NCBI GenBank assembly: GCA_903913215.1
Contig: CAIWKE010000027.1
Location: 124,001 to 188,000 of the forward strand
Length of the DNA: 64,000 nt
Reading direction: 5' to 3'
Origin: an uncultured Holophagaceae bacterium
GTDB taxonomy: Bacteria > Acidobacteriota > Holophagae > Holophagales > Holophagaceae
Shown: positions 1 through 64,000 of the stretch, piece after piece
Numbering within the stretch: the stretch's first letter is position 1
How the letters are laid out: the number at the start of each line of letters is the position of its first letter
The notes under the pieces: model-generated
The model's input: only the letters and a program-made list of their open reading frames with translations
Told to the model about the DNA's origin: nothing
The model's database searches: none
Position numbers and translations under genes: made by a program

Positions 1-5
1 CTTCG

Positions 6-842
6 CTACTGTTGCTGCTGATTCTGCTGGGCCGCGTCCGGCCGGGTCTCATTGATCATGACATCAGCCTGCACCGCGGTGGCGGTCGCGCCGAAGGCCG
101 AGCCCCTCACTGGGGCTGCCTCCTGGGCATCCAGGCCGCAGCAGAGGCGGACGTAGTGGTCCGTGACGCAGAGGCCGTTGGTGGCGTCGAAGCCGAGCCA
201 GCCCAATCCCTCCACCCAGGCCTCGGCCCAGGCATGGGTCTCCCGCAAGGCCTGGCTGGCATCGTCGGCCAGGAGGTAGCCGGCCACGTAGCGGGCGGGG
301 ATGCCGAGCACCCGGGCCGCGCTCACGAAGAGGTGGGTGTGGTCCTGGCAGACGCCTTGGCCCTGGGCCAGGGCTTCGGCGGCGGTGGAGGCCGTGGAGG
401 TGCTGCCGGGGCGGTAGCTGATGACTTCTCGCACCAGCCCAGAAAGGGCGTGGAGGCGGCCGAGGGTGTCCGGGCCGACGACACTCTGGGCGAAGGCACG
501 AATGGCCGCATCGGGTCGGGTCAGGTCCGTCTGGCGGAGGAAGACCGGCAGGGGCGCCTCCTGGCGGAAGCCCGACACTACGCCGTGGCGGTCACTGGTC
601 TCCACGCTGCCCGAGGCCACGATGCTGAGCTCGCGGACGGGGCGCCGTTGCTGGAAGAAGGCCTCGCTGTCTCCGAAGCCATTGGCATGGAAGGTGGACA
701 CAGGCTCGCCGTTGACCGAGACCTGCCAGTCCCGTGGTGTCTGGCAGTTCAACTGAGGGGGCTGGAGCCGAAGGAGCAGCGCGATCTGGCCCACGGGCGT
801 GTCATAGCGATACGTCGTCTGGTGGAGGACGGTGAGTTCCAT
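6..842 (-). CDS. Transglutaminase-like cysteine peptidase-fold protein
   Basis: 278-residue protein. The N-terminal beta-rich region is typical of bacterial transglutaminase-like proteins. The C-terminal papain-like core shows the triad Cys165 (GQGVCQDH), His203 (THAWAEAW) and Asp219 (GFDATNG). The start at 842 (MELTVLHQ) is preferred over an upstream ATG at 878 because it begins at the conserved LHxTxYRYD region and lies 7 bases after the alpha-E stop. It is the last gene of a three-gene operon with an alpha-E protein and a circularly permuted ATP-grasp, a conserved set predicted to make or process a peptide or amide-linked product. Substrate unknown; probably cytoplasmic, as no signal peptide is seen. 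Confidence 0.9.
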   Translation of the reverse strand: MELTVLHQTTYRYDTPVGQIALLLRLQPPQLNCQTPRDWQVSVNGEPVSTFHANGFGDSEAFFQQRRPVRELSIVASGSVETSDRHGVVSGFRQEAPLPVFLRQTDLTRPDAAIRAFAQSVVGPDTLGRLHALSGLVREVISYRPGSTSTASTAAEALAQGQGVCQDHTHLFVSAARVLGIPARYVAGYLLADDASQALRETHAWAEAWVEGLGWLGFDATNGLCVTDHYVRLCCGLDAQEAAPVRGSAFGATATAVQADVMINETRPDAAQQNQQQQ

Positions 843-849
843 GGTGTCC

Positions 850-1779
850 CTAGAAGTGGTAGGACTCGGCGATTTCAAGGGCCAGCTGGTTGGTCATCTT
901 GAGGCACTGCTGCACGGATTCGTGCAGGCCCCGCTGGAAGATTGCCCCATCCCGGCCCTCCAGCAGCAGCTCGAAGATCTCGTCCACGGTCTCGTGGCAA
1001 TCCGCATGCACGCCGTGCTCCTCGGCCAGGCGTTCCAGGTGCCAGCGCATCTGGTCTACGCAGTAGGCCACGGAGCGGGGGAAGGCCCGGTTAACCATGA
1101 GGAAATCGGAGATGTGGGCCGGGGAGTAGGCCCCGCCATAGACGTGGTGGTAGGCGCGGATGCCAGAGAGGGCGTGCAGGACCGAGGTCCACTGGTAGTG
1201 GTCCCGCCCGCCGCCCACCACATCCGTCTCCGGCAGCAGGACGAAGTACTTCACGTCGAGGAGACGCAGAGTCATCTGGGCCCGTTCGAGAGCCCCGCCG
1301 ATGGACATGAAGGCGTGGCCCGCGTGGCGCATCATCCCGGTCTCCGCAGCCCCCCGGAAGACCGAGGCGCGGGTCTTGACCCAGTCGATGAGCGCCGGCA
1401 GTTCCTGGCAGGCCTCGGCGGCGCTGAGCCCCTCGAAGCGGCGCCAGCTCATGTTGAGGGCCTCCCACATCTCCTGGGTGAGCCGGATGCGCACGGAGCG
1501 GCCATTGGCGCGGGCCCGCACCAGGCAGGCCTGGATGGAGGCGGGGTTCTCGGGGTCCAGCAGGAGGATGCGGGCGATGTCCTCTTCGGTGATGGGCGCC
1601 CCCGGCTGCACGAAGGACTCGGAGTCCGTAACCCGCAGCACGGAGCGCCACTCGTCCCGGTAGGCGGAACCGGGCAGCACGGCCATGCGTTGCCCCATGG
1701 TGATGAGGCGGGCCGTGCTCTCGGCCCGCTCCAGGTAGCGGGCCATCCAGAACAGGTTCTCGGCAGTCCGGCTCAGCAT
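850..1779 (-). CDS. Alpha-E domain protein (DUF403)
   Basis: 309 residues, all-helical, beginning MLSRTAENLFWMARYLERAE, which is the hallmark start of the alpha-E family. The family is known only as a partner of circularly permuted ATP-grasp and transglutaminase-like proteins. The start at 1779 lies 2 bases after the stop of the ATP-grasp gene, so translation is probably coupled. A longer open frame upstream is only a frame-shadow of the ATP-grasp gene. Function unknown; the predicted role is as an accessory or binding component of a peptide-ligase system. Confidence 0.9.
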   Translation of the reverse strand: MLSRTAENLFWMARYLERAESTARLITMGQRMAVLPGSAYRDEWRSVLRVTDSESFVQPGAPITEEDIARILLLDPENPASIQACLVRARANGRSVRIRLTQEMWEALNMSWRRFEGLSAAEACQELPALIDWVKTRASVFRGAAETGMMRHAGHAFMSIGGALERAQMTLRLLDVKYFVLLPETDVVGGGRDHYQWTSVLHALSGIRAYHHVYGGAYSPAHISDFLMVNRAFPRSVAYCVDQMRWHLERLAEEHGVHADCHETVDEIFELLLEGRDGAIFQRGLHESVQQCLKMTNQLALEIAESYHF

Positions 1780-1781
1780 GG

Positions 1782-3191
1782 CTAGTTCCTCAGTACCCAG
1801 GTGTCCTTCACGCCGCCGCCCTGGCTGGAGTTCACCACCAGGGAGCCCTCTGTGAGCGCCACCCGCGTGAGGCCGCCGGGCACCAGGCGCATCTGCTTGC
1901 CCACCAGGCAGAACGGGCGGAAGTCCGCGTGGCGACCCACCACGCCAGCCTCGCCCAAGGTCGGCACCGTGGACAGGTCCAGGGTGGGCTGGGCGATGAA
2001 GCCGCCGGGGTTGGCCTTGATCCGCTCCGCATAGGCGGCGATCTCCTCGGGGCTGGCCTTGGGACCGATGAGCATGCCGTAGCCACCGGAGCCGTGCACC
2101 TCCTTGGCCACCAGCTCCGGCAGGTGGGCCAGCACGTGGGCCAGGCCCGTCTCCGTGCCGCACTGCCAAGTGGGGATGTTGGCCAGGATGGGTTCTTCAC
2201 CCAGGTAGAAGCGGATCATCTCGGGCACGTAGACGTAGATGGCCTTGTCGTCAGCGATGCCCGCGCCGGGCGCGGAGCAGAGGGTCACGCCCCCGGCCCG
2301 GTAGGCATGGAAGAGGCCCGGCACACCCAGCAGGCTGTCGGGGCGGAACACAAGCGGGTCCAGATAGTCGTCGTCGATGCGGCGGTAGATCACGTCCACG
2401 GCCCGGGGGCCCGCCGTGGTCTTCATCCAGACCCGGTCGTTTTCCACGAAGAGGTCCACAGGCTCCACCAGCTCGATGCCCATGAGGTCTGCCAGGAAGC
2501 TGTGCTCGTAGTAAGCGGAGTTGAGGGAGCCCGGCGTGAGCAGCACCACCACCGGATCGCCCTTGCAGGCGGGGGGCGCCACTTCCTTGAGGGTCTGCAG
2601 CAGCAGGGCCGGGTAGTTGTCCACGGGCGTGACCATGCCCTTGGCGAAGAGGCCCGGGAACATGCGGGTCATGATCTCCCGGTTCTCCAGCATGTAGGAG
2701 ACGCCTGAGGGCGTGCGGCAGTTGTCCTCCAGCACCTCGAAGGCCGTGGGCCCTGTGCGCACGATGTCGATGCCCACGATGTGGCTGTAGACCCGCCCCG
2801 GCGGATCGAAGCCGATCATCTCGGGCCGGAAGGCCGGATTCTGGTAGACCAGATCCTGGGGGATGAGCCCGGCACGGAGGATCTCGCCCCGGTGGTAGAC
2901 GTCGAAAAGGAAGGCATTGAGGGCCTGGGCCCGCTGGCGGATGCCCCGGTCCAGGCGCTCCCACTCCAGGCGGCTGAAGACCCGGGGGAGCAGGTCGAAG
3001 GGGATGAGCCGCTCCGGGTCACCGCCCTCGCCATAGACCGCGAAGGTGATGCCGATGCGCCGGAAGATGGCCTCGGCCTCCTCCAGGCGACGGTGCAGCC
3101 CCGCGATGCCCGTCTCATCGATCCAGCGCTTCACATCCGCGTAGCAGCTGCGGATGGCACCTTCCTGATCGTGCATCTCGAAGAAGGACAT
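1782..3191 (-). CDS. Circularly permuted ATP-grasp type 2 protein (DUF404/DUF407)
   Basis: 469 residues. Recognised by the N-terminal DUF404-type region (FPFDLLPRV-like segment near residue 68), GDPVVVLLTPG, DVIYRRIDDD and the C-terminal GSGGYGMLIGP stretch of the ATP-grasp core. The family is predicted to form amide bonds using ATP. The start at 3191 (MSFFEMHDQ) has a GGGG tract just upstream; an ATG at 3218 would add 9 poorly conserved residues. First gene of the operon with alpha-E and transglutaminase-like partners. Product unknown. Confidence 0.92.
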   Translation of the reverse strand: MSFFEMHDQEGAIRSCYADVKRWIDETGIAGLHRRLEEAEAIFRRIGITFAVYGEGGDPERLIPFDLLPRVFSRLEWERLDRGIRQRAQALNAFLFDVYHRGEILRAGLIPQDLVYQNPAFRPEMIGFDPPGRVYSHIVGIDIVRTGPTAFEVLEDNCRTPSGVSYMLENREIMTRMFPGLFAKGMVTPVDNYPALLLQTLKEVAPPACKGDPVVVLLTPGSLNSAYYEHSFLADLMGIELVEPVDLFVENDRVWMKTTAGPRAVDVIYRRIDDDYLDPLVFRPDSLLGVPGLFHAYRAGGVTLCSAPGAGIADDKAIYVYVPEMIRFYLGEEPILANIPTWQCGTETGLAHVLAHLPELVAKEVHGSGGYGMLIGPKASPEEIAAYAERIKANPGGFIAQPTLDLSTVPTLGEAGVVGRHADFRPFCLVGKQMRLVPGGLTRVALTEGSLVVNSSQGGGVKDTWVLRN

Positions 3192-3321
3192 GGCACCCCG
3201 AGTGAATGATCTGTTCATTGTGTCTCGGGGGAGCGGAATTACAAGTCCAAACAGGCAAAAGGTTAGATCCCAGCGCCTCAAAAAACCTAGACGACTCGAA
3301 AAGTCTTTTGAGCTGGACTGG

Positions 3322-3798
3322 TTATTTCTTGCGGAGCCAGATGGCGGCGATGAGCGAGGTAAGGAATCCCGTGAGCACGGTGCCGATGGCCCCGGCCATG
3401 GCGCTGGCCCGGGGCGTCTGCATGGGCGCCTGGGCGCGTACGGCGGCCTCGATCTGCTCGGGGCTGATGCCCCTCAGGGCCATGAGCTGCCGCCCCATGG
3501 CGATGCGCTCCTGGAAGTAGTGGGGGAAGATGGTGGTGGTGAAGTAGATGCTGAATCCAAAGATGATCATGGAACCCAGCAGCGAGATGCTCACCCCGTT
3601 CCATACCTGACGCCCATAGCCGTCCACCTTGGCTGTGCCCTTGAGCGACCAGAGCAGGAGCCCGACCTGCATGGGGATCACGAGCCAGAACAGCGAGTAG
3701 TGTGCCGGATTCTTGTACCAGCCCGTGACCCCCATGACGAAGGTCCACGCCGCCACGGAAACACCAAGGATGAAGCCAGAGCGGAGGGTGGGGGGCAT
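3322..3798 (-). CDS. DUF4199-like membrane protein
   Basis: 158 residues with about four hydrophobic segments: one near residues 6-25, one near 33-53, one near 72-95, and one at the C-terminus ending in WLRKK. The pattern matches small DUF4199 inner-membrane proteins of unknown role. The start at 3798 has GAGG five bases upstream. An alternative in-frame ATG at 3825 would overlap the SDR stop (TGATG), and either start suggests coupling to the upstream SDR. Function not known. Confidence 0.75.
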   Translation of the reverse strand: MPPTLRSGFILGVSVAAWTFVMGVTGWYKNPAHYSLFWLVIPMQVGLLLWSLKGTAKVDGYGRQVWNGVSISLLGSMIIFGFSIYFTTTIFPHYFQERIAMGRQLMALRGISPEQIEAAVRAQAPMQTPRASAMAGAIGTVLTGFLTSLIAAIWLRKK

Positions 3799-3824
3799 GA
3801 GAACCTCAGAGATGTGCCCTGTCA

Positions 3825-4568
3825 TCAGAACACGTATCCGCCCCCATTGACGGGAATGGTGGCGCCGGTGACGAAGCCGGCTTCCAGGATGCCCACGACG
3901 GCTTCGGCGATGTCTTCGGCCCGGCCGTTGCGGCGCAGCGGGGTGTGGTTGGCGGCGGCCTGCTTGTGCTGCTCGGGGATCTGGGCGGTGGCGTCCGTGA
4001 GGGTGAGGCCCGGGGCCACGGCGTTCACGCGGATGCCCATGGGGCCCAGTTCGTAGGCCAGGGCTCGCACGAAGCCTTCCAGGCCGGCCTTGGCGGAGCT
4101 GTGAGCCACAAAGCCCCAGCCAGGATTGCGGGCCAGGCCGCTGGTGATGGCCACGATACTGCCACCCTTGCGTTCCAGCATCTGCGGCACCACGGCGCGG
4201 CAGCCGTGGAAGGCAGCGCCCAGCTCGCCGGTGAGCTTGGCCTCGAAGCCCTCCCAGGGATAGTCCAGGATGCCGGTCATGGGGAAGCCGATGGAGGCGT
4301 TCAGCACCAGGAGGCCGATGGGGCCCAGCTGGCTCCGCACGGTGGCGGCCATGGCCTCCACCTGGGCCCGGTCCCGGGCGTCGGCCCGCACAGCCATGGC
4401 GCGGCCCCCGGCGGCGATGATCTCGTCCACCACTGCCCGGGCGGCGGCCTCCGAGCCGAAGTAGTTCACGGCCACGGCGGCGCCGCGGGCGGCCAGGGCC
4501 TTGGCGATGGCGGCTCCGATGCCGCGGCTGGCGCCGGTGACGAGGGCGACATTGCCTTGCAGGGTCAT
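3825..4568 (-). CDS. SDR-family oxidoreductase with His at the Tyr position
   Basis: 247-residue short-chain dehydrogenase. The nucleotide-binding TGASRGIG is at residues 11-18, NAS is near 90-92, Ser143 is present, and the C-terminal end is FVTGATIPVNGGGYVF. The expected catalytic YxxxK reads HSSAK, so His156 replaces Tyr while Lys160 is kept. Similar His variants recur in some SDR subfamilies, but activity cannot be assumed. AGGAG sits seven bases upstream of the chosen start; the longer frame to 4658 has no such signal. Probably cotranscribed with the DUF4199 gene. Substrate unknown. Confidence 0.88.
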   Translation of the reverse strand: MTLQGNVALVTGASRGIGAAIAKALAARGAAVAVNYFGSEAAARAVVDEIIAAGGRAMAVRADARDRAQVEAMAATVRSQLGPIGLLVLNASIGFPMTGILDYPWEGFEAKLTGELGAAFHGCRAVVPQMLERKGGSIVAITSGLARNPGWGFVAHSSAKAGLEGFVRALAYELGPMGIRVNAVAPGLTLTDATAQIPEQHKQAAANHTPLRRNGRAEDIAEAVVGILEAGFVTGATIPVNGGGYVF

Positions 4569-4605
4569 GACGGCTCCTTGGATGACGATCCGATTCTGGA
4601 CTGCC

Positions 4606-5109
4606 CTAGCCTTCGACCACAAGATGCTGGATGGCCATGCCGCCCCCGGAGGTGGCATCCCCCGTGAGGGCCCGGCGCAGGTAGCCCACCTGGCCCAGAT
4701 GGAAGGCCAGGTGCGCCGCCAGGTGCAGCAGGACTCGCGAGGTGGGCGGATGCAGGCCCATGAGGGGCGCGGGGAAGGGCGCCGCCAGCTGCTCTGGGGT
4801 GAGGGCGCGCAGGCCCGTCTCTACGTCCAGGATGGTGGCTTCCAGCAGGGCCCTGACCTCCTCGCGGCGGCCCTCCCGCTGGGCGAATTCCTGCTCCCGC
4901 TGCCGCACATAGCGCGTGGCGCCGAAGGTGGCGCCCACGAAGTACCGCAGGTTGCCCGCCACGTGCAGGGCCACGTTGCCACCACTGTTGGCGAGGCCCG
5001 GCAGCGTTCGCCAGAGGCTGGCGTCATCGGGGTAGAGGCCCACCTCCTTGGCTAGGCAGCGGAGGTCGCGGCACAGGATGAGCAGGAGGTCGGAGGTGAA
5101 AGGGGTCAT
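4606..5109 (-). CDS. DinB-family protein
   Basis: 167 residues, four-helix DinB/YfiT type: early helix with DLRCLAKE, an N-proximal His in VALHVAGNL, and C-terminal LLHLAAHLAFHLGQVGYLRR carrying the paired His residues that bind a metal in this fold. AAGGA precedes the ATG at 5109; upstream residues in the longer frame look non-coding. DinB-like enzymes include thiol-dependent S-transferases, but this member's reaction is unknown. Confidence 0.85.
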   Translation of the reverse strand: MTPFTSDLLLILCRDLRCLAKEVGLYPDDASLWRTLPGLANSGGNVALHVAGNLRYFVGATFGATRYVRQREQEFAQREGRREEVRALLEATILDVETGLRALTPEQLAAPFPAPLMGLHPPTSRVLLHLAAHLAFHLGQVGYLRRALTGDATSGGGMAIQHLVVEG

Positions 5110-5243
5110 GGGTGTGTCCTTGGATCCAGGAGCGCCACATGGATCAACAGCAAGGTAACCCCAGAGAGCCGAGGGGTGCCAACAAAGGCCGAGTGCTGGA
5201 TGGCCGTGGACGGCATGCATGACCTCAAAAGAAAGGGAAACAG

Positions 5244-5269
5244 CCACAAAGAACACAAAGGACACAAAG
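5244..5269. repeat. Short tandem array of CACAAAGRA-type 9-mers
   Basis: Three head-to-tail copies of a 9-base unit (CACAAAGAA, CACAAAGGA, CACAAAG) lie in the gap between the divergent DinB and glutaminase genes. It looks like a single arm of the same modular repeat class seen as inverted pairs at 6279-6362, 24289-24396 and 26279-26587. No facing arm was seen here. Confidence 0.6.
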
Positions 5270-5357
5270 CGGGAATTTCGCCAGTCATCCTGACCAAGCC
5301 TGATCAGTTGTCCTTCATCACGGCTAGCCCCCCCGGTCTATGGCTATGCTCGGAGTC

Positions 5358-6269
5358 ATGGACCTTCAAGCCCTCCTCGATGACCTGGCTGCGGAAGCGG
5401 CGCCTTTCGCCGCGCATGGCAAGGTGGCGGACTACATTCCGGCCCTGGCGGCGGTGGATCCGGCCCACTTCGGCATCGCCCTGGCCACCATGGACGGGCA
5501 GCTCTACGGCAGCGGGGACTGGCAGACGCCCTTCTCCATCCAGAGCGTGTCCAAGGCCTTCTCCCTGGCCCTGGTGCTAGCCAGGGATGGCGAATCCCTC
5601 TGGCGCCGCGTGGGTCGCGAACCCTCGGGCAGCGCCTTCAATTCCCTGGTGCAGCTGGAGTATGAGAAGGGCATTCCCCGGAACCCCTTCATCAATGCCG
5701 GGGCCCTCATCCTCATCGACCGCCTGCTCTCCCTGAGCGGCGACTCCCTGGGCACCCTGCGGACCTTCCTGCGGGCCGAGAGCGGCAATGCGAACGTCGA
5801 TGTGGACCCGGAGGTGGCGGCCTCCGAGGCCAGCCATGGCCACCGCAACGCCGCCCTGGCCCACTTCATGGCCAGCTGCGGCAACCTGGGAAACCCCGTT
5901 GAGACCGTACTGGACCACTACTTCCGCCAGTGCAGCCTCACCTTGAGCTGCGGCGACCTGGCCAAGGCCGGGCTCTTCCTGGCCAACCACGGCCTGCGGG
6001 CGGACGGCTCACGCCTGCTCACCCGCAGCGAGGCCAAGCGCATCAACTCCGTCATGCTCACCTGCGGCACCTATGACGCTGCCGGGGACTTCGCCTACCG
6101 CGTGGGCCTGCCCGGCAAGAGCGGCGTAGGCGGGGGCATCCTGGCGGTCCTGCCCGAGCGCGGCATCCTCTGCGTCTGGAGCCCCGCCCTAGATCCCAAG
6201 GGCAACAGCGTCGCCGGCGTCGAAGCCCTGGATCGGTTCACGACTCGGACGGGGTGGTCGATTTTTTGA
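5358..6269 (+). CDS. glsA: Glutaminase A
   Basis: Serine-dependent glutaminase that hydrolyses L-glutamine to glutamate and ammonia in the cytoplasm. It has the beta-lactamase-like fold with Ser63-x-x-Lys66 (QSVSK) and the family landmarks GKVADYIPAL, NSLVQLEYEKGIPRNPFINAGA and GDLAKAGLFLANHG. At 303 residues it matches the usual length. The start at 5358 (MDLQALLDDL) best matches the E. coli YneH register; an ATG at 5340 would add six residues, and neither has a strong ribosome-binding site. It is transcribed alone, away from the minus-strand genes on both sides. Confidence 0.95.
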   Translation: MDLQALLDDLAAEAAPFAAHGKVADYIPALAAVDPAHFGIALATMDGQLYGSGDWQTPFSIQSVSKAFSLALVLARDGESLWRRVGREPSGSAFNSLVQLEYEKGIPRNPFINAGALILIDRLLSLSGDSLGTLRTFLRAESGNANVDVDPEVAASEASHGHRNAALAHFMASCGNLGNPVETVLDHYFRQCSLTLSCGDLAKAGLFLANHGLRADGSRLLTRSEAKRINSVMLTCGTYDAAGDFAYRVGLPGKSGVGGGILAVLPERGILCVWSPALDPKGNSVAGVEALDRFTTRTGWSIF

Positions 6270-6278
6270 AAAAAGCAT

Positions 6279-6362
6279 TTAACCGCAGAGGCCGCAGAGG
6301 ACGCAGAGGGCGCAGAGAATATCCTGGCCACCTCTGCGTCCTCTGCGCTCTCTGCGGTTAAT
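6279..6362. repeat. Inverted pair of CGCAGAGG-type 9-mer arrays
   Basis: The left arm, starting TTAACCGCAGAGG, has four 9-base units and faces a right arm ending CTCTGCGGTTAA with three to four complementary units, around a short unrelated centre. RNA from either strand would form a long imperfect hairpin. It lies directly between the convergent glutaminase and EamA-like genes, so it could act as a terminator. Same family at 24330-24396, 26279-26378 and 26459-26587. Confidence 0.8.
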
Positions 6363-6380
6363 TTCTTTCCATGAAGCAGC

Positions 6381-6827
6381 CTAGCGCCTGGTGAGCAGGG
6401 CCATGCCGCCCAGCACCAGCGCGATGCCCAGCACTTTGGGCAGCGAGAACGACTCCTTGAACAGCGTCACGGCCACCGGGATCAGCACCAGGGCGGAGAT
6501 GCCGTTCACGGCCACGCCGGACCACTGCAGGGAGCCGCCGGCACGGTAGGCCAGGAGGAAGCCAGCCTCGATGAGGAGGACGCCCAGGCCCAGCACCAGG
6601 GCCACCCGGAGACCTGGTCCTGAGCCCAGTCCCACGAAAGCCTGGCGCAGGGGCTGGCCCGCGGGCTGCCAGGCCACCAGGGCCAGAGCCGATAGGACAA
6701 AGGCCACGGCATAGGCCACCATGAGCACCGCCATGGGGCGCACCGTGGCGGGTACCAGCTTCTGGGCCAGGTGGTAGAGCAGGTTGCCAGCCGTGGCGAG
6801 ACCCAGGGCCAGAAAGACGGACTTCAT
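6381..6827 (-). CDS. EamA/SMR-like small membrane transporter
   Basis: 148 residues with four predicted membrane segments and a C-terminal [24 protein letters not shown], which is the typical end of an EamA or small-multidrug-type half-transporter. AGGGGA precedes the start. Its ATG overlaps the stop of the RlmF gene in an ATGA, indicating translational coupling. Substrate unknown; half-size EamA proteins are thought to work as dimers. Confidence 0.8.
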
Positions 6828-7783
6828 GGTGTCCCCTGGCCAGGTGCGGGAGCCCGGAAGGCCTGTCGCGCCGCCGCATCCAGGAAGGTCCAGGCGACAA
6901 AGCGGCTCTGCTTCTGGCCCTGGGCCATGGGCACGATGCGGACGTCCAGGGGCTCGACCTTGCGCAGGGCCCGCTGCACCGCAGGCAGGTTGGCGGAGCT
7001 GGAGACGAGGGTGGTGAACCAGGCCACCTGGGCGCGGATGCCCGCGCTTTCTTCGATCATCTGGCGGATGAACCCCACCTCACCGCCGGGGCACCAGAGC
7101 TCCGCACCCTGGCCGCCGAAGTTCCGGGCGCTGGAAGTGCCCAGGCCCAGCTTGCGCCACTTGGCCTGGGAGGCTTCGCGCACCTCGCGCAGGGACGCGT
7201 GGAAAGGCGGGTTGCAGAGGCTGAGGCTGAAGCGGTCCGTGGGCGTCACCACGTGCTGGAAGATGGCTTGGCGCTCCGGCTGGCGGCGGAGCTGGATGGC
7301 CCGCTCCAGGCCCGGGTTGGCCTTGAGGATGCGGGCGGCGGCCTCCAGTGCGGTGCCATCCAGGTCCGTCCCCACGAAGGCCCATGCGTATTCCTTGTGG
7401 CCCACCAGCGGGTAGATGAGGTTGGCGCCCACGCCGACGTCGAGCACTCGCACGGTGGTGCCCCGGGGGACTTCGCCGCCTTCGGCCAGCAGGTCCGCGA
7501 GGTAGTGCAGATAATCCGCGCGGCCTGGAATGGGGGGGCAGAGATAACCGGCGGGGATGTCCCAGCCCCGGATGCCATAGGCTTCCAGCAGCAGGGCGCG
7601 GTTCAGGGCCTTCACCGCGGCCGGATCCGAGAAGTCCACCGTTGTGCCGCCGTGGGGGGCCTGGCGCAGGAAGGGCCGCAGCTCAGGACTGGCCGCTGCC
7701 AGGCGCGCCATGTCGTAGCTGCCCGCATGGCGGTTGCGCGGATGGAGGGCCCTGGCGGCTGGGGACTTCGGTGGTCCAGACAT
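6824..7783 (-). CDS. rlmF: 23S rRNA (adenine(1618)-N(6))-methyltransferase RlmF
   Basis: 319-residue AdoMet-dependent methyltransferase. It opens with the family signature [11 protein letters not shown], followed by [18 protein letters not shown], the AdoMet loop [15 protein letters not shown] and the N6-adenine catalytic NPPFH. RlmF methylates A1618 in 23S rRNA. The ATG at 7783 is chosen over a TTG at 7798, which adds five residues. The C-terminus overlaps the next gene by four bases. Confidence 0.93.
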
Positions 7784-7816
7784 GGGATCAGTGTCCAACG
7801 AAACGGGCGCTTCCGC

Positions 7817-8386
7817 TCACCTGGATGCGGAGTCCGCCCCCAGGTCGGCGCGCAACTCAGCCACGCTGCGGACCCGGGCGAAGCTGCCCTGGAGGGCCGC
7901 CAGGAAGGCCCCTTGCACCTGCGCGGCCTTCACGGTTTCGCCGCCCCAGGCAAGATCCCGGGTGGCGCAGGCGTCGGCGGCCAGTTGGCAGGTGAAGCCC
8001 AGGTCCGCCGCGGCCCGTGTGGTGGTGTCGATGCACATGTGGGTCATCATGCCCGCCACCAGGAGCTCCGTGATGCCCCGGCCCCGCAGGTGTTCCAGAA
8101 GGGGCGTCTCCCGGAAGCTGTTGGGGAAGTGTTTCTGGAAGACCGGTTCGCCGGGTTGGGGTGCGACGCTCGCGTGGAGATCCGCCCCGGGTGTGCCAGG
8201 CAGGAAGAAGGTGGCGCCTGGCCGCGTGGCGATGTGTTGGATGTGGATGATGGCCAGCCCGGCCCGGCGGCAGACTTCGAGCAGCTGCCCCGCCTGGCTC
8301 CCCGCTTCGGGACTGCCCACCAGCTCCATGGCCCCGCCAGGGAAGTAGTCGTTCTGGATGTCGACGAGCAGTAGGGCCTTGGACAT
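7817..8386 (-). CDS. Isochorismatase-family cysteine hydrolase
   Basis: 189 residues with the Asp9-Lys85-Cys118 triad of the cysteine-hydrolase fold (VDIQNDYFPGG, FQKHFPNSF, GMMTHMCIDTTTR). Members hydrolyse isochorismate, nicotinamide or similar small molecules; the substrate here cannot be told. AGGAGG stands eight bases before the ATG. It sits in a dense minus-strand run of unrelated small enzymes. Confidence 0.92.
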   Translation of the reverse strand: MSKALLLVDIQNDYFPGGAMELVGSPEAGSQAGQLLEVCRRAGLAIIHIQHIATRPGATFFLPGTPGADLHASVAPQPGEPVFQKHFPNSFRETPLLEHLRGRGITELLVAGMMTHMCIDTTTRAAADLGFTCQLAADACATRDLAWGGETVKAAQVQGAFLAALQGSFARVRSVAELRADLGADSASR

Positions 8387-8398
8387 GGGGATTCCCTC

Positions 8399-8965
8399 CT
8401 AGAGATCGGTCTGCTCGGGCACCTGACGGCTGGCCAGGAACCAGAACAGGAACGCGGTGCCGAGGGTCAGCCAGGCCACGGTGAGGCCCAGCTGGCGGCC
8501 CTGCCAGAGCCCGTTCCACCAGCGCATGGCCTGGGTGGCCAGGACATTGACCTTGCCGCCGTACATCTCCAGGTCCCGCAGGTAGCGTTTGGTGTCCTCG
8601 GGCTCATAGCCCAGCGGATTGGCGCTCTGCACCCGTGCGTTCAGGTAGAGCAGGGTCGCGCTCCCCAGGCCCAGCACCAGGATGCCCCCGGTGATGAGGC
8701 GCACCCGGGCCTGGCGCAGCGCCGCCGTGGCGCCCAGGGTGCGGGCCACCCAGCGCCCGTGGGCCTCGGCGTGAGCCCGGTCCCGCTGCCCCAGCTCCTG
8801 CCGCAGGTGCTGCAGGTCCTCGGCAGGCATCGAGCAACCCCGCCGCTCCAGCTCTGCGACCGCAGCCTCCACGGCCTCCAGCCGATAGCCCATGGGCTTC
8901 TGCACATACTCCCGCAGCTCGGCTTCCGAGAGGGTGGGGATGCGGCTGAGGTAGGGCTGGGTCAT
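8399..8965 (-). CDS. Hypothetical membrane protein with two TM segments
   Basis: 188 residues not matched to a named family. The N-terminal half is charged and helical (residues about 14-75, LREYVQKPMGYRLEAVEAAV). It is followed by a membrane segment near 91-108, a loop, and a second segment near 158-178. The domain order suggests a cytoplasmic helical head on a membrane hairpin. It is 12 bases downstream of the next open frame and likely in the same transcript as the cysteine hydrolase. Function unknown. Confidence 0.7.
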   Translation of the reverse strand: MTQPYLSRIPTLSEAELREYVQKPMGYRLEAVEAAVAELERRGCSMPAEDLQHLRQELGQRDRAHAEAHGRWVARTLGATAALRQARVRLITGGILVLGLGSATLLYLNARVQSANPLGYEPEDTKRYLRDLEMYGGKVNVLATQAMRWWNGLWQGRQLGLTVAWLTLGTAFLFWFLASRQVPEQTDL

Positions 8966-8985
8966 GGGGCGCTCGACCCTCCAGC

Positions 8986-9411
8986 TTACGTGAGCTCCTG
9001 GCTCTGATGCTGGATCTCGGCGCCGGGGACCATGTAGACCAGCTCCCAGAGGTGGCCATCGGGATCCTCGAAGCCGTGGCCGTACATGAAGCCGTGGTCC
9101 TGGGGAGCGCTGGGCAGGCTCCCTCCGCCTGCCAGGGCCCGGGCCGCGAGTTCATCCACCTCGGCCCGACTGTCGCAGGAGAGGCAGAGGATGACCTCGG
9201 TGGCCGCCCGCGCGTCACAGATGGGCTTCTTCGTGAAGGTTCCGAAGAATGGGCGGCCCAGGAGCATGACCAGAAGGCTGTCGCTGATGACGATGGAGGC
9301 GGCGGCTTCGTTGGAGAACTTGGGTTCCAAGGTGAAGCCCAGGCCCAGGTAGAAGGCCTGGGCCCGGGCCACATCGGCCACGGGGAGATTCACGAAGAGC
9401 TGACGGATCAT
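8986..9411 (-). CDS. VOC-family (glyoxalase-like) protein
   Basis: 141 residues with two beta-alpha-beta-beta-beta modules: FVNLPVADVARAQAFYLGLGF at the start and HGFMYGHGFEDPDGHLWELVYM at the end, the latter carrying the conserved metal-site Glu of the vicinal oxygen chelate fold. GGAG precedes the ATG. Close relatives are annotated as lactoylglutathione-lyase-like, but the reaction is not predictable. Confidence 0.88.
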   Translation of the reverse strand: MIRQLFVNLPVADVARAQAFYLGLGFTLEPKFSNEAAASIVISDSLLVMLLGRPFFGTFTKKPICDARAATEVILCLSCDSRAEVDELAARALAGGGSLPSAPQDHGFMYGHGFEDPDGHLWELVYMVPGAEIQHQSQELT

Positions 9412-9435
9412 GGGAGCTCCATTTGGGGCCAGGAT

Positions 9436-10062
9436 TCAGGTCCGCCGCAGGTAGGCCGGGGCCTGGGGATCCAGGTGGGCGCTGCCGTAGCGGATGGCCT
9501 CGGGGTAGTATTCCGCCGCGAGCTGCACCTTGCCGGCGGCTTCGGCCCCGGCCTCGCTGGCGATGAAGGCCAGCATCTGGTCCGTGCCCGCAGCGATGCC
9601 CGCCGAGGTCCAGATGTGGCCGTCCCGCACGTGGCGCTGCTCCAGGACCTCCACATCCCCCAGGGCCCGCAGGCGGTCCAGGGAGCCCCAGTGCGTGGTG
9701 GCCCTTTTGCCCGACAGCAGGCCCGCCGCGTGGAGCAGGAAGCTGCCGGTGCAGACCGAGAGCACGGCCTTGCAGGTCCGGGCCTGGCGGGCGATGAAGG
9801 CCACCAACTCGGGGTTGTTGACCTCGGCGCGGGTGCCCATGCCGCCTGGGACCAGCAGGTAGTCCAGGTCCGGGCAGGTCTCGAAGGAGGCGTGGGGATT
9901 GACGGAGAGGCCCTTGGCGCAGGTGATGGGCGCCAGGGTGGGCGCCACGATGAGGCAGGTCTCGGGTCCGCCGGCCTGGGCCCGCCACAGGGTGAGCATT
10001 TCCCAGGGGCCGACGAAATCCAGCTCCTCCACCTGGTTGAAGATCAGGATGCCAAAGGTCAT
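9436..10062 (-). CDS. DJ-1/PfpI-family protein
   Basis: 208 residues. The fold is shown by GILIFNQVEELDFVGPWE at the start and the nucleophile elbow VLSVCTGSFLLHAAGLL (Cys near 109), followed by ATTHW with the conserved His. This arrangement is typical of the isonitrile-hydratase-like and transcription-regulator-like DJ-1 branch, here without a DNA-binding domain. GAGG precedes the ATG at 10062; the longer frame to 10161 overlaps the AHSA1 gene and is rejected. Substrate unknown. Confidence 0.9.
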   Translation of the reverse strand: MTFGILIFNQVEELDFVGPWEMLTLWRAQAGGPETCLIVAPTLAPITCAKGLSVNPHASFETCPDLDYLLVPGGMGTRAEVNNPELVAFIARQARTCKAVLSVCTGSFLLHAAGLLSGKRATTHWGSLDRLRALGDVEVLEQRHVRDGHIWTSAGIAAGTDQMLAFIASEAGAEAAGKVQLAAEYYPEAIRYGSAHLDPQAPAYLRRT

Positions 10063-10069
10063 GGGGGCC

Positions 10070-10657
10070 TCAGTTCGTGGGAAGGGGGAGGTGGTGCTGG
10101 CGCATCCGGGCCAGCTCAGCCTCCAGGCGGTCGAACATCTGCTCGTGGGCGGGCTCGGCAAAGCCCCGCATGGCCTCGCACTCGGCGGCGCTGGTGAAGA
10201 GCATGGTGAAACTCAGGCGGGTTCTGCCGTCCACGGGCGTGAAGGTGGCGTGGATCTGGAAGCGGGGGGCCGAGAGGTGGTCCAGCACGATGCGCTCCGG
10301 GCCCACCACCAGGAAGACCGAGTGGTTGGGTAAGGTCGCGCCACTGGGCCCGTGCATGGTGAAGCGCCACTGGCCTCCGGGGCGGGGCTCGAAGGTCTCG
10401 AAGGTACTGCTGAAGCCTGCCGGTCCCCACCAGCGGGTCAGGTGCTCAGCTTCGGTCCAGGCTTTGAAGAGCAGGGCGGGGTCGGCCTCGAAGAGGCGGA
10501 TGGTGGTGAGGCCGGGGCGGGTGGCGGTGGGCACGGAGCTGGGCATCAAGCCCGGCGCGCCCAGGCCGTAGTCGATGCGCTCCCAGGATTCGCCGCCGTG
10601 TCCGGGCAGCCACTGGGGTTCTTCGCCCCGGGTTTCCACCAGTTTTTTGGGATCCAT
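10070..10657 (-). CDS. AHSA1/SRPBCC domain protein
   Basis: 195 residues. The SRPBCC helix-grip domain covers about residues 50-190, with LTRWWGPAGFSSTFETFEPRPGG and the RFTMHGPSG motif typical of the AHSA1 branch. An unusual N-terminal extension of about 45 residues, rich in Gly, Pro and Trp, precedes it. The ATG at 10657 is backed by GGAGG six bases upstream, so the extension looks real. The family binds hydrophobic ligands; ligand unknown. A second AHSA1 protein lies at 20958-21572. Confidence 0.87.
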   Translation of the reverse strand: MDPKKLVETRGEEPQWLPGHGGESWERIDYGLGAPGLMPSSVPTATRPGLTTIRLFEADPALLFKAWTEAEHLTRWWGPAGFSSTFETFEPRPGGQWRFTMHGPSGATLPNHSVFLVVGPERIVLDHLSAPRFQIHATFTPVDGRTRLSFTMLFTSAAECEAMRGFAEPAHEQMFDRLEAELARMRQHHLPLPTN

Positions 10658-10692
10658 GGCTTCCTCCCAGCGTTGGGTGATTCTGCAGGTGC

Positions 10693-11079
10693 TCAGGCCA
10701 GCTGGGCGCCCCGCTCCAGCAGCAGGGCCCTCAGCACCGAGCGGTGGCAGTGGGCCTCATCCTCGCAGTAGCAGCCGACAGAGAAGGCTGTCTGATGGGA
10801 CAGGGCCGCGAGCAGCTCCAGGTTGTGGCTGGCTTCGGGGCCAGCCATCTCGGCGCGGTACCTCTTCTCGAAGGCCTTCCACTGGGCGGCGCTGCTGGCC
10901 TCCTGGCCCAGTTTTAGGGTCTCGGGACTGGGCGCCAGGTTGGGGTACCAGACGTCGTAGTAGTCCCGCGAGGCGAACTCGGCCTTGGGCACACCCCGGG
11001 GCGGTCGACGCACCGTGCCGATGCGGGTGCCTTCTCCAGCGCTGCGGGGGGTGCCGAGCCTGACGATGCGGATGGCCAT
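10693..11079 (-). CDS. DUF488-family protein
   Basis: 128 residues, of the short DUF488 type: IRIVRLGTPR at the start, RDYYDVWYPNLAPS in the middle, and GCYCEDEAHCHRSVLRALL near the end with clustered Cys and His. GGAG lies upstream of the ATG at 11079; the longer frame to 11268 runs into the VOC gene. Function unknown, though some members are linked to heavy-metal or stress contexts. Confidence 0.88.
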   Translation of the reverse strand: MAIRIVRLGTPRSAGEGTRIGTVRRPPRGVPKAEFASRDYYDVWYPNLAPSPETLKLGQEASSAAQWKAFEKRYRAEMAGPEASHNLELLAALSHQTAFSVGCYCEDEAHCHRSVLRALLLERGAQLA

Positions 11080-11098
11080 GGGAACTCCAGTATGGGCC

Positions 11099-11473
11099 CT
11101 AGTGTATGGAGTGCAGGCCCACCAGGTTGTCCTCGGTGTCGTAGACCAGGCTGATGTGGCCGTAGGGCCCAATGGACATCTTGGCGCGGTGGATCCGCCC
11201 GCCAGCACCCACCACGCGGGCCTCTTCCACAGCGCAGTCCTTGCACTCGAAGTAGACCAGGGTGGCATTGCCGCCAGAGGGGCAGCCCGGCAGGTGCACC
11301 AGGGCGCCGGAAGCGCCGTAACTGTCCATGTCGCCCGGGAAGGACCACATCTCCATTTCCGCCCCGGGGGCTGACAGGGGCTTGAAGGTCACCTGGAGGA
11401 CGGCCTCGTAGAAACCCTTGGCGCGGGCCATGTCCTGGACGTAGATTTCGAACCAGCTGATGGGGTTGCTCAT
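11099..11473 (-). CDS. VOC-family protein
   Basis: 124 residues. ISWFEIYVQDMARAKGFYEAVL at the start and the closing GPYGHISLVYDTEDNLVGLHS match small single-module vicinal oxygen chelate proteins. GGGAG precedes the ATG. The position normally holding the second metal-binding acid is a Gly/Leu stretch, so metal binding is uncertain. Function unknown. Confidence 0.87.
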   Translation of the reverse strand: MSNPISWFEIYVQDMARAKGFYEAVLQVTFKPLSAPGAEMEMWSFPGDMDSYGASGALVHLPGCPSGGNATLVYFECKDCAVEEARVVGAGGRIHRAKMSIGPYGHISLVYDTEDNLVGLHSIH

Positions 11474-11488
11474 GGGATCTCCCTTCGG

Positions 11489-11911
11489 TTATTTGGACGG
11501 GCTCCTAGGGTAGAGGATCATCTGGGTGCAGCGGAAGAGGGCGAGGGTCTTGCCGGATTCCAGGTGGGTTACCACCGCGTCCCAGACCTGGGTTGTTCGC
11601 CCCTGGTGCAGCAGCTTGGCCACGCACTCGATGCAGCCCTCCCGGGCCGTGCCCAGGTGGTTGGACTTCAGCTCCAGGGTGGTGAAGCCTGTGGCGCCGG
11701 TGGGCAGGTGGGCGATGCAGCCGTAGCCTGCGCAGGTGTCCGCCAGGGCCACCACGGTGCCCGCGTGCAGGAAGCCGTTGGGTGCCATGTGATGCATGTG
11801 GATGCTCAGCTCGGCGCGCAGCTGGCCCTCACCCACGTGCGTGACGAGGATGCCCAGGTGGCCCGGCAGGTGGCCGACGCCGATGGTGTTGAAGCGGGAG
11901 GGATCGACCAT
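11489..11911 (-). CDS. PaaI-family hotdog thioesterase
   Basis: 140 residues. The hotdog helix and active-site segment MAPNGFLHAGTVVALADTCAGYG is followed by FTTLELKSNHLGTAREG, as in PaaI/YdiI-like acyl-CoA thioesterases. The catalytic acid is replaced by Asn in PNGFLHAG, as is common in this subgroup, with Asp in ALADTCAG available. Physiological acyl substrate unknown. Confidence 0.85.
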   Translation of the reverse strand: MVDPSRFNTIGVGHLPGHLGILVTHVGEGQLRAELSIHMHHMAPNGFLHAGTVVALADTCAGYGCIAHLPTGATGFTTLELKSNHLGTAREGCIECVAKLLHQGRTTQVWDAVVTHLESGKTLALFRCTQMILYPRSPSK

Positions 11912-11959
11912 GGGGACTCGCTGGCTGGGGAGTGGAGGTGAGCTGGAGCGAAGGTGGAG

Positions 11960-12847
11960 CTAGATCAGGCCGAACCAGTCCTGGTTGTGGCTCTGGAAGG
12001 CGCTGAGCAGGGTGGCTACCAGGTCCGGGGGCAGGGGCCCCTTCTGGACCCAGGCCAGGTTCTCCAGGAAGTGGGCCAGCTTGTTCGTGCCCACGATGCT
12101 GGAGGACACACCGGGGCAGTGGGCCGTGAAGCGCAGGCCCACCTCGTTCCAACTCAGGCCCTCGGGAGCTTCGCCCAAATCCATGGCCTGCCAGCGGTCC
12201 CAGTAGTGGCCCTCGGCGAAGGCCTCGGGGCGTTGGGTTTGCTGCCACACGGCGCCCGCCAGGGGGCGCTTGGCGATGACGCCGAGACCGCGGGCTCTCA
12301 AGGCGGCCAGACGCTCGGGGAGGTTCCCCTGGTCGCAGAGGCTGAGGGAGGTCTGCACCGCGTCGAAGCGCCCCGACTGCATCGCGAAGTCCAGCTCGGC
12401 GTTCTCGCCGGAGTAGGCCACCACCCGCAGCTTGCCCGCCGCGGCGCAGTCCTCCAGGGCCCGGGTGACCTCGCCCCGCTCCAGGGTGGCCAGGGGGCAG
12501 GAGTGCAGGTGCACGATGTCCAGGTGCTCGCAGCGCATGCGGGTGAGGGCGGCGTCCACCCCCGCGAGGATGCAGCCGTAGGTCCAGTCCGCGTGCCCGG
12601 GTATGCCGTAGCCCACCTTGGTGGAGAGCAGGAAGTCCTGGCGCCGGTGGGCCAGGTGGCGGCCGATGCGCGCTTCGGAATGGCCGTAGCCCCGGGCCGT
12701 GTCGATGAGGTTCACGCCCGCGTCCAGCACCGCGTTGAGCAGGTGGCCCGCCTCGGCCTCGCTGACGCGATCGTCGTTGAGGTGCATGGCGCCAAAGCCC
12801 AGGGGGGTGACGTGGAGGCCGGTGAGGCCGAAAGCTCGAGTCTGCAT
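11960..12847 (-). CDS. Aldo/keto reductase
   Basis: 295-residue NADPH-dependent TIM barrel. The tetrad is visible as Asp49 and Tyr54 (DTARGYGHSE), Lys77 (STKVGYG) and His113 or His115 (VHLHSC). GTNKLAHFLEN near the C-terminus corresponds to the coenzyme-binding loop. It directly abuts the preceding GNAT gene with no gap. Substrate unknown; general carbonyl detoxification is plausible. Confidence 0.92.
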   Translation of the reverse strand: MQTRAFGLTGLHVTPLGFGAMHLNDDRVSEAEAGHLLNAVLDAGVNLIDTARGYGHSEARIGRHLAHRRQDFLLSTKVGYGIPGHADWTYGCILAGVDAALTRMRCEHLDIVHLHSCPLATLERGEVTRALEDCAAAGKLRVVAYSGENAELDFAMQSGRFDAVQTSLSLCDQGNLPERLAALRARGLGVIAKRPLAGAVWQQTQRPEAFAEGHYWDRWQAMDLGEAPEGLSWNEVGLRFTAHCPGVSSSIVGTNKLAHFLENLAWVQKGPLPPDLVATLLSAFQSHNQDWFGLI

Positions 12848-13339
12848 CTAGGCTCCCGGAGCGGCCGGTTGGTAGGTATCGCAGGGGCCCAGGGTCTTAC
12901 GCAGGAGGAACTCGGAATATCCGGCGTGGATGAAGTCCGGCAGCTCGCCCACCACGGTGTAGCCCAGGCGCTCGTAGAGGCGCCGCGCGCCGTGATTGAA
13001 GGAGGACACGCAGAGGAACACGTTGGGATGCTCGCGGAAGATCCGGGCCTCGGCAAAGGCTACGAGGGTGGAGCCCAGGCCCGACCCGCGGCATTCCGGA
13101 GCCACGGCCACGATCTGGAGGTAGCCCACGAAGGGGCCCAGCAGGTTCAGCACCAGGCAGCCGACCAGGTGGCCGTCCTGGTAGGCCACGTAGCGCTCCC
13201 TGGAGGGATCCTCGAGGCTGCGCAGGCAGGCCTGGTGGTCCCGCCGCAAGGTGCGCCAGGGCTCCGAGGCGGCCAGTAAGGTGGCGCAGGCGTGGGCCTC
13301 GGCGGAGGTCTCCAGGAGGCGGATGCTGAGGGCTCCCAT
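12848..13339 (-). CDS. GNAT-family N-acetyltransferase
   Basis: 163 residues with the acetyl-CoA motif VAVAPECRGSGLGSTLVAFAE and the C-terminal ARRLYERLGYTVVGELPDF. Its stop codon is immediately followed by the aldo/keto reductase ATG, so the two are coupled. Acceptor substrate unknown. Confidence 0.9.
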   Translation of the reverse strand: MGALSIRLLETSAEAHACATLLAASEPWRTLRRDHQACLRSLEDPSRERYVAYQDGHLVGCLVLNLLGPFVGYLQIVAVAPECRGSGLGSTLVAFAEARIFREHPNVFLCVSSFNHGARRLYERLGYTVVGELPDFIHAGYSEFLLRKTLGPCDTYQPAAPGA

Positions 13340-13828
13340 CTAGGGTTCCTCCCGGGGCCACAGGGCCTTGCTCATCTGTACCAGGTGCAGCGGCGTGATC
13401 ACCTTTTCCTCGCGGGGAAAGGGCAGCACGGCCGTGGGCAGGAAGCCCAGCTTGGCGTAATAGGGGAACAGTTCCCGGCGCAGGTTCACCACGCTGAGGT
13501 CCAGGTGCGTGCAGCCCGCCTCCCGGCAGTGAGCCTCCACGGCGACCACCAGGCTTTGGGCCAGGCCCTGGCCCTGGCAGGCTGGATCCACGGCGAGGGT
13601 GCCCAGGTAGCCACGCCCCTCAGCGATGGAGAGGAAGACCGAACCCAGGATCCGGCCAGGCGTCTCCTCGCAGACCAGGAAGAGGCCTTCCTCCATGCGA
13701 GCCCGCACATCGGCCTCATCCGTGCGTTCGCCGCGCAGACAGTAAGCCTCCACCGCGTAGGCGAGGTTCGTCACTCGGACGATCTCGGGGATGTCCTCGG
13801 GCCGGGCCTTGCGGATGGCGGCGTTCAC
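13340..13828 (-). CDS. GNAT-family N-acetyltransferase
   Basis: 162 residues; acetyl-CoA loop LAVDPACQGQGLAQSLVVAVE and C-terminal LFPYYAKLGFLPTAVLPFP. The start is a GTG at 13828, and no in-frame ATG lies upstream. The stop directly abuts the next GNAT ATG. The two acetyltransferases are clearly different in sequence, so this is not a recent duplication. Substrate unknown. Confidence 0.9.
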   Translation of the reverse strand: MNAAIRKARPEDIPEIVRVTNLAYAVEAYCLRGERTDEADVRARMEEGLFLVCEETPGRILGSVFLSIAEGRGYLGTLAVDPACQGQGLAQSLVVAVEAHCREAGCTHLDLSVVNLRRELFPYYAKLGFLPTAVLPFPREEKVITPLHLVQMSKALWPREEP

Positions 13829-13991
13829 GGCACATCCACAGGCATCGCCGCGAAGGGGGGCGCGCTGGGATTCAGGATGGCGTGGCAGGGCATGGGAGGT
13901 CCACGTGAGGCGAGGCTCAGTGTAGGCCCGTTCCCACGAAGGCGCAGGCCCCGATGCACGGTTCGCCCCGCTCGTCAGTCCTGCGGCCGGA

Positions 13992-14306
13992 TCACTGAGC
14001 TAGGGAGAACTGCTCGTCCTGGAAGGAGGGATGGGCGATCGGTAGGAACTGCCAGGGCAGGGTTGGCAGGCCGCGCAGGTGCTCCGTGAAGCGTGCCTCG
14101 TTGAAGGCTTGCTAGGACTCCATGACCTCGTAGAGTTCCACCGCGAACACCGCAGCGATGTACTGAATGGCCTCGCTCCCGGTGTAGCCCTGGCGCAGCA
14201 GGCGATTGAAGGTCTGCCGGGTCTCGGCGTGTTAGCCGCCCTGGATCTGATCTTCGATGATGTCGAAAAAGGCCTCGCGGAGGGTCTTGGGATCCTTTAC
14301 CGCCAT
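13992..14306 (-). pseudogene. Decayed small conserved-hypothetical gene with two in-frame stops
   Basis: Reading from an ATG at 14306 gives a coherent 104-codon protein interrupted by TAA at codon 25 (14232-14234) and TAG at codon 65 (14112-14114), ending at TGA 13992. The flanking text (ETRQTFNRLLRQGYTG, FAVELYEVMES, LRGLPTLPW) matches a common family of about 85-100-residue uncharacterised proteins as I remember it. GGAGG remains eight bases before the ATG, so decay looks recent. Both stops could arise from single C-to-T changes in Gln codons. Sequencing error or recoding are less likely alternatives. Confidence 0.7.
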
Positions 14307-14648
14307 GGGGAACCTCCCTTGGTGGTCTGGCGAGTGGCCGCAGCCAGGCGATGGCGCCGGTGGCGGAGGGAGGGACGGCTCGACACGTTCACAGCGCCCC
14401 CGCTCCTGCGGGCATGCAGTATCCAGGCACAGTCATCGAACCTCCCCACATCGACGTGGGAGCCTCATCCAAGTGCAGGGTGCGTCGCGGAATCACATGG
14501 CGTGACGACACCCGAAAACCATCTGTGCAACGAAGGATGACACCACCCCGAGATCTCGAAAGGGGGTTGGCTCAATAGTAAGAAAGAGTATGAAAATGAA
14601 GATAGTTGGGGGCTGAATTTACCTTCTAATCGAGCCTTCGGCCAGGGG
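14307..14648. other. Intergenic stretch without a recognised gene
   Basis: 342 bases between the decayed gene and the esterase gene. The part nearest the esterase (about 14575-14630) is A+T-richer than its surroundings. I see no convincing ORF, RNA gene or strong hairpin followed by a T-run. It may hold the promoter of the decayed gene and the 3' end of the esterase transcript. Confidence 0.5.
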
Positions 14649-15452
14649 TCAGGGTGCCGGTCGCCGCTGGGCGAAGAGCCACTGAATGAAGGGGTCCAGG
14701 GCGAAGGCTGCATCCCAGGCGTTGTGCTCGAGGCCAGGGAACTCTGTGTAGTGGACGTTTCCGGATCCAGCCCCCAGAGCCCGGGCGGGCTCGCGGGAAC
14801 TGCCCACGGGAACCACGTGATCCTGCTCGCCATGGAAAATCCATAGGGGCGTGCCAGCCAGGCGGCGCTTCAAGGCCTCCAGCGGAGGACCATCCTCCGG
14901 GGGCACCACGGGGCTGCGGAAATCCAGGGACGGCAGCTCGTCGATCCAGCCGCAGATGGGGGCCAGGGCGGCGAAGCGCTCCGGGTGCCGGTACGCCAGG
15001 TACCAGGCCCCGTGGCCGCCCATAGAAAGGCCCGTGAGGTAGACGCGGCGCGGGTCCGCGTGGAACTCCGCCAGCGTTCGATCCAGGGCCGCCAGGGCCA
15101 GCTCGGCTTGGGGCCCCGCCCACTGCGTGCCCGGCGGGATCTGGGGGAACACCACGATGGCCGGGAAGCGCGAGGCCTGATTGCGGATGGCGGGGCCCAA
15201 TCCAGCGATGGTGGGGCGCAGACCGTCCTGGCCCCGCTCCCCGGCCCCATGCAGGAAGAGGATCACGGGCCAGCGCTTGGCCTTGGTGTAGTCCGCGGGG
15301 ACATAGACCTGGTAGCGGTGGGCCTCGCCCTGGAAGGGGAGGCTGCGGTCCAGGAAGCCTGTGGGGCGTTCCGTGGCCTGGAGGGGGCCCAGGCAGAGCA
15401 GGAGGCCGGCGAGAGCGGACAGGGAGGGGGCGGGCAAGGGGGCCTCAGGCAC
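14649..15452 (-). CDS. Secreted alpha/beta-hydrolase (esterase)
   Basis: 267 residues. An N-terminal hydrophobic segment at about residues 8-26 looks like a signal peptide. The hydrolase triad is Ser143 (GLSMGGHG), Asp211 (HGEQDHVVP) and His243 (LEHNAWD), with the oxyanion segment FLHGAGERG. It resembles the phospholipase/carboxylesterase and PHB-depolymerase-like group with periplasmic activity. The substrate is not predictable. Confidence 0.9.
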   Translation of the reverse strand: MPEAPLPAPSLSALAGLLLCLGPLQATERPTGFLDRSLPFQGEAHRYQVYVPADYTKAKRWPVILFLHGAGERGQDGLRPTIAGLGPAIRNQASRFPAIVVFPQIPPGTQWAGPQAELALAALDRTLAEFHADPRRVYLTGLSMGGHGAWYLAYRHPERFAALAPICGWIDELPSLDFRSPVVPPEDGPPLEALKRRLAGTPLWIFHGEQDHVVPVGSSREPARALGAGSGNVHYTEFPGLEHNAWDAAFALDPFIQWLFAQRRPAP

Positions 15453-15458
15453 GCGGTA

Positions 15459-15734
15459 TCACTGGAAGGCCAGGTAGCCCCGGGCCCGGGCCGGCGCCTG
15501 GTCCGGGTAGGGCAGCAAGGGCAGGTCCAGGCGGGGACGACCCAGGGGCTGCAAGGGGCCGAGGCTGTCGCGGGGATCCCCCTTGGGCACTGCCTTGGCG
15601 GCGTTCCAGTAGTGGGCCGGGGCCGACTTGAGCTGGGGCAGGAACAGCCTGGGCGGGTCAGGCCGCGGCGGGTTCGGCGCCAGGGCCGCCGCGCTCAGCA
15701 GACTCGGTAGGAGCAGACCTAGGATCAGGCGCAT
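15459..15734 (-). CDS. Small proline-rich exported protein
   Basis: 91 residues not matched to a family. Residues 1-18 form a hydrophobic signal peptide; the mature part is very rich in Pro, Leu and Arg with no Cys. It ends 6 bases before the esterase start and is probably cotranscribed. Function unknown. Confidence 0.6.
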   Translation of the reverse strand: MRLILGLLLPSLLSAAALAPNPPRPDPPRLFLPQLKSAPAHYWNAAKAVPKGDPRDSLGPLQPLGRPRLDLPLLPYPDQAPARARGYLAFQ

Positions 15735-15743
15735 GGAGACTCC

Positions 15744-16100
15744 TCAAGGGTGGGGCTGATCAGCATCCCCAAGCGGGATGAAGTCGAAGTCACCAATGCC
15801 CTGCAGGTTCAGGAAGGTGGCAGAACCGGGGCCCGCATTGGTCACTAGGTGGGGCCGCCGGGGGGCGATGAGGAGCACTTCGCAGGGGCCCAGCTCCACG
15901 ACCTCATCCGGGCCCTTCAGGAATACGCGCAGCCGTCCTTCCAGCACGTAGAAGGTGTCCTGGATCTGGTTGTGATAGTGCCAGGGCACGGTCTGCGTGG
16001 GGGAGAGCCGCAGCTCGTTGATGCGGAAGCCGGGCCGCGTGGCGTGGAAGGCCTTGAACTCGACTTCGTAGTGGGGCTTGGGATCTTCAGCTGGGGGCAT
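15744..16100 (-). CDS. Single-domain cupin protein
   Basis: 118 residues. Cupin motif 1 is PWHYHNQIQDTFYVLEGRL, with His and Glu metal ligands, and motif 2 is GPCEVLLIAPRRPHLVTNAG with a further His. A metal-binding beta-barrel is therefore likely. Possible roles range from sugar or oxalate chemistry to ligand sensing; none can be assigned. It is 9 bases from the next downstream gene. Confidence 0.87.
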   Translation of the reverse strand: MPPAEDPKPHYEVEFKAFHATRPGFRINELRLSPTQTVPWHYHNQIQDTFYVLEGRLRVFLKGPDEVVELGPCEVLLIAPRRPHLVTNAGPGSATFLNLQGIGDFDFIPLGDADQPHP

Positions 16101-16191
16101 GGATCCTCCTGTATCGGGAGGGCCAGATCCCCGAGGCCTCCATCATCCGCCTTAATGCGATCTGGATGTTCGCGAAGTCGCAGTGCGATGG

Positions 16192-16548
16192 CTACCAGCA
16201 GTTATTCCCCTCATAGCGGGTGCTGAGGATGGTACCGGCGGCATCCACTTCGAGGATCAGGCGGCAGAGCAAGGGGCTGGACAGGGTCATGCCGCCCGAG
16301 AGGGTGCCGTCGGCATTGGCCCCTTGGCTGAGGGTCGTATAGGTGTTCCAGGTCTCGAAGGTGTAGGTGCGGCCGCCCTCGGGGCGGGGGGCGGCCTGGA
16401 CGGGCTCGCCCTTGGCCTGGATGAAGGCGGTGATGGGGCGGCCCACCCAGCCGCGCAGGTCGGACTCGAAGTCCGCCTTGAGCTTGGGGCCCAGGCAGGC
16501 CAGGGAGCTACCCAGCAGCAGGCAGGCGAGGGGGAAGGAGCGCTGCAT
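16192..16548 (-). CDS. Small exported protein, possible lipoprotein
   Basis: 118 residues. A hydrophobic N-terminus ends at SSLAC, a weak lipobox with Cys near residue 18. The mature part contains GWVGRPITAFIQAKGEPV and YTFETWNTY, resembling small OMP-assembly-like or SmpA-like lipoproteins seen in pairs in similar genomes. GGAGG precedes the ATG at 16548; the longer frame to 16575 is not needed. Function unknown. Confidence 0.7.
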   Translation of the reverse strand: MQRSFPLACLLLGSSLACLGPKLKADFESDLRGWVGRPITAFIQAKGEPVQAAPRPEGGRTYTFETWNTYTTLSQGANADGTLSGGMTLSSPLLCRLILEVDAAGTILSTRYEGNNCW

Positions 16549-16703
16549 GGAACCTCCGGGCGATGGCACCCCCAAAGGTTAGTCTCCAAGCCTGGGTAGT
16601 CTATCCGCCGAAATTCCGGATTTGGGACCCGACCAAAGTCCGAGTCTGGCCTCAGACGCCAGAATGCAAGGCATCCGAGGAATGGTAAGAATGGGTTCGC
16701 ATG

Positions 16704-17204
16704 TTAGGGCCGGAACGGCGTCGGTAGCAGGATCGGGTTCACCGAGCTGCGCCGCACCAGGCGCCGCTTCTGGAGGTCCACCTTGCAGAGCCAGGTGGCC
16801 TCCTCGCTCTTGAGCTTGGCCCCCGTCAGAACCCTCAGGAAGAGGTAGCGTCCGGCCCGGTCCACGCGGACATCCTCGGTGCGCTCGTTGGACGCTAAGG
16901 GGATTTCCAGCAGTCCTGCCTGGGGCTGGCCCGGGGCGGTGTAGCGGATGCTGAGGGGCTCTGCGCGGCGGCTGGCGCTGATGCTGGCGAAGCCCCCCTG
17001 AGGCAGGGCCACCCGATCCTCCCAGCGCAGCAGCGGGCCCCCCGGGTCGGGGAGCAGCTGAGTCTGGAGCGAGCTGGCATCCAGGTAGCCCTGGGTCAGG
17101 AGGTGCTCGGCGATCTTGACGTAGCCCACCCAGCCCCCCAGGGCCATGAAGATCATGACGAAGAGGGTGAAGCTGATCAGGTAGGTCCAGGGCTTGATGG
17201 TCAT
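16704..17204 (-). CDS. Hypothetical protein with an N-terminal membrane anchor
   Basis: 166 residues. One membrane segment at residues 7-29 is followed by a soluble domain rich in beta-type sequence that includes YLFLRVLTGAKLKSEEATWLCKVDL. Not assigned to a family. Probably inner-membrane-anchored with a periplasmic domain. Confidence 0.65.
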   Translation of the reverse strand: MTIKPWTYLISFTLFVMIFMALGGWVGYVKIAEHLLTQGYLDASSLQTQLLPDPGGPLLRWEDRVALPQGGFASISASRRAEPLSIRYTAPGQPQAGLLEIPLASNERTEDVRVDRAGRYLFLRVLTGAKLKSEEATWLCKVDLQKRRLVRRSSVNPILLPTPFRP

Positions 17205-17274
17205 GCGAGTCCTTCGTGGGTTCAGGATGGGGGCCAGGGGGTGTCCGCGCAGCGGGGGACCCCCGGGACAGACA

Positions 17275-17775
17275 CTAGTTGACGCGGACCTTGTCGAGCA
17301 CCTTCTGGCGCAGGTCCTTGTATTCGGCCTCGCTGATGAGCCCGTCCCGCTTCAGCTTCTCCAGGTTCTCCAGGTCGGCCCGGAGGCCCTGAGTCAGGGC
17401 GCCGGGAACCGTTGTCGTGGGTGTCGCGGGAGCCAGTGTTGCCTCGGGCTTCCGCTCGGCGCCCAGCTTGGGCACGTAGGGCTTGAGGGTGCCGAGGTCC
17501 TCGATGTTGCCGTAGGCTTCCACCTTGCCGTCCACGAAGGCGACGTACTGGGAGCGCTGGTTCACCTTGATGGCCCCGTAGCGGTCATAGGCTTCGTATT
17601 CGAAGATGTCTCGGCCGTTCAGGACCTTCGTGCGCGTGGGCTCACCGATGCGCATCACGATCTCCTTCTTGGTCATGCCGGGCCGAACCTTGACGAAGTC
17701 CAGGTCGGGCTTGTTGCAGCCCAGGGAGGCCAGGATTGGGAGGGCCAGGAGGAAGGCACTGAGGGGTCGGGTCAT
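17275..17775 (-). CDS. BamE/SmpA-like lipoprotein with C-terminal SHOCT domain
   Basis: 166 residues. The signal peptide ends at ASLGC, so the mature lipoprotein probably starts at Cys20. The region VRPGMTKKEIVMRIGEPTRTK is the BamE/OmlA fold signature, and the C-terminus LENLEKLKRDGLISEAEYKDLR is a SHOCT helix pair. BamE supports outer-membrane protein assembly; SHOCT domains are usually oligomerisation modules. The start at 17775 avoids a Pro/Gly-rich shadow extension to 17937. Confidence 0.8.
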   Translation of the reverse strand: MTRPLSAFLLALPILASLGCNKPDLDFVKVRPGMTKKEIVMRIGEPTRTKVLNGRDIFEYEAYDRYGAIKVNQRSQYVAFVDGKVEAYGNIEDLGTLKPYVPKLGAERKPEATLAPATPTTTVPGALTQGLRADLENLEKLKRDGLISEAEYKDLRQKVLDKVRVN

Positions 17776-17861
17776 GGGGTCCACCTTGAGGCATGGAATG
17801 AGGCCGGGCCTTGGCCCGCCCTCTGAGTCTACTGGACCGGGCGGGCAGAGCCCCCGGCGAT

Positions 17862-18395
17862 TCAGGCCCGGGCCCGGCCGGGCAGGCGGCGCAGCATGAC
17901 CAGCAGGGGCACCAGGAACATGGCCCCCAGGATCCACGCGATGGTGGCACCCGGGTGCTTGACATAGGCATTCAGGCCCAAGGTGGCTGAGGCGATGACG
18001 GCGTAGTAGAGCATGTCGCCGGTGAGGGCGAAGGCCCAGCCCGCCATGGCGCCATGCCCCGCCGCCAGGGCCGCGGCGCGGCCGCTCATGGGATCCAGGC
18101 CGAAGGCGATGCCAACGAGGCCCAGGGGGCCTGCTCCGGTGCCCGCCAGCAGGGCGCGGGTGCGGGCCATGGCCTCGGTCACGGCCAGGCGCACATGAGC
18201 CGGGAAGGGCGCCCGGCGCAACCAGGCGGCCAGGAGCCGCAGGATGGGCTCGAAGGCCAGGGCCAGGAGCACATCCGACAGGAAGTAGAGCCCCGCCGTC
18301 AGGGGCCAGGCCAAGCCCCGGCTGTGGGCCAGCAGCACCCCGGCGGGAATGCCGCCCCCGACGGGAAGGAGGAAGAGCAGCAGCACCGGAACCAT
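17862..18395 (-). CDS. Polytopic membrane protein of unknown function
   Basis: 177 residues with about five hydrophobic segments: residues 2-18, 27-50, 78-100 (weaker), 115-138 and 150-170. The sequence MVPVLLLFLLPVGGGIPAGVLLA resembles small multidrug-export-like proteins, but the match is loose. The start at 18395 is the first one that gives a normal membrane N-terminus. Confidence 0.65.
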   Translation of the reverse strand: MVPVLLLFLLPVGGGIPAGVLLAHSRGLAWPLTAGLYFLSDVLLALAFEPILRLLAAWLRRAPFPAHVRLAVTEAMARTRALLAGTGAGPLGLVGIAFGLDPMSGRAAALAAGHGAMAGWAFALTGDMLYYAVIASATLGLNAYVKHPGATIAWILGAMFLVPLLVMLRRLPGRARA

Positions 18396-18485
18396 GGTTT
18401 CAGAGTAACCGGGGCGCCGGGCCATGACGCCGCAAGGGAAAGCCATTGAACCGGTGAAGCACGGTGACCTGAGAATGGCCTTGAT

Positions 18486-18515
18486 CTATCCCCGTGCATC
18501 CCCGTTTATCCCCGG
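18486..18515. repeat. Tandem ATCCCCGT-type 10-mers
   Basis: Three near-identical 10-base units (TATCCCCGTG, CATCCCCGTT, TATCCCCGGC) lie in tandem in the 247-base gap between two minus-strand genes. It resembles the short modular arrays elsewhere in the window but with a different unit sequence. No ORF or clear hairpin was seen in the rest of the gap. Confidence 0.5.
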
Positions 18516-18642
18516 CTCAAAGGCTTTGGACCCGGGTTGCGAAGGACGAACCGGGTCCAGCACCGGTCGAGCCAGAGGCCGAGGAGGGCTAGCGCAGCGC
18601 CAGCGGAGGTTGGCCTGGCATTCGGGGCAGCGGTGGTCCATG

Positions 18643-19014
18643 TCAGACGATCTTGCACCGGATCAGCGCGTCCTCGTCGAACCTGTAGATGGCGCAGAGG
18701 CGGTGGTAGCCATCGGCGATCACCACCCGGCCCTGATCCCGCACCAGCAGCAGGGGTGAGAGGGGGGTGCCCTTGCGGATCTTCTTCTGGTCCCGGTCCA
18801 CGTGGGAGTTGCTGATGCCCAGCAGGGAGAGTTGGGAGGCCCGGAAGATGTCCTTGGCCTTGAAGTCCACGATGGGAGCCACCTGCAGGCGTGCCAACAG
18901 GTCCGCAACCCGGGGCTCATCGAAGAGGAGCTGCAGATAGGACTCCGCGGCGGGGTAATCATGCGCCTCGACGGTTTCCAGCCACTGGATCTCAGGTTGT
19001 TTCGACTTGGCCAT
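18643..19014 (-). CDS. Small ParB/sulfiredoxin-fold protein
   Basis: 123 residues. The core LSPLLLVRDQGRVVIADGYHRLCAIYRF carries Asp101-Gly102-x-His104-Arg105, the conserved loop of the ParB/Srx/SerK superfamily. It has no helix-turn-helix, so it is not a partition ParB. GGAGG lies five bases before the ATG. Relatives include the free-serine kinase SerK and sulfiredoxin; the reaction here is unknown. No partition or phage genes are nearby. Confidence 0.75.
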   Translation of the reverse strand: MAKSKQPEIQWLETVEAHDYPAAESYLQLLFDEPRVADLLARLQVAPIVDFKAKDIFRASQLSLLGISNSHVDRDQKKIRKGTPLSPLLLVRDQGRVVIADGYHRLCAIYRFDEDALIRCKIV

Positions 19015-19076
19015 GTCCACCTCCAGGCTAGGGTAATGGAACTGTTGGGATGGCTGCACCAGAGACCCGCGGAGGC

Positions 19077-19553
19077 TCAGAGCCAGCGCCGGACCCGGGC
19101 CTGGTAGGCGCCGTATTCGGGGCCGAACAGCTCCCGGAGTACGCGCTCCTCCGGCTTGATCTGGAAGCGGCTGATGTAGCCGAAAAAGGCCAGAGGTCCG
19201 AGCAGAGCCCAGGGCGAGAACAGGTAGGTGGCCCAGGCCACCAGCTCCCACAGCAGCCCCACGTACATGGGGTTGCGGGTGAGACGGTAGACTCCGGACT
19301 GGACCAGGGCCTGGGTCTTCTCAGGCTGCCAGGGCAGGATCGTGGTTCTTGCCCTGCGCATGGATAGGAGGCCCGCCAGGTCAAAGGCGCCGCCCACCAA
19401 GGCCAGGGCGAGGGCAACGTAGATGCGCCAGGCGGGTAGCGAAGGGATAAAGGGCGCGAGGAAGGTGAAACCCCACATGGCCAGCGCCGCGACCAGCACC
19501 ACCAGGGGGGGTGGCACCTTCAGTTCGAGCCAGCGTTCACCGGGGTGGGTCAT
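19077..19553 (-). CDS. Isoprenylcysteine carboxyl methyltransferase-family membrane protein
   Basis: 158 residues with three to four membrane segments and the signature YRLTRNPMYVGLLWELVAWA followed by RFQIKPEERVLRELFGPEYGAYQARVRRWL. These are the AdoMet-binding features of ICMT/PEMT-like methyltransferases. The bacterial substrate is unknown. The start at 19553 (MTHPGERW) is preferred because upstream codons look non-coding. Confidence 0.85.
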   Translation of the reverse strand: MTHPGERWLELKVPPPLVVLVAALAMWGFTFLAPFIPSLPAWRIYVALALALVGGAFDLAGLLSMRRARTTILPWQPEKTQALVQSGVYRLTRNPMYVGLLWELVAWATYLFSPWALLGPLAFFGYISRFQIKPEERVLRELFGPEYGAYQARVRRWL

Positions 19554-19780
19554 GGTATCTGCCTGGGGGGCGGTCTGGGGTTTGGATGCGCAAGCGGGCC
19601 AGGTCCATTGTCCACGGAGCCACCCGATCACTGGGCGGCCTTGTTTCCCCTTTCCGTCCGCTCTGCATCGACCTCCCAGAAGACCCGTAGGCCGACCGCG
19701 TGGCCCCTGGGCCTGAGCAGGCCTGGGGGCGAATCATGAGAAAGCCGGTGGATTGCCGGGCAGCTGCTGTGGGCTGGCGT

Positions 19781-20344
19781 CTAGTCCAGCCAGGGATCGC
19801 CCACGGGCAGCAGGTCCCGGCCCACCAGGTCCTTGGAGATGATGCTGGCCATGATGTACCAGGCGCTGCCCGCGCAGGCCATCAGCTCGAAGCCGGCCAC
19901 CTTGATCAGGGCGGGGAAGCCGAAGTGGCCCATCACGAGCAGGATGAAGCCCACCAACAGCAGGGTGAAGGTGAGCGCCAGGGCCTTGCTGATGCGCAGG
20001 GCGCCCACCCAGAGCACCGCCGTGAAGAGCGTGAAGGCCAGCAGGAACCAGCCGACGTCGGTGGTGGAGCTCTCGAATACCTTGTAGCGGTTGCCCAGGA
20101 CGATGAGGGCGAAGGAGATCCAGAAGGCGCCGTAGCCCGTGAAGGCGCAGTAGCCGAAGTTGTTGCCGGTCCGCAGCTCCTGGAAGCCGGCCACCAGCTG
20201 AGCCAGTCCGCCGTAGACCACGGCCACGGCCCAGACGGGCCCGATGCCGCACCAGCCCACGTTGTGGAACTGGAGCATGAGGGTAGTGAGCCCGAAGCCC
20301 GCCAGGCCGACCACGGCGGGATTGCCAAGCTTGGGCTGTGTCAT
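19781..20344 (-). CDS. GPR1/FUN34/YaaH-family acetate transporter
   Basis: 187 residues with six membrane segments. It starts KLGNPAVVGLAGFGLTTLMLQFHN, the NPxPLGL-type signature of the acetate uptake permease family that includes SatP. Residues GNNFGYCAFTGYGAFW match the second conserved block. GGAG is seven bases upstream of 20344; a start at 20368 would add eight residues. Likely imports acetate or succinate with protons. Confidence 0.9.
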   Translation of the reverse strand: MTQPKLGNPAVVGLAGFGLTTLMLQFHNVGWCGIGPVWAVAVVYGGLAQLVAGFQELRTGNNFGYCAFTGYGAFWISFALIVLGNRYKVFESSTTDVGWFLLAFTLFTAVLWVGALRISKALALTFTLLLVGFILLVMGHFGFPALIKVAGFELMACAGSAWYIMASIISKDLVGRDLLPVGDPWLD

Positions 20345-20409
20345 GGGATTCTCCGAGTCGATTTGCATCCAATCAAAGAATACATCTAGGTAAGCAATGG
20401 AATCAACCT

Positions 20410-20949
20410 TCAGGACTCACTCGGGCGCTTGAACATCGCGGCGTTGAAGGCCACCGAACCATGCCGGGGCACACTCAGGCTCTGCCAGGGTTCCGTCGCC
20501 AGGTGCTTGGCGAGGAAGACCAGCTGCCCCACGTGGTAGGGGTAGTGGGCCAGCTGCCGGTTGATGGCTTCCAGCACGGTGTGGGGCTGGCCGCGGATGG
20601 TGATGGTGCGGTCGAGGTCGGTCTCCTGGAGCGCTTCGAGAGCCGCAAACAGGCAGGCCCAGCCTTGGGCCCAACGGGCCAGGAGGGCCTCCTGGGAGAG
20701 CCCGTCGGGATCCTCGAATTCCGCATCCCGGTCCCGGTCGGGCTTCTCCCCATCGCTCTGCAGGAAGTCTGTCCAGCGCGAGCGCATGTTGCCCGACAGG
20801 TGGAGCAGAAGGGTCGCCAGGCTGTTCGACTCGGGATCCAGCCGCTCCGCCCAGCGCTCGAAGGGCACCTGGGCCAGGGCCCGGTCGGCCTGTGCCTGGG
20901 CCTCGCGGAACCGCAGGAGGGCATCTCTCAGATAAATCGCGCCGTTCAT
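20410..20949 (-). CDS. DinB-like (DUF1572) protein
   Basis: 179 residues. LATLLLHLSGNMRSRWTDFL and the C-terminal LAHYPYHVGQLVFLAKHL place the three His residues of the DinB-fold metal site. Eight bases separate it from the AHSA1-CWC gene upstream, so they form an operon. A long open frame covering both genes on the same strand is a frame artefact. Function unknown. Confidence 0.82.
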   Translation of the reverse strand: MNGAIYLRDALLRFREAQAQADRALAQVPFERWAERLDPESNSLATLLLHLSGNMRSRWTDFLQSDGEKPDRDRDAEFEDPDGLSQEALLARWAQGWACLFAALEALQETDLDRTITIRGQPHTVLEAINRQLAHYPYHVGQLVFLAKHLATEPWQSLSVPRHGSVAFNAAMFKRPSES

Positions 20950-20957
20950 GATGGGGC

Positions 20958-21572
20958 TCAGGGACGGGCGGGCGCAGTCGCGCACTGTCGGCAGATGCAG
21001 ATCTTGTTTCGATACTCGGGGGGAACCCGGGCCAGGGCGGTGGGGTTGAAGTTGATGGCGTTGCACCAGCATTTCGAAGGGTCGCCGCCCTCCTGGGCGC
21101 CCAGGCAGTCGTTGGGTTGGCCACAGAGGGGGCAGATGAACTTCGAGACCGGCGTGGCTCGGACCTCCTCCACCAGACGATCCAGGTTCTGCTCGTTGGC
21201 ACCCTCCAGGAAGGTGCGCATGTTCTCGGAGAATTCCTGGTTTTCGAAGACTCCGACCCAGGTGACGAGGGTGCCGTCTCCGCTTGGCTCCAGGGAGAGG
21301 CTCAGCTCGAAGCGCGGCAGGTTCACGTGCTGCAGGCGAACCCGCGAAGGGGGGAGGATCTCCAGGAACTCGGCCTGGTTCGGATAGTCGGTCCCATCCG
21401 GGCCGTGCATGGTGAAGCGCCAAGTCCCGCCCGGCTGGAACTCAAAGGTCTCGAAGGTGTTCGTGAATCCGGCGGGCCCCCACCAGCGGGCCAGCCGCAT
21501 CGGGTCCTCGAAGGCGGCAAACACGGCCTCGGGATTGGCTGGAATGACTCGGGAGTGCTGGAAGACTGACAT
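20958..21572 (-). CDS. AHSA1/SRPBCC domain fused to Cys-rich CWC zinc domain
   Basis: 204 residues. Residues about 1-140 are an AHSA1-type SRPBCC domain (LARWWGPAGFTNTFETFEF, RFTMHGPDG). Residues about 147-197 are a CWC-type zinc domain with Cys at 147, 150, 156, 168, 170, 192, 194 and 197 (ICPLCGQPNDC, CWC, ICICRQC). The ATG at 21572 is supported by GGAG. CWC proteins are usually short and stand alone, so the fusion is unusual. It suggests a metal-linked role for the ligand-binding domain; function unknown. Confidence 0.85.
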   Translation of the reverse strand: MSVFQHSRVIPANPEAVFAAFEDPMRLARWWGPAGFTNTFETFEFQPGGTWRFTMHGPDGTDYPNQAEFLEILPPSRVRLQHVNLPRFELSLSLEPSGDGTLVTWVGVFENQEFSENMRTFLEGANEQNLDRLVEEVRATPVSKFICPLCGQPNDCLGAQEGGDPSKCWCNAINFNPTALARVPPEYRNKICICRQCATAPARP

Positions 21573-21594
21573 CTTAGCTCCGGGAATGCATGCT

Positions 21595-21972
21595 TCAGGC
21601 CTTGGAGGAGTCCGGTGGCTGCCAGAGCTCGATGCGGTTTCCCTCTGGATCCATGACCCAACCGAACTTCCCGAAATCCGATTCATCAACCTTGGCATCC
21701 ACCTCGCAGCCTTCAGAACGCAGGGACTTGAGGAGCGAGTGGAGATCCTCGACCACGTAATTCACCATGAAAGGCGATATACTGGGAGCGAAGGCATCGG
21801 AGGAAGCCGGGGAGATACTCCAGACCGTGACCCCGTCGGGTCGGTCGCAGGGAAACGCCGTCCCACCCCAGTCTTGAACGTCGATGCCCAGGTGGGCCTT
21901 GTACCAGGCGCGGAGCGCCTCTGGATCCCGGGCCTTGAAGAAGATTCCGCCAATGCCGACGACTCTTTTCAT
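21595..21972 (-). CDS. VOC-family protein
   Basis: 125 residues. GIGGIFFKARDPEALRAWYKAHLG starts the fold and GWVMDPEGNRIELWQPP ends it, with the conserved metal-binding Glu. GAGG lies eight bases before the ATG. It is the last ordinary chromosomal gene before the lower-G+C cassette region. Function unknown. Confidence 0.88.
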   Translation of the reverse strand: MKRVVGIGGIFFKARDPEALRAWYKAHLGIDVQDWGGTAFPCDRPDGVTVWSISPASSDAFAPSISPFMVNYVVEDLHSLLKSLRSEGCEVDAKVDESDFGKFGWVMDPEGNRIELWQPPDSSKA

Positions 21973-22051
21973 GGGAGCACCTCGTTCGATGGAATCTTGA
22001 GAATAGCCCTCGGCAGGCGGGCCCGAGAACGAGGTTAACCGGAACCCACGA

Positions 22052-22112
22052 TTGCATCGAACGAAGCCTCGCCGCAACTGGCCGACAAGGATGGGGAAGC
22101 GGAGGGTTAGGC
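22052..22112 (-). repeat. Degenerate attC-like site closing the cassette cluster
   Basis: In the minus orientation it opens with GCCTAAC (22106-22112), then CCTCCGC, which pairs with GCGGCGAGG (22067-22075), and continues CTTCGTTC as in the better site at 22953-23049. The second core box appears mutated (GATGCA instead of GTTAGG). It is 24 bases beyond the stop of the first cassette ORF. Confidence 0.4.
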
Positions 22113-22135
22113 CACGCTGGCTACCAGGGAATGGG

Positions 22136-22471
22136 TTAATCGGAACCTCCGACCCCGATGCCCAAGTCCCACGTGGTATCACACCGGAGGCAGAGGGCGG
22201 AATATGCGGAGGCACCCCTGGTTGTTTCCATGGGTTGATTACATTGGGGGCATTTAACATGGAATAATTGATAGAAAAGATAAACCAGGGTTCCAATCAA
22301 TGCCGATGCAAAACAGAAGGCCATGGCAATGCCGAAGCCCTTCGATACCAGATGCGATGGGATCAGAGCAGCAAGGAAAAGGAGAGCAATGACAATCCAT
22401 GCCCGAACGAAGGTTCGCTGGAACCACTTGGCAAAAGAAGGGTGAGGTAAATGTTTCAAGTCCGACTCCAA
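22136..22471 (-). CDS. Small membrane protein with zinc ribbon (cassette ORF)
   Basis: 111 residues from a TTG at 22471; no ATG is available in frame. Two membrane segments lie near residues 22-41 and 46-69, followed by a CxxC...CxxC zinc-ribbon-like tail (VKCPQCNQPM, LCLRCDTTW). Base composition is lower in G+C than neighbours. It is bounded by attC-like sites at 22052-22112 and 22505-22621, as expected for an integron cassette ORF. No family recognised; start uncertain. Confidence 0.55.
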   Translation of the reverse strand: MESDLKHLPHPSFAKWFQRTFVRAWIVIALLFLAALIPSHLVSKGFGIAMAFCFASALIGTLVYLFYQLFHVKCPQCNQPMETTRGASAYSALCLRCDTTWDLGIGVGGSD

Positions 22472-22504
22472 CTGACCTAGGTTGGGTGTAAATGATGGAG
22501 CCCT

Positions 22505-22621
22505 GCCTAACGAATGAGGCTAGCCAAACCCACCTGCACCGAGGCGCTAATCGGAGACGAGGAACCAGGGACAAGAAAGGGAACGGAAAACAGCGCAGGT
22601 GGGATCCGAGTTGAGTTAGGA
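22505..22621 (-). repeat. attC-like imperfect palindrome
   Basis: Outer boxes GCCTAAC (22505-22511) and GTTAGGA (22615-22621) face each other, and inner arms CCCACCTGC (22529-22537) and GCAGGTGGG (22595-22603) are perfectly complementary. The spacers are unequal, as in integron attC sites. It lies right after the stop of the 22643-22945 ORF in the minus orientation, where an attC belongs. Confidence 0.6.
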
Positions 22622-22642
22622 GTTTGGCGCTGGTAGGGGCAT

Positions 22643-22945
22643 TTAGTTGAGAGCATCAAGCAAGCCCCAACCGAAAGAGATGAACCCGACCCCAGCAATG
22701 AACAGGATGTTGAGCCAAAACGTAAAAGGGCTATCCGAGCGTTCGACCCTCGAAAAGCGGCCACGTACATAACCGATTTGAACGCAACAAAGGGCGAGCC
22801 CCCAAAAGATTGGGGCAAGAAGCATCAATTCCATCGGCGACATGGGACCCCGCTTCAGGCCATGTCTCTGGATGGCGCTATATGTGATGAAGAATAGACC
22901 ATAGGCAACTCCGAGGATGCGCCAAGTTCTTAAGGTCAGTGGCAT
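22643..22945 (-). CDS. Small three-TM membrane protein (cassette ORF)
   Basis: 100 residues with membrane segments near 8-24, 37-60 and 78-96. No family recognised. Its ATG is only eight bases inside the GTTAGG boundary of the preceding attC-like site, and a GGGG tract next to that boundary can serve as ribosome-binding site. This tight placement is characteristic of integron cassettes. Lower G+C than the surroundings. Confidence 0.65.
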   Translation of the reverse strand: MPLTLRTWRILGVAYGLFFITYSAIQRHGLKRGPMSPMELMLLAPIFWGLALCCVQIGYVRGRFSRVERSDSPFTFWLNILFIAGVGFISFGWGLLDALN

Positions 22946-22952
22946 GTGAGCC

Positions 22953-23049
22953 CCTAACGGACGAAGCGAGCCAGCCCAACCGTGGGCCTGGGAAAGCGGA
23001 ATGAATGGCTAGTGGTCACGGTTGGGTCCGGGTTAAGCGAAGGGTTAGG
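22953..23049 (-). repeat. attC-like imperfect palindrome
   Basis: Core boxes CCTAAC (22953-22958) and GTTAGG (23044-23049); inner perfect 10-base arms CCCAACCGTG (22975-22984) and CACGGTTGGG (23017-23026). The segment GGGTTAAGCGAAGGGTTAGG next to one core resembles the classical L-box/R-box layout of attC. The stop codon of the 23045-23506 ORF lies within the core box, as often happens in cassettes. Clearest of the series. Confidence 0.65.
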
Positions 23050-23506
23050 TGCCGTAAGAACAATTATGAGAGCTGCTCGTACATTTGGCAGACACGATTT
23101 TTGGATGAATCCTTGCTGTGCGTTTGCCAAGTTTCGTATAGGCTTTCACCTCTAAATCTAGCCGACATGTCCAGGGGCCCTGGCACTCTTTCTGTGTAGG
23201 GGTGAACCTAAGACTCCTAACAAATGACCCAAGCTTGTTCCAGGTTCCAATGAATCCATCAATTCGTTTGGACTCAACGACCTGACCTGAAGAGTCGATT
23301 GCCAACTCTGTGGTGATAATGGTGTCTGGCAAGGCTTGTAGCTCAGACATGGCTGGGAATTTTGGTACTATTTTGTTATCAATTATTATTGGACCTGCTT
23401 CTGGTCTCTTTGATTCAGTTCCGGAAGGATTGGATTGGGCAAATCCAAGGGCTGACCCGATTAGTAGAATTAATGAGAATTTGAATTTGCTGCATGCTGG
23501 GTGCAG
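23045..23506 (-). CDS. Exported protein of unknown function, apparent CTG start (cassette ORF)
   Basis: 153 codons. The frame encodes a signal peptide (KFKFSLILLIGSALGFAQ) followed by a mature part with ITTELAIDSSGQVVESKRIDGF and LRFTPTQKECQGPWTC, faintly like a TonB C-terminal fold. No ATG, GTG or TTG precedes the signal peptide in frame. A CTG at 23506 has AGGAG six bases upstream, provided by the attC boundary. An internal ATG at 23350 would lose the signal peptide. A one-base frameshift from an out-of-frame ATG is the alternative. The stop lies in the attC core. Confidence 0.55.
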   Translation of the reverse strand: MHPACSKFKFSLILLIGSALGFAQSNPSGTESKRPEAGPIIIDNKIVPKFPAMSELQALPDTIITTELAIDSSGQVVESKRIDGFIGTWNKLGSFVRSLRFTPTQKECQGPWTCRLDLEVKAYTKLGKRTARIHPKIVSAKCTSSSHNCSYGT

Positions 23507-23514
23507 TGTTGGCT

Positions 23515-23613
23515 CCTAACTTTGAATTATACGAACCACCGAGCCCACCTGAAGAATCGTGTAAGCATGATACCGGCCACAGCAAAGCATGGATAAATCG
23601 TAAGCGAACCTGG
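23515..23613 (-). repeat. Partial attC-like (or attI-like) site at the head of the cassette cluster
   Basis: The core CCTAAC (23515-23520) and the following arm containing GAGCCCACCTG match one side of the other two attC-like sites. The opposite side is not clear; TTCGCTTACG on the minus strand near 23605 may be a decayed partner box. It could instead be a recombination point without a full attC. Confidence 0.35.
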
Positions 23614-23783
23614 ATTTCGGGAATTGTGGAGGACCTAGAATTTCCAGATGGATCTGCCTGCACTGCCAAGCCGACTGCTGGATTGACTGCGGGTGAAGCC
23701 TAAGGCCTCCGGGCTTCGCCATGGGTAAAGTGCCCCTCCCTGATTACTGGTATTGAGCGGCCAGGGTGGCCAAAGAAATGACA
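23614..23783. other. Intergenic DNA upstream of the zincin gene
   Basis: With the flanking partial attC and repeat, this forms a 380-base stretch with no gene I can support. Short open frames on both strands lack ribosome-binding sites and familiar sequence. The higher G+C from about 23690 onward suggests the end of the cassette region. Confidence 0.4.
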
Positions 23784-23810
23784 ACCACCGATGAACACCG
23801 ATGAAAAATT
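23784..23810. repeat. Tandem CACCGATGAA units
   Basis: Two copies of CACCGATGAA, 11 bases apart, lie 80 bases upstream of the zincin gene. Similar CACCGATGAA-type short arrays occur in the intergenic DNA of many bacteria, from general knowledge. Role unknown. Confidence 0.45.
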
Positions 23811-23887
23811 GAAGATCCACTGGAGGAAGCAGATCCTGGGTCGAGGAAGGTTCACAGGACTGCGCTCAAGGGGAGTAACCTCGTCCC

Positions 23888-24259
23888 ATGCACCTATCGG
23901 AGCGGCCTTTCCGCGCACTGGTGGCCGAGGCGCTGGCGCAGGTGCCAGCGGAGTTCAGGCCCTACCTGGAAGGCGTGGCAGTGGTGCTGGAGGACTGGGC
24001 GCCGGACGCGCTGCTGGAGGAACTGGAGGTGCCCGAGGACGAGACCATCTACGGCCTGTACTCAGGCCGGGCCCTCACAGAGGGGCGCCCCGAATCCGGT
24101 GAGCTGCCGCCCCGCATCACGCTCTACCGGGGCCCCCTGCTGGCGGCCTGTCACAACGAGGCCGAGCTGCGCGACGAGATCACCACCACCGTCCTGCATG
24201 AGATCGCCCACCACTTCGGCCTCGACGAAGCGCGGCTTCGAGAGCTCGGCTGGGGCTGA
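23888..24259 (+). CDS. Metallopeptidase-family (zincin) protein
   Basis: 123 residues. The C-terminal LHEIAHHFGLDEARLRELGW carries HExxH (His104, Glu105, His108) and a following Asp, as in the small zincin family related to DUF1025. The N-terminal half has YLEGVAVVLEDW and ETIYGLYSG. Complete and of typical length; intracellular. Protease activity has not been shown for the family as far as I recall. Confidence 0.9.
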   Translation: MHLSERPFRALVAEALAQVPAEFRPYLEGVAVVLEDWAPDALLEELEVPEDETIYGLYSGRALTEGRPESGELPPRITLYRGPLLAACHNEAELRDEITTTVLHEIAHHFGLDEARLRELGWG

Positions 24260-24288
24260 GCCGGTCGCTGTGGAGCCTGGAAGGGGCT

Positions 24289-24396
24289 CACCACGGAGAG
24301 CGCCGAGAACGCGGAGAACAGACAAACCATTCAACCGCAGAGGGCGCAAAGTGCGCAGGGAAAGACTAGGCTTCCTCTGCGTCCTCTGCGGTTAAA
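24289..24396. repeat. Modular 9-mer repeat element
   Basis: A first block of GCGGAGAAC-like units at 24289-24319 is followed by CAACCGCAGAGGGCGCAAAG and a facing arm CCTCTGCGTCCTCTGCGG at 24374-24391. It lies between convergent genes just after the zincin stop, like the element at 6279-6362. Confidence 0.7.
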
Positions 24397-24462
24397 TCAC
24401 CACTGGGTGCTGCCTCCTCGCAGCCGTAGGGATCACGCCTGCGGACGGATCGAAGCCCCGGG

Positions 24463-25260
24463 TTAAAGCGTCTTCAGGATGGCTTCGCGCTTCTCCTGGT
24501 ATTCGGCCTCGCTGAGCACCTTCTCGTCGCGCATGCGCTGCAGGGCCTTGAGGCGCTGGGTCTGGGTCTCGTAGAAGGCGGCGTCCTTGACGGCCGGGGC
24601 TGCCTCAGCGGCCTTGGGCGCGGGGGCCGGGGCTGGTGCCTGGGCGGGCGTGGTTAGGACCGGGGCGGCCTCGGCGGGTGCTGCCTCCAGCGGCAGGCTC
24701 AGCCAGTCAGCGCGCAGGGCCTTGGTGCCGCCCTGGAGGGCGATCATGGAGGCCTGGGTGCGGGAGCCGTACTCAAACTTGGGCAGGATGTTCTCGGCCT
24801 GGTAGCGGCCCATGAAGGAGAGGCGGGCATCGTGGACCAGGAGGTTCAGGGTGTTGCCCTGCACGAAGAGCCGCGCCGTGAGGGCCAGGGGCTCCTCCAT
24901 GAAGAGGCCGCCGCGCTTGCTGGTGCTCAGCAGGATGAGGTCCTCGCTGGGCTGGCTCAGGGCGAAGGCTTCCACCAGGGCCTTGCCGAGGCCCGTCAGC
25001 TCGTCCTTGGAGAAGAGAGGCACCTGCTCGTTATCGACCTGGACCTGCACTGGGGCCAGGGCCGCACGAAGCTGGGCCGCCGTGAGCTGGGCGGGGTGCG
25101 TGTTGGCGGGGGCGCCCTTTTCGGCGGGCACGCGCTTCACCCAGGTGAAGCTGGACAGCTGCCACTGGGTGCGCGTGTTATCTGCGGCCCGGGCGGCGGT
25201 CGCCGTGCCGAGGCCGAGGAGTAGGGCCACCAGACTGAGCTGCCATCCTGTGTGTCGCAT
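24463..25260 (-). CDS. Exported SHOCT-domain protein
   Basis: 265 residues. A signal peptide covers residues 1-25 (cleavage near ARAAD). The middle domain (about 27-190) is unassigned, then comes an Ala/Pro linker and a C-terminal SHOCT helix pair (RLKALQRMRDEKVLSEAEYQEKREAIL). It is likely periplasmic or outer-membrane-associated. It shares the SHOCT tail with the BamE-like lipoprotein at 17275-17775. Function unknown. Confidence 0.75.
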   Translation of the reverse strand: MRHTGWQLSLVALLLGLGTATAARAADNTRTQWQLSSFTWVKRVPAEKGAPANTHPAQLTAAQLRAALAPVQVQVDNEQVPLFSKDELTGLGKALVEAFALSQPSEDLILLSTSKRGGLFMEEPLALTARLFVQGNTLNLLVHDARLSFMGRYQAENILPKFEYGSRTQASMIALQGGTKALRADWLSLPLEAAPAEAAPVLTTPAQAPAPAPAPKAAEAAPAVKDAAFYETQTQRLKALQRMRDEKVLSEAEYQEKREAILKTL

Positions 25261-25367
25261 GGTCCGAACCCTCCCGGCGGATCCGCTCCGCTGTTTTCAG
25301 GATAGCCTCAAGGGTCGAACGGGCCCCAGGGGCTCCGTTATGCTGAAAGCTCCGGCCGGAGTTTTCC

Positions 25368-26258
25368 ATGTCCACCCGCATCTGGTCCCACCTGAAGGGC
25401 AGCTTCGCTGGCTCCGTGCTGGCGGCCAATGCCGTGGCCATCTGCTCGGGCATGATGCCCTTCGCGCTCCTGAAACTGGCCCTGCCCATCGGCGCCGTGC
25501 GCCGACTTGCGGACCGGGTGCTGAACACCCTGGCGGAGACCTGGATCAGCATCAACGGCGCTTGGATGGTCCTGGTCCAGCGCCACCGCTGGGATGTGCA
25601 GGGCCTGGAGGGCCTGCGCCGCAAGGGCTGGTACCTCGTGAGCAGCAACCACCAGAGCTGGGTGGACATCCTGGTGCTGCAGCGGGTGCTCCACCGCCGG
25701 GTGCCCTTCCTGAAGTTCTTCCTCAAACGACAGCTGCTCTATGTGCCTGTCATGGGGCTGGCCTGGTGGGCTCTGGACTTTCCTTTCATGCGCCGCCGCA
25801 GTGGCAGCCGTTCCCAGGACCTGGCCACGGCCCGCAAGGCCTGCGAGCGGTTCCGGCAGCTGCCCACCTGTGTCATGAACTTCCTGGAGGGCACCCGCTT
25901 CAGCCGCGCCAAGCATGAGGCCCAGGCTTCGCCCTACCGCCACCTGCTCAAGCCCAAGGTGGGCGGCATGGCCACGGCCCTGTCGGCCATGGGGGAGCGG
26001 TTCGACGCCCTCCTGGACGTCACCATCGTCTACCCTGGTGGCGTGCCCACCTTCTGGGATCTGCTCTCAGGCCGGGTGCGGGACGTGGTCGTGCGGGTGC
26101 GCTCCCGGGAGATCCCGCGGGATCTGCTGGGCGGCGACTACGAAGGCGACGCCGCCTTCCGCGCGCGCATGCAGGCCTGGGTTCAGCAGCTCTGGACTGA
26201 GAAGGATGCCCACATCCAGGAGATCCTCGTGGGCCTTCGGACCAGCGCCGAAGCCTGA
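25368..26258 (+). CDS. 1-acyl-sn-glycerol-3-phosphate acyltransferase-like protein
   Basis: 296 residues of the PlsC/LPLAT superfamily, YihG-like branch. The catalytic HxxxxD is NHQSWVD near residues 89-94, EGTRF is near 171, and an N-terminal hydrophobic segment at about 15-40 anchors the protein. It transfers an acyl chain to a lysophospholipid or related acceptor at the inner membrane. Its 3' end is duplicated downstream (26381-26433). Confidence 0.9.
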   Translation: MSTRIWSHLKGSFAGSVLAANAVAICSGMMPFALLKLALPIGAVRRLADRVLNTLAETWISINGAWMVLVQRHRWDVQGLEGLRRKGWYLVSSNHQSWVDILVLQRVLHRRVPFLKFFLKRQLLYVPVMGLAWWALDFPFMRRRSGSRSQDLATARKACERFRQLPTCVMNFLEGTRFSRAKHEAQASPYRHLLKPKVGGMATALSAMGERFDALLDVTIVYPGGVPTFWDLLSGRVRDVVVRVRSREIPRDLLGGDYEGDAAFRARMQAWVQQLWTEKDAHIQEILVGLRTSAEA

Positions 26259-26278
26259 GCGCCGTTCTTACCCAAAGG

Positions 26279-26378
26279 CTTATTCACCGCAGAGAGCGCT
26301 GAGAACGCTGAGGAAAAGAAGTCAACCGCAGAGGGCGCAGAGGGCGCAGAGGAAACACGGCCCCCTCTGCGCTCTCTT
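26279..26378. repeat. Modular 9-mer repeat element, copy 1
   Basis: Units of GCTGAGAAC type, then CAACCGCAGAGGGCGCAGAGG and a facing CCCCTCTGCGCTCTCTTCGG. Same family as 6279-6362. Within the tandem duplication. Confidence 0.75.
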
Positions 26379-26458
26379 CGGATGCCCACATTCAGGAGAT
26401 TCCCGTGGGCCTGGAGCTGCGTCCCGAAGGCTGAGTGCCGTTCTTACTCAAGGGCTTA

Positions 26459-26587
26459 TTCACCGCTGAGAAAGCTGAGAAAGCTGAGAACGCTGAGAAC
26501 GCTGAGGAAAAGAAGTCAACCGCAGAGGGCGCAGAGAGCGCAGAGGAAACACGGCTCCCTCTGCGCTCTCTGCGTTCTCTGCGGTTA
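26459..26587. repeat. Modular 9-mer repeat element, copy 2 (expanded)
   Basis: This copy has five GCTGAGAA-type units (copy 1 has fewer), then the CAACCGCAGAGG array and a longer facing arm ending CTCTGCGGTTAA. The difference in unit number indicates expansion or contraction by whole 9-mers. Confidence 0.75.
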
Positions 26588-26619
26588 AATAGCAGTTCGG
26601 ATTGTTCGACCAGCCAGGC

Positions 26620-28317
26620 TCAGTGAAGCATCAAGGTCCCAAACGGTGGCCCAAGCAGGGGCGGGGCGAGGGGGTTCCTGTCCTCGTAGAGGCCCGCCAA
26701 TCCTGCGTCTGGGTGGCGCTTGGCGTCGGGGGGCAGGTGGAGGTCCTGGAAGCAGACCCGGGCGCAGACGTTGGTGGCCAGGGTGGCCTCGTCGCCCACG
26801 GCGGGTTGCACCGTGCGGAAGATCCGCGAGACGACCTTGTGGTGGCGGAAGGCCTTGCGGACGCGGGCCAGGAGGCAGGCGTACTCCGCTACAGGCAGGG
26901 GGGCGCCTAGGTGCTCTAGGCGCTCCAGGCTGCTGAAGATGTGGAGCAGCACCTGCACGGGCAGGCGGGTGGCGGGGCTGTCGTCCTGGAAGGGCTCCTC
27001 GATGCGCCGGTAGGTGGCGATGCTGGCCTGGATGCGACCCGGGCTGAAGCCCGCGGCGTGGGCCAGATGCGCGCCGAAGAGCAGCTTGGTGCCCCGGTCC
27101 CCCAGGTCGTAGGGCGCGGCGTGGGAGGCGCTGTCCACGGTCTCCAGGGCCTGGTTCAGGAAGCGGTCCAGGAGGATGCCCGGAGCGAAGTTCCGGGTGC
27201 GGGCCGCATGAGTGAGTACCAGGGCCAACCTCACGAATTGGCCGTCGCCGATGCGGGTGGCCTGCAATTGGTCGGATTGGATCCGGTGGACGGCCTCGAA
27301 GAGCCGGGTGCGGAGCTCCATCTGAGCCTCGTCGTCGGCGATGCCTCCATCCACCAGGAACAGGTCCGCGGCGTAGGGCAGGTGCCAGCCGTTGGCGGCC
27401 AGGGAGTGGGGCACCAGGCTGTGCATGCGGTGGGCCAGGGCCCCCAGGCGTTCGCGGTGGCACCAGTAGTAGGCCCGCCTGGGCTCCTCCCGGCAGGCCC
27501 GCAGCAGGCGCAGCAGGAAGCTGATGCGGGGGCGCAGGGCCCGGGTCTCCGAGAAGGCTGGAATGCGCTCCAGGGCCTCCAGGAGGGTGTCGTACTCCAA
27601 CAGCAGGGCAGAGGGTCGCTCGTCTCGCCCCAGGCCCTCCAGCAGGTAGCAGAGGAGGCTGGCGGGGTCTTCGTGGAAGTGGGCGGCGCTGGGGCTGCGT
27701 TGGGAGAGGGGGCCGAAGCCCGCCTGGAGGGCCAGCTCCAGGGCTTCGAGGACCGGGGCCTCGGGCAGGCTCGCCTTGCCTTCGGGGGTGAGGACGAAGG
27801 TGCCCTCGCCCTCCACCAGGGTTCCAGGGGGGGTCTGCTTCTGGAGCTGGTCCAGGGCACGGTCGGTGTCATTGAGGCGGTCCAGGCACTCGCGTCCCTC
27901 CACCAGGAGGTATTCCAGGATGCGGGTGAGGCGGCCGGGCACGGCGGCCGGGCCGTCCACGCCCCGCACTTGGATCTTCAGCAGGCCCAGGAGCTCGAAG
28001 AGCTGGGTGGCATCGGGGTCGTCGGGGCTGGGTTTGGGGTGGGAAGCCATGGGCAGGAGCCCTGCCAGGCGGGAGCGGGGGGCCAGTTGGCGCTGCAGGC
28101 GGTCCGTGCAGGCCCGGGCCGCCAGGATCTGGTGGTGGGTCTCCTGGAGCGACTCGTAGCGGGCCTCCAGGCTGGCGTGCTCGCGGCGTTCATCCTTCCG
28201 GATCAGGCCTCGGGCCAGCAGGTCCGCCACGGCCCCCGGCTCAAGCTCCTCTGGGCTCACGCTTTCAGAGGCGGCTAGGCGCTGGAGGCTGGCCAGGCTG
28301 AGGGCGGGGAGGTCCAT
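26620..28317 (-). CDS. Large hypothetical protein, unrecognised family
   Basis: 565 residues, mostly helical, with no signal peptide or membrane segment. The N-terminus (1-90) is a helical region with SLQRLAASESVSPEEL and a coiled-coil-like stretch near 45-75. The remainder alternates Leu-rich helices, with scattered His/Asp (FGAHLAHAAGFSPGRIQASIATYRRIEEPF) reminiscent of a degenerate HD/HD-GYP domain, but no HDxGK motif is seen. Strong codon bias and length show it is real. Function unknown. Confidence 0.7.
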   Translation of the reverse strand: MDLPALSLASLQRLAASESVSPEELEPGAVADLLARGLIRKDERREHASLEARYESLQETHHQILAARACTDRLQRQLAPRSRLAGLLPMASHPKPSPDDPDATQLFELLGLLKIQVRGVDGPAAVPGRLTRILEYLLVEGRECLDRLNDTDRALDQLQKQTPPGTLVEGEGTFVLTPEGKASLPEAPVLEALELALQAGFGPLSQRSPSAAHFHEDPASLLCYLLEGLGRDERPSALLLEYDTLLEALERIPAFSETRALRPRISFLLRLLRACREEPRRAYYWCHRERLGALAHRMHSLVPHSLAANGWHLPYAADLFLVDGGIADDEAQMELRTRLFEAVHRIQSDQLQATRIGDGQFVRLALVLTHAARTRNFAPGILLDRFLNQALETVDSASHAAPYDLGDRGTKLLFGAHLAHAAGFSPGRIQASIATYRRIEEPFQDDSPATRLPVQVLLHIFSSLERLEHLGAPLPVAEYACLLARVRKAFRHHKVVSRIFRTVQPAVGDEATLATNVCARVCFQDLHLPPDAKRHPDAGLAGLYEDRNPLAPPLLGPPFGTLMLH

Positions 28318-28461
28318 GCGGAGTGGGATCCAAGGCGCGGCATGCGCTGCCCCGTCATCGGCTCAGCAGGGCCTGTGCCCAAGTCTGGGCTGGATTCCCT
28401 GAGCCCCGTTGCCGGTGCTTTAACGGGCTTTGGTCATTCGACTCGGCGGATTCTTCCTGGT

Positions 28462-30342
28462 TTAGGGCAGCACTGTCAGCAGTTCGACGGTGTAGGCATG
28501 GAAGTCGAAGCTGGTCCCGTTCTTCACGGGGCGCACCCAGATCCGGGCCACACTGGGCTGGCCCGTGGTGGGCGGCACCAGGAGGCTGGCCCACTGGGCG
28601 TGGTCCACGGGGACCGTGAAGGTGGCCACCCGGGACGTCTGATTCCAGGTGAGGCTCTCCACCACGGTCTGGAGATCCCCGGTGTAGTCGAGCGTCACGG
28701 TGAGCGGCTGGAAGGTGGAGGCACCCAGGAAGAAATCCCGAGGTCGGAGGGTGCTCACCGTGAGGGTGCCGCTGCCGGCGGCGGGGCCGTCGGCGTAGCC
28801 CTTGGTGATGACCGAGGCGAGGAGCTGCTCCGGGGCCAGGATCAGCTGATAGACCTGCCAGCCGCCGCTGTGGGTGTCCCAGTAGAGGTTGGCCTCGCCG
28901 GTCACCGGGAGCTGGGCGGATTGGGCAGCGGTCACGGTCCCGGTGAGATCTGCCACCACGGTGGAACTGCCGGAAGGCAGGCCGAAGAACCACCAGCTGA
29001 AGGTGTTCGCGGTATCGGCGGGGTTCTGATAGTAGGCCCAGGTACGATTGCTAGGATCGTCGCTGCCGTGCCCGCCGGTGCCGGTGGTCAGGCTCATGGG
29101 CATGGCCATGCCCTGCCAGCCGAAGCTGAGCCCCGTGGCGCTGGCCGCGGTGATGAAGCCCTCATCCCGCGCGTTCTGGATGTTGACCGTGGTGGCGGTG
29201 GCCCCGTCCGTGGCGAACTGCACGTCCACGCGAGTGCCCCGCCAGATGTCCTGGAGGAAGGCTGTGCCCGTGCCCATGGCCACGCTGGTGTGGAAGGTCC
29301 AGACGGTCTTGGCGTCCACACGCACGGTCTGGGGTTTCCAGGTGGTACTCAAGGCATCGGCGCTGACCTTCCGGGTGAGCACCGTGAAGGTGTTGGCAGC
29401 AGGGTTCACACGCCGGACCAGGCCCTCAGGCGTGAAGGCGGGGAGCAGATCCGCGCTGGTGGCATACCAGACTTGGCGTGCGTAAAGGCTGCCGTCGGCG
29501 TTCAGGTTGGCGGCAACCAGGGCGTATTTGGTGGTGCTGAGCCCGCTGAAACTGCCGGGGCCTTTGGCGTCCGCATCCGTGAAGCGGGTCTGGGCATCCG
29601 TCTGGTAGGTGAAGCTGCCCCCACGCGCATCCTGGATGGTGAAGGTGGGCGCTGCCACCGCCGTCACCTTGCCCAGCTTCCGCGTGAACTGGAGATCCTG
29701 CACCCGAAGGGGCAGGGCCTTGAAGCGCACCTGGAGGTTCAAGACCACCTTCAGGGTGCCCCCCACGGTCTCCTGGAGGATGGAGAGGGGATGGGCCAGA
29801 TCGAAATCCAGCTGCAGGTTGGTCGTCTGCCCTGCGGTCACCTGGAGGGCGGGATTGATGGTCACGTTGATCTGGCCCCGGCCCGAAGGGTCGATGACCG
29901 AGATGGCTGCGGCGGGCACCGTGGCGCCGTTGTCATCGATGAGGGTCATGCTGCTGGGGTCCGTGTTGATGACCAGTTGGACCTGGTCATAGCTCCCTAC
30001 GGGCAACGTGCTGGCGTGGCTGAGGAGATCGGCCACGCTGTTCAGGTCCACCAGGTTGACCTTGCCGGCACTCGGATTGGCCGGATCCGCCAACCAGACC
30101 TGGGTCCAGGTGTGATCTGAGGCGTTGCGGAGGCTGGCGGACTTGAGCACGACCGAGACCTCTTGCCACTGGTCCGAAGGGGCGTCCGTGATGGTGAGGC
30201 TCAGCTGGCCGGTGGCGGGCGGGTTGACTGCCGGGGAGCTGCTCCCAGTGCTGTGGCTGCTGCAGGCGAGGGCACCGAGGAGGGCCAGGGCGGCCAGGGC
30301 CCGGGGCAGGAAGGACTGGGAGCGGAAGGGAAGACGGGCCAT
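28462..30342 (-). CDS. DUF4382 lipoprotein with DUF5666-like repeats
   Basis: 626 residues. The signal peptide ends LLGALACSSHS, with lipid attachment likely at the Cys. Residues about 46-190 form a DUF4382 domain (GQLSLTITDAPSDQWQEVSV, YDQVQLVINTDPSSMTL). Beyond it come several beta-rich DUF5666-like modules (GKVTAVAAPTFTIQDARGGSF, GLVRRVNPAANTFTVLTRKV). GGAGG supports the start at 30342. Outer-membrane or periplasmic lipoprotein of unknown function. Confidence 0.85.
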   Translation of the reverse strand: MARLPFRSQSFLPRALAALALLGALACSSHSTGSSSPAVNPPATGQLSLTITDAPSDQWQEVSVVLKSASLRNASDHTWTQVWLADPANPSAGKVNLVDLNSVADLLSHASTLPVGSYDQVQLVINTDPSSMTLIDDNGATVPAAAISVIDPSGRGQINVTINPALQVTAGQTTNLQLDFDLAHPLSILQETVGGTLKVVLNLQVRFKALPLRVQDLQFTRKLGKVTAVAAPTFTIQDARGGSFTYQTDAQTRFTDADAKGPGSFSGLSTTKYALVAANLNADGSLYARQVWYATSADLLPAFTPEGLVRRVNPAANTFTVLTRKVSADALSTTWKPQTVRVDAKTVWTFHTSVAMGTGTAFLQDIWRGTRVDVQFATDGATATTVNIQNARDEGFITAASATGLSFGWQGMAMPMSLTTGTGGHGSDDPSNRTWAYYQNPADTANTFSWWFFGLPSGSSTVVADLTGTVTAAQSAQLPVTGEANLYWDTHSGGWQVYQLILAPEQLLASVITKGYADGPAAGSGTLTVSTLRPRDFFLGASTFQPLTVTLDYTGDLQTVVESLTWNQTSRVATFTVPVDHAQWASLLVPPTTGQPSVARIWVRPVKNGTSFDFHAYTVELLTVLP

Positions 30343-30553
30343 GCAACCTCCAGGGTTGGATCGGCGGGTCGGACCCGCAGCGGTCAGGTGTTGAGGGAAG
30401 ATGGGTTGTGCGTGATTTGGTAAATGGCGACACCGAGGTGCAGCCGCAGGGGAAGTCACATGGAACAGCTTCGGTCCCTGGCGCCCCGCGTCAACACGTC
30501 CCTTGAGGTGAATCAGGGCTAGTCCCAAGGGCTTAGGTCCGGGTTCCTGCAGC

Positions 30554-30585
30554 GAAAAAAAGGACCCGGCCGAGGCCGGGTCCTT
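30554..30585 (-). terminator. Rho-independent terminator after serC
   Basis: Perfect 12-base stem AAGGACCCGGCC/GGCCGGGTCCTT at 30560-30585 with a two-base GA loop, followed on the minus strand by a run of seven T. It sits 20 bases beyond the serC stop and ends the serine operon. Confidence 0.9.
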
Positions 30586-30604
30586 GCACGCGGGAGAAAG
30601 GCTA

Positions 30605-31702
30605 TTAGCCGTTCACCTTCACGAACTGCTCCATGAAGTCCACCAGAGTCTTCACATTGTCCACGGTGACGGCGTTGTAGCAGCTGACGCGGATGCCGCC
30701 GATGTCGCGGTAGCCCTTGAGGCCCACCATGCCGGCCTTCTTGGCCTCCTTCACGAACTGATCGTCAAGCTCAGGCGTGGGCAGGAAGAAGTCCACGTTC
30801 ATGAGGCTGCGGTGGGCCTTCTCGGTGACGAAGCCCTTGTAGAAGCCCGGGTGCTTGTCGATGCAGCCGTAGAGCAATTCGCCCTTCTTGCGGTTGTTGG
30901 CCTCGATGGCCGCGAGGCCGCCGATGCTCTTGTTGTAGGCCAGCACGTTCCGCAGGATGTAGATGCCGAAGGTGGGGGGCGTGTTGTAGAGGCTGTTCTT
31001 CTCGGCGTGGAGCTTGTAGCGCAGGTAGCTGGGCAGGTCCTGGGCCTCGCAGGTCTCCAGGAAATCCTCGCGGATGATGGTGAGCGTCACGCCGCTGGGG
31101 CCCAGGTTCTTCTGGGCGCCGCCGTAGATCAGGCCGAAGGGGTTCACGTCGAAGGGCCGCCACATGAAGTCCGAGCTCATGTCGCAGACCAGGGGCACGT
31201 CGGCCTTGGGGAACTCCTGCCACTGGGTGCCTTCCACGGTGTTGTTCGAGGTGAAGTGCAGGAAGGAGCTGTCGGGGCTCAGCTTGATCTCGCTGGTGAA
31301 GGGCAGGCGGCTGAACTTCTGCTCCTTGGTGCTGGCGGCCACGCGGACGTTGTCGCCGGCCACGAGCTTGGCCTCCTTGGTCGCCTTCTCCGCCCAGTTG
31401 CCCGTGACGATGTAGTCAGCTTTGCGGCCGTTGCGGAGCAGGTTCAGGGGGATCATGCCGAAGCTGAGGTGGGCGCCGCCCTGGAGCATGAGCACCTTGT
31501 AGTTCGCGGGCAGGCCCATGAGCTCTTTGGTGAGGGCGATGGCCTCCTCGTGCACTGCGTCGTATTCCTTGGAACGGTGGCTGACTTCCATGACGGACAT
31601 GCCCGTCCCGGCGAAGTCCAGCAGCTCCTCCTGGGCCCGCTCCAGGGCAGGCAGGGGCAGACCGGCAGGGCCGGCGTAGAAGTTGATCACACGATGGGTC
31701 AT
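30605..31702 (-). CDS. serC: Phosphoserine aminotransferase
   Basis: 365 residues, PLP-dependent class V aminotransferase that converts 3-phosphohydroxypyruvate and glutamate to phosphoserine and 2-oxoglutarate. It starts INFYAGPAGLPLPALERAQEELL, has MSVMEVSHRSKEYD, and has the PLP lysine Lys198 in YGGAQKNLGPSG. GGAGG before the ATG at 31702 fixes the start. Last gene of an operon with serA and DUF1015, which gives two steps of serine synthesis. Confidence 0.96.
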   Translation of the reverse strand: MTHRVINFYAGPAGLPLPALERAQEELLDFAGTGMSVMEVSHRSKEYDAVHEEAIALTKELMGLPANYKVLMLQGGAHLSFGMIPLNLLRNGRKADYIVTGNWAEKATKEAKLVAGDNVRVAASTKEQKFSRLPFTSEIKLSPDSSFLHFTSNNTVEGTQWQEFPKADVPLVCDMSSDFMWRPFDVNPFGLIYGGAQKNLGPSGVTLTIIREDFLETCEAQDLPSYLRYKLHAEKNSLYNTPPTFGIYILRNVLAYNKSIGGLAAIEANNRKKGELLYGCIDKHPGFYKGFVTEKAHRSLMNVDFFLPTPELDDQFVKEAKKAGMVGLKGYRDIGGIRVSCYNAVTVDNVKTLVDFMEQFVKVNG

Positions 31703-31728
31703 GGGAACCTCCAGTGGATAGGAAATGG

Positions 31729-32601
31729 TTAGGCCTTGAAGTCCGTGAGGATCAGCACCACTTCGTCGCCGATGCGGCCGAGGTTCTCTTTGGAGCTGGC
31801 GCCGATGTGGGGGGCCATGAAGACGTTGGGGGCGCTGAGCAGGGGGCAGTCGGAGGGCGGGGGATCGCTGGGCCACACGTCGGTGCCGTAGGCGCGCACC
31901 TTGCCGGTCTGCAGGGCGGCGACCAGGTCGGCCTCCTCTACGCACTTGCCGCGGCCGGTGTTGATGATGATGATGCCGTCCTTCATCTGGCCAATAAGGG
32001 CCGCGTTCACCATGCCCCGGGTCTCATCCGTGAGGGGCGTGTGCATGCTGATGACGTCGGCCTTGGCGGCCAGTTCCTCGAGGCTCACCAGCTTGGCGAT
32101 GGGGTGCTCCTTGAGGAAGGGATCGAAGGCCAGGATCTCCATGCCGAAGGCCTGGGCGCGCTTGGCCACTTCGCTGGCGATGGCACCGGCGCCGATGAGG
32201 CCGAGGGTCTTCTTGAAGAGCTCCGTGCGCTTGAGCTCGTTCTTGAGGAACTTGCCCTCCTTCATGGAGACATGAGCCTCGATGAGGCGCGCGGGGATGG
32301 CCACCATGAAGGCCATGGCCATTTCCGCCACGGCCACACTGCTGGCCCGGGGGGTGTTCACGGCCTTGACGCCCTTTTCGGCGCAGGCCTTCTTGTCCAC
32401 GTTGTCCATGCCCACGCCGCCCCGGATGACGAGCTTGAGGGCGGGGGCCTGGGCCAGGAGCTCAGGCGTCACCTTGGTCTTGGAGCGGACCAGGATGACA
32501 TTGGCCTGGGCCAGGGTGGCCATGTCGGAACTGACCGTGCCGAAGGCCGCGAGGCGCTCCGGCAGCTTGGCGTCAAAAGCGTCGGCAATGAGGATGTGCA
32601 T
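31729..32601 (-). CDS. serA: D-3-phosphoglycerate dehydrogenase, short form
   Basis: 290 residues of the D-isomer-specific 2-hydroxyacid dehydrogenase family. Rossmann loop LIGAGAIASEVAKRA; catalytic Arg in INTGRGKCVEE; His in MAPHIGASSKEN. It is shorter than E. coli SerA and lacks the C-terminal ACT domain, so feedback control by serine through ACT is not expected. The location between serC and DUF1015 supports the SerA assignment over other hydroxyacid dehydrogenases. Confidence 0.9.
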   Translation of the reverse strand: MHILIADAFDAKLPERLAAFGTVSSDMATLAQANVILVRSKTKVTPELLAQAPALKLVIRGGVGMDNVDKKACAEKGVKAVNTPRASSVAVAEMAMAFMVAIPARLIEAHVSMKEGKFLKNELKRTELFKKTLGLIGAGAIASEVAKRAQAFGMEILAFDPFLKEHPIAKLVSLEELAAKADVISMHTPLTDETRGMVNAALIGQMKDGIIIINTGRGKCVEEADLVAALQTGKVRAYGTDVWPSDPPPSDCPLLSAPNVFMAPHIGASSKENLGRIGDEVVLILTDFKA

Positions 32602-32624
32602 GATTCGCTCCTATTTGATTCTGG

Positions 32625-33875
32625 TTAGTCTTCGTACATCCGCACCAGGAGCCCGGAGCGCAGCTTGGGCTCGAACCAGGTGGACTTGGGGGGCATGACT
32701 TCGCCGGCGTCGGCCACGCTCATGAGCTGAGTGAGCGAAGTCGGATAGACCGCAAAGGCCACGGCGTAGCCTGCCTTCACCCGGCGCTCCAGCTCGTCCA
32801 TGCCGCGGATGCCGCCCACGAAGTCGATGCGGGTGTTGGTGCGGGGATCGTCGATGCCGAGGATGGGGCCCAGCAGGTTGTCCTGGAGGATGCTCACATC
32901 CAGGCCGCGCACGGGATCGGCCGCAGGGAAGGTGCCGGGCTTGGCGCAGAGCTCATACCAGGTGCCATTCAGATACATGCCGAAGGTGGTGGGGGCCTCG
33001 GGGGCGCGGTGGGGGGAGACGGCCACCTCGAACTTTTCGCGGACCGCGGCCAGGAAGGCCTCGGGGCTGTGGCCGTTGAGATCCTTCACCACGCGGTTGT
33101 AGTCCATGATCTTGAGCTGATCGTGGGGGAAGACCACGGCCATGAAGCTCTCATAGGACTCGTTGCCGTCCACGGCCAGGCCCTTGGCCTTGGCTTCGGC
33201 GCGGCGGGCCTGCCCATAGCGGATGGCGGCGGCGGTGCGGTGGTGGCCGTCAGCGATGTAGAGGGCCTCCACGCCGTTGAAGAGGTGGACCAGCTCGTAG
33301 ACCACGGTCTCGCCCGAGACCACCCAGACCGTGTGGCCGATGCCGTCAGGCGTCACCACGTCATAGACCGGCACCTGCTTGCGGATGTCGTTCACGATGT
33401 GGTCGATGTAGGGCACGGCGCGGTAGGTGAGGAAGACAGGCTCAGCGTTGGCGGCCTGCTCGGTGACGTGGCGGGTGCGGTCGTCCTCCTTGTCCTGGCG
33501 GGTGAACTCGTGGCGCTTGATGGTGCCGTTCTCATACTCTTCCACGGAGCAGAGGCCCACCAGGCCTGCCTGGACATGGTCGCCCATGCGCTGCTGGTAG
33601 ACGTAGAGGCAGGGGGTGTTCTCCTTGAAGAGCGTGCCGCTGGAGATGAGGCCGCGCAGGTTGGCGACGCCCTTGGCGTAGACCTCGTCCGCGTGGACAT
33701 CGATGCCCACGAGCAGGTCGATCTCAGGACGCCCCACATGGAGGAAGGAGTGGGGATTGCCCTTGGCCAGCTCGGCGGCCTCCTGGGTGTTCACCACGTC
33801 ATAGGGCACCGAGGCCACCTGAGCTGCAAGCTCGGGACGAGGACGGTGGGCGCGAAAAGGCTTCAGCTGGGACAT
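32625..33875 (-). CDS. DUF1015 protein of the serine operon
   Basis: 416 residues. The family signature includes PFRAHRPRPELAAQVASVPYDVV at the N-terminus and LYIADGHHRTAAAIRYG, with Asp209-Gly-His-His-Arg213 resembling the active loop of the ParB/Srx/SerK superfamily. DUF1015 genes are often linked to serA and serC. This suggests a role in serine or phosphoserine chemistry, possibly substituting for the absent phosphoserine phosphatase gene; that is inference. The ATG at 33875 with AGGTG is chosen over 33887. Confidence 0.88.
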   Translation of the reverse strand: MSQLKPFRAHRPRPELAAQVASVPYDVVNTQEAAELAKGNPHSFLHVGRPEIDLLVGIDVHADEVYAKGVANLRGLISSGTLFKENTPCLYVYQQRMGDHVQAGLVGLCSVEEYENGTIKRHEFTRQDKEDDRTRHVTEQAANAEPVFLTYRAVPYIDHIVNDIRKQVPVYDVVTPDGIGHTVWVVSGETVVYELVHLFNGVEALYIADGHHRTAAAIRYGQARRAEAKAKGLAVDGNESYESFMAVVFPHDQLKIMDYNRVVKDLNGHSPEAFLAAVREKFEVAVSPHRAPEAPTTFGMYLNGTWYELCAKPGTFPAADPVRGLDVSILQDNLLGPILGIDDPRTNTRIDFVGGIRGMDELERRVKAGYAVAFAVYPTSLTQLMSVADAGEVMPPKSTWFEPKLRSGLLVRMYED

Positions 33876-34056
33876 GACACCTGCCATTAGGAAGGCCCCC
33901 CACGGGGCGCACTTCCGCCATTATTGCCCCATAGGTTACTTTTCGACGATCCCTGGTGCATTTTTTGACGAAATTTCGCTATGTCCTAGGAAGTCGCTCG
34001 GCTTCCGGTGTCCCTAACCAGGATTTTCCCGTTGACGGATCGTTAACCGGAGAGGT

Positions 34057-34788
34057 TCAGGCTTCCCCGAACTCTGGCCGCCGGTGGTCCGAGATCAGGG
34101 CCGCGTTCATGAGCAGCTCCGTCAGGGGCAGGTCGATGGTCTGCTCCACCCGGCAGGTCTCCACGAACTCGATGTCAGGGCGGTCCCAGGTGAGGATCTC
34201 GTAGACCGCTGCCAGGCCCTCTTCCGCCTGGAAGGCCGCGTGGACCACTTCGCCGGCTTTGAGGTAGACCAAGCCCATGCCCGCCTCAGATTTGACCGTG
34301 AGGGTGCAGGACTTCTTCTCCCAGCTCAGCAGCTGGAGGATGCTATTGAGGCCGATGCCCCGGATCATGCCCGTGGGCTCGAAGCTGGCCGCAGCCCGGA
34401 TGGCATCCATGAGGATGGTGAGCCGGGGAGGCTTGGTCAGGATGCGGATGGCCCCCAGCTGCAGGGGGGTGTTCAGGTGCTGACTCTCGTCCAGACCCGT
34501 CATGACGATGATCGGCACCTGGGGGTAGAGGCGGCTGGCCTTGGCGATGAGGTTGAAGCCGTCCATGATCGGCATGTTGAGGTCTGTGACCAGCACGTGG
34601 ACCGGCTCGTGCCGCAGCAGGTTCATGGCCTGGGCGCCGTCGCTGGCCATGATGATCTTGAAGCCCACGAGGCCCTTGAGCCCGGCCCGGTAGAGGCTGA
34701 GGGTGGCGCGGTCGTCCTCCACCACCAAGAGGGTCTTGGTGGGGACATCAGGCTTGGGCAGGGGGCGGGGGCGGCTGGGAAGGGTCAT
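34057..34788 (-). CDS. Response regulator with PATAN/DUF4388 output domain
   Basis: 243 residues. The REC domain at residues about 18-135 has acidic pair Asp25-Asp26 (VEDD) and phosphoacceptor Asp69 (VTDLNMPIMDG). Residues about 145-240 have the PATAN pattern (IGLNSILQLLSWEKKSCTLTVKSE, GLVYLKAGEVVHAAF), which is common in Acidobacteriota and deltaproteobacteria. Signal unknown; no sensor kinase adjacent. The start at 34788 leaves a short Pro-rich lead. Confidence 0.87.
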   Translation of the reverse strand: MTLPSRPRPLPKPDVPTKTLLVVEDDRATLSLYRAGLKGLVGFKIIMASDGAQAMNLLRHEPVHVLVTDLNMPIMDGFNLIAKASRLYPQVPIIVMTGLDESQHLNTPLQLGAIRILTKPPRLTILMDAIRAAASFEPTGMIRGIGLNSILQLLSWEKKSCTLTVKSEAGMGLVYLKAGEVVHAAFQAEEGLAAVYEILTWDRPDIEFVETCRVEQTIDLPLTELLMNAALISDHRRPEFGEA

Positions 34789-34867
34789 GGGACGTGGTCG
34801 AGCATACCGCGAGGCGGATTTGTAGCTCCAATAATCCAGACGGCAGAACCGGCGCTCTACAGGAGTT

Positions 34868-36136
34868 TCAGCGCTCCGCACCCTTGGGCACCCGATGGGA
34901 TGGGGGGGGCTCCAGGGCCAGGATGGCCAGGGCCTCCTGGGCATCCTGGGGCCGTCGGGCTTCCCATTCCACCACCCAGGGGGGCAACTCCGCGTCCTCA
35001 TAGTCCCGGACCTTGCGGTGCCAGCTCACCAGGGACTGGACCATGGCCTCGTGGATGTTCTCGGCCTTGGGGGGCAGGTGCCGGTCCCAGATCGGCTCGT
35101 GGAAATATTTGAGGAGGGTGGCCTCGGCGGGCTTACCCCAGACGGCATAGGTGCGGTCCAGGGGGCCACCGATGGGCTTCTGGTTCAGGTTCTCGCCGTA
35201 GAGGTAGTAGAAGACCGCATCCCCGTCGCTCCAGTGGCGCAGCACGCCGAAGCAGCCTTTGAGGAGCAGGTTCTGCAGGTCCAGGTCCAGGGGCTTGTCC
35301 GTGCGGAAGTCCCAGGGCCCCACGTGGGCGTGGGCCACGGAGGGGTAGCCCACCTCGGTGATCATGACGGGGCGCTGGAACCGGGCGGTGAGCGTGCGGG
35401 CCTTGTAGACGATCCACCACCAGGCGTCCCGGATCTGGTCGGGCCCCGGATACTCGTCATATTTGGCGATGGGGTCATAGGTGTTGATGCCGATGACGTC
35501 CAGGCAATCGCCAAAGGTGAAGCTGTCATGGCTGTCGAAGTTCACGCTGTAGACCAGCTTGCCCTTGTAGACCTGACGCACGGCCTGGGCCAGACGGCGC
35601 CACTGCTCGGGAAAGGGGTGGGTGGAGGCCATCTCGGTGCCGAGGCTATACCACTCCACGCCGCCCTCCTGGGCCAGGGCTGCCAGGCGCACGTTGAAGT
35701 CCGTGTAGCTGCGCCACCAGAGGTTCCAGTCGTCAGGCGCGATGTTGCCTCGCCACCAGTCCGCGTTTTCCGCCTCGTCCCGCATGTTGATCGTGGGGAA
35801 GAACATCATGCGCAGCCCCCGTACCCGGGCCTGCTCGAAGGTGCGGCGCAGGCTCGCCTCCGTGGGGCTGGAGGTGGGATGGCGATGGATCACGTTGCTG
35901 TGCCCCGTGTCCATGCGGTAGATGGCCTGGAGGCTCACGCAGGTGGCCCCCGTGGCCGTGATGCGGTCCAGCTCCTCGGCGTAGTCGTAGTCTGGCACCC
36001 CTGCGTAGAGTCCCAGCACGAATCCCCGCGGCTGGGGCACCAGGGCCTTTGCCTGCTTCCGGCGCACCAGGAGGAGCGTGAAGGGCAGGACCAGGGCGGC
36101 TAGGAGGGCGATGAATTGGCTGAGGCGACGGGGCAT
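34868..36136 (-). CDS. GH113-like glycoside hydrolase fold protein
   Basis: 422 residues. A signal anchor covers residues 6-24. A TIM-barrel follows, with likely acid/base Glu168 (EWYSLGTEM) and nucleophile Glu261 (VMITEVGYPS), spaced as in clan GH-A family 113 beta-mannanases. DVIGINTYDP and FFPTINMRD are further barrel strands. Probably periplasmic; activity on a mannan-like or other glycan is inferred only. Confidence 0.8.
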   Translation of the reverse strand: MPRRLSQFIALLAALVLPFTLLLVRRKQAKALVPQPRGFVLGLYAGVPDYDYAEELDRITATGATCVSLQAIYRMDTGHSNVIHRHPTSSPTEASLRRTFEQARVRGLRMMFFPTINMRDEAENADWWRGNIAPDDWNLWWRSYTDFNVRLAALAQEGGVEWYSLGTEMASTHPFPEQWRRLAQAVRQVYKGKLVYSVNFDSHDSFTFGDCLDVIGINTYDPIAKYDEYPGPDQIRDAWWWIVYKARTLTARFQRPVMITEVGYPSVAHAHVGPWDFRTDKPLDLDLQNLLLKGCFGVLRHWSDGDAVFYYLYGENLNQKPIGGPLDRTYAVWGKPAEATLLKYFHEPIWDRHLPPKAENIHEAMVQSLVSWHRKVRDYEDAELPPWVVEWEARRPQDAQEALAILALEPPPSHRVPKGAER

Positions 36137-36205
36137 GGGGAAGGCTCCAAGCTCCAGCCTAACGGCAGGAGATTGGAGTTAGGAAACAGCCTTTCTCTAA
36201 CCCGC

Positions 36206-36218
36206 GAAGCGCAGCTTC
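36206..36218 (-). repeat. GC-GCA-GC-tip hairpin downstream of the CNNM gene
   Basis: GAAGC-GCA-GCTTC small hairpin 8 bases beyond the CNNM stop. It shares the GC(GCA)GC tip with the hairpins at 43538-43572, 49978-50000 and 50068-50090. Too short to be a convincing terminator on its own. Confidence 0.45.
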
Positions 36219-36226
36219 CCGAGCCC

Positions 36227-37474
36227 CTACATCCGCTCGACCTTTACCTGCACAATCCTCGTCCCATCCATCCGCAGCACCGTCAGGCGGGCGCCTTCGA
36301 CGGCGACGGTGTCCTGGGCCAGGGGCACGCGGCCCAGGCGGGCCATGACGAGGCCGGCCAGGGTATCGAAGCCGTCCCGCTCCCAGCTCAGACCCAGCGC
36401 CGCGGCCACATCTTCCACGTGGACCTGGCCCGCCACCAGCCAGACGCCGGGGGCAGATTCCACCAGCCCACTGGGGGCCTCATGTTCGTCCTGGATCTCG
36501 CCAAAGACCTCTTCCAGCAGGTCCTCCATGGTCACCAGGCCTGAAACGCCACCGAACTCGTCCACCACCAGGGCCAGCTGGTTGCGGGCCCGTTGCAGGT
36601 CCCGCAGGAGCTCCGCCACGGGTTTGCTTTCGGGCACGAAGTGCGGGGCCTTCATGAGGGCCGTGAGGGGCAGGTGGGTACCGTCCGGCAGCTGCATGAG
36701 GTCCTTGAGCAGCAGGACGCCCCGCACCAGGTCGATGCTGCCTTGGAAGACCGGCAGTCGGGAGTGGCGGCTTTCGGTGAAGGCCGCCCAGGCCTCCTGG
36801 ATGGTGGCCTCCACGGATAGGGCCACGATGCGGGTGCGGGGGGTCATGACCTCGCGCACCACCGTATCGCCAAAGGTGACCACGTTGCGGATCAGCTCCC
36901 GGTCCTCAGCTTCGAGGATGCCTTCGGCTTCGCCCTCCTCCAGGAGGGCCGTGACGGCCTCCTCCGTGGCCTCTTCGGTCTCATCCTCCTTGGCCCGTTC
37001 CTCCGCATGGCGGCGGCCAATCATGCGGGCGATGGGATCTACCAGGGGCCCCAGCAGGGCGTGGACCGGGGCGTAGAAGGGGAAGAGCTGGGTGAGCCAG
37101 AGAGCCGGATCCCGGGAGATGAGGCTGGCGGGCAGGAGGAGGTCCATGAGCCAGAGGCCCGTGAGGCCCAGGAGGCCCAGGGTCCAGGCACCACCCGGGA
37201 GGCTGTGGTGCAGGGGCCAGAGCAGGACCACCAGCACCAGCAGCAGCAGCTGGTTCCAGAACTCCAGGCCCATGCCCAGGGCCCGTGGCTCCTCCAGGAG
37301 TCTGCTCAGGCGCGCATCGGCGATGGCCTCCTCCTCCAGCAGGCGCCGCCGCTGCACGGAGGTCAGGGCGTGGAAGGCCGAGAGGAGGATGGCCATGGAG
37401 CCGCGGTAGAGCAGCACCGACAGGGTGAGGAGGTAGTGCCAGGAGGGGGAGGACGTGCCGCTTATATCAGCCAT
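36227..37474 (-). CDS. CNNM/CorC-family membrane protein with CBS pair
   Basis: 415 residues. It starts with three to four membrane segments (about 12-34, 70-84, 93-112). A CBS pair follows (VREVMTPRTRIVALSVEA and ALVVDEFGGVSGLVTMEDLLEEVFGEI), then a C-terminal CorC_HlyC domain (FDTLAGLVMARLGRVP). The family mediates Mg2+/Co2+ efflux or resistance at the inner membrane. Standard length and motifs. Confidence 0.9.
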   Translation of the reverse strand: MADISGTSSPSWHYLLTLSVLLYRGSMAILLSAFHALTSVQRRRLLEEEAIADARLSRLLEEPRALGMGLEFWNQLLLLVLVVLLWPLHHSLPGGAWTLGLLGLTGLWLMDLLLPASLISRDPALWLTQLFPFYAPVHALLGPLVDPIARMIGRRHAEERAKEDETEEATEEAVTALLEEGEAEGILEAEDRELIRNVVTFGDTVVREVMTPRTRIVALSVEATIQEAWAAFTESRHSRLPVFQGSIDLVRGVLLLKDLMQLPDGTHLPLTALMKAPHFVPESKPVAELLRDLQRARNQLALVVDEFGGVSGLVTMEDLLEEVFGEIQDEHEAPSGLVESAPGVWLVAGQVHVEDVAAALGLSWERDGFDTLAGLVMARLGRVPLAQDTVAVEGARLTVLRMDGTRIVQVKVERM

Positions 37475-37504
37475 TGTCCCGCTGATTCTAGCCTGATCAT
37501 GTGA

Positions 37505-38968
37505 CTAGCGTGTTTCCTGACGAGCCAGGAGCTGGCGGGACAGGTCGGCGCGGGCGGCCTCACTGAGGTGGAGCTTGCGGCGCTCGGCCTCGCGGAAGTA
37601 CTCCTCTGGGTCCCGGCAGAGGCCGTCTGGTGTGGGCGGCAGGCCCTTACGGACCCGGGCGGCATTGAGGAAGGCATAGGGTTCCCTGGCCAGCTCAGGG
37701 CTCTGCATGAGGTGCCGGAAGGTCCACCAGCCGCCCAGGATGAACCAGACACCCAGCACCGCCACGGCCTTGACCTGGAGGCCGCGCATGAAGTCCTGCC
37801 GCTGCCGGATCTTCTGCCAGACCACGCCGGCCCAGAGGTTAAGGGCGATGATGCCAGCGGTGAGCAGAAGCGTGCCGGTCCAGCCCTGGCTGTACCAGCC
37901 CCAGCCTGTGGCACTGATGAAGGCGGGCGCCAGCATGAGGCTGAAGATCAGGTTCAGGTGCAGCATGTAGAGCAGCAGGGATTCCCGGCTGGCGGCCTCC
38001 ACGGGATTCGGGCCCTTCCAGCGGGGTCGCAGCAGCTCCACGGCCCCCATGAGGGTTCCGCCCAGGAGGATGCAGCCCAGGCGCCCGGCCACGCTGGGCA
38101 GGGTGGCGTTGGAGATGCGGGCCAGCTCTGCGTAGGTGAAGGCGCCGGAGCGGCTGTGCAGGAGCCAGACGCCATTCTGCTGGATCCACTGGCCGCCCCA
38201 GAGCCAGGCGTGCTGGGCCGAGCCGCCCCAGGCGAGGAGGAGGGCGCCGAGCATGCCCAGGGCCGTGAGGTACTGGCTTTCGCTCCAGCGAGCCTGGCCC
38301 GCCACGGGTTCCACCCGCAGGTGCCGGTACACACCGCCCAAGAAGGCGCCGAAGGCCGGGAAGGCCAGCCAGGGGAAGAGGGGGAAGAGGGCCTGGACGC
38401 CGCGGTCCGGGTTGCCGTTGAAGAGGCCGCGGATGGGGAGCCAGAGCCCGTCTGCCACGCCCGTGGCCCAGAGGTGGGGCGAAAGCAGGGGGACAAAGAT
38501 GGCGATGAACAGGGCGAGGCCTGTGAAGACCCGGGGATTCTTCACCAGCCGCGCCAGCAGCTGGAGGACGACCAGGGAGTAGACGATGCACTGGAGCACG
38601 TCGATCTTGAACAGCTCCCGGGCCTTCTGGGCCGTGTTCAGCAGGGTCCAGTCCGCGGCCGTGATGCCCGGCGCGTGGAGGGCGTAGGCGCAGAGCAGGA
38701 TGAAGCCGAGACGCCGGGCCGTATCCGGCCAGAAGGGGCGCAGGGTGTCGTCCGTGCGGAAGGTGGAGATGGTCAGGCTGTAGCCCGCCGCCATGGTGAA
38801 ACTGGGGGCCACCAGCCCATTGAGGTAGTTGAGCCAGTCCGGCCGCAGCCCCTGCATCAGATACACATTCACCACATGCACCTCGATCATGACGATCACC
38901 GCCCAGCCCCGCAGCTGGTCGATCCAGTCACAGCGCTTTGATGGCGTCAGGTCAGTCCAGGTCGACAT
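37505..38968 (-). CDS. Multi-pass acyltransferase-like membrane protein (DUF1624/DUF5009 type)
   Basis: 487 residues with about ten membrane segments. It begins with CDWIDQLRGWAVIVMIEVHVVNVYL, where the R-G-W and E-x-H block is typical of heparan-alpha-glucosaminide-N-acetyltransferase-like proteins. GAGG precedes the ATG at 38968. A C-terminal soluble tail (about 430-487) holds KLHLSEAARADLSRQLL. It possibly acylates an envelope polysaccharide; substrate unknown. Confidence 0.75.
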   Translation of the reverse strand: MSTWTDLTPSKRCDWIDQLRGWAVIVMIEVHVVNVYLMQGLRPDWLNYLNGLVAPSFTMAAGYSLTISTFRTDDTLRPFWPDTARRLGFILLCAYALHAPGITAADWTLLNTAQKARELFKIDVLQCIVYSLVVLQLLARLVKNPRVFTGLALFIAIFVPLLSPHLWATGVADGLWLPIRGLFNGNPDRGVQALFPLFPWLAFPAFGAFLGGVYRHLRVEPVAGQARWSESQYLTALGMLGALLLAWGGSAQHAWLWGGQWIQQNGVWLLHSRSGAFTYAELARISNATLPSVAGRLGCILLGGTLMGAVELLRPRWKGPNPVEAASRESLLLYMLHLNLIFSLMLAPAFISATGWGWYSQGWTGTLLLTAGIIALNLWAGVVWQKIRQRQDFMRGLQVKAVAVLGVWFILGGWWTFRHLMQSPELAREPYAFLNAARVRKGLPPTPDGLCRDPEEYFREAERRKLHLSEAARADLSRQLLARQETR

Positions 38969-39001
38969 GGAAGGCCTCAGAAAGGGAAACGGAAAAGGGA
39001 A

Positions 39002-39077
39002 CACCGCCAAGACGCCAAGACGCCAAGAAAAACAAACCTTCATTTGCAGTTCTTGGCGTCTTGGCGTCTTGGCGGTG
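39002..39077. repeat. Perfect 28-bp inverted repeat of GACGCCAA units
   Basis: Left arm 39002-39029 and right arm 39050-39077 are exact reverse complements, each built from three GACGCCAA-type units after CACCGCCAA. A 20-base centre separates them. It lies between the permease and acyltransferase genes. Same architecture as the CGCAGAGG elements but a different unit sequence. Confidence 0.9.
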
Positions 39078-39107
39078 AATCATTTGCTTTTCAATGGGTG
39101 GAAGGCC

Positions 39108-40616
39108 TCAGGCGCTCTGGTTCCGCATGACGCTGTGCCTGCGGCCATAGGCGAAGTAAATGACGAAGCCCAGGGCCAACCAGGCGATGAGGCGCCACCA
39201 GTTGGCTACGGGGAGGGAGAACATGAGCATGAGGCAGCTCAGCACGCCCATGACGGGCACGAAGGGCACCCAGGGGCAGCGGAAGGGGCGCTCGGCTTCG
39301 GGGTGCTTCTTGCGCATGATGAGCACGGCGGCGCAGACGATGACGAAGGCCAGCAGGGTGCCGATGTTGGCCAGATGCAGCAGGGCGTCGATGGGGAGGA
39401 AACCCGCGAGGGCGCCCACGAAGGTGCCCACCAGCATGGTGGACTTCCAGGGGGTGCGGAACTTGGGGTGCACATCACCGAAGGTGGCCTTGGGGAGCAG
39501 CCCGTCCCGGGCCATGGCCAGGAACACGCGGGGGCCGGAGAGCATCATCACGAGCAGCACCGAGGTGATGCCGCTGACACCGGCCGTGGCGATAAGACCC
39601 TCTGCCCAGCCCATGCCCTTCTGCTTGAAGGCATCCGAGACCGGGGCGGCGATGTCGAGGTTGCTGTACTTGACCATGCCAGTGAGCACGGCCACCACGG
39701 CGATGTAGAGGACCGTGCAGACCAGCAGGGAGACGATGATGCCGATGGGCACGTCCCGCTGGGGGTTCTTGGCCTCCTCCGCGTGGGTGGAGACCGAGTC
39801 AAAGCCGATGTAGGCGAAGAAGATGATGGCCGCGCCCGCCATGGTGCCAATGGGCGCCCCGCCTCCGTCCGCCATGCCCGCAACCCGATGCCCGAAGAAG
39901 CTGATGCCGGTCCAGCCGAAGGGGGCGAAAGGGTGCCAGTTGGTGGTGTTGATGAAGAAGGCGCCCACGCCGATGACGAATAGCACCGCGGCCACCTTGA
40001 TGGCCACCATGACGCCGTTGAAGGTAGCGCTCTCCTGAATGCCCTTCACCAGGATGGCGGTGATGATCACGACGATGACAATGGCGGGCAGGTTGAACAG
40101 GGCCCCGGTGGAGGCGAAGTGGCCCGTGGCCGGATCGTATTTCCAGGGGGACTCGCTCAGAATCTTGGGAATGTGGATGCCGATCTTGCTGACGGCGCTC
40201 TGGAAGTAGGCGGACCAGCCCGTGGCCACGGCGGCGCTGGAGACCCCGTATTCGAGGATGAGATCCCAGCCGATGATCCAGGCGAAGAGCTCGCCCAGGG
40301 TGGCGTAGGCGTAGGTGTAGGCCGAGCCCGCCACGGGCACCATGGCCGCGAACTCTGCATAGCAGAGGGCCGCGAAGATGCAGGTGATGCCTGCGATGAC
40401 GTAGGACAGCATCAGCGAGGGGCCAGCGATGTTGTGGGCCGCGGCGCCCGTCGCCACGAAGATGCCCGCGCCGATGATGGCGCCGATGCCCAGGGCTGTG
40501 AGCTGCACGGGGCCCAGGACCCGACGGAGCCGGTTCTCGCCCTTGGCTTCTTCCAGGAGGAGGGCCAGGGGCTTGCGGGCAAAGAGCTGGGAGGAGGTGC
40601 TCGGGTCGTTCGCCAT
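39108..40616 (-). CDS. APC-family amino-acid permease
   Basis: 502 residues, twelve or more membrane segments, of the cationic-amino-acid-transporter (CAT/YhdG-like) branch. First-helix GIGAIIGAGIFVATGAAA, then YAEFAAMVPVAGSAYTYAYATLGE, and FFAYIGFDSVSTHAEEAKNPQRDVP. GGAG eight bases upstream supports the start at 40616. Imports amino acids by proton symport or exchange; specificity unknown. Confidence 0.92.
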   Translation of the reverse strand: MANDPSTSSQLFARKPLALLLEEAKGENRLRRVLGPVQLTALGIGAIIGAGIFVATGAAAHNIAGPSLMLSYVIAGITCIFAALCYAEFAAMVPVAGSAYTYAYATLGELFAWIIGWDLILEYGVSSAAVATGWSAYFQSAVSKIGIHIPKILSESPWKYDPATGHFASTGALFNLPAIVIVVIITAILVKGIQESATFNGVMVAIKVAAVLFVIGVGAFFINTTNWHPFAPFGWTGISFFGHRVAGMADGGGAPIGTMAGAAIIFFAYIGFDSVSTHAEEAKNPQRDVPIGIIVSLLVCTVLYIAVVAVLTGMVKYSNLDIAAPVSDAFKQKGMGWAEGLIATAGVSGITSVLLVMMLSGPRVFLAMARDGLLPKATFGDVHPKFRTPWKSTMLVGTFVGALAGFLPIDALLHLANIGTLLAFVIVCAAVLIMRKKHPEAERPFRCPWVPFVPVMGVLSCLMLMFSLPVANWWRLIAWLALGFVIYFAYGRRHSVMRNQSA

Positions 40617-40752
40617 GAACAGGACTCCATGCAATCCAGGAGGGACGGTCCCGGAACGGGTTGGTCGGTAAGGGGGGCCGGAGGCTTCCGGCGATCCTAG
40701 CATTGAATGCAGGACATGACAGCTTTGTCCCAGGCACAGTCTGAGGTTCTGT

Positions 40753-41523
40753 ATGGGCTTCCCTGGCTATGCTGCCCCCATGTCCCCCGTCTCTCGGCCT
40801 CTCTTCCCCTGGCTGGCATCCTTCCGGACCGCCCGCGGGGCCCTCTGCCTGTGCCGGGGCTGCCTGCGCCAACTCGAGAGGGATCCAGAAGCCGTCTTGA
40901 CGCCTGGGCCCGAAGCGGGCCTCTGCCCCCGCTGCTGGGCGGGCCTCCTGCCCCTGGCCGAGCAGCGCTGCCCCCGCTGCGCCCTGGTCCACGGCGAGGG
41001 CAGCTGCCCTGAGCCCACGGCCTGGAGTCTCGGCGATGCCCTCTGGGACTACCACGGGGGTCGGCCCCCCCTGGGCGCCCTCCTGGTCCCGGGCATCAAG
41101 CAGGGCGAGACCGGCTGGCGCCAAGCCCTGCTGCGACATCTGATGCGGGCTCCCCTGCCAGCCTGGGCGGAATCGGTGGACCTGGTCACGGCTGCACCCA
41201 GCACCTTGCCGCGTCGACTCCTACGGGGCTTCGACCTCGGTGCCGAGGTCGCCCAGGTAGTGGCGAAGCGCCTGGAGCGACCCTGTGTGCCCCTGCTCGC
41301 CAAGGCCTGGGCGAGCGGTCGCCAGGCGGCCCGCACGGAAAGCCAGCGTCGCCGGCGCCCCCACCGCGCCATCCGCCTGCGCCCCCGGGCCCGGCCCGAG
41401 GGGATCATCCTCCTGGTGGATGACGTCTGGACCACTGGTACAACGCTCCTGCGCTGCGCCCAGGCCCTCGAAGCCGGGGGTGCGGCCGAGGTGCGCGTAC
41501 TGACGCTGTTCAGGGCCCTATGA
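40753..41523 (+). CDS. ComF-family phosphoribosyltransferase-like protein
   Basis: 256 residues. An N-terminal zinc-binding part has clustered Cys (CLCRGC, CPRCWAG, CPRCAL). The C-terminal PRTase fold has the PRPP loop ILLVDDVWTTGTTLLRCAQAL. ComF proteins act in DNA uptake or in bacteria without obvious competence. The start at 40753 has GAGG upstream; an ATG at 40780 is an alternative without a ribosome-binding site. Confidence 0.9.
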   Translation: MGFPGYAAPMSPVSRPLFPWLASFRTARGALCLCRGCLRQLERDPEAVLTPGPEAGLCPRCWAGLLPLAEQRCPRCALVHGEGSCPEPTAWSLGDALWDYHGGRPPLGALLVPGIKQGETGWRQALLRHLMRAPLPAWAESVDLVTAAPSTLPRRLLRGFDLGAEVAQVVAKRLERPCVPLLAKAWASGRQAARTESQRRRRPHRAIRLRPRARPEGIILLVDDVWTTGTTLLRCAQALEAGGAAEVRVLTLFRAL

Positions 41524-41677
41524 GGCTGGAGACTGGATGCTGGGGTCGAGGCCAACGGCGGAGCGGCGTCAGCCTGGAACAGCCGGAAGCTGACAGCTTC
41601 ATGGGGAAGCTGCCCATGGATTCGAGGGAGCGGGAAACCGGAAGAGGGATGAACTCAGCATCCGGGTGGTCACGACC

Positions 41678-42769
41678 TCAGACGCCCTGCCTGATCGCCA
41701 CCCGGCCCGCTGCCGCCCTCGCATAGGAGGCGGGCCAGCTGATGTCTCCACCCAGCGCCTGGGCGGCGCGCAGGGGCCAGCGGGGATCGCGCAGGAGTTC
41801 CCGGGCGAGGAGGACGAGATCCGCCTGACCTTCGACGAGGATGTGCTCCGCCTGGGCGGGCTCGGTGATGAGGCCCACAGCGCCAGTGGGGATGTCCGCC
41901 TCGGCGCGGATGCGGGCGGCGAATGGCACCTGGTAGCCGGGGCCCACGGGGATCTTGGCGGTGGGTACCAGGCCGCCGCTGGAGCAGTCCACCAGATCTA
42001 CACCCAGGGCCTTCAGCTGCTTGGCCAGGGCCACGGATTGCTCAATGTCCCAGCCGCCCTCGGCCCAATCCGTGGCGGAGATGCGCACCAGCAGGGGCAG
42101 CTCCGCAGGCCAGATGGCCCGTACGGCTCCCACCACTTCGCAGGCGAGGCGGATGCGGTTCTCGAAGCTGCCCCCGTAGGCGTCCGTGCGCTGGTTGCTC
42201 AGAGGCGACATGAACTGGTGCAGCAGGTAGCCGTGGGCGGCGTGGATCTCAGCCACCTTGAAGCCCGCAGCCAGGGCGCGGGTTGCCGCAGCACCAAAGG
42301 CCTGGATGATTCCCTGGATCCCGGCCGCATCCAGGGCCGTGGGCACGCTGTCATTGGAGTCGAAGGGCAGGGCGCTGGGAGCCAGGGGCGTCCAGCCACC
42401 CTCGGACATGGGAACCTGGCCGCTCCCCTTCCAGGGTGCAAAGCAGGAGGCCTTGCGGCCCGCATGGGCCAGCTGCACACAGGGCGTGGCGCCCATGGAG
42501 GTCACGAAGCGCAGCATGGGGGCCAGGGCCTCCACCTGGGCGTCGTCCCAGAGGCCCAGATCGTTGGGGCTGATGCGCCCCTCGGGGCTCACCGCCATGG
42601 CCTCTGTGATCAGCAGCCCCGCGCCCCCCTGGGCCAGGCCCCCGTAGTGGACCAGGTGCCAGTCATTGGCCACCCCGTCCGTGGCCTGGTACTGGCACAT
42701 GGGCGACACGGCGATGCGGTTGGGGAGCGTGAGGGTGCGGAGGTGCAAGGGTTCGAACAGCTTGGGCAT
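41678..42769 (-). CDS. NADH:flavin oxidoreductase, YqjM-type old yellow enzyme
   Basis: 363-residue FMN TIM barrel. It carries Cys25 and Tyr27 (SPMCQYQATDG) and the His176/His179 pair (IHAAHGYLLHQF) of the thermophilic-like YqjM branch, plus ENRIRLACEVV and GLITEPAQAEHIL. Reduces activated C=C bonds with NAD(P)H. Likely a general ene-reductase; physiological substrate unknown. It is the only gene of its transcript here. Confidence 0.93.
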   Translation of the reverse strand: MPKLFEPLHLRTLTLPNRIAVSPMCQYQATDGVANDWHLVHYGGLAQGGAGLLITEAMAVSPEGRISPNDLGLWDDAQVEALAPMLRFVTSMGATPCVQLAHAGRKASCFAPWKGSGQVPMSEGGWTPLAPSALPFDSNDSVPTALDAAGIQGIIQAFGAAATRALAAGFKVAEIHAAHGYLLHQFMSPLSNQRTDAYGGSFENRIRLACEVVGAVRAIWPAELPLLVRISATDWAEGGWDIEQSVALAKQLKALGVDLVDCSSGGLVPTAKIPVGPGYQVPFAARIRAEADIPTGAVGLITEPAQAEHILVEGQADLVLLARELLRDPRWPLRAAQALGGDISWPASYARAAAGRVAIRQGV

Positions 42770-42865
42770 GGTAGCTCCGAGGGCTCAGAATGGTGCCCCT
42801 GCCCCATTCTGAGGTAGATTTATCGGGAAATCGAAGGTTCCGGCTGGACCTTTCGTGGAGGATGC

Positions 42866-43543
42866 CTGGGCGGAGACCCGAACCATCAGCCGATCCGAAT
42901 ATGGGAGGATGACCGGGAGGCCCGGGGCTGCGGCGTTGCGCGCCTGCTGGCAGGGGAGGGCGCAGCTATTTCGGTACGGCGCCTGCTGGTTGGGGACTAC
43001 GTGATCGAAGGCAGGGCCGTGCTGGAGCGGAAGCGGGTGCCGGATTTCCTTTGGAGCCTTTTCGAGGGGAGGCTGTTCGCGCAGGCTAGTCGACTGGCGG
43101 GCTCGCCCCTGCGGCCCTTCCTCAGCTTGGAAGGAACCACCTCGGAGTGGACTCGCCGTCAAGTCAGGCGGGAAGCCATCCAGGGGGCGCTACTCATGCT
43201 GTCTGTGGTGTATGGAATCCCCGTGCTCCGGTCTCAAAGTGAGGGCGAGACGGCGAGACTGATCGCGTTCACGGCCCGGCAACTCCAGGAGGGGTCCACA
43301 GCGCCTCTTCTTCGGTGGGGCCGGAGGCCCCGGGGGAAGCGGGCCATTCAGATCCGCGTGCTTTCATGTCTCCCGAGGGTTGGATTGAAGCGAGCCCAGC
43401 GTCTCCTGGAGAATTTCCCCACCCTTGAAGCCATCATGGCCGCTTCTGCCAAAGACCTGGAAGCAGTTCCCGGCATCGGCCAACGAACGGCCCAGTCCAT
43501 CCACTGGGCCGTTCATGAGGATCCCATTTCTTATCACCTCTAA
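42866..43543 (+). CDS. ERCC4-type nuclease with HhH domain, no AUG start
   Basis: 225 codons from a CTG at 42866. Reading upstream of the first GTG (43001) in the same frame gives clearly coding sequence (IRIWEDDREARGCGVARLL, RRLLVGDYVIEGRAVLERK). The XPF-nuclease motif is complete only with that part: Gly43-Asp44, Glu54-Arg55-Lys56 and Asp60. Residues about 165-215 form a helix-hairpin-helix pair (LPRVGLKRAQRLLENF, VPGIGQRTAQSI). An ATG at 42862 is out of frame, so a frameshift is an alternative to CTG initiation. Likely cuts branched or flap DNA. Confidence 0.75.
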   Translation: MGGDPNHQPIRIWEDDREARGCGVARLLAGEGAAISVRRLLVGDYVIEGRAVLERKRVPDFLWSLFEGRLFAQASRLAGSPLRPFLSLEGTTSEWTRRQVRREAIQGALLMLSVVYGIPVLRSQSEGETARLIAFTARQLQEGSTAPLLRWGRRPRGKRAIQIRVLSCLPRVGLKRAQRLLENFPTLEAIMAASAKDLEAVPGIGQRTAQSIHWAVHEDPISYHL

Positions 43544-43572
43544 ATCGTGGGGCGCAGCCCCGCGATTTAGAG
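43538..43572. terminator. Bidirectional hairpin between convergent genes
   Basis: Stem CTCTAAATCG...CGATTTAGAG continued by GGGGC-GCA-GCCCC, about 15 base pairs with one T/G mismatch. The stop codon of the ERCC4 nuclease lies inside it and the GTPase stop is 3 bases beyond. No long T-run, but the position and strength suggest termination from both sides. Its tip is the same GC-GCA-GC as in other hairpins. Confidence 0.7.
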
Positions 43573-43574
43573 TC

Positions 43575-44894
43575 CTACACCCCCAACACTTTCCGAATCT
43601 CCCCCGCTAATACGCCCTCCCGGATCTCCGCCAGGTCGTAGCGCGCCCGGGTCATGGGCTTGCTCACCTTGAGGATGCGGGTGAGGTCGATGGGGGTGCC
43701 GCTGAGGACGCTGTCACAGGGGGTGGCCTCGATGGTGGCTTCGAGGTCTTTCACCTGCTGGTCACCGTAGCCCATGGCGGGCAGGATGCCCTTGGCATTG
43801 GGGTATTTCCGGTAGGTGGCGGCCAGGCTGGCCACGGCGTAGGGGCAGGGGTCCACCAGCTCATGGGCCCCGGCGGCCTTGGCGGCCACGACGCCGGCGC
43901 CGTAGGACATGGAGCCGTGGGTGAGGGTCGGCCCGTCCTCGATGACCAGGACCCGCTTGCCCTTCACCAACTCGGGCTTGTCGCACGTGACAGGGCTGGT
44001 GGCGCGGATGATCCGGGCCCTGGGGTTCACGAGGGCGGCATTGCGCTCAATGGCGGCGATATCGGCCTCGGTGGCGCTGTCGCACTTGTTGATGAGGATG
44101 ATGCCGGCCATGCGGAAATTGGCTTCGCCCGGGTGGTAGGCCAGCTCGTGGCCGGAGCGCAGGGGATCCGCGATGCAGATGTGGAGGTCGCTCCGGTAGA
44201 AGGGCAGGTCGTTGTTGCCCCCGTCCCAGAGGATGACGTCCGCCTCCTGCTCGGCGCTACGGATGATCTGCTCATAGTCCACACCGGCGTAGACCACGAA
44301 GCCGTTGTCGATGTGGGGCTCGTACTCCTCCCGCTCCTCGATGGTGCACTCGTGCTTGTCCAGGTCGCCGTAGGCGGCGAAACGCTGGCAGGCCTGGCGG
44401 GCCAGATCGCCATAGGGCATGGGATGGCGGATGGCCACGACCTTCTGGCCCAGCTGTTTCAGGATGTTGCTGATGTAGCGGGTGGTCTGGCTCTTGCCCG
44501 CGCCCGTGCGCACGGCGGTGACGGCGATGACGGGCTTGGTGGACTGGATCATGGTCTTGGCCGCGCCCAGCAGCTCGAAGTCGCAGTTGTTGGCGACGCA
44601 GAGGCTGGCCAGGTGCATGACGGTGGCGTGGGTGACGTCTGAGTAGGAGAAGACCGCCACGTCGATGTGCTCCCGGTGGATGAGGTCCACCAGCTCCGAT
44701 TCATCGACGATGGGGATGCCCTCGGGGTAGAGGGGCCCCGCCAGCACCGCCGGGTAGCGGCGCCCCTCGATGCCCGGGATCTGGGCGGCGGTGAAGGCCA
44801 CCACCTGGTGCGCCGGGTCGTTCCGGTACACGGTATTGAAGTTGTGGAAGTCCCGCCCTGCGGCTCCCAGGATGATGACGCGGCGTGTCGACAT
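43575..44894 (-). CDS. Cyclic 2,3-diphosphoglycerate synthetase-like P-loop protein
   Basis: 439 residues. The family begins with RRVIILGAAGRDFHNFNTVYR and has the P-loop AVRTGAGKSQTTRYI near residues 147-155, then ILWDGGNNDLPFYRSDLHI and ILINKCDSATEADI. The archetype makes cyclic 2,3-diphosphoglycerate in methanogens; bacterial members are mostly uncharacterised. The start at 44894 avoids a poorly conserved 42-residue extension. Cytoplasmic ATPase or GTPase. Confidence 0.85.
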   Translation of the reverse strand: MSTRRVIILGAAGRDFHNFNTVYRNDPAHQVVAFTAAQIPGIEGRRYPAVLAGPLYPEGIPIVDESELVDLIHREHIDVAVFSYSDVTHATVMHLASLCVANNCDFELLGAAKTMIQSTKPVIAVTAVRTGAGKSQTTRYISNILKQLGQKVVAIRHPMPYGDLARQACQRFAAYGDLDKHECTIEEREEYEPHIDNGFVVYAGVDYEQIIRSAEQEADVILWDGGNNDLPFYRSDLHICIADPLRSGHELAYHPGEANFRMAGIILINKCDSATEADIAAIERNAALVNPRARIIRATSPVTCDKPELVKGKRVLVIEDGPTLTHGSMSYGAGVVAAKAAGAHELVDPCPYAVASLAATYRKYPNAKGILPAMGYGDQQVKDLEATIEATPCDSVLSGTPIDLTRILKVSKPMTRARYDLAEIREGVLAGEIRKVLGV

Positions 44895-45048
44895 GACACC
44901 ATGCCTCTCGGTCCAGCGGAAGGCCGACACGCTCGGGAGTGGCAGTCCTGGCCTGTCCGCGACACACGGAGCATAGCCCCGCCCCGGTGCAGCCTGGTAG
45001 GAGGTTGTGGCAAGCATCACATAGGCTAGATGGGTCTATGCTTTTCCC

Positions 45049-47910
45049 ATGGCGATTCCTGGTTCCTCTTCAACGTTATTGCGGCGCTGGCGGCGTCTGG
45101 CCTGGGTCCTGGGTGGGCTCTATGGTCTCTGGCTCCTGGTGGGCTTCCTGTTGGTGCCCCGGGTCATCCAGGGGCGCCTGGAGCGCATGGCCCAGGATCT
45201 CCTGCACCGGCAGGTGACGCTCCAGAAGGTGCGCTTCAACCCCATCATCCTCACGGCCCGGGCCGAAGGCCTGCGGGTGGCCAACCGAGATGGCAGCGAC
45301 TGGATCACCCTCCAGAGCCTCGCCCTGGACTACCGCTTCCACCGCCTCTTCAGCCACAGCGTGGACCTGGCCGCTGTGGAGATTCAGGGGCTGGCGGTGC
45401 ATGTGAGCCTGGACGAACAAGGCCGCACCAACTTTCAGGATCTGCTCGATGAGCCCTCCGCGGCGCCCAAGGCCACCCCCAAGGAGCCCCCCAGCACCTG
45501 GGACTTCGCCATCGACCGTTTCGATCTGGTGGCGGGGCAGCTCCACTTCGAGGACCGGAGCCAGGGCAGTCCCTTCAGCACCACCCTGGGGCCCATTTCC
45601 CTCCGGGTGAATGATCTGCGGACCCGTCTGGGCCAGCACAGCGACTTCGCGTTCGAGGCCTGGACCGAGGCCAAGGAGCACCTCTCCCTGAAGGGTGGGG
45701 GCAGCTTCCAGCCCCTGGCTGTCCAGGCCAGCCTGCTGATCGAACACATCTCCCTGCCCAAGTACCGGAGTTACGAACGCGAGCAGGTGGTCACGGAGTT
45801 CCGCAGCGGCACGGCCTCCCTCAGCGCCCAGATTCAGCTGGCCTGGAGCCCGGGGCACCACGTGGTGGAGCTGTCGCAGCTGGGCCTGTCACTGAAGGAT
45901 CTGAAGCTGGCCGAACCCGGCGCCGCCGAGGCGGCCCTGGAGCTGCCCAGTCTGGAGCTCAAAGACGGCAGGTTGGATCTGCTGGCCCCCTCCCTGGAGC
46001 TGGGTTCCATCCGCGCCAGCCAGGGCACGCTGCGGGTGCAGCGGGACAAGCAGGGCGGCCTCAACCTGGCCCGGCTCTTCGCTCCAGCGCGACCCAAAAC
46101 GAAGAAGGCCGATGACAAGCCCTTCAAGCTGCTCATCCGCGACTTGGTCCTGCAGGGCTTCCGCGTGGGCTTCGAGGATAAGGGGCCGGCCCGGCCCCTG
46201 AATACCGAGGTCACGGACCTGAACCTGCGTTGGCAGGGCTTCACCCTCGACCCCACCGGCACCAGCCGGGCCTCGCTCGATCTGCACCTGGGCGCGGGTT
46301 CGCTCAAAGTGGAAGGTGAGGTTGCGCCCTTGCAGCCCACCCTCGATATGAAGGTGCTGGCCGAGGGTCTGGAGATCGCTCCCTGGGATCCCTACCTGGA
46401 TGCCGCGCTCGACCTGCGCGTGGCCACGGGCAAGCTGGGGTTGGATGGGCGCCTGCGCTACGGCCCCGGTGGCCTCAGCTTCCAGGGCGGCGCCTCAGTG
46501 CAGGTGCTGGAGGTGCAGGATGCTGTGGCCCGCGAGCCCTTCCTCCGCTGGAAGCAGCTGAAAGTCAGTGGTGCAGACCTGCGCACGGCGCCCCTGGCTG
46601 TGACCATCCAGACCGTGGACTGGACCCAACCCGAAGGCCGCCTGGTGGTGGGTGTGGATGGACGCACCAACGTGGCCCAGGCCCTGCGCCTGACCCAGGG
46701 CGCGAAGCCGGCCCCGGCCTCGGCCTCGGCCCTGCCCGCCACGCCGGCCACCGCGCCGGATCTCTTCATCCAGAAGCTGGCCATCTCCGGTGGGCGCCTC
46801 AGCTTCATCGACCGCTCCCTGCAACCCAATGCCGCCCTGGTGCTGGCCGATCTGGAGGGTTCGTACCTGGGCATCACCAGCCGACCCGATGTGGCCTCCA
46901 AGGTGGACTTCAAGGGCAAGGCCGGGGGCCTGGCCCCCATCACCATCACGGGCCATGCCATGCCCCTGCGCAATGACCTGGACACGGATGTGGCGCTGAA
47001 GATCCAGGGCGCCGACCTCACGGACTTCAGCCCCTACACCGGCAAGTACCTGGGCTACACCGTGCAGAAGGGCAAGTTGAACGTGGACGCCCGTCTGCGC
47101 ATCGACCACCGCCAGTTGAAGGCCGAGAACGCCGTGCAACTGGACCAGTTCTACCTGGGCGACAAGGTGCAGAGCCCCGAGGCCACGGGCCTCCCCGTGA
47201 AGCTGGGCCTGGCCATCCTGCGGGACCGCAAGGGCGTCATCGCCTTCGACCTGCCCATCCAGGGCAGCCTGGATGATCCCGATGTGAAGTACGGACAGCT
47301 GGTGTGGAAGGCCGTCTTCGGCCTCCTGGGGAAGATCGCCACCTCGCCCTTCGCGCTGATCGGCAACCTCTTCGGCAGTGATGCGGGGGATCTCAGCAGC
47401 GTGGCCTTCGCGCCCGGCAGCAGCAGCCTCGACCCGGCGGCCACGGCCAAGCTGCAGTCCCTGGCCAAGGCCCTGGTCGAGCGGCCCGCGCTGAACATGG
47501 AGGCTGAGGGCGCCGTGGATGTGGACCAGGATGGGGCCGCCCTGCGCAAGTCCGCCCTGGAGGCCCTGCTGGCCCAGACCCAGGCCCAGGCCCTGAAGCT
47601 GGCAGAGCTCAGTCCCGTGCTCTCCGCCGAGCGGGAGCGATGGCTGCGCGTCGCCTTCACGGCCACCTTCCCCGCCGTCCCTGAACCCAAAGGGACGAAG
47701 CCCACACCACCTCCACCGCCTGCGGAAATGGAGCAGCGCCTGCTGAGCAACCTCAAGGTGGACCCTGCGGACCTCGACGCCCTGGCCGATGCCCGCACCA
47801 AGTCGGTTATCGCCTGGCTGCTGAACACCGCCAAGGCCGATCCCGCACGCGTCTTTGAGGTCCAGACCGGCAAGGCCAAGGGAGCTGCGGTGGCGTTCAA
47901 TCTAAAATAG
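45049..47910 (+). CDS. DUF748/AsmA-like envelope protein
   Basis: 953 residues. An N-terminal membrane anchor (about 16-38) is followed by repeated beta-type AsmA/DUF748 units (IDRFDLVAGQLHFEDRS, ISGGRLSFIDRSLQPNAAL). The latter lead to the conserved FSPYTGKYLGYTVQKGKLNVDARLRI and GDKVQSPEATGLPVKLGLAIL. The C-terminus (about 790-953) has an OmpA-like feel (SSSLDPAATAKLQSLAKALVERP). Predicted periplasmic bridge or lipid-transport-type protein between membranes. Confidence 0.88.
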   Translation: MAIPGSSSTLLRRWRRLAWVLGGLYGLWLLVGFLLVPRVIQGRLERMAQDLLHRQVTLQKVRFNPIILTARAEGLRVANRDGSDWITLQSLALDYRFHRLFSHSVDLAAVEIQGLAVHVSLDEQGRTNFQDLLDEPSAAPKATPKEPPSTWDFAIDRFDLVAGQLHFEDRSQGSPFSTTLGPISLRVNDLRTRLGQHSDFAFEAWTEAKEHLSLKGGGSFQPLAVQASLLIEHISLPKYRSYEREQVVTEFRSGTASLSAQIQLAWSPGHHVVELSQLGLSLKDLKLAEPGAAEAALELPSLELKDGRLDLLAPSLELGSIRASQGTLRVQRDKQGGLNLARLFAPARPKTKKADDKPFKLLIRDLVLQGFRVGFEDKGPARPLNTEVTDLNLRWQGFTLDPTGTSRASLDLHLGAGSLKVEGEVAPLQPTLDMKVLAEGLEIAPWDPYLDAALDLRVATGKLGLDGRLRYGPGGLSFQGGASVQVLEVQDAVAREPFLRWKQLKVSGADLRTAPLAVTIQTVDWTQPEGRLVVGVDGRTNVAQALRLTQGAKPAPASASALPATPATAPDLFIQKLAISGGRLSFIDRSLQPNAALVLADLEGSYLGITSRPDVASKVDFKGKAGGLAPITITGHAMPLRNDLDTDVALKIQGADLTDFSPYTGKYLGYTVQKGKLNVDARLRIDHRQLKAENAVQLDQFYLGDKVQSPEATGLPVKLGLAILRDRKGVIAFDLPIQGSLDDPDVKYGQLVWKAVFGLLGKIATSPFALIGNLFGSDAGDLSSVAFAPGSSSLDPAATAKLQSLAKALVERPALNMEAEGAVDVDQDGAALRKSALEALLAQTQAQALKLAELSPVLSAERERWLRVAFTATFPAVPEPKGTKPTPPPPPAEMEQRLLSNLKVDPADLDALADARTKSVIAWLLNTAKADPARVFEVQTGKAKGAAVAFNLK

Positions 47911-47957
47911 GTTGGATGTTCCGTGGCAATTTCGGTTTGTCTTTGTAAGGAGTGCTG

Positions 47958-48641
47958 ATGGCCAATCAAATCCTCCTTGGCAAGCGTGTGCTCATCACCC
48001 ATGCCGATGCCTTCATGGGCCCAGTCCTGTGTGAGGTGTTCGCCAGGCACGGCGCCACCGTCACCCCCAGCACCGACCCTCTCCTGAGCGCCGGTGCACC
48101 CGGCGCCATCGTTGGTGCAGCGGGGCACATCGATATCCTCGTGGCCAATCTGGCCATGCCAGCACCCACCACCGCGGCCACAGAGGTTTCTGAGGACGAG
48201 TGGGAGGACACCTTTGCGGCCCTCGTGCATCCCCTGCCTCGCCTGTTCCGGGCCGTCCTGCCGGCCATGCTTGAACGTCGCTCGGGCAAGATTCTGGTCA
48301 TGGGCAGCGCCGCGGCCCTGCGGGGGATCAAGCGCACGTCCACCTACGCCGCTGCGCGCGGAGCCCAGCTTGCCTACGTGCAGGCCGTGGGCGTGGAGGT
48401 GGCACCTCACAACGTGCAAGTGAATGCCATCGCCCAGAACTTCGTGGATAACCCGACCTACTTCCCGCCCGACGTGCAGAGCAACCCAAAGTTCCAGGAG
48501 CGCCTGAAGCGCGAGGTTCCTCTGGGCCGCCTCGTCGGCGCTGAGGAAGATGCGGAATTCGCAGCTTACCTTTGCAGCGAACCAGCAGGCTGCTTTGTCG
48601 GGCAGGTCTTCCCGGTCTGCGGCGGCTGGGTTCAACGGTAG
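47958..48641 (+). CDS. Halohydrin dehalogenase-like SDR
   Basis: 227 residues. The usual SDR nucleotide motif is missing; instead the N-terminus reads Thr14-x4-Phe19-x-Gly21 (THADAFMG), and the catalytic residues are Ser117-x12-Tyr130-x3-Arg134. These two motifs define halohydrin dehalogenases. NPTYFPPDV and LGRLVGAEEDAEFAAYL also match that family. Such enzymes close vicinal halohydrins to epoxides with release of halide and do not use NAD(P). AAGGAG precedes the ATG. It is 47 bases downstream of DUF748. Substrate unknown. Confidence 0.87.
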   Translation: MANQILLGKRVLITHADAFMGPVLCEVFARHGATVTPSTDPLLSAGAPGAIVGAAGHIDILVANLAMPAPTTAATEVSEDEWEDTFAALVHPLPRLFRAVLPAMLERRSGKILVMGSAAALRGIKRTSTYAAARGAQLAYVQAVGVEVAPHNVQVNAIAQNFVDNPTYFPPDVQSNPKFQERLKREVPLGRLVGAEEDAEFAAYLCSEPAGCFVGQVFPVCGGWVQR

Positions 48642-48674
48642 CGCTTGAGACTTCTAGTCCCGCCAGCTCTTGAG

Positions 48675-49973
48675 TCAACCCTGCAGCGATCGGGCCCACG
48701 CCTCGATGCCCTCGGCGATATCGCCGACGCCGGGGCCAAAGCGGGCGGCGCCGAGCCAGTGGAGGCCGGGGGGCAGGCCTTCATTGATGTGCGCCACGCG
48801 GGCGCGGTGGCCTGGCTCTAACAGGGGGAAGGCGCTTGGGCAGGCCTCTTCACGCACCTGCAGGGCTTCGCCCAGCTCCGGCAGCCAGTGGCTCAGCTCG
48901 GCAAGGACGCCGGGCCAGGTCTCCAGCTCTGCCTCCACGGGATAAGCACCGCCCAGGTAGGTGCGGAGCTGCAGCAGCCCCGGTACGCCGCGCGGATCAT
49001 CGGCGGCCAGGGACACAGCGCCCAGGAGGCCCCGGCCTTCGGGCGGATGGAGGAGCAGGCCCAGGCCCCGCTCCCAGCCCGGCACCATCCGGTGGCGGCT
49101 GTGCCAGACCCGCAGGTCCAGACCGGGAATGGCCGCCAGCTCGTGAGCGGCTTGGGGGGCGGCCTCACCCAACAGGCCCGTCCCGGCAGCCGGGGACAGG
49201 GCCAACACCACCGTGTCGAAGTCGGCGCTGCGGTCCTCACCGTGGACCCGCCAACGGCCCTCTGGCAGCGCCTCCAGGGCCAGGGCGCGGCGTCCACACT
49301 CAATGGCAGGCAGGGAGGCCGCCAGGGCCTGGGCCAGAGCGCCCGTGCCGCCGCGGGGCAGGCAGGTATGCTCGGGCCCCATGCGCAGGCCCCCGCACAC
49401 CAGCCCACCCCGGGCCTCCAGGCCCTGGAGGCGGGGCAGGGCGCCGACATCCATGCGTTCTGGCGGCGCCGCGAGCAGTCCGCCCACCAAGGCCGGCAGG
49501 GCCTCCCGGGCAAAGCCCTCGCCCAGGCGCCGGGCGAAGAAGGTGCGGAGGTTCTCCTCGACGGGGGCGCCGGGCGCGAAGGGTTCGACCAGCAGACGGA
49601 GCTTCTCCGCGAGGCGCATGCCCGGCACCCGGAAGAGCCCGTCCAAGGTGGCGGGGCTGGGGTGCCGGCGCCCGGCCTTGCCCAGCCAGCGGGGGCCCCG
49701 TGGGCCAGGGCGCCGCAGATCGAGGTCCAGGGCGGTGCAGATCCGCCCCAACGCCGAGTCATCCCCCAGGCGCAGGGCCTGGGGCCCCCGCTCCAGCCAA
49801 CCGGACTCGCCATTCGGGCCGGGCCAGGCCAGGGTCTGGGCCCAGCCCCCCGGGGTCTCGGCGGCCTCCCAAACAGTGACCCGTCGCCCAGCCCGATGCA
49901 GGTGCCAGGCCGCCAGCAGGCCCGAGAGGCCGCCGCCGATGATCAAGGTCTGCTTGTGGTTGAAGGGGTTCAC
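48675..49973 (-). CDS. Protoporphyrinogen oxidase / FAD-dependent amine-oxidase-like
   Basis: 432 residues from a GTG at 49973. FAD dinucleotide-binding LIIGGGLSGLLAAWHLHRAG at the start, GLFRVPGMRLAEKLRLLVEPF in the substrate region, ending GLHWLGAARFGPGVGDIAEGIEAW. The overall order matches HemG/HemY-type protoporphyrinogen oxidase of heme synthesis. Chains upstream of 49973 are non-coding. The GGAG serving the GTG is part of a hairpin stem (49978-50000). No other heme genes are nearby, so the assignment rests on similarity. Confidence 0.8.
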   Translation of the reverse strand: MNPFNHKQTLIIGGGLSGLLAAWHLHRAGRRVTVWEAAETPGGWAQTLAWPGPNGESGWLERGPQALRLGDDSALGRICTALDLDLRRPGPRGPRWLGKAGRRHPSPATLDGLFRVPGMRLAEKLRLLVEPFAPGAPVEENLRTFFARRLGEGFAREALPALVGGLLAAPPERMDVGALPRLQGLEARGGLVCGGLRMGPEHTCLPRGGTGALAQALAASLPAIECGRRALALEALPEGRWRVHGEDRSADFDTVVLALSPAAGTGLLGEAAPQAAHELAAIPGLDLRVWHSRHRMVPGWERGLGLLLHPPEGRGLLGAVSLAADDPRGVPGLLQLRTYLGGAYPVEAELETWPGVLAELSHWLPELGEALQVREEACPSAFPLLEPGHRARVAHINEGLPPGLHWLGAARFGPGVGDIAEGIEAWARSLQG

Positions 49974-49977
49974 TGGG

Positions 49978-50090
49978 CTCCAGAAGCTGCGCTTCTGGAG
50001 TATGAAATAGATTGGTGAGTCGAACGCACCGGAGAGGCTGGGCCCCTGGCCCCACGGTCTTTTTCTATCTCCGAAAGCGCAGCTTTCGGA
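49978..50090. repeat. Inverted pair of GC-GCA-GC-tip hairpins (REP/BIME-like)
   Basis: Hairpin 1 (49978-50000): 10-bp stem CTCCAGAAGC/GCTTCTGGAG, loop TGC. Hairpin 2 (50068-50090): stem CTCCGAAAGC/GCTTTCGGAG, loop GCA. TGGG precedes the first and CCCA follows the second, so the two units face each other as in a BIME. Stems differ at paired positions with compensating changes. It separates the PlsC-like and HemG-like genes. Confidence 0.7.
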
Positions 50091-50119
50091 GCCCAAGACG
50101 GACATCCGATTGGGACGAA

Positions 50120-50782
50120 CTATTCCGTCGGCCGCTCCCGCAGTCCGTGGATGTCGCGGAACAGGGCTTGAAGGCGGGGCAGGTCCTCTTCCAGGTTCCC
50201 CGTGGGATGGAAGAGGGGTAGGAAGTGGATCACATGGGTTCGAAAGTCGAAGGCCACGGGCATGATGGGCACGTGGGCGGCGGTGGCGATGGCGTGGAAG
50301 CCGGACTTCCAATGGCTGACACCCTTGCGGGTGCCTTCGGGGGCCAGGGCCAGCAGCAGGGCTGGGGCATCGTCGAAGGCCTTCACGCAGGCCTCCACCA
50401 CGCCGTGGCTGCTGCGGCGGTCCACGGGAATGCCGCCCAGCCTATAGAAGAGCCACCCGAAGGGGCCCTGGAAGAGGGTGTGCTTGCCCAGCCAGGAGGC
50501 CCGCAACTCCAGGGCAAACAGGAGGGCCACGCCCAGAGGGAAGTCCCAGTTGGAGGTATGGGGGGCCACGATGGTCACCACTTTGGAGACCTGGGGGAAG
50601 GTGCCTTCCAGCTTCCAGCACCCAAGCCGCAGATAGGCCCAGCCCAAGGCAGCCACCAGCCAGCCCCGGGAATGCCGGAAGGCCGGGGGCGGGGACAGGG
50701 ATTCTGGGAGCTGGGACAAAGTGGCCTCGAGGCTATGGTGCCCGATCGGTCGATGGCCTTCGAGGTATGAATCCTTCCGCAC
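50120..50782 (-). CDS. Lysophospholipid acyltransferase-family protein
   Basis: 220 residues with PlsC motifs: HTSNWD (HxxxxD near residues 75-80), RLGGIPVDRRS, and APEGTRK near 148-154. An N-terminal hydrophobic segment lies at about 40-60. It belongs to the small PlsC-like proteins that acylate lysophospholipids or ornithine lipids. It is one of three acyltransferases in the window, with 25368-26258 and LpxL at 53266-54231. Confidence 0.88.
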   Translation of the reverse strand: MRKDSYLEGHRPIGHHSLEATLSQLPESLSPPPAFRHSRGWLVAALGWAYLRLGCWKLEGTFPQVSKVVTIVAPHTSNWDFPLGVALLFALELRASWLGKHTLFQGPFGWLFYRLGGIPVDRRSSHGVVEACVKAFDDAPALLLALAPEGTRKGVSHWKSGFHAIATAAHVPIMPVAFDFRTHVIHFLPLFHPTGNLEEDLPRLQALFRDIHGLRERPTE

Positions 50783-50946
50783 TCAGGAGCAAGGTGGAAA
50801 CCGCGAAAATTCGCGAAAGGGCGCGAAAGAAATGAAACAACCCCAAGGTCATGACGACACTTATTGAGAACTGATGAGAAAGCAGAGGGACGCTGAGGGT
50901 GGAGACTTGGCCCTTCTCGGAGGCCATTCCGCCTCCTAATAACACC

Positions 50947-50969
50947 GCGGGCGCCTCTCGGCGCCCGCT
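50947..50969 (-). terminator. Hairpin after the peroxiredoxin gene
   Basis: GCGGGCGCC/GGCGCCCGC stem (9 bp) with a 4-5 base loop, 20 bases beyond the peroxiredoxin stop on the minus strand. Followed by a weak T-containing stretch (GGTGTTATTA), so it is a probable but not canonical terminator. Confidence 0.6.
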
Positions 50970-50989
50970 TCATTCGTACTCTGACGGCC

Positions 50990-51571
50990 TTACTTGGCAG
51001 CGACGTAGGCCTTCAACCCGTCTGAGGTGGGCTTCATTGCTTTTTCGCCCTTGTGCCAGTTGGCGGGGCAGACTTCGCCGTGCTCTTCGCTGAAGTCCAC
51101 GGCGTCTAGGAGGCGCAGGACTTCCTCGACGCTGCGGCCCAGGTCGTTGTGGTTCACGGTGATGTGCTTCAGGATGCCGTCCTTGTTCACGATGAACAGG
51201 CCGCGCAGGGCGATGCCGATGGGCAGCAGGACGTTGTAGTCCGCGGCGATGGTCTTGTTGAGGTCGGAGACCAGGGGGAAGGTCACGCCCTGGATGCCGC
51301 CTTCTTTGCGGGGGGTGTTGACCCATGCGTTGTGGCTGAACTTGGAGTCCACGCTCACGCCAATGACCTGGGTGTTGCGGGCTTCAAATTCCTTGATCGC
51401 ATCGGCAAAGGCCAGGATCTCGGTGGGGCAAACAAAGGTGAAGTCGAGGGGGTAGAAGAAGAGGACGACCTTCTTGCCCTTGTAGTCGGAAAGCGAGATC
51501 TGCTTGAACTCGCCGTTGACCAGAGCGTCGGCCTTGAAATCGGGTGCGGGCTGGGTGACGAATGCGGCCAT
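50990..51571 (-). CDS. Typical 2-Cys peroxiredoxin (AhpC/Prx1 type)
   Basis: 193 residues. Peroxidatic Cys48 (DFTFVCPTEI) and resolving Cys168 (GEVCPANW), with the YF-type C-terminal tail replaced by AYVAAK, so it may be less prone to overoxidation. Reduces peroxides with thioredoxin or AhpF as donor; no ahpF is adjacent. It is divergent from the arginine deiminase gene. Confidence 0.96.
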   Translation of the reverse strand: MAAFVTQPAPDFKADALVNGEFKQISLSDYKGKKVVLFFYPLDFTFVCPTEILAFADAIKEFEARNTQVIGVSVDSKFSHNAWVNTPRKEGGIQGVTFPLVSDLNKTIAADYNVLLPIGIALRGLFIVNKDGILKHITVNHNDLGRSVEEVLRLLDAVDFSEEHGEVCPANWHKGEKAMKPTSDGLKAYVAAK

Positions 51572-51616
51572 GGTGCCTCCTGTAGGGGTCTCGCCCCGGG
51601 TTCGATGGGAACAGTC

Positions 51617-51645
51617 AGGCTAAGCCTGGGGCCCAGTGGGTTCAA
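51617..51645 (-). promoter_or_regulatory. Possible sigma-70 promoter for the peroxiredoxin gene
   Basis: On the minus strand, TTGAAC (51640-51645) and TAGCCT (51617-51622) are separated by 17 bases, about 45 bases upstream of the ATG. The match is moderate. An A/T-rich stretch (51646-51653) precedes the -35 box. Confidence 0.4.
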
Positions 51646-51827
51646 GAAAAATATCCGACTAATTCGGTAAAGAATACCAAACCTGGAGGTCGACTGAGGC
51701 CGCCGGTAGGGTCGAGTCATCGGATCCGTCCCAGGTCCAGATGGGGCACAGAGTGTCAATTTTCAGGGCGCCTTCCGCGCCTGCCGCAGGCCCCGTGCTA
51801 ACCTCGCCGGTTCCCTGAGGCCTTCCC

Positions 51828-53123
51828 ATGCAGCCCATCCAGCTCTCCGTCTTCTCTGAAACCGCGCGTCTCCGCCAGGTGGTGGTCCACAATCCGGGCC
51901 CCGAGGTGGACCAGATGGTGCCCGCGATGATGGAGAAGCTGCTCTTTGACGACATCCTGCACGGGGACCGGGCCCGCCAGGAGCATGGCCTCTTCCGCCA
52001 GGTGGTGGCGCGGGTGGCCGATGAAGTTCTGGATGTGCAGGATCTCTTCGTGGAGGCCCTGCAAAACGAGGGCGTCAAGCTGGGCTTCATTGAGGATCTG
52101 CGCCGCCTGGTGGGCCTGCCTGATGATTCCTGCAATCTGCTCCGGGACATGACGGCGGCGGGGGTGGCCCGCAGCGTCATCGGTGGCGTGCCCTGGGACG
52201 ACATGCCCAGCCATACCCGCTGGGAGCAGGAGTTCGACTATCGGGTCCGGCCCATCCCCAACCTGCTCTTCATGCGGGATCCTGCCTCGGTGATCGGGGA
52301 TGGCTACAGCGTGAACTCCATGGCCACCTGGGCCCGGGAGCGGGAGCCCCTCATCCTCAGCTATGTCTTCCGGCACCACCCCCGCCTGCGCCACCACACA
52401 GAGCAGGACCGCTGGTTCGACCAGGTGACACCCCTCATCAAGGGCGAGATCAAGGCCCCGGTGAGCCTGGAAGGCGGCGACATCCTGGTGCTCAGCCGCA
52501 AAGTCCTGGTGGTGGGATGCAGTGAGCGCACCCAGGCGGACGCCATCCACCTGCTGGCCGAAAGCTTGCGGGCCCACCGTGCCGGGGACGAGGGCAGCTT
52601 CGACCACCTGCTCATGGTGCTCATGCCCAAGAAGCGCAGTGCCATGCACCTGGATACGATCTTCACCCGCACGAGCGAGGATGAGTGCCTGGTCTTCCCG
52701 CCCTACTTCCTGGAGCAGAGCCGGGAGCTGCTGAACGTCACCAGCATCGACCTGCGTCACCCGGAGCTGCGCATGAGCACCGCCCCCAGCCTGCTGCGGG
52801 CCCTCCGGGCCGTGGGCATCGACCTGAAGCCCATCTTCTGCGGCGGCAGTGACTACATCATGCAGCAGCGGGAGCAGTGGACCGACGGCGCCAATGCCTT
52901 CTGCCTCGCGCCGGGGGTCATCACCAGCTATGGCCGCAACATCGCCACGGCGGAGGCCCTGGACCAGGCGGGCTATCAGGTGCTCACGGCCCGGGAGGTT
53001 CTGGACGACCCCGGCTTCAGCCTGCTGGATGGCAAAAAATACCTTGTCCAGATCCAAGCCGGGGAGCTGAGTCGGGCCCGGGGCGGCCCCCGCTGCATGA
53101 CCATGCCCCTGTCCCGGGATTGA
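51828..53123 (+). CDS. Arginine deiminase-family protein
   Basis: 431 residues. Landmarks of ADI: NLLFMRDPASVIG, LEGGDILVLS, SAMHLDTIFTR and the C-terminal catalytic Cys423 in GGPRCMTMPLSRD. Converts arginine to citrulline and ammonia. No arcB or arcC follows, so it may function outside a full ADI pathway. It is transcribed away from the peroxiredoxin gene and ends at a good terminator. Confidence 0.9.
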   Translation: MQPIQLSVFSETARLRQVVVHNPGPEVDQMVPAMMEKLLFDDILHGDRARQEHGLFRQVVARVADEVLDVQDLFVEALQNEGVKLGFIEDLRRLVGLPDDSCNLLRDMTAAGVARSVIGGVPWDDMPSHTRWEQEFDYRVRPIPNLLFMRDPASVIGDGYSVNSMATWAREREPLILSYVFRHHPRLRHHTEQDRWFDQVTPLIKGEIKAPVSLEGGDILVLSRKVLVVGCSERTQADAIHLLAESLRAHRAGDEGSFDHLLMVLMPKKRSAMHLDTIFTRTSEDECLVFPPYFLEQSRELLNVTSIDLRHPELRMSTAPSLLRALRAVGIDLKPIFCGGSDYIMQQREQWTDGANAFCLAPGVITSYGRNIATAEALDQAGYQVLTAREVLDDPGFSLLDGKKYLVQIQAGELSRARGGPRCMTMPLSRD

Positions 53124-53224
53124 TGCCAGGCTCCGAGCAAGTCGTCAGAGTATTGATTTCAAATCCCATGCCGGGTTTTGATTCACCTGAATGGGGATAC
53201 TTGTTCCTGTTAAGCTTTTCCTTC

Positions 53225-53256
53225 GCGCCTCGTCCCTTCGAGGCGCCCCTTTTTTT
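53225..53256 (+). terminator. Rho-independent terminator after arginine deiminase
   Basis: GCGCCTCG/CGAGGCGC stem (8 bp) with a 6-base loop followed by CCC and seven T. It ends 9 bases before the lauroyltransferase ATG, so that gene needs its own promoter close by or partial readthrough. Confidence 0.85.
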
Positions 53257-53265
53257 AGGGCCGCC

Positions 53266-54231
53266 ATGACCCCTCCCAAGCCTCCGAGCTTCCGGCACCG
53301 CCTGGAATACGGGGCTTTCTACCTGCTGGATGGCATCCTGGGGCGCCTGCCCTGGGCCACGGTGCTAGCCCTGGGCGAGGCGGCGGGAACCCTCTTCTAC
53401 CTAATCGACCCCCGACATCGCCGGGTGGTGCGCGAGAACCTGCGCATGGCAGACCTGGGACTGACCGAAACCCAGTGCCGGGACCTCTCCCTGGGCTGCT
53501 TCCAGCACTTCGGGAGCCTCTTCATGAGCCTGCTCCGGTTGCGCCACGCGACGCCTGAGGAACTGGACCGCTGGATCCGGGTGGAGGGACTGGAGCACTT
53601 CGATGCGGTCCAGGCTCAGGGCAAGGGCTTCATCCAACTCACCAGCCACTACGGCAACTGGGAGGCCACGGGTCTGGTCCAGAGCCTGCACGGTCGCAGC
53701 GTGGACGCCATCGGCCGCGCCCTGGACAACCCCTTGCTGGAGCCCATCTCCGCCGGCTTCAGGACCCGCTTTGGCAACCGCATCATCCTGAAGAACGGCG
53801 CCATGCGGGGCACCCTCAAGGCCCTCAAGGAGGGGCGGGGCGTGGGGTTCCTGCTGGACCAGGACGCCCTCACCATGGGTGTCTGGGTCAAGTTCCTGGG
53901 CCAGTGGGCCTCGACTTTCGCCACCGCCGGCAACCTCGCCGTGCGCTACGGCCTGCCGGTGCTCCCGGTCTTCAGCTGGCCCAACGAGGACGGCACCATC
54001 ACGGTGCGCTTCGATGCCCCCTTCGAAGTCCCCACCACCGGTGACGTGGCCCGGGACACCTGGGTGGCCACCCAGCTCATGACCGCCCGCATCGAGGCCC
54101 AGGTCCGCAAGGATCCCCGCTGGTGGTTCTGGATGCACCGCCGGTTCAAGACCCGCCCTGGCCTGGGCTACCCCCTTCCCGCTCCGCTTCCGCCCCAGGA
54201 GTGGGTAGAATCGATGCAATCCTCCCTGTGA
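53266..54231 (+). CDS. lpxL: Lipid A biosynthesis lauroyl-type acyltransferase
   Basis: 321 residues. It has an N-terminal membrane anchor, the catalytic H128-x4-E133 (SHYGNWE), RFGNRIILKNGAMRG, and FLLDQDALTMGVWVKFLG, as in LpxL/HtrB. Adds a secondary acyl chain to Kdo2-lipid IVA at the inner membrane. The start at 53266 is used; the open frame from 53191 runs through the terminator hairpin. Implies an LPS-bearing outer membrane. Confidence 0.92.
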   Translation: MTPPKPPSFRHRLEYGAFYLLDGILGRLPWATVLALGEAAGTLFYLIDPRHRRVVRENLRMADLGLTETQCRDLSLGCFQHFGSLFMSLLRLRHATPEELDRWIRVEGLEHFDAVQAQGKGFIQLTSHYGNWEATGLVQSLHGRSVDAIGRALDNPLLEPISAGFRTRFGNRIILKNGAMRGTLKALKEGRGVGFLLDQDALTMGVWVKFLGQWASTFATAGNLAVRYGLPVLPVFSWPNEDGTITVRFDAPFEVPTTGDVARDTWVATQLMTARIEAQVRKDPRWWFWMHRRFKTRPGLGYPLPAPLPPQEWVESMQSSL

Positions 54232-54235
54232 AGAC

Positions 54236-54259
54236 CGGGCCCTGCGGCCCGACTTTTTT
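54236..54259 (+). terminator. Rho-independent terminator between lpxL and greA
   Basis: CGGGCC/GGCCCG stem with a CTGC loop and a run of seven T immediately after the arm and spacer. It starts 5 bases after the lpxL stop and 27 bases before greA. Confidence 0.8.
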
Positions 54260-54285
54260 TGACCCCCCCTTTCCCGGAACCGCCC

Positions 54286-54756
54286 ATGCCCAAGCACGTG
54301 CTCGTCAAGCTCGAGAAGGATCTGAAAGAGATCAAGCAGGCCCTGCTGGTGGAGATCCCCCAGGAGATCGCCCGGGCCGCGGGGCAGGGCGACCTGTCCG
54401 AGAACGCCGAGTACGAGCAGGCCCTTGCCAAGCGCGACATGTTCCAGAATAAGATGGTGACCCTGGAGAAGCGCATCGCCGAGGTGGCCAGCCTGGATAT
54501 CAGCCGTCTGCCCAAGTCCCGGGCTGCCTATGGTTCCAAAATCACGATCCTGGACCTGGATTCCGAAGAGCAGTTCACGTACACCCTGGTCCTTCCGGAG
54601 GAACTGGATGGCCATCCCCAGCATCTCAGTATCAGTTCCCCCATTGGCATGGCGCTGGTGGGCCAAGAGGAAAGCAGCGAAGTCCGGGTCCAGATCCCTG
54701 CCGGAATCCGCCGCTTTGAAATCCTTGAACTAAAGACTGTTCACGATTTAGCATAA
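54286..54756 (+). CDS. greA: Transcript elongation factor GreA/GreB family
   Basis: 156 residues. The N-terminal antiparallel coiled coil (about 1-78) has the acidic tip [19 protein letters not shown], whose Asp and Glu coordinate Mg2+ in the RNA polymerase channel. The C-terminal FKBP-like domain has [12 protein letters not shown]. Rescues backtracked RNA polymerase by stimulating transcript cleavage. The start at 54286 is the only one giving the usual N-terminus. Confidence 0.92.
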
Positions 54757-54782
54757 GTACAGACCCCGGAGCGGGAGCCGCA

Positions 54783-56027
54783 ATGAATAAATACAAGCGT
54801 GAGCAGAAATGCTCCTTCTGCGGCAAAGAGCCCCACGAGGTGGAGCAGTTGCTGGCTGGACCCGAGGCCTTCATCTGCAACGAGTGCCTGGAGGCGGGCC
54901 AGCTTCAGCTGCGCATGAGCCGCCAGGGCAAGCCCCTGGGCAAGCACGAGGCCCGGCTGAGCCGTCCCAAAGAGATCAAGGCCTTCCTGGACGACTACGT
55001 CATTGGCCAAGAGGCGGCCAAGAAACGCCTCAGCGTGGCCGTGTACAACCACTACAAGCGCATCCTCACGCCCCGGAAGGCCCTGGGCGCTGCGGAAGTG
55101 GAGCTGTCCAAGAGCAACATTCTGCTGTTGGGCCCCACGGGCACCGGCAAGACTCTGCTGGCCCAGACCCTGGCCCGCTTCCTGGACGTGCCCCTGGCCA
55201 TGGCCGACGCCACGACCCTGACTGAAGCCGGTTACGTGGGCGAGGACGTGGAGAACATCCTCACCAAGCTGCTGCAGGCCGCCAACTATGACGTGGAGCG
55301 GGCCCAGCGGGGTATCGTCTTCATCGATGAGATCGACAAGGTGGGCCGCAAGAGCGAGAACCCCAGCATCACCCGCGATGTCTCGGGCGAGGGCGTGCAG
55401 CAGGCCCTCTTGAAACTGGTCGAGGGCACCGTGGCCAACGTGCCGCCCCAGGGGGGCCGCAAGCATCCCCACCAGGAGTTCATCCAGCTGGACACCAGCA
55501 ACATCCTGTTCATCTGCGGCGGCGCCTTCGTGGGCATCGACGACATCATCAAGCAGCGCATCCGCGCCAAGGCCGTGGGCTTCGGCTCCACGCCCTCCTC
55601 CAAGGACGACAAGGAGAACCTGCTCCGCCTGGTGGAGCCCGAGGACATCATCAAGTTCGGCCTCATCCCCGAGCTGGTGGGCCGCCTCCCCGTGGTGGCA
55701 GGCCTTTCCCCCCTGGACCGGGAGGCCTTGGTGGCCATCCTCACCCAGCCCAAGAATGCCATCACCAAGCAGTTCGCAAAGCTCTTCGACATGGACGATG
55801 TGGACCTCAGCTTCGAGGACGGTGCCATTGACGCCATCGCCGAGCAGGCCCTCACCCGCAAGCTGGGCGCCCGCGGGCTCCGCAGCCTCGTGGAACAGAT
55901 TCTCCTGGAGCCCATGTACGAACTGCCCTCGGACAAGCGGACCACCCGCGAGACCCTGCGCATCACCCGCCAGAAGGTCGAAGAGGTCATGGGCCTGCCC
56001 TCCCAGCCCATTTCCGCTGCGGGCTAG
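54783..56027 (+). CDS. clpX: ATP-dependent Clp protease ATP-binding subunit ClpX
   Basis: 414 residues. Zinc finger Cys10, Cys13, Cys32, Cys35; Walker A GPTGTGKT; pore loop GYVGEDVE; Walker B VFIDEIDK; and an IGF-type loop (VGFGS) for docking to ClpP. Unfolds substrates for ClpP, which is not encoded in the window. It begins 26 bases after greA and is followed 12 bases later by lon. Confidence 0.97.
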
Positions 56028-56039
56028 CCGAGGCTCCCC

Positions 56040-58460
56040 TTGAGCGTCCAGAAGACCCTCACCCTGCCGGCCATTCCCATCCGGGACATGGTGCTGTTTC
56101 CGGGGGCGCGAGTGCCTTTTGTCGTGGGCCGTTCGGCCTCCGTGAAGACCCTGGAACTGGCCATCAAGGCTGGCGACCACCTGCTCATGCTCACGCAGCG
56201 GGATGCCAAGGTGGAGTCCCCCACGCAAGCGGACCTCTACCCCGTGGGCACACTGGCCCTGGTGGAATCCGTCATCGCCCTGCCCAAGGACTTCTACAAG
56301 GTGGGCGTGAAGGGCGTGGCCCGGGTGAGCCTGCGGAACTACGACGACTCGGGCGAGGTCATCCAGGCGGAGGCCTTCCTGCTGCCGGAGCCCGCCTCGG
56401 TCCCCACGGTCTCCCTGGCCCCCTTCTACCAAGCCGTGGAAAGCTTTCTGGGTCGCAACTCGGACGCTTCCCGGCTCCTGAGCCTGGACCAGATCCGGGA
56501 GCTGCCCCTGGGCAAGGCCATCGACACCGTGGCGGGCCTGGTGCCTGCGGAGGTGCGTCAGAAGCAGACCATCCTTGAGTGGATCGAGATCCAGCCCCGT
56601 CTGGAGGCCCTGCTCCAGCTCTTGGAGCTGGACGCCACCCGCTCCGAGGTGGACCGCACCCTGGACGAGAAGACCCGGCAGCGCCTGGACTCGGACCATA
56701 AGCAGTACGTGCTGAATGAGAAGATGCGGGTCATCCAGCAGGAATTGGGGAAGAAGGAAGACAGGGACGAGTCCACCCGCCTCAAGGACCAGATCGAGGC
56801 CGCGGGCATGAGCGCCGAGGCCAAGGCCAAGGCCCTGGAGGAGCTGGAGCGGCTGGCGGCCATGCCCGCCCAGAGCGCCGAGGCCACCGTGAGTCGCACC
56901 TACCTGGACTGGCTGCTGGCCCTGCCCTGGAAGACCATGGCCGAGGAGCGGCTGGACCTGGACGAGGCCGAGCGGGTTCTGGACGAGGATCACTCAGGCC
57001 TGGACAAGATCAAGGCCCGCATCCTGGAACATCTGGCTGTCATGGCGCGGCTGAAGCAGGATCCGACCGCCGCTGGTGAGCGAGAGGCAGCTCCCCTCCG
57101 TGGCCCCATCCTCTGCCTGGTGGGGCCCCCCGGCGTGGGCAAGACCTCCCTGGCCCGCAGCATCGCCCGGGCCCTGAACCGGCCCTTCGTGCGCCTCTCG
57201 TTGGGCGGCGTGCGCGACGAGGCTGAGATCCGAGGCCACCGCCGCACCTACATCGGCTCCATGCCCGGCCGCATCATCTCGCTCATGAAGAAGGCCAAGG
57301 TCCGCAACCCGCTCATGCTCCTGGACGAGATCGACAAGATGGCCTCGGACTTCCGTGGGGATCCCAGCAGCGCCCTGCTGGAGGTGTTGGATCCCGAGCA
57401 GAATGCCGCCTTCCAGGACCACTACCTGGACCTGGGCTTCGACCTCAGTCAGGTACTCTTCCTGGCCACGGCCAACGTGCGGCACCAGATTCCCGAGCCC
57501 CTGGAAGACCGCCTGGAGATCCTTGAACTGAGCGGCTACACCACCAAGGAGAAGCTGGCCATCGCCGAGAAGCACCTCATCCCGCGGGCCCTGGACGGCC
57601 ACGGCATGAAGGGCCTGGGTGTGACCTTCGAACCCGCGGCGCTGGAGAAACTCGTTCAGTCCTACACCCGCGAGGCGGGCGTGCGCCAGTTCGAGCGGGA
57701 GATCGCCAACATCCTCCGGAAGCTGGCCCGCCACACCCTCCAGCCTGAAAAGGGTGAGGCCTTCGAACCTCTCATCACCGCTGAGCGCGTGCCGAAGCTG
57801 CTGGGCCCCGAGAAGATCCTGGAGAGCCGCGCCGAGGATACCGCCCCCCCGGGCTTGGTGAACGGCCTGGCCTGGACCCCTACGGGGGGCGACCTGCTCA
57901 CCATCGAAGCCGCGGTGCTGCCCGGCAAGGGCAATCTCAAGCTCACGGGCAAGCTGGGCGAGGTCATGCAGGAAAGCGCCAACCTGGCCCTCAGCTACGT
58001 GCGGGCGCGGGCCGAGCGCCTGGGCCTCAAGCGGGACTTCCTGGACACGGTGGACCTCCACGTCCACGTGCCCGAGGGCGCCATCCCCAAGGACGGCCCC
58101 AGCGCCGGCATCACCCTGGCCACGGCCCTCATCTCAGTGCTGACGGGCATTCCCGCCCGGGCCGACCTGGCCATGACCGGAGAGCTGACCCTCCGTGGCC
58201 GCGTGCTGCCCATCGGCGGACTCAAGGAGAAACTGCTGGCCGCCCACCGCCAGGGCCGCAAGGCCGTCCTCATCCCCAGCGAGAACGCCCGGCACCTGGA
58301 AGACGTCCCCTCCGAGGTCCGCGAGCAACTCAGCATCCACCTGGTGAGCCACATGGACGAAGTGATCCAATTGGCCCTCACTCGCATGCCCGAGCCTCTG
58401 GGGCCCGAGGGGCAGGTCCAGGGCGGCAGCCCGAGAGAGAATCAGGCGACCGCGCAATAG
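56040..58460 (+). CDS. lon: ATP-dependent protease Lon
   Basis: 806 residues from a TTG at 56040; no upstream in-frame ATG. The N-terminal substrate domain begins [20 protein letters not shown], followed by a coiled-coil linker, AAA+ Walker [10 protein letters not shown] and the Ser-Lys protease domain ([27 protein letters not shown]). A cytoplasmic quality-control protease. It lies 12 bases after clpX, so it is cotranscribed. Confidence 0.97.
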
Positions 58461-58506
58461 ACAGTCCAGGCTCCAGTCGGAATCCCTCGCCTGCTACCCT
58501 AGTCCC

Positions 58507-58707
58507 ATGCGCTTCCTCTCCAGCCACGTCCTGCATTTCATCATCATGGGCCTCGGTATCTCGTTGGTCCTGGGCCTCCTGCACCCGACCACGCGTCCGG
58601 AGCGGACCAAGGCTTCGATCCTCAAGCACGCCGCCGGGCTCATCGGCATCGGCCTGGTGCTGGCCTGGGTGATGTACCTGCTGCCCCGCCACCCGGTGCG
58701 CTTCTAG
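58507..58707 (+). CDS. Small two-TM membrane protein
   Basis: 66 residues with segments at about 8-24 and 42-60 and a basic loop (RPERTKASILKHAAG). It starts 46 bases after lon and ends 8 bases before the YihY-like gene. No family recognised; the codon use fits coding. Confidence 0.6.
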   Translation: MRFLSSHVLHFIIMGLGISLVLGLLHPTTRPERTKASILKHAAGLIGIGLVLAWVMYLLPRHPVRF

Positions 58708-58715
58708 GAGCTGGG

Positions 58716-59669
58716 ATGGTAGAACAGGCCCTCGGCTTCTGGGCCGCGCTCGAAGCAGGGTTGGAGCGCGTCTGGCAGCGAGTGGGGGACCTGTGGCTGC
58801 GGGTGGCGCGGGCCGTGCCTGTGGTGGGCCGTGTGGGGGCCTTCATCGCCGAGGTGCTGGCCAAGTACCAGAAGGATGACTGCCTCAGCTACGCGGCGGG
58901 TCTCAGTTTCTGGCTCATTGTGAGTTTAGTGCCCCTGTCCACGCTGCTCTTCAAGCTGCTGGGCGCCATCCTCGGCAGCCGCGCCTACAGCCCCGGCACC
59001 TTGAGGATGCTGCAGGAGATCGTCCCCTACCTGCCCAGCGATTTCATCCGGGATGCCGTCATCAACAGCCAGAAGATCGGAGGCATGGGCCTCTCCTGGG
59101 GTGTGTTGCTGTTCGGCAGCTACTGGGGCATCAGTCAGCTGGACACCAGCCTCGCTCACGTCTTTGGTGTGCGGATCAAGAAACACCGCCAGACCCGCAA
59201 GAACCACCTGGTCCGTCAGCTGACCTTCCTGGTGGGTGGCCTGCTCTCCCTGGTGATCTTCCTGGCTGTGGTGCTGGGTGGGGCCCTGCGCCGCTTCATG
59301 CCCGGGAAGCACCCGGATTTCCTGCCCTACCTGGGAGTGATCGTCTGCCTGGTGGTCACCACCATCATCCTGCAGCACCTGCCCCGCCTGCACGTAGCGT
59401 TCCGCCACGCCTTCCTGGGGGCCTGCATCTCCACCTTCCTGTGGTGGATCGCGAAGTGGGGCTTCGGGGTCTACCTGGCCCATACCCTCACCTGGGGCAT
59501 CATGTACGGCTCCCTGCTGGGCATCGTGGCGGGACTCACCTTCCTCTACTACAGCTGCGCCATCCTCCTGCTGGGGGCTGAGATCACAGCGGCCTTCTAC
59601 CGCCATGAGACTGGCGCCATCACCGTGCCGCCGTGGCTGCGGATGAAGGCCACGGACCTCAAAAAATAA
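58716..59669 (+). CDS. YihY/BrkB-family membrane protein
   Basis: 317 residues with six membrane segments. KDDCLSYAAGLSFWLIVSLVPLSTLLFKLLG and SWGVLLFGSYWGISQLDTSLAHVFGV match the YihY block, and LGIVAGLTFLYYSCAILLLGAEITAAFYR is the conserved C-terminal helix pair. Formerly annotated as ribonuclease BN; that activity belongs to another protein. Function unknown; followed by a terminator. Confidence 0.9.
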   Translation: MVEQALGFWAALEAGLERVWQRVGDLWLRVARAVPVVGRVGAFIAEVLAKYQKDDCLSYAAGLSFWLIVSLVPLSTLLFKLLGAILGSRAYSPGTLRMLQEIVPYLPSDFIRDAVINSQKIGGMGLSWGVLLFGSYWGISQLDTSLAHVFGVRIKKHRQTRKNHLVRQLTFLVGGLLSLVIFLAVVLGGALRRFMPGKHPDFLPYLGVIVCLVVTTIILQHLPRLHVAFRHAFLGACISTFLWWIAKWGFGVYLAHTLTWGIMYGSLLGIVAGLTFLYYSCAILLLGAEITAAFYRHETGAITVPPWLRMKATDLKK

Positions 59670-59709
59670 CTCAGCGCGGCAAGGGCCGCGCTGAGTTAGG
59701 TGCCTTTTT
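59668..59709 (+). terminator. Rho-independent terminator after the YihY gene
   Basis: AACTCAGCGCGGC/GCCGCGCTGAGTT stem of 13 bp with a 4-base loop, starting in the stop codon, and five T after AGGTGCC. Convergent to the NtrC-type gene. Confidence 0.85.
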
Positions 59710-59720
59710 GTTGTTTCTCA

Positions 59721-59743
59721 GACTGAATCCGAAGGATTCAGTC
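59721..59743 (-). terminator. Hairpin overlapping the end of the NtrC-type gene
   Basis: GACTGAATCC/GGATTCAGTC stem with a 3-base loop at 59721-59743. It covers the last two codons and the stop of the minus-strand gene and is followed on that strand by A-rich rather than T-rich sequence, so termination is plausible but not certain. Confidence 0.55.
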
Positions 59744-61255
59744 TTCGTCACGCCCACGATGACTTGCCGGAATGGAGAACCCATCGGCCTTGTACTCGTT
59801 GATCTTGTTGCGCACGGTGCGCAGGGCGATGTCGAGCTGCTCGGCGCAGTGGGTGCGGTTGCCTTTGAGGGCGCTGAGGGTGGAGAGCAGCCAGAAGCGC
59901 TCCAGCTCTGGCAGGCTGAGACCCAGGGGGAGGACCACGGGGGTGCCCATGGCCTGGCCCACTAGGGGCTTGCGGACATCAGCCACCACGGCGCCCGGGG
60001 GCAGGTTGCTGGCCTCACGCCGGGGCGTGGGCGCCGAGGGGGGCGTCCAGGGCTCGATGACGATGGATTCTGGGGGATCCTCGGGCAGGTCATTGAGGGC
60101 TTCGGCGGGCAGCAGCCACCGCAGATCCTGCGCGCTGAGGCGACGGCCCTGGCTGATGACCACGCAGCGCTGGATGACATTTTCCAGCTCGCGAATATTG
60201 CCGGCCCAGGGGTGCCGCGCCAGGGCGGCGAGGAAGCTGGGCACCAGTTCAGGCACGTGGCGCTCGTTCTCGCGGGCGTAGCGTTCGGCGAAGTGGGCGG
60301 CCAAGAGGTTCAGATCGCCCGGCCGGTCGCGCAGGGGCGGCAGGTCCAGCGGAATGACGTTGAGCCGATAGTAGAGGTCTTCGCGGAACCGTCCGGCTTT
60401 CACTTCGGCCTGGAGGTCGCGGTTGGTGAGGGCGATGAGGCGCACATCTACAGGGATGGGGCGATTGCCACCCAGGCGGTCCACGGTGCGCTCCTGGAGG
60501 ACGCGCAGCAGCTTGCCCTGCAGGCCCAGGGGCAGTTCGCCCACTTCGTCCAGGACCAGGGTGCCGCCATCGGCCTGCTCGAAGCGGCCGGGCTTCATGC
60601 CCGTGGCGCCGGTGAAGGCGCCCTTCTCGTAGCCGAAGAGTTCAGATTCCAGCAGGTTCTCGGGGATGGCAGCGCAGTTGATGGCCACGAAGGCACCGTT
60701 GCGCCGGGGGCTGGAGCCGTGAATGAGCTTGGCCAGCAGTTCCTTGCCCGTGCCGCTCTCGGCCTGGATCAGGATGGTGGCGCGACTGTCCGCAGCGCGG
60801 CGGGCCAGGGCCAGGGTCTCCCCCAGGACCGGATCCTGGGTGAGGATCACAGGCGCGTCTGAGGGCTCCTCAGCCTTGAGGTGCCCTTCGGACTTCAAGG
60901 CCTTGTTGACGGCCAGGGTCAGTTCCTCGGGGCTGAAGGGCTTGGAGAGGAAGTCAAAGGCGCCGAGGCGCATGGCCTCCCGGGCCGAATCCAGGCTGCC
61001 GAAGGCGGTGATGAGCAGGACTGGCAGGGCAGGATCAACCGCCTTGAGGCGGGCGGTCAGCTGTAGTCCATCCATGCCGGGCATGCGGAGGTCTGTGATC
61101 ACGGCGTCGTAGGCGCCCGGGCGCACCATGCGCAGGGCCTCCTCGCCACCGCGGGCCTGTTCCGCGAAGAACCCAGCCCGTTTCAGGCTCAGGGCCATCC
61201 CGTCCCGCATTCCGGGGTCGTCGTCCACCACCAGCACTCGAAGAGGAGTCGTCAT
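59738..61255 (-). CDS. NtrC-type sigma-54 response regulator
   Basis: 505 residues. REC domain with Asp12/Asp13 and phosphoacceptor Asp55 ([12 protein letters not shown]). The AAA domain has Walker A ESGTGKE, the sigma-54 contact loop [22 protein letters not shown], and the [12 protein letters not shown] arginine finger region. The C-terminal helix-turn-helix is near 470-500 ([21 protein letters not shown]). Activates sigma-54 promoters; the sensor kinase is not in the window. The start at 61255 gives the standard N-terminus. Confidence 0.93.
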
Positions 61256-61293
61256 ATCAGGGCATCCAAACGGCAAGGTTAGCCGCATTCACG

Positions 61294-62013
61294 TTATCGG
61301 GTTGGATGACCCGGACTGGAGTTTTGTGCAGTGTTGCGTTTCCGGACCCGCTGGGGAAGGTCACCGGAGGCCGGTTCCCCCCGCACGGGGTCCCCGTGCC
61401 GGCGGACCAGCAGGTAGAGTTGGCGTCGGCTCACGCCCAGACGCTGGGCCGCCTCCACCCGGTTCCCGTAAGCCCGGCGCAGGGCCCGGTGCAAGAGGTA
61501 ACGCTCCAGTTCGTGGAGGTTCGTGGCCAGGTCCTCGGCCTCCAGGCGCAGGGGCCCGGTGGCTTCGGGGTTCGGCAGTTGGCCCAGCAGCCGCCAGCGG
61601 ATGAGGCGATTGCGGAGCTCCCGCAGGTTGCCTGGGCAGGGCAGGGCCCCCAGGGCTGCAGGCAGGGAACCCGCCAGGCCCTCCTCCTCAGCCAACGCCG
61701 CCAGGAGGGCGGGCAGAGCCTCTGGATGCTCGTCCAGGCTGGGGAGCCGCAACTCCAGGCAGTTGGCGCCAGGGGGCGGGCCCCCGTGGGCCGCTAGGAC
61801 ACCGCCAGGGTGCGCTGCGAGCCAGGTCAGGCCCTGGGCAGGATCTGTGACTTCCGTGACCTCCAGACCCCTCAACTGGGCCAGGTGCTCCGCTACGGTG
61901 GTGGTGCCCGAGCCTGGCGCGCCATGGACCCAGATGGCCTCAGCCCGGGCTGCCAGCTGCTTCAGGTTCGGCCCCCACTGGGTGCCGCCGGGAAGCAGGT
62001 CCAGGGGGATCAA
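61294..62013 (-). CDS. Degenerate sigma-54-activator-like protein with Fis HTH
   Basis: About 239 residues from a TTG at 62013, 4 bases past the hemolysin III stop. A P-loop-like GAPGSGTTT has Thr in place of the Walker Lys, and no GAFTGA loop is seen. The PCPGNLRELRNRLIRW segment and a C-terminal Fis-type helix-turn-helix (RVEAAQRLGVSRRQLYLLVRRHG) are kept. It looks like a reduced NtrC-family protein that binds DNA but cannot drive sigma-54. The exact start is uncertain; an ATG at 62073 would overlap hemolysin III. Confidence 0.7.
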   Translation of the reverse strand: MIPLDLLPGGTQWGPNLKQLAARAEAIWVHGAPGSGTTTVAEHLAQLRGLEVTEVTDPAQGLTWLAAHPGGVLAAHGGPPPGANCLELRLPSLDEHPEALPALLAALAEEEGLAGSLPAALGALPCPGNLRELRNRLIRWRLLGQLPNPEATGPLRLEAEDLATNLHELERYLLHRALRRAYGNRVEAAQRLGVSRRQLYLLVRRHGDPVRGEPASGDLPQRVRKRNTAQNSSPGHPTR

Positions 62014-62017
62014 GGGA

Positions 62018-62815
62018 TTACCGGGCGGGGATGACGTGGAAAAGCACCGCAAACACGTGGCAGGCGCTGCCACCCACCACGAAGAGGTGCCACAGGGAGT
62101 GGTGGAAGGGGAGCTTCTCCATGCTGTACACCGCGGCGCCCAAGCTGTAGAAGAGCCCGCCCCCGAAGAGCCAGTAGAGGCCGTGGGGTGAGATTACCCG
62201 GCCCAGGGGCGTGCCCGTGGCCAGGGCCGCGAGCAGGGGCACCACGATGAGCCAGCCCATGAGCAGGTAGATGGTGGTGGAGATCCAGCCCATGCGTTTC
62301 ACGAAGGCCGGATCCATGTCCGTGTCACTGGGGAGGGCATGCAGGTGATCCACCGCCGGCGGCCGGAGGATCTGTTTGGCCAGACGGGTGTAGAACATGG
62401 CCTTGAAGACAATGCCCAGCACCGCCAGGCCCCAGGCCAGACCGAACAGGGTCCAGCCCCAGGTGGGCCAGGTGCGCCCCAGGGCGGAGAGGCAGAAGGG
62501 CGTGTAGGTACCGGCAATGAGCATGAAGATGGCCGAGTGGTCGAAGACCTTGAAGACTAACTTCACCCGGGGACCCCGGAAGGCGTGGTACAGCGTGGAC
62601 ATCAGGTAGAGCAGGATCAGCGTGGTACCGAAGATGACCGCGCCCACCACGTCCCGGGCCGTGCCCACGGGGCGGGGGGACCGGGCCGCGAAGACCACCA
62701 TCAGCACCAGCCCAGCGATGGACAGGGCCACTCCCAGCCCGTGCGTCAGGCTGTTGGCCAGCTCTTCGGCAGGCGTCTGTTGGGTGAAACCGGAGCTGGA
62801 GGCCGAGCGCGACAT
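62018..62815 (-). CDS. Hemolysin III/YqfA-family membrane protein
   Basis: 265 residues with seven membrane segments and the conserved motifs TPAEELANSLTHGLGVALS, STLYHAF, FDHSAIFMLIAGTYTPF and PFHHSLWHLFVVGGSACH, where the His residues define the PAQR/hemolysin III metal site. It is longer than usual owing to an N-terminal Ser/Thr-rich stretch. Function in bacteria unknown. Confidence 0.92.
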   Translation of the reverse strand: MSRSASSSGFTQQTPAEELANSLTHGLGVALSIAGLVLMVVFAARSPRPVGTARDVVGAVIFGTTLILLYLMSTLYHAFRGPRVKLVFKVFDHSAIFMLIAGTYTPFCLSALGRTWPTWGWTLFGLAWGLAVLGIVFKAMFYTRLAKQILRPPAVDHLHALPSDTDMDPAFVKRMGWISTTIYLLMGWLIVVPLLAALATGTPLGRVISPHGLYWLFGGGLFYSLGAAVYSMEKLPFHHSLWHLFVVGGSACHVFAVLFHVIPAR

Positions 62816-62895
62816 GCCAACGAGAATGACAGATCCAGCGCCCCCAGGGACCCACCGACCAGAGGTAAGGAACCGTCGGGCTCTTGGCTGGCGCC

Positions 62896-64000
62896 CTACT
62901 TCAGGTGCTTATCGAACCAGTGGATCATTTCCCACAGGGTGTGTTCGATGGACTCTCTCGCGGCGTAGCCATGGGCCTCCAGGGGGAGGGTCACGTAGCG
63001 GACCGTCTGGCCGTTGCCCTTGAGGGCGGCGTAGAGGCGCTCGCTCTGGATGGGGAAGGTGCCGGAATTATTGTCGGCCTCGCCGTGGATCAGCAGGATG
63101 GGCGCGTTGAACTTGTTCGCTGCCATGAAGGGGGAGACCTTCAGATACATGTCCGGGGCCTCCCACAGGGTCCGCCGCTCACTCTGGAAGCCAAAGGGCG
63201 TCAGGGTGCGGTTGTAGGCGCCGCTGCGGGCGATGCCGGCCTTGAAGAGGGTCGAGTGGGCCAGCAGGTTTGCCGTCATGAAGGCCCCATAGCTGTGGCC
63301 CCCCACGCCCACCCGCTTGGGATCGATGACGCCCAGGGCGTCGGCCTTGTCGATGGCGGCCTTGGCGCTGGCGACGACCTGCTCGATGAAGGTGTCATTG
63401 ACAGTCTTGGGATCGCCCACCACGGGCATGGTGGCGCTGTCCAGGACCACATAGCCCGAGAGCAGGAAGAAGAGGTGGGACATGCCGTTGATGGTGGTGA
63501 AGCGGTCTGAGGAGCCGGCGACCTGGCTTGCCGTGCCCGCCTCCGTGAACTCCATGGGATAGGCCCAGACCACAGCCGGGCGGCGCTGGCCCTCCTGGTA
63601 GTCCGGGGGCAGATAGAGGGTGAAGCTGAGGCCCACGCCATCGGGGCGCGTGTAGGTCACGAGGCGCTTCTGGATCTTCCGCAGCTGGGGCAGGGGATCC
63701 GAAAAGGCGGTGAGGGCGCGGGTCGTCATGCCGTGCAGGACATAGTTCGGGGCTTCGGTGGGACTCTCATGGCGGGTGATGAACCGGCCATCCGGCAGCA
63801 GGGCCGCCAGGGCTTCATAGCTGCCGGGGGCGCTGCGGAAGAGGCGCTCGGTCTTGAGGGTGGCGCAGTCCAAGCGGTCCAGGAAGGGGCGCTCACCGCC
63901 GGGCGCCGCACCCCGGCCGGAGAGGAAGAGGGCGCCCTCGCGCTGCACCAGGGCCCAGTGGCCGTTGGGCAGCAGGCGGGAGAGGAAGGAGCCGGGGGCC
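62896..64000 (-). CDS. Prolyl-oligopeptidase-family glutamyl endopeptidase (partial)
   Basis: The window holds about 368 residues of the C-terminal part; the 5' end is cut by the window edge. The peptidase domain has the Ser nucleophile in GVGGHSYGAFMTANLLAHS, Asp in HGEADNNSGTFP and His in LEAHGYAARESIEH. GIARSGAYNRTLTPFGFQ is diagnostic for the group related to plastid glutamyl endopeptidase (S9D). Cleaves after Glu in partly degraded peptides. Likely periplasmic or cytoplasmic; the signal peptide is not visible. Confidence 0.9.
   Translation of the reverse strand, partial: APGSFLSRLLPNGHWALVQREGALFLSGRGAAPGGERPFLDRLDCATLKTERLFRSAPGSYEALAALLPDGRFITRHESPTEAPNYVLHGMTTRALTAFSDPLPQLRKIQKRLVTYTRPDGVGLSFTLYLPPDYQEGQRRPAVVWAYPMEFTEAGTASQVAGSSDRFTTINGMSHLFFLLSGYVVLDSATMPVVGDPKTVNDTFIEQVVASAKAAIDKADALGVIDPKRVGVGGHSYGAFMTANLLAHSTLFKAGIARSGAYNRTLTPFGFQSERRTLWEAPDMYLKVSPFMAANKFNAPILLIHGEADNNSGTFPIQSERLYAALKGNGQTVRYVTLPLEAHGYAARESIEHTLWEMIHWFDKHLK

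Follow-up and report, generated by a model that had tools for sequence, protein, structure and literature searches.

The cassette cluster described here consists of integron cassettes with attC sites, has no working integrase nearby and lies in a genome of the genus Geothrix. Its history can be stated with considerable assurance: a sedentary chromosomal integron at the Geothrix home locus, flanked by an AHSA1-like gene and a zincin gene, very probably lost its integrase in place, because the cluster ends in a putative attI and the first codons of intI, and because the integron of relatives has the same zincin flank and, in two genomes, the same AHSA1-like flank. The window, meaning the whole stretch analyzed, covers 64,000 nucleotides (G000:C27:124001-188000) of G000, a 3.9-Mb draft in 41 contigs that is 95% complete. 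A preliminary description had proposed an integron gene-cassette cluster without a nearby integrase. Structure and homology of the attC sites support this proposal, as does the lack of an intact intI; the account of cassettes and attC sites was sound, but the attI and intI codons, a fourth cassette and the home locus had been overlooked. The elements of the locus are as follows.

20958-21583, minus strand: left flank, AHSA1-like gene with a Cys-rich CWC domain, start codon at 21572 (AHSA1 6.7e-20, Cys_rich_CWC 2.9e-11)
21594-22025, minus strand: cassette 4, glyoxalase, farthest from attI, coding part 21598-21972 (Pfam Glyoxalase_6 7.7e-06)
22020-22112, minus strand: attC site C, decayed, with R'' GCCTAAC (22106-22112) intact and R' (22020-22026) mutated, from alignment to the attC of a relative (G009)
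22136-22471, minus strand: ORF of cassette 3 (ORF3), 111 aa, with hydrophobic stretches and a CxxC pair by eye
22505-22628, minus strand: attC site A, end of cassette 2 (covariance model R1, 86.4 bits, E 7.9e-18; nhmmer with a profile from one relative's array, E 9e-21)
22643-22945, minus strand: ORF of cassette 2 (ORF2), 100 aa, mostly hydrophobic by eye, no family
22952-23050, minus strand: attC site B, end of cassette 1 (R1, 54.7 bits, E 1.5e-10), bottom strand folding with the R boxes paired
23045-23488, minus strand: ORF of cassette 1 (ORF1), secreted-looking protein of ~147 aa with a signal-peptide-like start read by eye
23514-23647, plus strand: putative attI region, crossover point GTTAGGA at 23514-23520 (minus strand)
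23648-23694, plus strand: intI 5' remnant, MDLPALPSRLLD-stop-LR from the ATG at 23648, from alignment to a relic on contig C3 of the same genome
23712-23887, plus strand: deletion scar and remaining spacer without intI homology, the 20 bases directly upstream of the zincin gene being common to relatives
23888-24259, plus strand: right flank, zincin-like metalloprotease (Pfam Zincin_1 2.1e-32)

With two scored attC sites and no integrase beyond the 5' remnant of intI, the cluster falls within the definition of a CALIN. Its short ORFs run in one direction, one per attC, with contents that vary among relatives, as expected of a cassette array. What it retains of a complete integron is an apparent attI beside intI; of a functional intI there are only about 15 codons with a stop at the locus, and the draft genome gives no full match. 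The four cassettes (21594-23519) have G+C contents of 0.48, 0.54, 0.53 and 0.60, compared with 0.665 for the whole window, which bears out the distinctly lower G+C reported before.

attC sites and cassette genes

A model of the attC sites was derived from relatives. De novo self-comparison of the array side of intI in one Geothrix genome (G008) yielded 22 repeats of ~124 nt in 15.6 kb, each starting with a form of RYYYAAC and ending with a form of GTTRRRY, with a variable center and three unpaired bases that all lie on the 5' arm (L'' side); one of these 22 seed sites was trimmed too long (142 nt). A profile built from them recovered 131 near-full-length sites in the loci of 19 relatives, 15 of which had any site; the sites of the window and of the C3 relic were excluded from this set. 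The covariance model R1 was constructed from 17 of the 131 sites, chosen to be less than ~80% alike, and has 124 positions. It is our own model, trained on sites of the same family, and is distinct from IntegronFinder's standard attC model; an attC model for Acidobacteria is mentioned in the available text of PMC8352920.

In the 17-site alignment, 92.7% of cells pair according to the expected attC structure, as against 17-49% in slid controls. Ten of 26 pairs changed on both sides, a level reached by one of 500 shuffles; further pair types did not exceed shuffles (113/500), and no pair of the R-box helix changed on both sides. When R1 was run on the 64-kb window with filters off, the attC covariance-model check suggested earlier, here with a relatives-only model, found sites A and B at the scores listed above, and the next best match reached 12.1 bits (E 0.96). 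Both sites fit the attC structure of R''/R' and L''/L' pairing with unpaired bases on one arm. Sites A and B are therefore attC sites, on the strength of their structure and of their homology to arrays that adjoin intact intI genes in genomes of the same genus. An Rfam search of 21000-25000 returned four chance matches and nothing attC-like.

The two clear palindromes had been described with the arms that we find, although their limits shift. The left one (22505-22621) starts where stated; its end moves to 22628 in an end-to-end alignment with the 124-position model, and the CCTAAC that had been taken as its boundary falls in the spacer. R' of site A is intact (GTTAGGC), and R'' (GCCAAAC, 22622-22628) carries one change. 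We considered that site A might be seven bases short between R'' and L'' and rejected this, as the end-to-end alignment gives a changed R'' and a normal length. The right palindrome (22953-23049) was correct in kind and is extended to 22952-23050; the R boxes of this site B pair except for their outermost bases. The cassette-like placement of the ORFs also holds, in that the ORF1 stop lies within R'' (ACCTAAC) and six bases separate the R' box from the ORF2 ATG. Folding of the bottom strand as DNA, also proposed earlier, gave a moderate excess over shuffled sequences: 10 (A) and 9 (B) of 200 shuffles folded as well (z -1.8 and -1.6), and two sites from relatives gave z -2.3 and -4.1. In site B the R boxes are paired; in the best fold of site A they do not pair with each other.

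Site C has decayed further. It had been thought that each ORF is followed by a palindrome bounded by CCTAAC and GTTAGG, which is true of two sites; the third is no longer a palindrome. R1 gives no match to it at E up to 10, and its predicted fold is not more stable than those of shuffled sequences (z +0.95). Its R'' and spacer (22098-22112, GCCTAACCCTCCGCT) are identical to the commonest first 15-mer of the relatives' sites (31/131). Half-site profiles place it fourth in the window for the 5' half (E 0.19) and second for the 3' half (E 0.87), each weak singly. Recognition of site C is based on the alignment to the attC and glyoxalase cassette of G009, to which the half-site profiles add weakly.

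The three short minus-strand ORFs of the preliminary description are present at 22136-22471, 22643-22945 and 23045-23350. The frame of ORF1, called at 23045-23350, continues upstream without a stop as far as 23488 or beyond, for 156 aa in all. It has no in-frame ATG at its start, an out-of-frame ATG lying just before it (23485-23520), and ORF1 may therefore be damaged or use another start. One relative was found for it in 76 genomes, at 25% identity (E 2.6e-5; G008:C2:378867-379073), and this relative lies inside a cassette array. A Huwentoxin-like match (E 0.036 and 0.064, below cut-off, over 17 residues) was rejected as chance, and structure prediction from the single sequence gave a mean pLDDT of 43.5. 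For ORF2, the sole Pfam match has E 3.3, and NCBIfam and PADLOC gave none at E up to 1. ORF3 has weak zinc-ribbon matches below cut-off and one weak match in a plasmid collection; with the window DNA, that collection gave a single, irrelevant match. The glyoxalase is the one cassette ORF to which these family searches gave a name; the preliminary description had recognized no family in the three short ORFs. The PADLOC defense families gave no match to the cassette genes at E up to 1.

As had been proposed, we searched relatives for the cassettes: at E up to 1e-3, neither ORF2 nor ORF3 was matched in any of the 76, and ORF1 was matched weakly in one. The objection that the same block might be conserved in place does not apply, because ORF2 and ORF3 lack such matches; relatives share the place and the platform, not the contents. 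The glyoxalase is more widespread, with matches at E up to 1e-3 in 38 of 76 relatives. In G009 (contig 16), a homologue with 82% protein identity has an intact attC site on either side (1872-1995 and 2441-2564 of L082), and the window aligns to G009 from inside the upstream attC through the glyoxalase to its stop codon. The glyoxalase in the window is thus the fourth cassette, with its own attC missing. Among the four glyoxalase loci scanned with R1, an attC lies ~50 bases upstream in G009 and G037 and ~590 bases upstream in G014, and none was found in G012.

The integrase remnant and its home locus

The attI core CCTAACTTTGAATT is common to the window and to the attI regions of relatives. Positions 23515-23694 align with an attI/intI relic on another contig of the same genome (73% identity, E 9.9e-20). 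This C3 relic (G000:C3:403799-406331; L067:7799-10331) comprises an attI, ~57 intI residues with two TGA and two attC sites, and matches intI at E 5e-10 to 1.8e-16. The remnant in the window comprises approximately the first 15 codons of intI with one stop, and a looser alignment reaches 23711; beyond about this position, tblastn finds no intI homology. Because the remnant is short and, read alone, gives no significant match to intI, its identification relies on the C3 relic as a bridge. In 23400-23900 there is no match to a sigma-70-like promoter (Pc), with 0.3 expected by chance. Two terminator-like stems lie on the minus strand at 23785-23837 (0.4 expected) and overlap an intergenic repeat, accgatgaacaccgatgaa, further copies of which lie close to genes in relatives, and an inverted repeat with 23-nt arms, 87% complementary and 23 nt apart, is found at 24329-24397.

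The whole-genome search for intI that had been recommended found no intact copy in the 3.9-Mb draft. Besides the C3 relic, a relative's IntI gives partial matches only, the best of which covers residues 200-302 at 40% within a frame of 320 aa. We infer that these are Xer-like, as related tyrosine recombinases would give; the intI family profile produces below-cut-off matches in 14 of 14 control genomes. Since G000 is a draft, an intact intI could possibly lie in an assembly gap. With 150 of 2700 candidates scored, R1 gives at least nine matches in G000 at E up to 10, distributed over C27, C3, C26, C9 and C11, and at least eight pass E 1e-3. The further attC-like sites outside C27 and C3 lie at G000:C26:6217-7982, C9:31292-31386 and C11:33422-33519.

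In relatives, the genes on the right-hand side of the window lie near intI. Of the 77 genomes of the family, 46 have an intI that passes the family cut-off, as do 29 of the 47 of the same genus (counted by handle). In 22 of these 29, by hand count, the zincin gene closely follows intI, in the same orientation and no more than 1.8 kb away. On the other side, the cassette array ends at the AHSA1-like gene in two genomes, G022 and G018, and the distance from flank to flank is 7.2 kb in the former and 15.5 kb in the latter, compared with 2.3 kb in the window. In six genomes of the genus with a strong match (G020, G021, G029, G036, G041 and G042), the AHSA1-like gene lies beside neither intI nor the zincin gene; in G020 it is on the same contig as an attC array.

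These features suggest a sequence of events. The ancestral locus would have carried attI, intI on the plus strand and a cassette array on the minus strand, and the integrase would have taken up cassettes at attI, with the newest cassette adjoining it. A deletion starting around codon 15-20 of intI and reaching beyond the gene would then have left only attI and the first codons. Without an integrase, the array could neither gain nor shuffle cassettes and presumably shrank after the loss; four cassettes remain, and their genes would now be ordinary chromosomal genes, if they are expressed at all. Decay of the attC sites appears to be under way, with site C lacking its R' crossover box, site A changed in R'', site B nearly intact and the last cassette without an attC.

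An alternative origin is off-target capture, in which an integrase encoded elsewhere inserted the cassettes at a spot that was never a platform. Such insertion would be in keeping with the attC sites on four other contigs of G000 (C3, C26, C9 and C11) and with relatives that have intI and distant arrays. In G011, for example, a long attC array lies at ~1.53-1.55 Mb of C1, far from the genome's intI at 0.58 Mb, and clusters away from intI in this genus therefore also arise otherwise. At the present locus, however, the attI and intI codons at the end of the array contradict this explanation, and the zincin gene also flanks the home integron of 22 relatives; we consider off-target capture very improbable here. 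We attach equally little weight to an assembly artifact, in which a complete integron was collapsed or misjoined through similar attC repeats. The genome is a draft of 41 contigs, and attC repeats complicate assembly according to the available text of PMC9024848, but the sites in the window differ from one another, the short array lies inside a contig with unique flanks, decay is visible within the sites and in the intI codons, and the same locus has undergone a similar loss in G036, a relative whose genome is a single contig. Finally, although palindromes alone can be REP or MITE-like repeats beside unrelated small genes, we give that reading next to no credence, as the sites are found at the 3' ends of ORFs, are interspersed with differing genes in relatives, form arrays next to intI and leave bases of one arm unpaired in the manner of attC.

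Integrase loss at the same locus in other Geothrix genomes

In addition to the window locus, we selected 15 further zincin loci of the same genus that have no intI beside the gene. Eleven of them contain neither attC nor intI, three of the 11 ending close by at contig ends. The other four retain parts of the integron. In the single-contig genome G036, the zincin locus has three attC sites and intI residues ~2-44; another broken intI lies at 774 kb in this genome. In G038:C59 (L204 ~12000-12110), the first intI codons are fused in frame to the last, and five attC matches are kept alongside. In G006:C3, the last 21 intI codons lie by the zincin gene (L202:3229-3291) and model residues 1-299 are found 28 kb away (G006:C3:557586-558482); this intI has apparently been split near residue 295-299, as by rearrangement. 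The locus in G019 has one attC.

Judged by their endpoints, which differ, the intI losses at the locus may have been separate events. Within the genus, genomes without an intI over the cut-off (n=8) have a median of 5.5 attC sites versus 65.5 in those with one (n=18; one-sided Mann-Whitney p 5e-4); this comparison covers genomes at least 95% complete, with at most 75 candidates scored per genome, and its p value ignores kinship. We think it likely, with less assurance than for the window itself, that one Geothrix integron locus lost its integrase repeatedly and independently, with differing endpoints, in G000, G036, G038 and G006, while cassettes and attC sites stayed. If this is true, the genus constitutes a natural time series in which the formation of CALIN, and the rate at which attC sites and cassettes decay without an integrase, can be followed. 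It has intact, truncated and empty loci on which the pace of decay can be measured.

Comparison with known systems

One large survey gives similar numbers of orphan clusters (2961) and complete integrons (2760), and CALIN have been proposed to be degraded integrons, as stated in the available text of PMC9024848. Three origins of CALIN, namely off-target insertion, integrase loss and rearrangement, are proposed in the accessible part of PMC8618304. In the parts of the sources available to us, about a third of intI genes are given as pseudogenes (PMC2426708), and the cost of the integrase and its inactivation are treated in PMC3510236. A search by title and beginning of abstract, with subscription journals mostly outside its coverage, found no literature on Geothrix or Holophaga integrons. 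Against this background, a decayed sedentary chromosomal integron is a known kind of element, a CALIN formed by integrase loss, and the present locus is a clear example in which that loss is recorded with unusual directness. How an orphan gene-cassette cluster can arise is visible here in the locus itself.

Like the CALIN defined for IntegronFinder (available text of PMC9024848), the cluster combines two or more attC sites and their cassettes with the lack of an integrase gene; it differs in that attI and the opening codons of intI persist at the home locus, and its origin by integrase loss is therefore directly readable. One CALIN can thus be attributed to integrase loss on the basis of its sequence together with matched loci in relatives. 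The integrons at the ilvD locus of Xanthomonas, as described in the accessible part of PMC12444791, resemble the present case in their conserved home locus, in the cassettes they keep and in the frequent inactivation of the integrase by stops, frameshifts and deletions. They belong to another phylum and have a different locus and different cassettes, in a comparison of locus, cassettes and integrase state. Another close counterpart is the sedentary chromosomal integron of Geothrix, for example that of G008, with which the window shares the downstream zincin gene, the family of ~124-nt attC sites and the attI core. In contrast to that integron, the one in the window has a truncated integrase, four cassettes rather than tens, and attC sites that are decaying.

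Follow-up and report, generated by a model that had tools for sequence, protein, structure and literature searches.

The gene described here lies in a 64,000-nucleotide stretch of one contig (the window) from an uncultured Holophagaceae bacterium. It raises the question of whether its product is a plain SDR oxidoreductase or a halohydrin dehalogenase (HHDH), and how it came to be in this lineage. A preliminary description of the locus had pointed to an HHDH on the basis of two motifs, T-x4-F-x-G at residues 14-21 and S-x12-Y-x3-R at residues 117-134. Both are present at these residues, as THADAFMG (motif 1) and SAAALRGIKRTSTYAAAR (motif 2, with S117, Y130 and R134). T-x4-F/Y-x-G and S-x12-Y-x3-R are the motifs by which Schallmey and co-workers discriminate HHDHs from SDRs (PMC4989007, PMC11976700). 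In an alignment of 37 sequences T14, F19, G21, S117, Y130 and R134 are invariant, and among the best 80 of 415 related stretches from GTDB genomes motif 2 is found in 80/80 and motif 1 in 78/80. Ala replaces the motif 1 Gly in L026:4012-4692, and the F-x-G portion of motif 1 is gone in L075:8001-8660; motif 2 is intact in both. The identity to HheD2 (146 of 222 positions) and HheD8 (150 of 222), together with the retention of the motifs among relatives, excludes a chance origin of these motifs. Features of the locus are listed in Table 1; the relatives' loci possess GAAGGAGAG-type ribosome-binding sites at the position matching that of the window gene.

Table 1. Features of the dehalogenase locus, in window coordinates.
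Feature	Position	Strand	Remarks
D-type halohydrin dehalogenase gene (assigned by sequence)	47958..48641	+	227 aa, ATG start, TAG stop
AAGGAG ribosome-binding site	47947..47952	+	5 nt upstream of the dehalogenase ATG
Motif 1, T-x4-F-x-G, residues 14-21	47997..48020	+	Predicted nucleophile (halide) pocket replacing the NAD(P) glycine-rich loop
Motif 2, S-x12-Y-x3-R, residues 117-134	48306..48359	+	Predicted catalytic Ser-Tyr-Arg triad
Putative acquired segment (approximate)	47911..48674	+	DUF748 stop to amine-oxidase 3' end; missing in congeners
Host flank, DUF748/AsmA-family protein, 953 aa	45049..47910	+	Congener identity 58-70%
Host flank, flavin-containing amine oxidase/protoporphyrinogen-oxidase-like gene	48675..50312 (start unrefined)	-	Convergent with the dehalogenase gene

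Automated annotation had been expected to call the protein a plain SDR, and this is what was obtained: the Pfam matches are adh_short_C2 and adh_short, and NCBIfam returned generic SDR models alone, none passing its own cut-off. The protein nevertheless lacks the features of NAD(P)-dependent classical SDRs, as it has H15, F19 and R134 and possesses neither TGxxxGxG nor YxxxK. Three SDRs encoded in its own genome, about 27-33% identical to it, have the TGxxxGxG loop; their residues 15 and 19 are G and residue 134 is K. T14, G21, S117, Y130 and R134 are common to all aligned HHDHs, residue 19 being F or Y.

In the search against solved structures, HheD2 (7b73; PMC9629495) and 8xxb, the PDB entry of an HheD8 mutant with chloride, came first with E values of about 1e-96, followed by HheB (E 5e-54) and then by FabG-like SDRs mixed with further HHDHs. 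In pairwise comparison over about 210-220 residues, the protein is 68% identical to HheD8, 66% to HheD2, 46% to HheB and, among A/C-type enzymes, 38% to 6a41, 33% to HheA2 and 29% to HheC, the last two compared as the sequences of PDB entries 1zmo and 1pwx. The enzymes HheD19-38 are 57-95% identical to verified HheD enzymes (PMC4989007), a range that includes the values of the window protein for HheD2 and HheD8. Judged by sequence, its subtype is D, which is known and widespread. With close relatives already crystallised, the protein is an ordinary member of the HHDH family, and the main oddity of the gene is its solitary presence in a lineage where the genomes searched otherwise lack it.

HheD2 shares the motifs and the triad over 222 aa and is the top structural match, while 76 of the 222 positions differ and the host is another one. 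HheD8 has the same motifs over 222 aa and a near-identical pocket loop, AQNFV(D/E)NPTYF, although its solved form carries three engineered changes. HheB of Corynebacterium sp. N-1074 (4zd6) belongs to the same length class and has the same triad, but it possesses Tyr in motif 1 where the window protein has Phe, and the pocket loop AQHWTQNKEYF in place of AQNFVDNPTYF. HheA2 and HheC also have motifs and triad in common with the window protein, but are only 29-33% identical and carry a longer segment ahead of its residue 49. FabG-like SDRs, including those of the own genome, share the Rossmann-like SDR fold but retain TGxxxGxG and YxxxK for NAD(P).

The phylogenetic analysis is in agreement with this assignment. 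In a tree of 28 rows, rooted on the own-genome SDRs and with HHDH references limited to types A to D, the window protein groups with HheD2, HheD8, HheB and 19 genomic relatives (99/99), and the A- and C-type enzymes stand apart from this group (96/87). Constraining the window protein with the SDRs was disfavoured (p-AU 0.017). The preliminary description had named a position outside the HHDH clade as grounds for dropping its reading; the tree places the protein among the D- and B-type enzymes. An exclusive D clade without HheB, which has a long branch, was not rejected in this reduced tree (p-AU 0.57); in a first tree, with many long branches, HheB had fallen inside the D group, a placement that does not count as evidence.

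Structure modelling had been suggested as a further check. The AlphaFold monomer, built from 37 sequences (pLDDT 84, pTM 0.83; residues 214-227 poorly modelled), retains the SDR fold, as had been proposed from the sequence, and its best PDB match by both Foldseek and VIA-align is HheD2 (Z 30.1, 214 residues, 2.6 A), above all NAD-binding SDRs. The next matches are HheD8 (Z 27.9) and HheB (Z 27.4), and the first ordinary SDR is a putative oxidoreductase (Z 25.6). Since SDRs reach a Z of 25.6, near that of HheB, the fold alone is not decisive; it is common to HHDHs and SDRs, so that the subtype call rests on sequence. Taken together, the identity to solved D-type enzymes, the tree and the model support the HHDH reading of the preliminary description. 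Its word "rare" was an overstatement, because one scan of GTDB species genomes yielded 415 related stretches and the D subtype has many known members.

Membership of the HHDH family is evident from sequence, tree, fold and motifs. The protein very likely performs halohydrin dehalogenation and would do so without NAD(P); we infer the reaction, the loss of NAD(P) binding and the donor from homology and comparison. In HheC, a Tyr activated by Arg deprotonates the hydroxyl and the oxygen displaces the vicinal halide, which exits to a pocket that motif 1 builds together with other loops, equivalent to the nicotinamide cofactor site of SDRs (PMC4989007, PMC11976700). Every residue required by this mechanism is found in the window protein. 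It would combine an SDR fold with the triad Ser117-Tyr130-Arg134, NAD(P) binding having been lost. Arg134 would lower the pKa of Tyr130, which would deprotonate the hydroxyl group of a vicinal haloalcohol; attack of its oxygen on the neighbouring carbon would then expel chloride or bromide and yield an epoxide. The expelled halide would enter a pocket made of Thr14, Phe19, Gly21 and the 160-169 loop. In reverse, the enzyme may use halide, azide, cyanide or nitrite to open epoxides.

The distribution of the gene points to horizontal acquisition. The best 80 of the 415 related stretches, which are HHDHs (the remainder possibly not all), are 68-89% identical to the window protein and nearly all belong to Pseudomonadota, mostly to the betaproteobacterial Rhodocyclales and Burkholderiales, with a minority from a few Thermodesulfobacteriota, Myxococcota and one Bacteroidota MAG. 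Relatives at 80-89% identity among these 80 are also nearly all Pseudomonadota. The closest homologue, at 89% identity, does not single out a donor, and the closest MAG is labelled Deltaproteobacteria; the donor was probably a proteobacterium, judging from these homologues. The gene was found in none of the other genomes among 199 relatives, many of them congeneric (1/199, the source genome itself), nor in any other of the 396 phylum genomes sampled (1/396, again the source genome).

The conserved gene order of the host consists of a cDPGS-like gene, a DUF748 gene and then an amine-oxidase or acyltransferase gene. In the congener loci L096, L097 and L099, the 3' end of the amine-oxidase gene lies within tens of bases of the DUF748 stop, and no dehalogenase is present. 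The extra segment of the window, about 0.76 kb, corresponds to a single ORF and its leader, most likely inserted in the gap separating the DUF748 gene from the amine-oxidase gene. The GC3 of the dehalogenase gene, 0.77, lies between that of donor-like homologues (0.60-0.68) and that of the host flanks (0.84-0.92). Absence from relatives, the empty site in congeners and the intermediate GC3 are most simply, and most likely, explained by transfer of one gene that has since ameliorated in part and stayed functional. Against seven close relatives, dN is 0.07-0.10 and dS 0.9-1.9, giving a dN/dS of roughly 0.05-0.09 that is approximate because dS is near saturation; by these estimates the gene is under purifying selection.

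As for mobile elements, inverted repeats were not found at the junctions nor tRNA genes in the window; the one repeat family detected, of 21 nt in three copies, is weak and lies in coding sequence. The search for a sigma-70-like promoter at the insertion found none. The order of amine-oxidase and acyltransferase genes beside DUF748 varies (window 48675-50800; congener loci L089, L096 and L097), which means that the junction was rearranged more than once. Within the amine-oxidase gene (window 49000-49900) GC is 0.76-0.77, versus 0.60-0.70 around it. Two long coding-like ORFs on the minus strand, 53404-54666 and 43578-45020, had no Pfam match at 1e-5; the latter, 79-89% identical in congeners, looks on visual inspection like a cyclic 2,3-diphosphoglycerate synthetase.

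The neighbourhood of the gene was also compared among the best 80 of the 415 relatives, with neighbour genes called by a simple ORF script, by which small neighbours may be missed. No conserved neighbour was found around these 80 loci: the commonest immediate neighbours occur at 4-5 of them, mostly in related genomes, and larger clusters, such as ABC transporters, lie at scattered distances. An epoxide hydrolase or dehalogenation-pathway partner adjoining the gene was not found. The genome lacks a PF06441 epoxide hydrolase, while alpha/beta-hydrolase-type epoxide hydrolases without PF06441 may be present. In five of the 80 relatives, all proteobacterial (L042, 5958-8684; L018; L019; L020; L037), an HMG-CoA-lyase-like gene lies directly downstream and methylcrotonyl-CoA carboxylase alpha just upstream, a leucine-degradation setting. 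In Dechloromonas SSD3 no stop codon separates the carboxylase ORF from the in-frame HHDH ORF (908 aa). Such a stop, along with one extra base, is found in the near relative L037, so a sequencing indel is likely behind the 908-aa ORF.

Three other explanations were weighed. A plain NAD(P)-dependent oxidoreductase of the SDR type, similar to HHDHs by chance, would fit the Pfam and generic NCBIfam matches and the SDR fold of the model. Nonetheless, this reading is extremely improbable and was rejected on motifs, identity and tree: TGxxxGxG is missing and Arg134 replaces the Lys, the protein is 66-68% identical to crystallised D-type HHDHs, and its placement with SDRs is disfavoured. It is also very unlikely that the gene is a contaminating or chimeric sequence instead of a resident one. 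Its host is the sole holder among 199 relatives and the assembly is a draft of 41 contigs; however, one contig of 198 kb spans both junctions with host synteny on either side, GC3 is intermediate rather than donor-like, and the contamination of the genome is 0.45%.

The third explanation concerns the natural role, which could be other than dehalogenation, such as ring opening or closure of an endogenous epoxide by some other small anion, or the handling of an intermediate of acyl or leucine catabolism, HHDH activity being real but incidental. Such a role is compatible with the identity as a D-type HHDH, and we regard it as possible, if on balance doubtful. The 80 relatives without conserved partner genes speak for it, as do the five loci with the methylcrotonyl-CoA carboxylase/HMG-CoA-lyase-like group, the report that only two known HHDH genes adjoin an epoxide hydrolase and that other functions "cannot be excluded" (PMC4989007), and, weakly, the lack of PF06441 in the genome. 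However, other D-type enzymes act on halohydrins when assayed (PMC4989007), and the carboxylase context is a minority that may reflect chance insertion. With high confidence, we regard the gene as encoding a D-type HHDH; it most likely arrived as one horizontally transferred ORF, with a proteobacterium as the probable donor, and is held under purifying selection.

The gain beyond the preliminary description is this well-defined, most likely horizontal acquisition. The gene extends the D-type enzymes to a lineage where the searched genomes show no other, and its congeners offer a clear empty site. In the Pfam and NCBIfam releases searched, no model identifies the window protein as an HHDH. For biocatalysis, its value is that of one further homologue, 66-68% identical to crystallised enzymes. 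That D-type genes are widespread without conserved neighbours bears on the natural function of HHDHs. More speculatively, and with somewhat lower probability than an alternative role for this enzyme, D-type HHDHs in general may have an undescribed role beyond the dehalogenation of xenobiotics, and may spread between phyla as lone genes because this role needs no partner.
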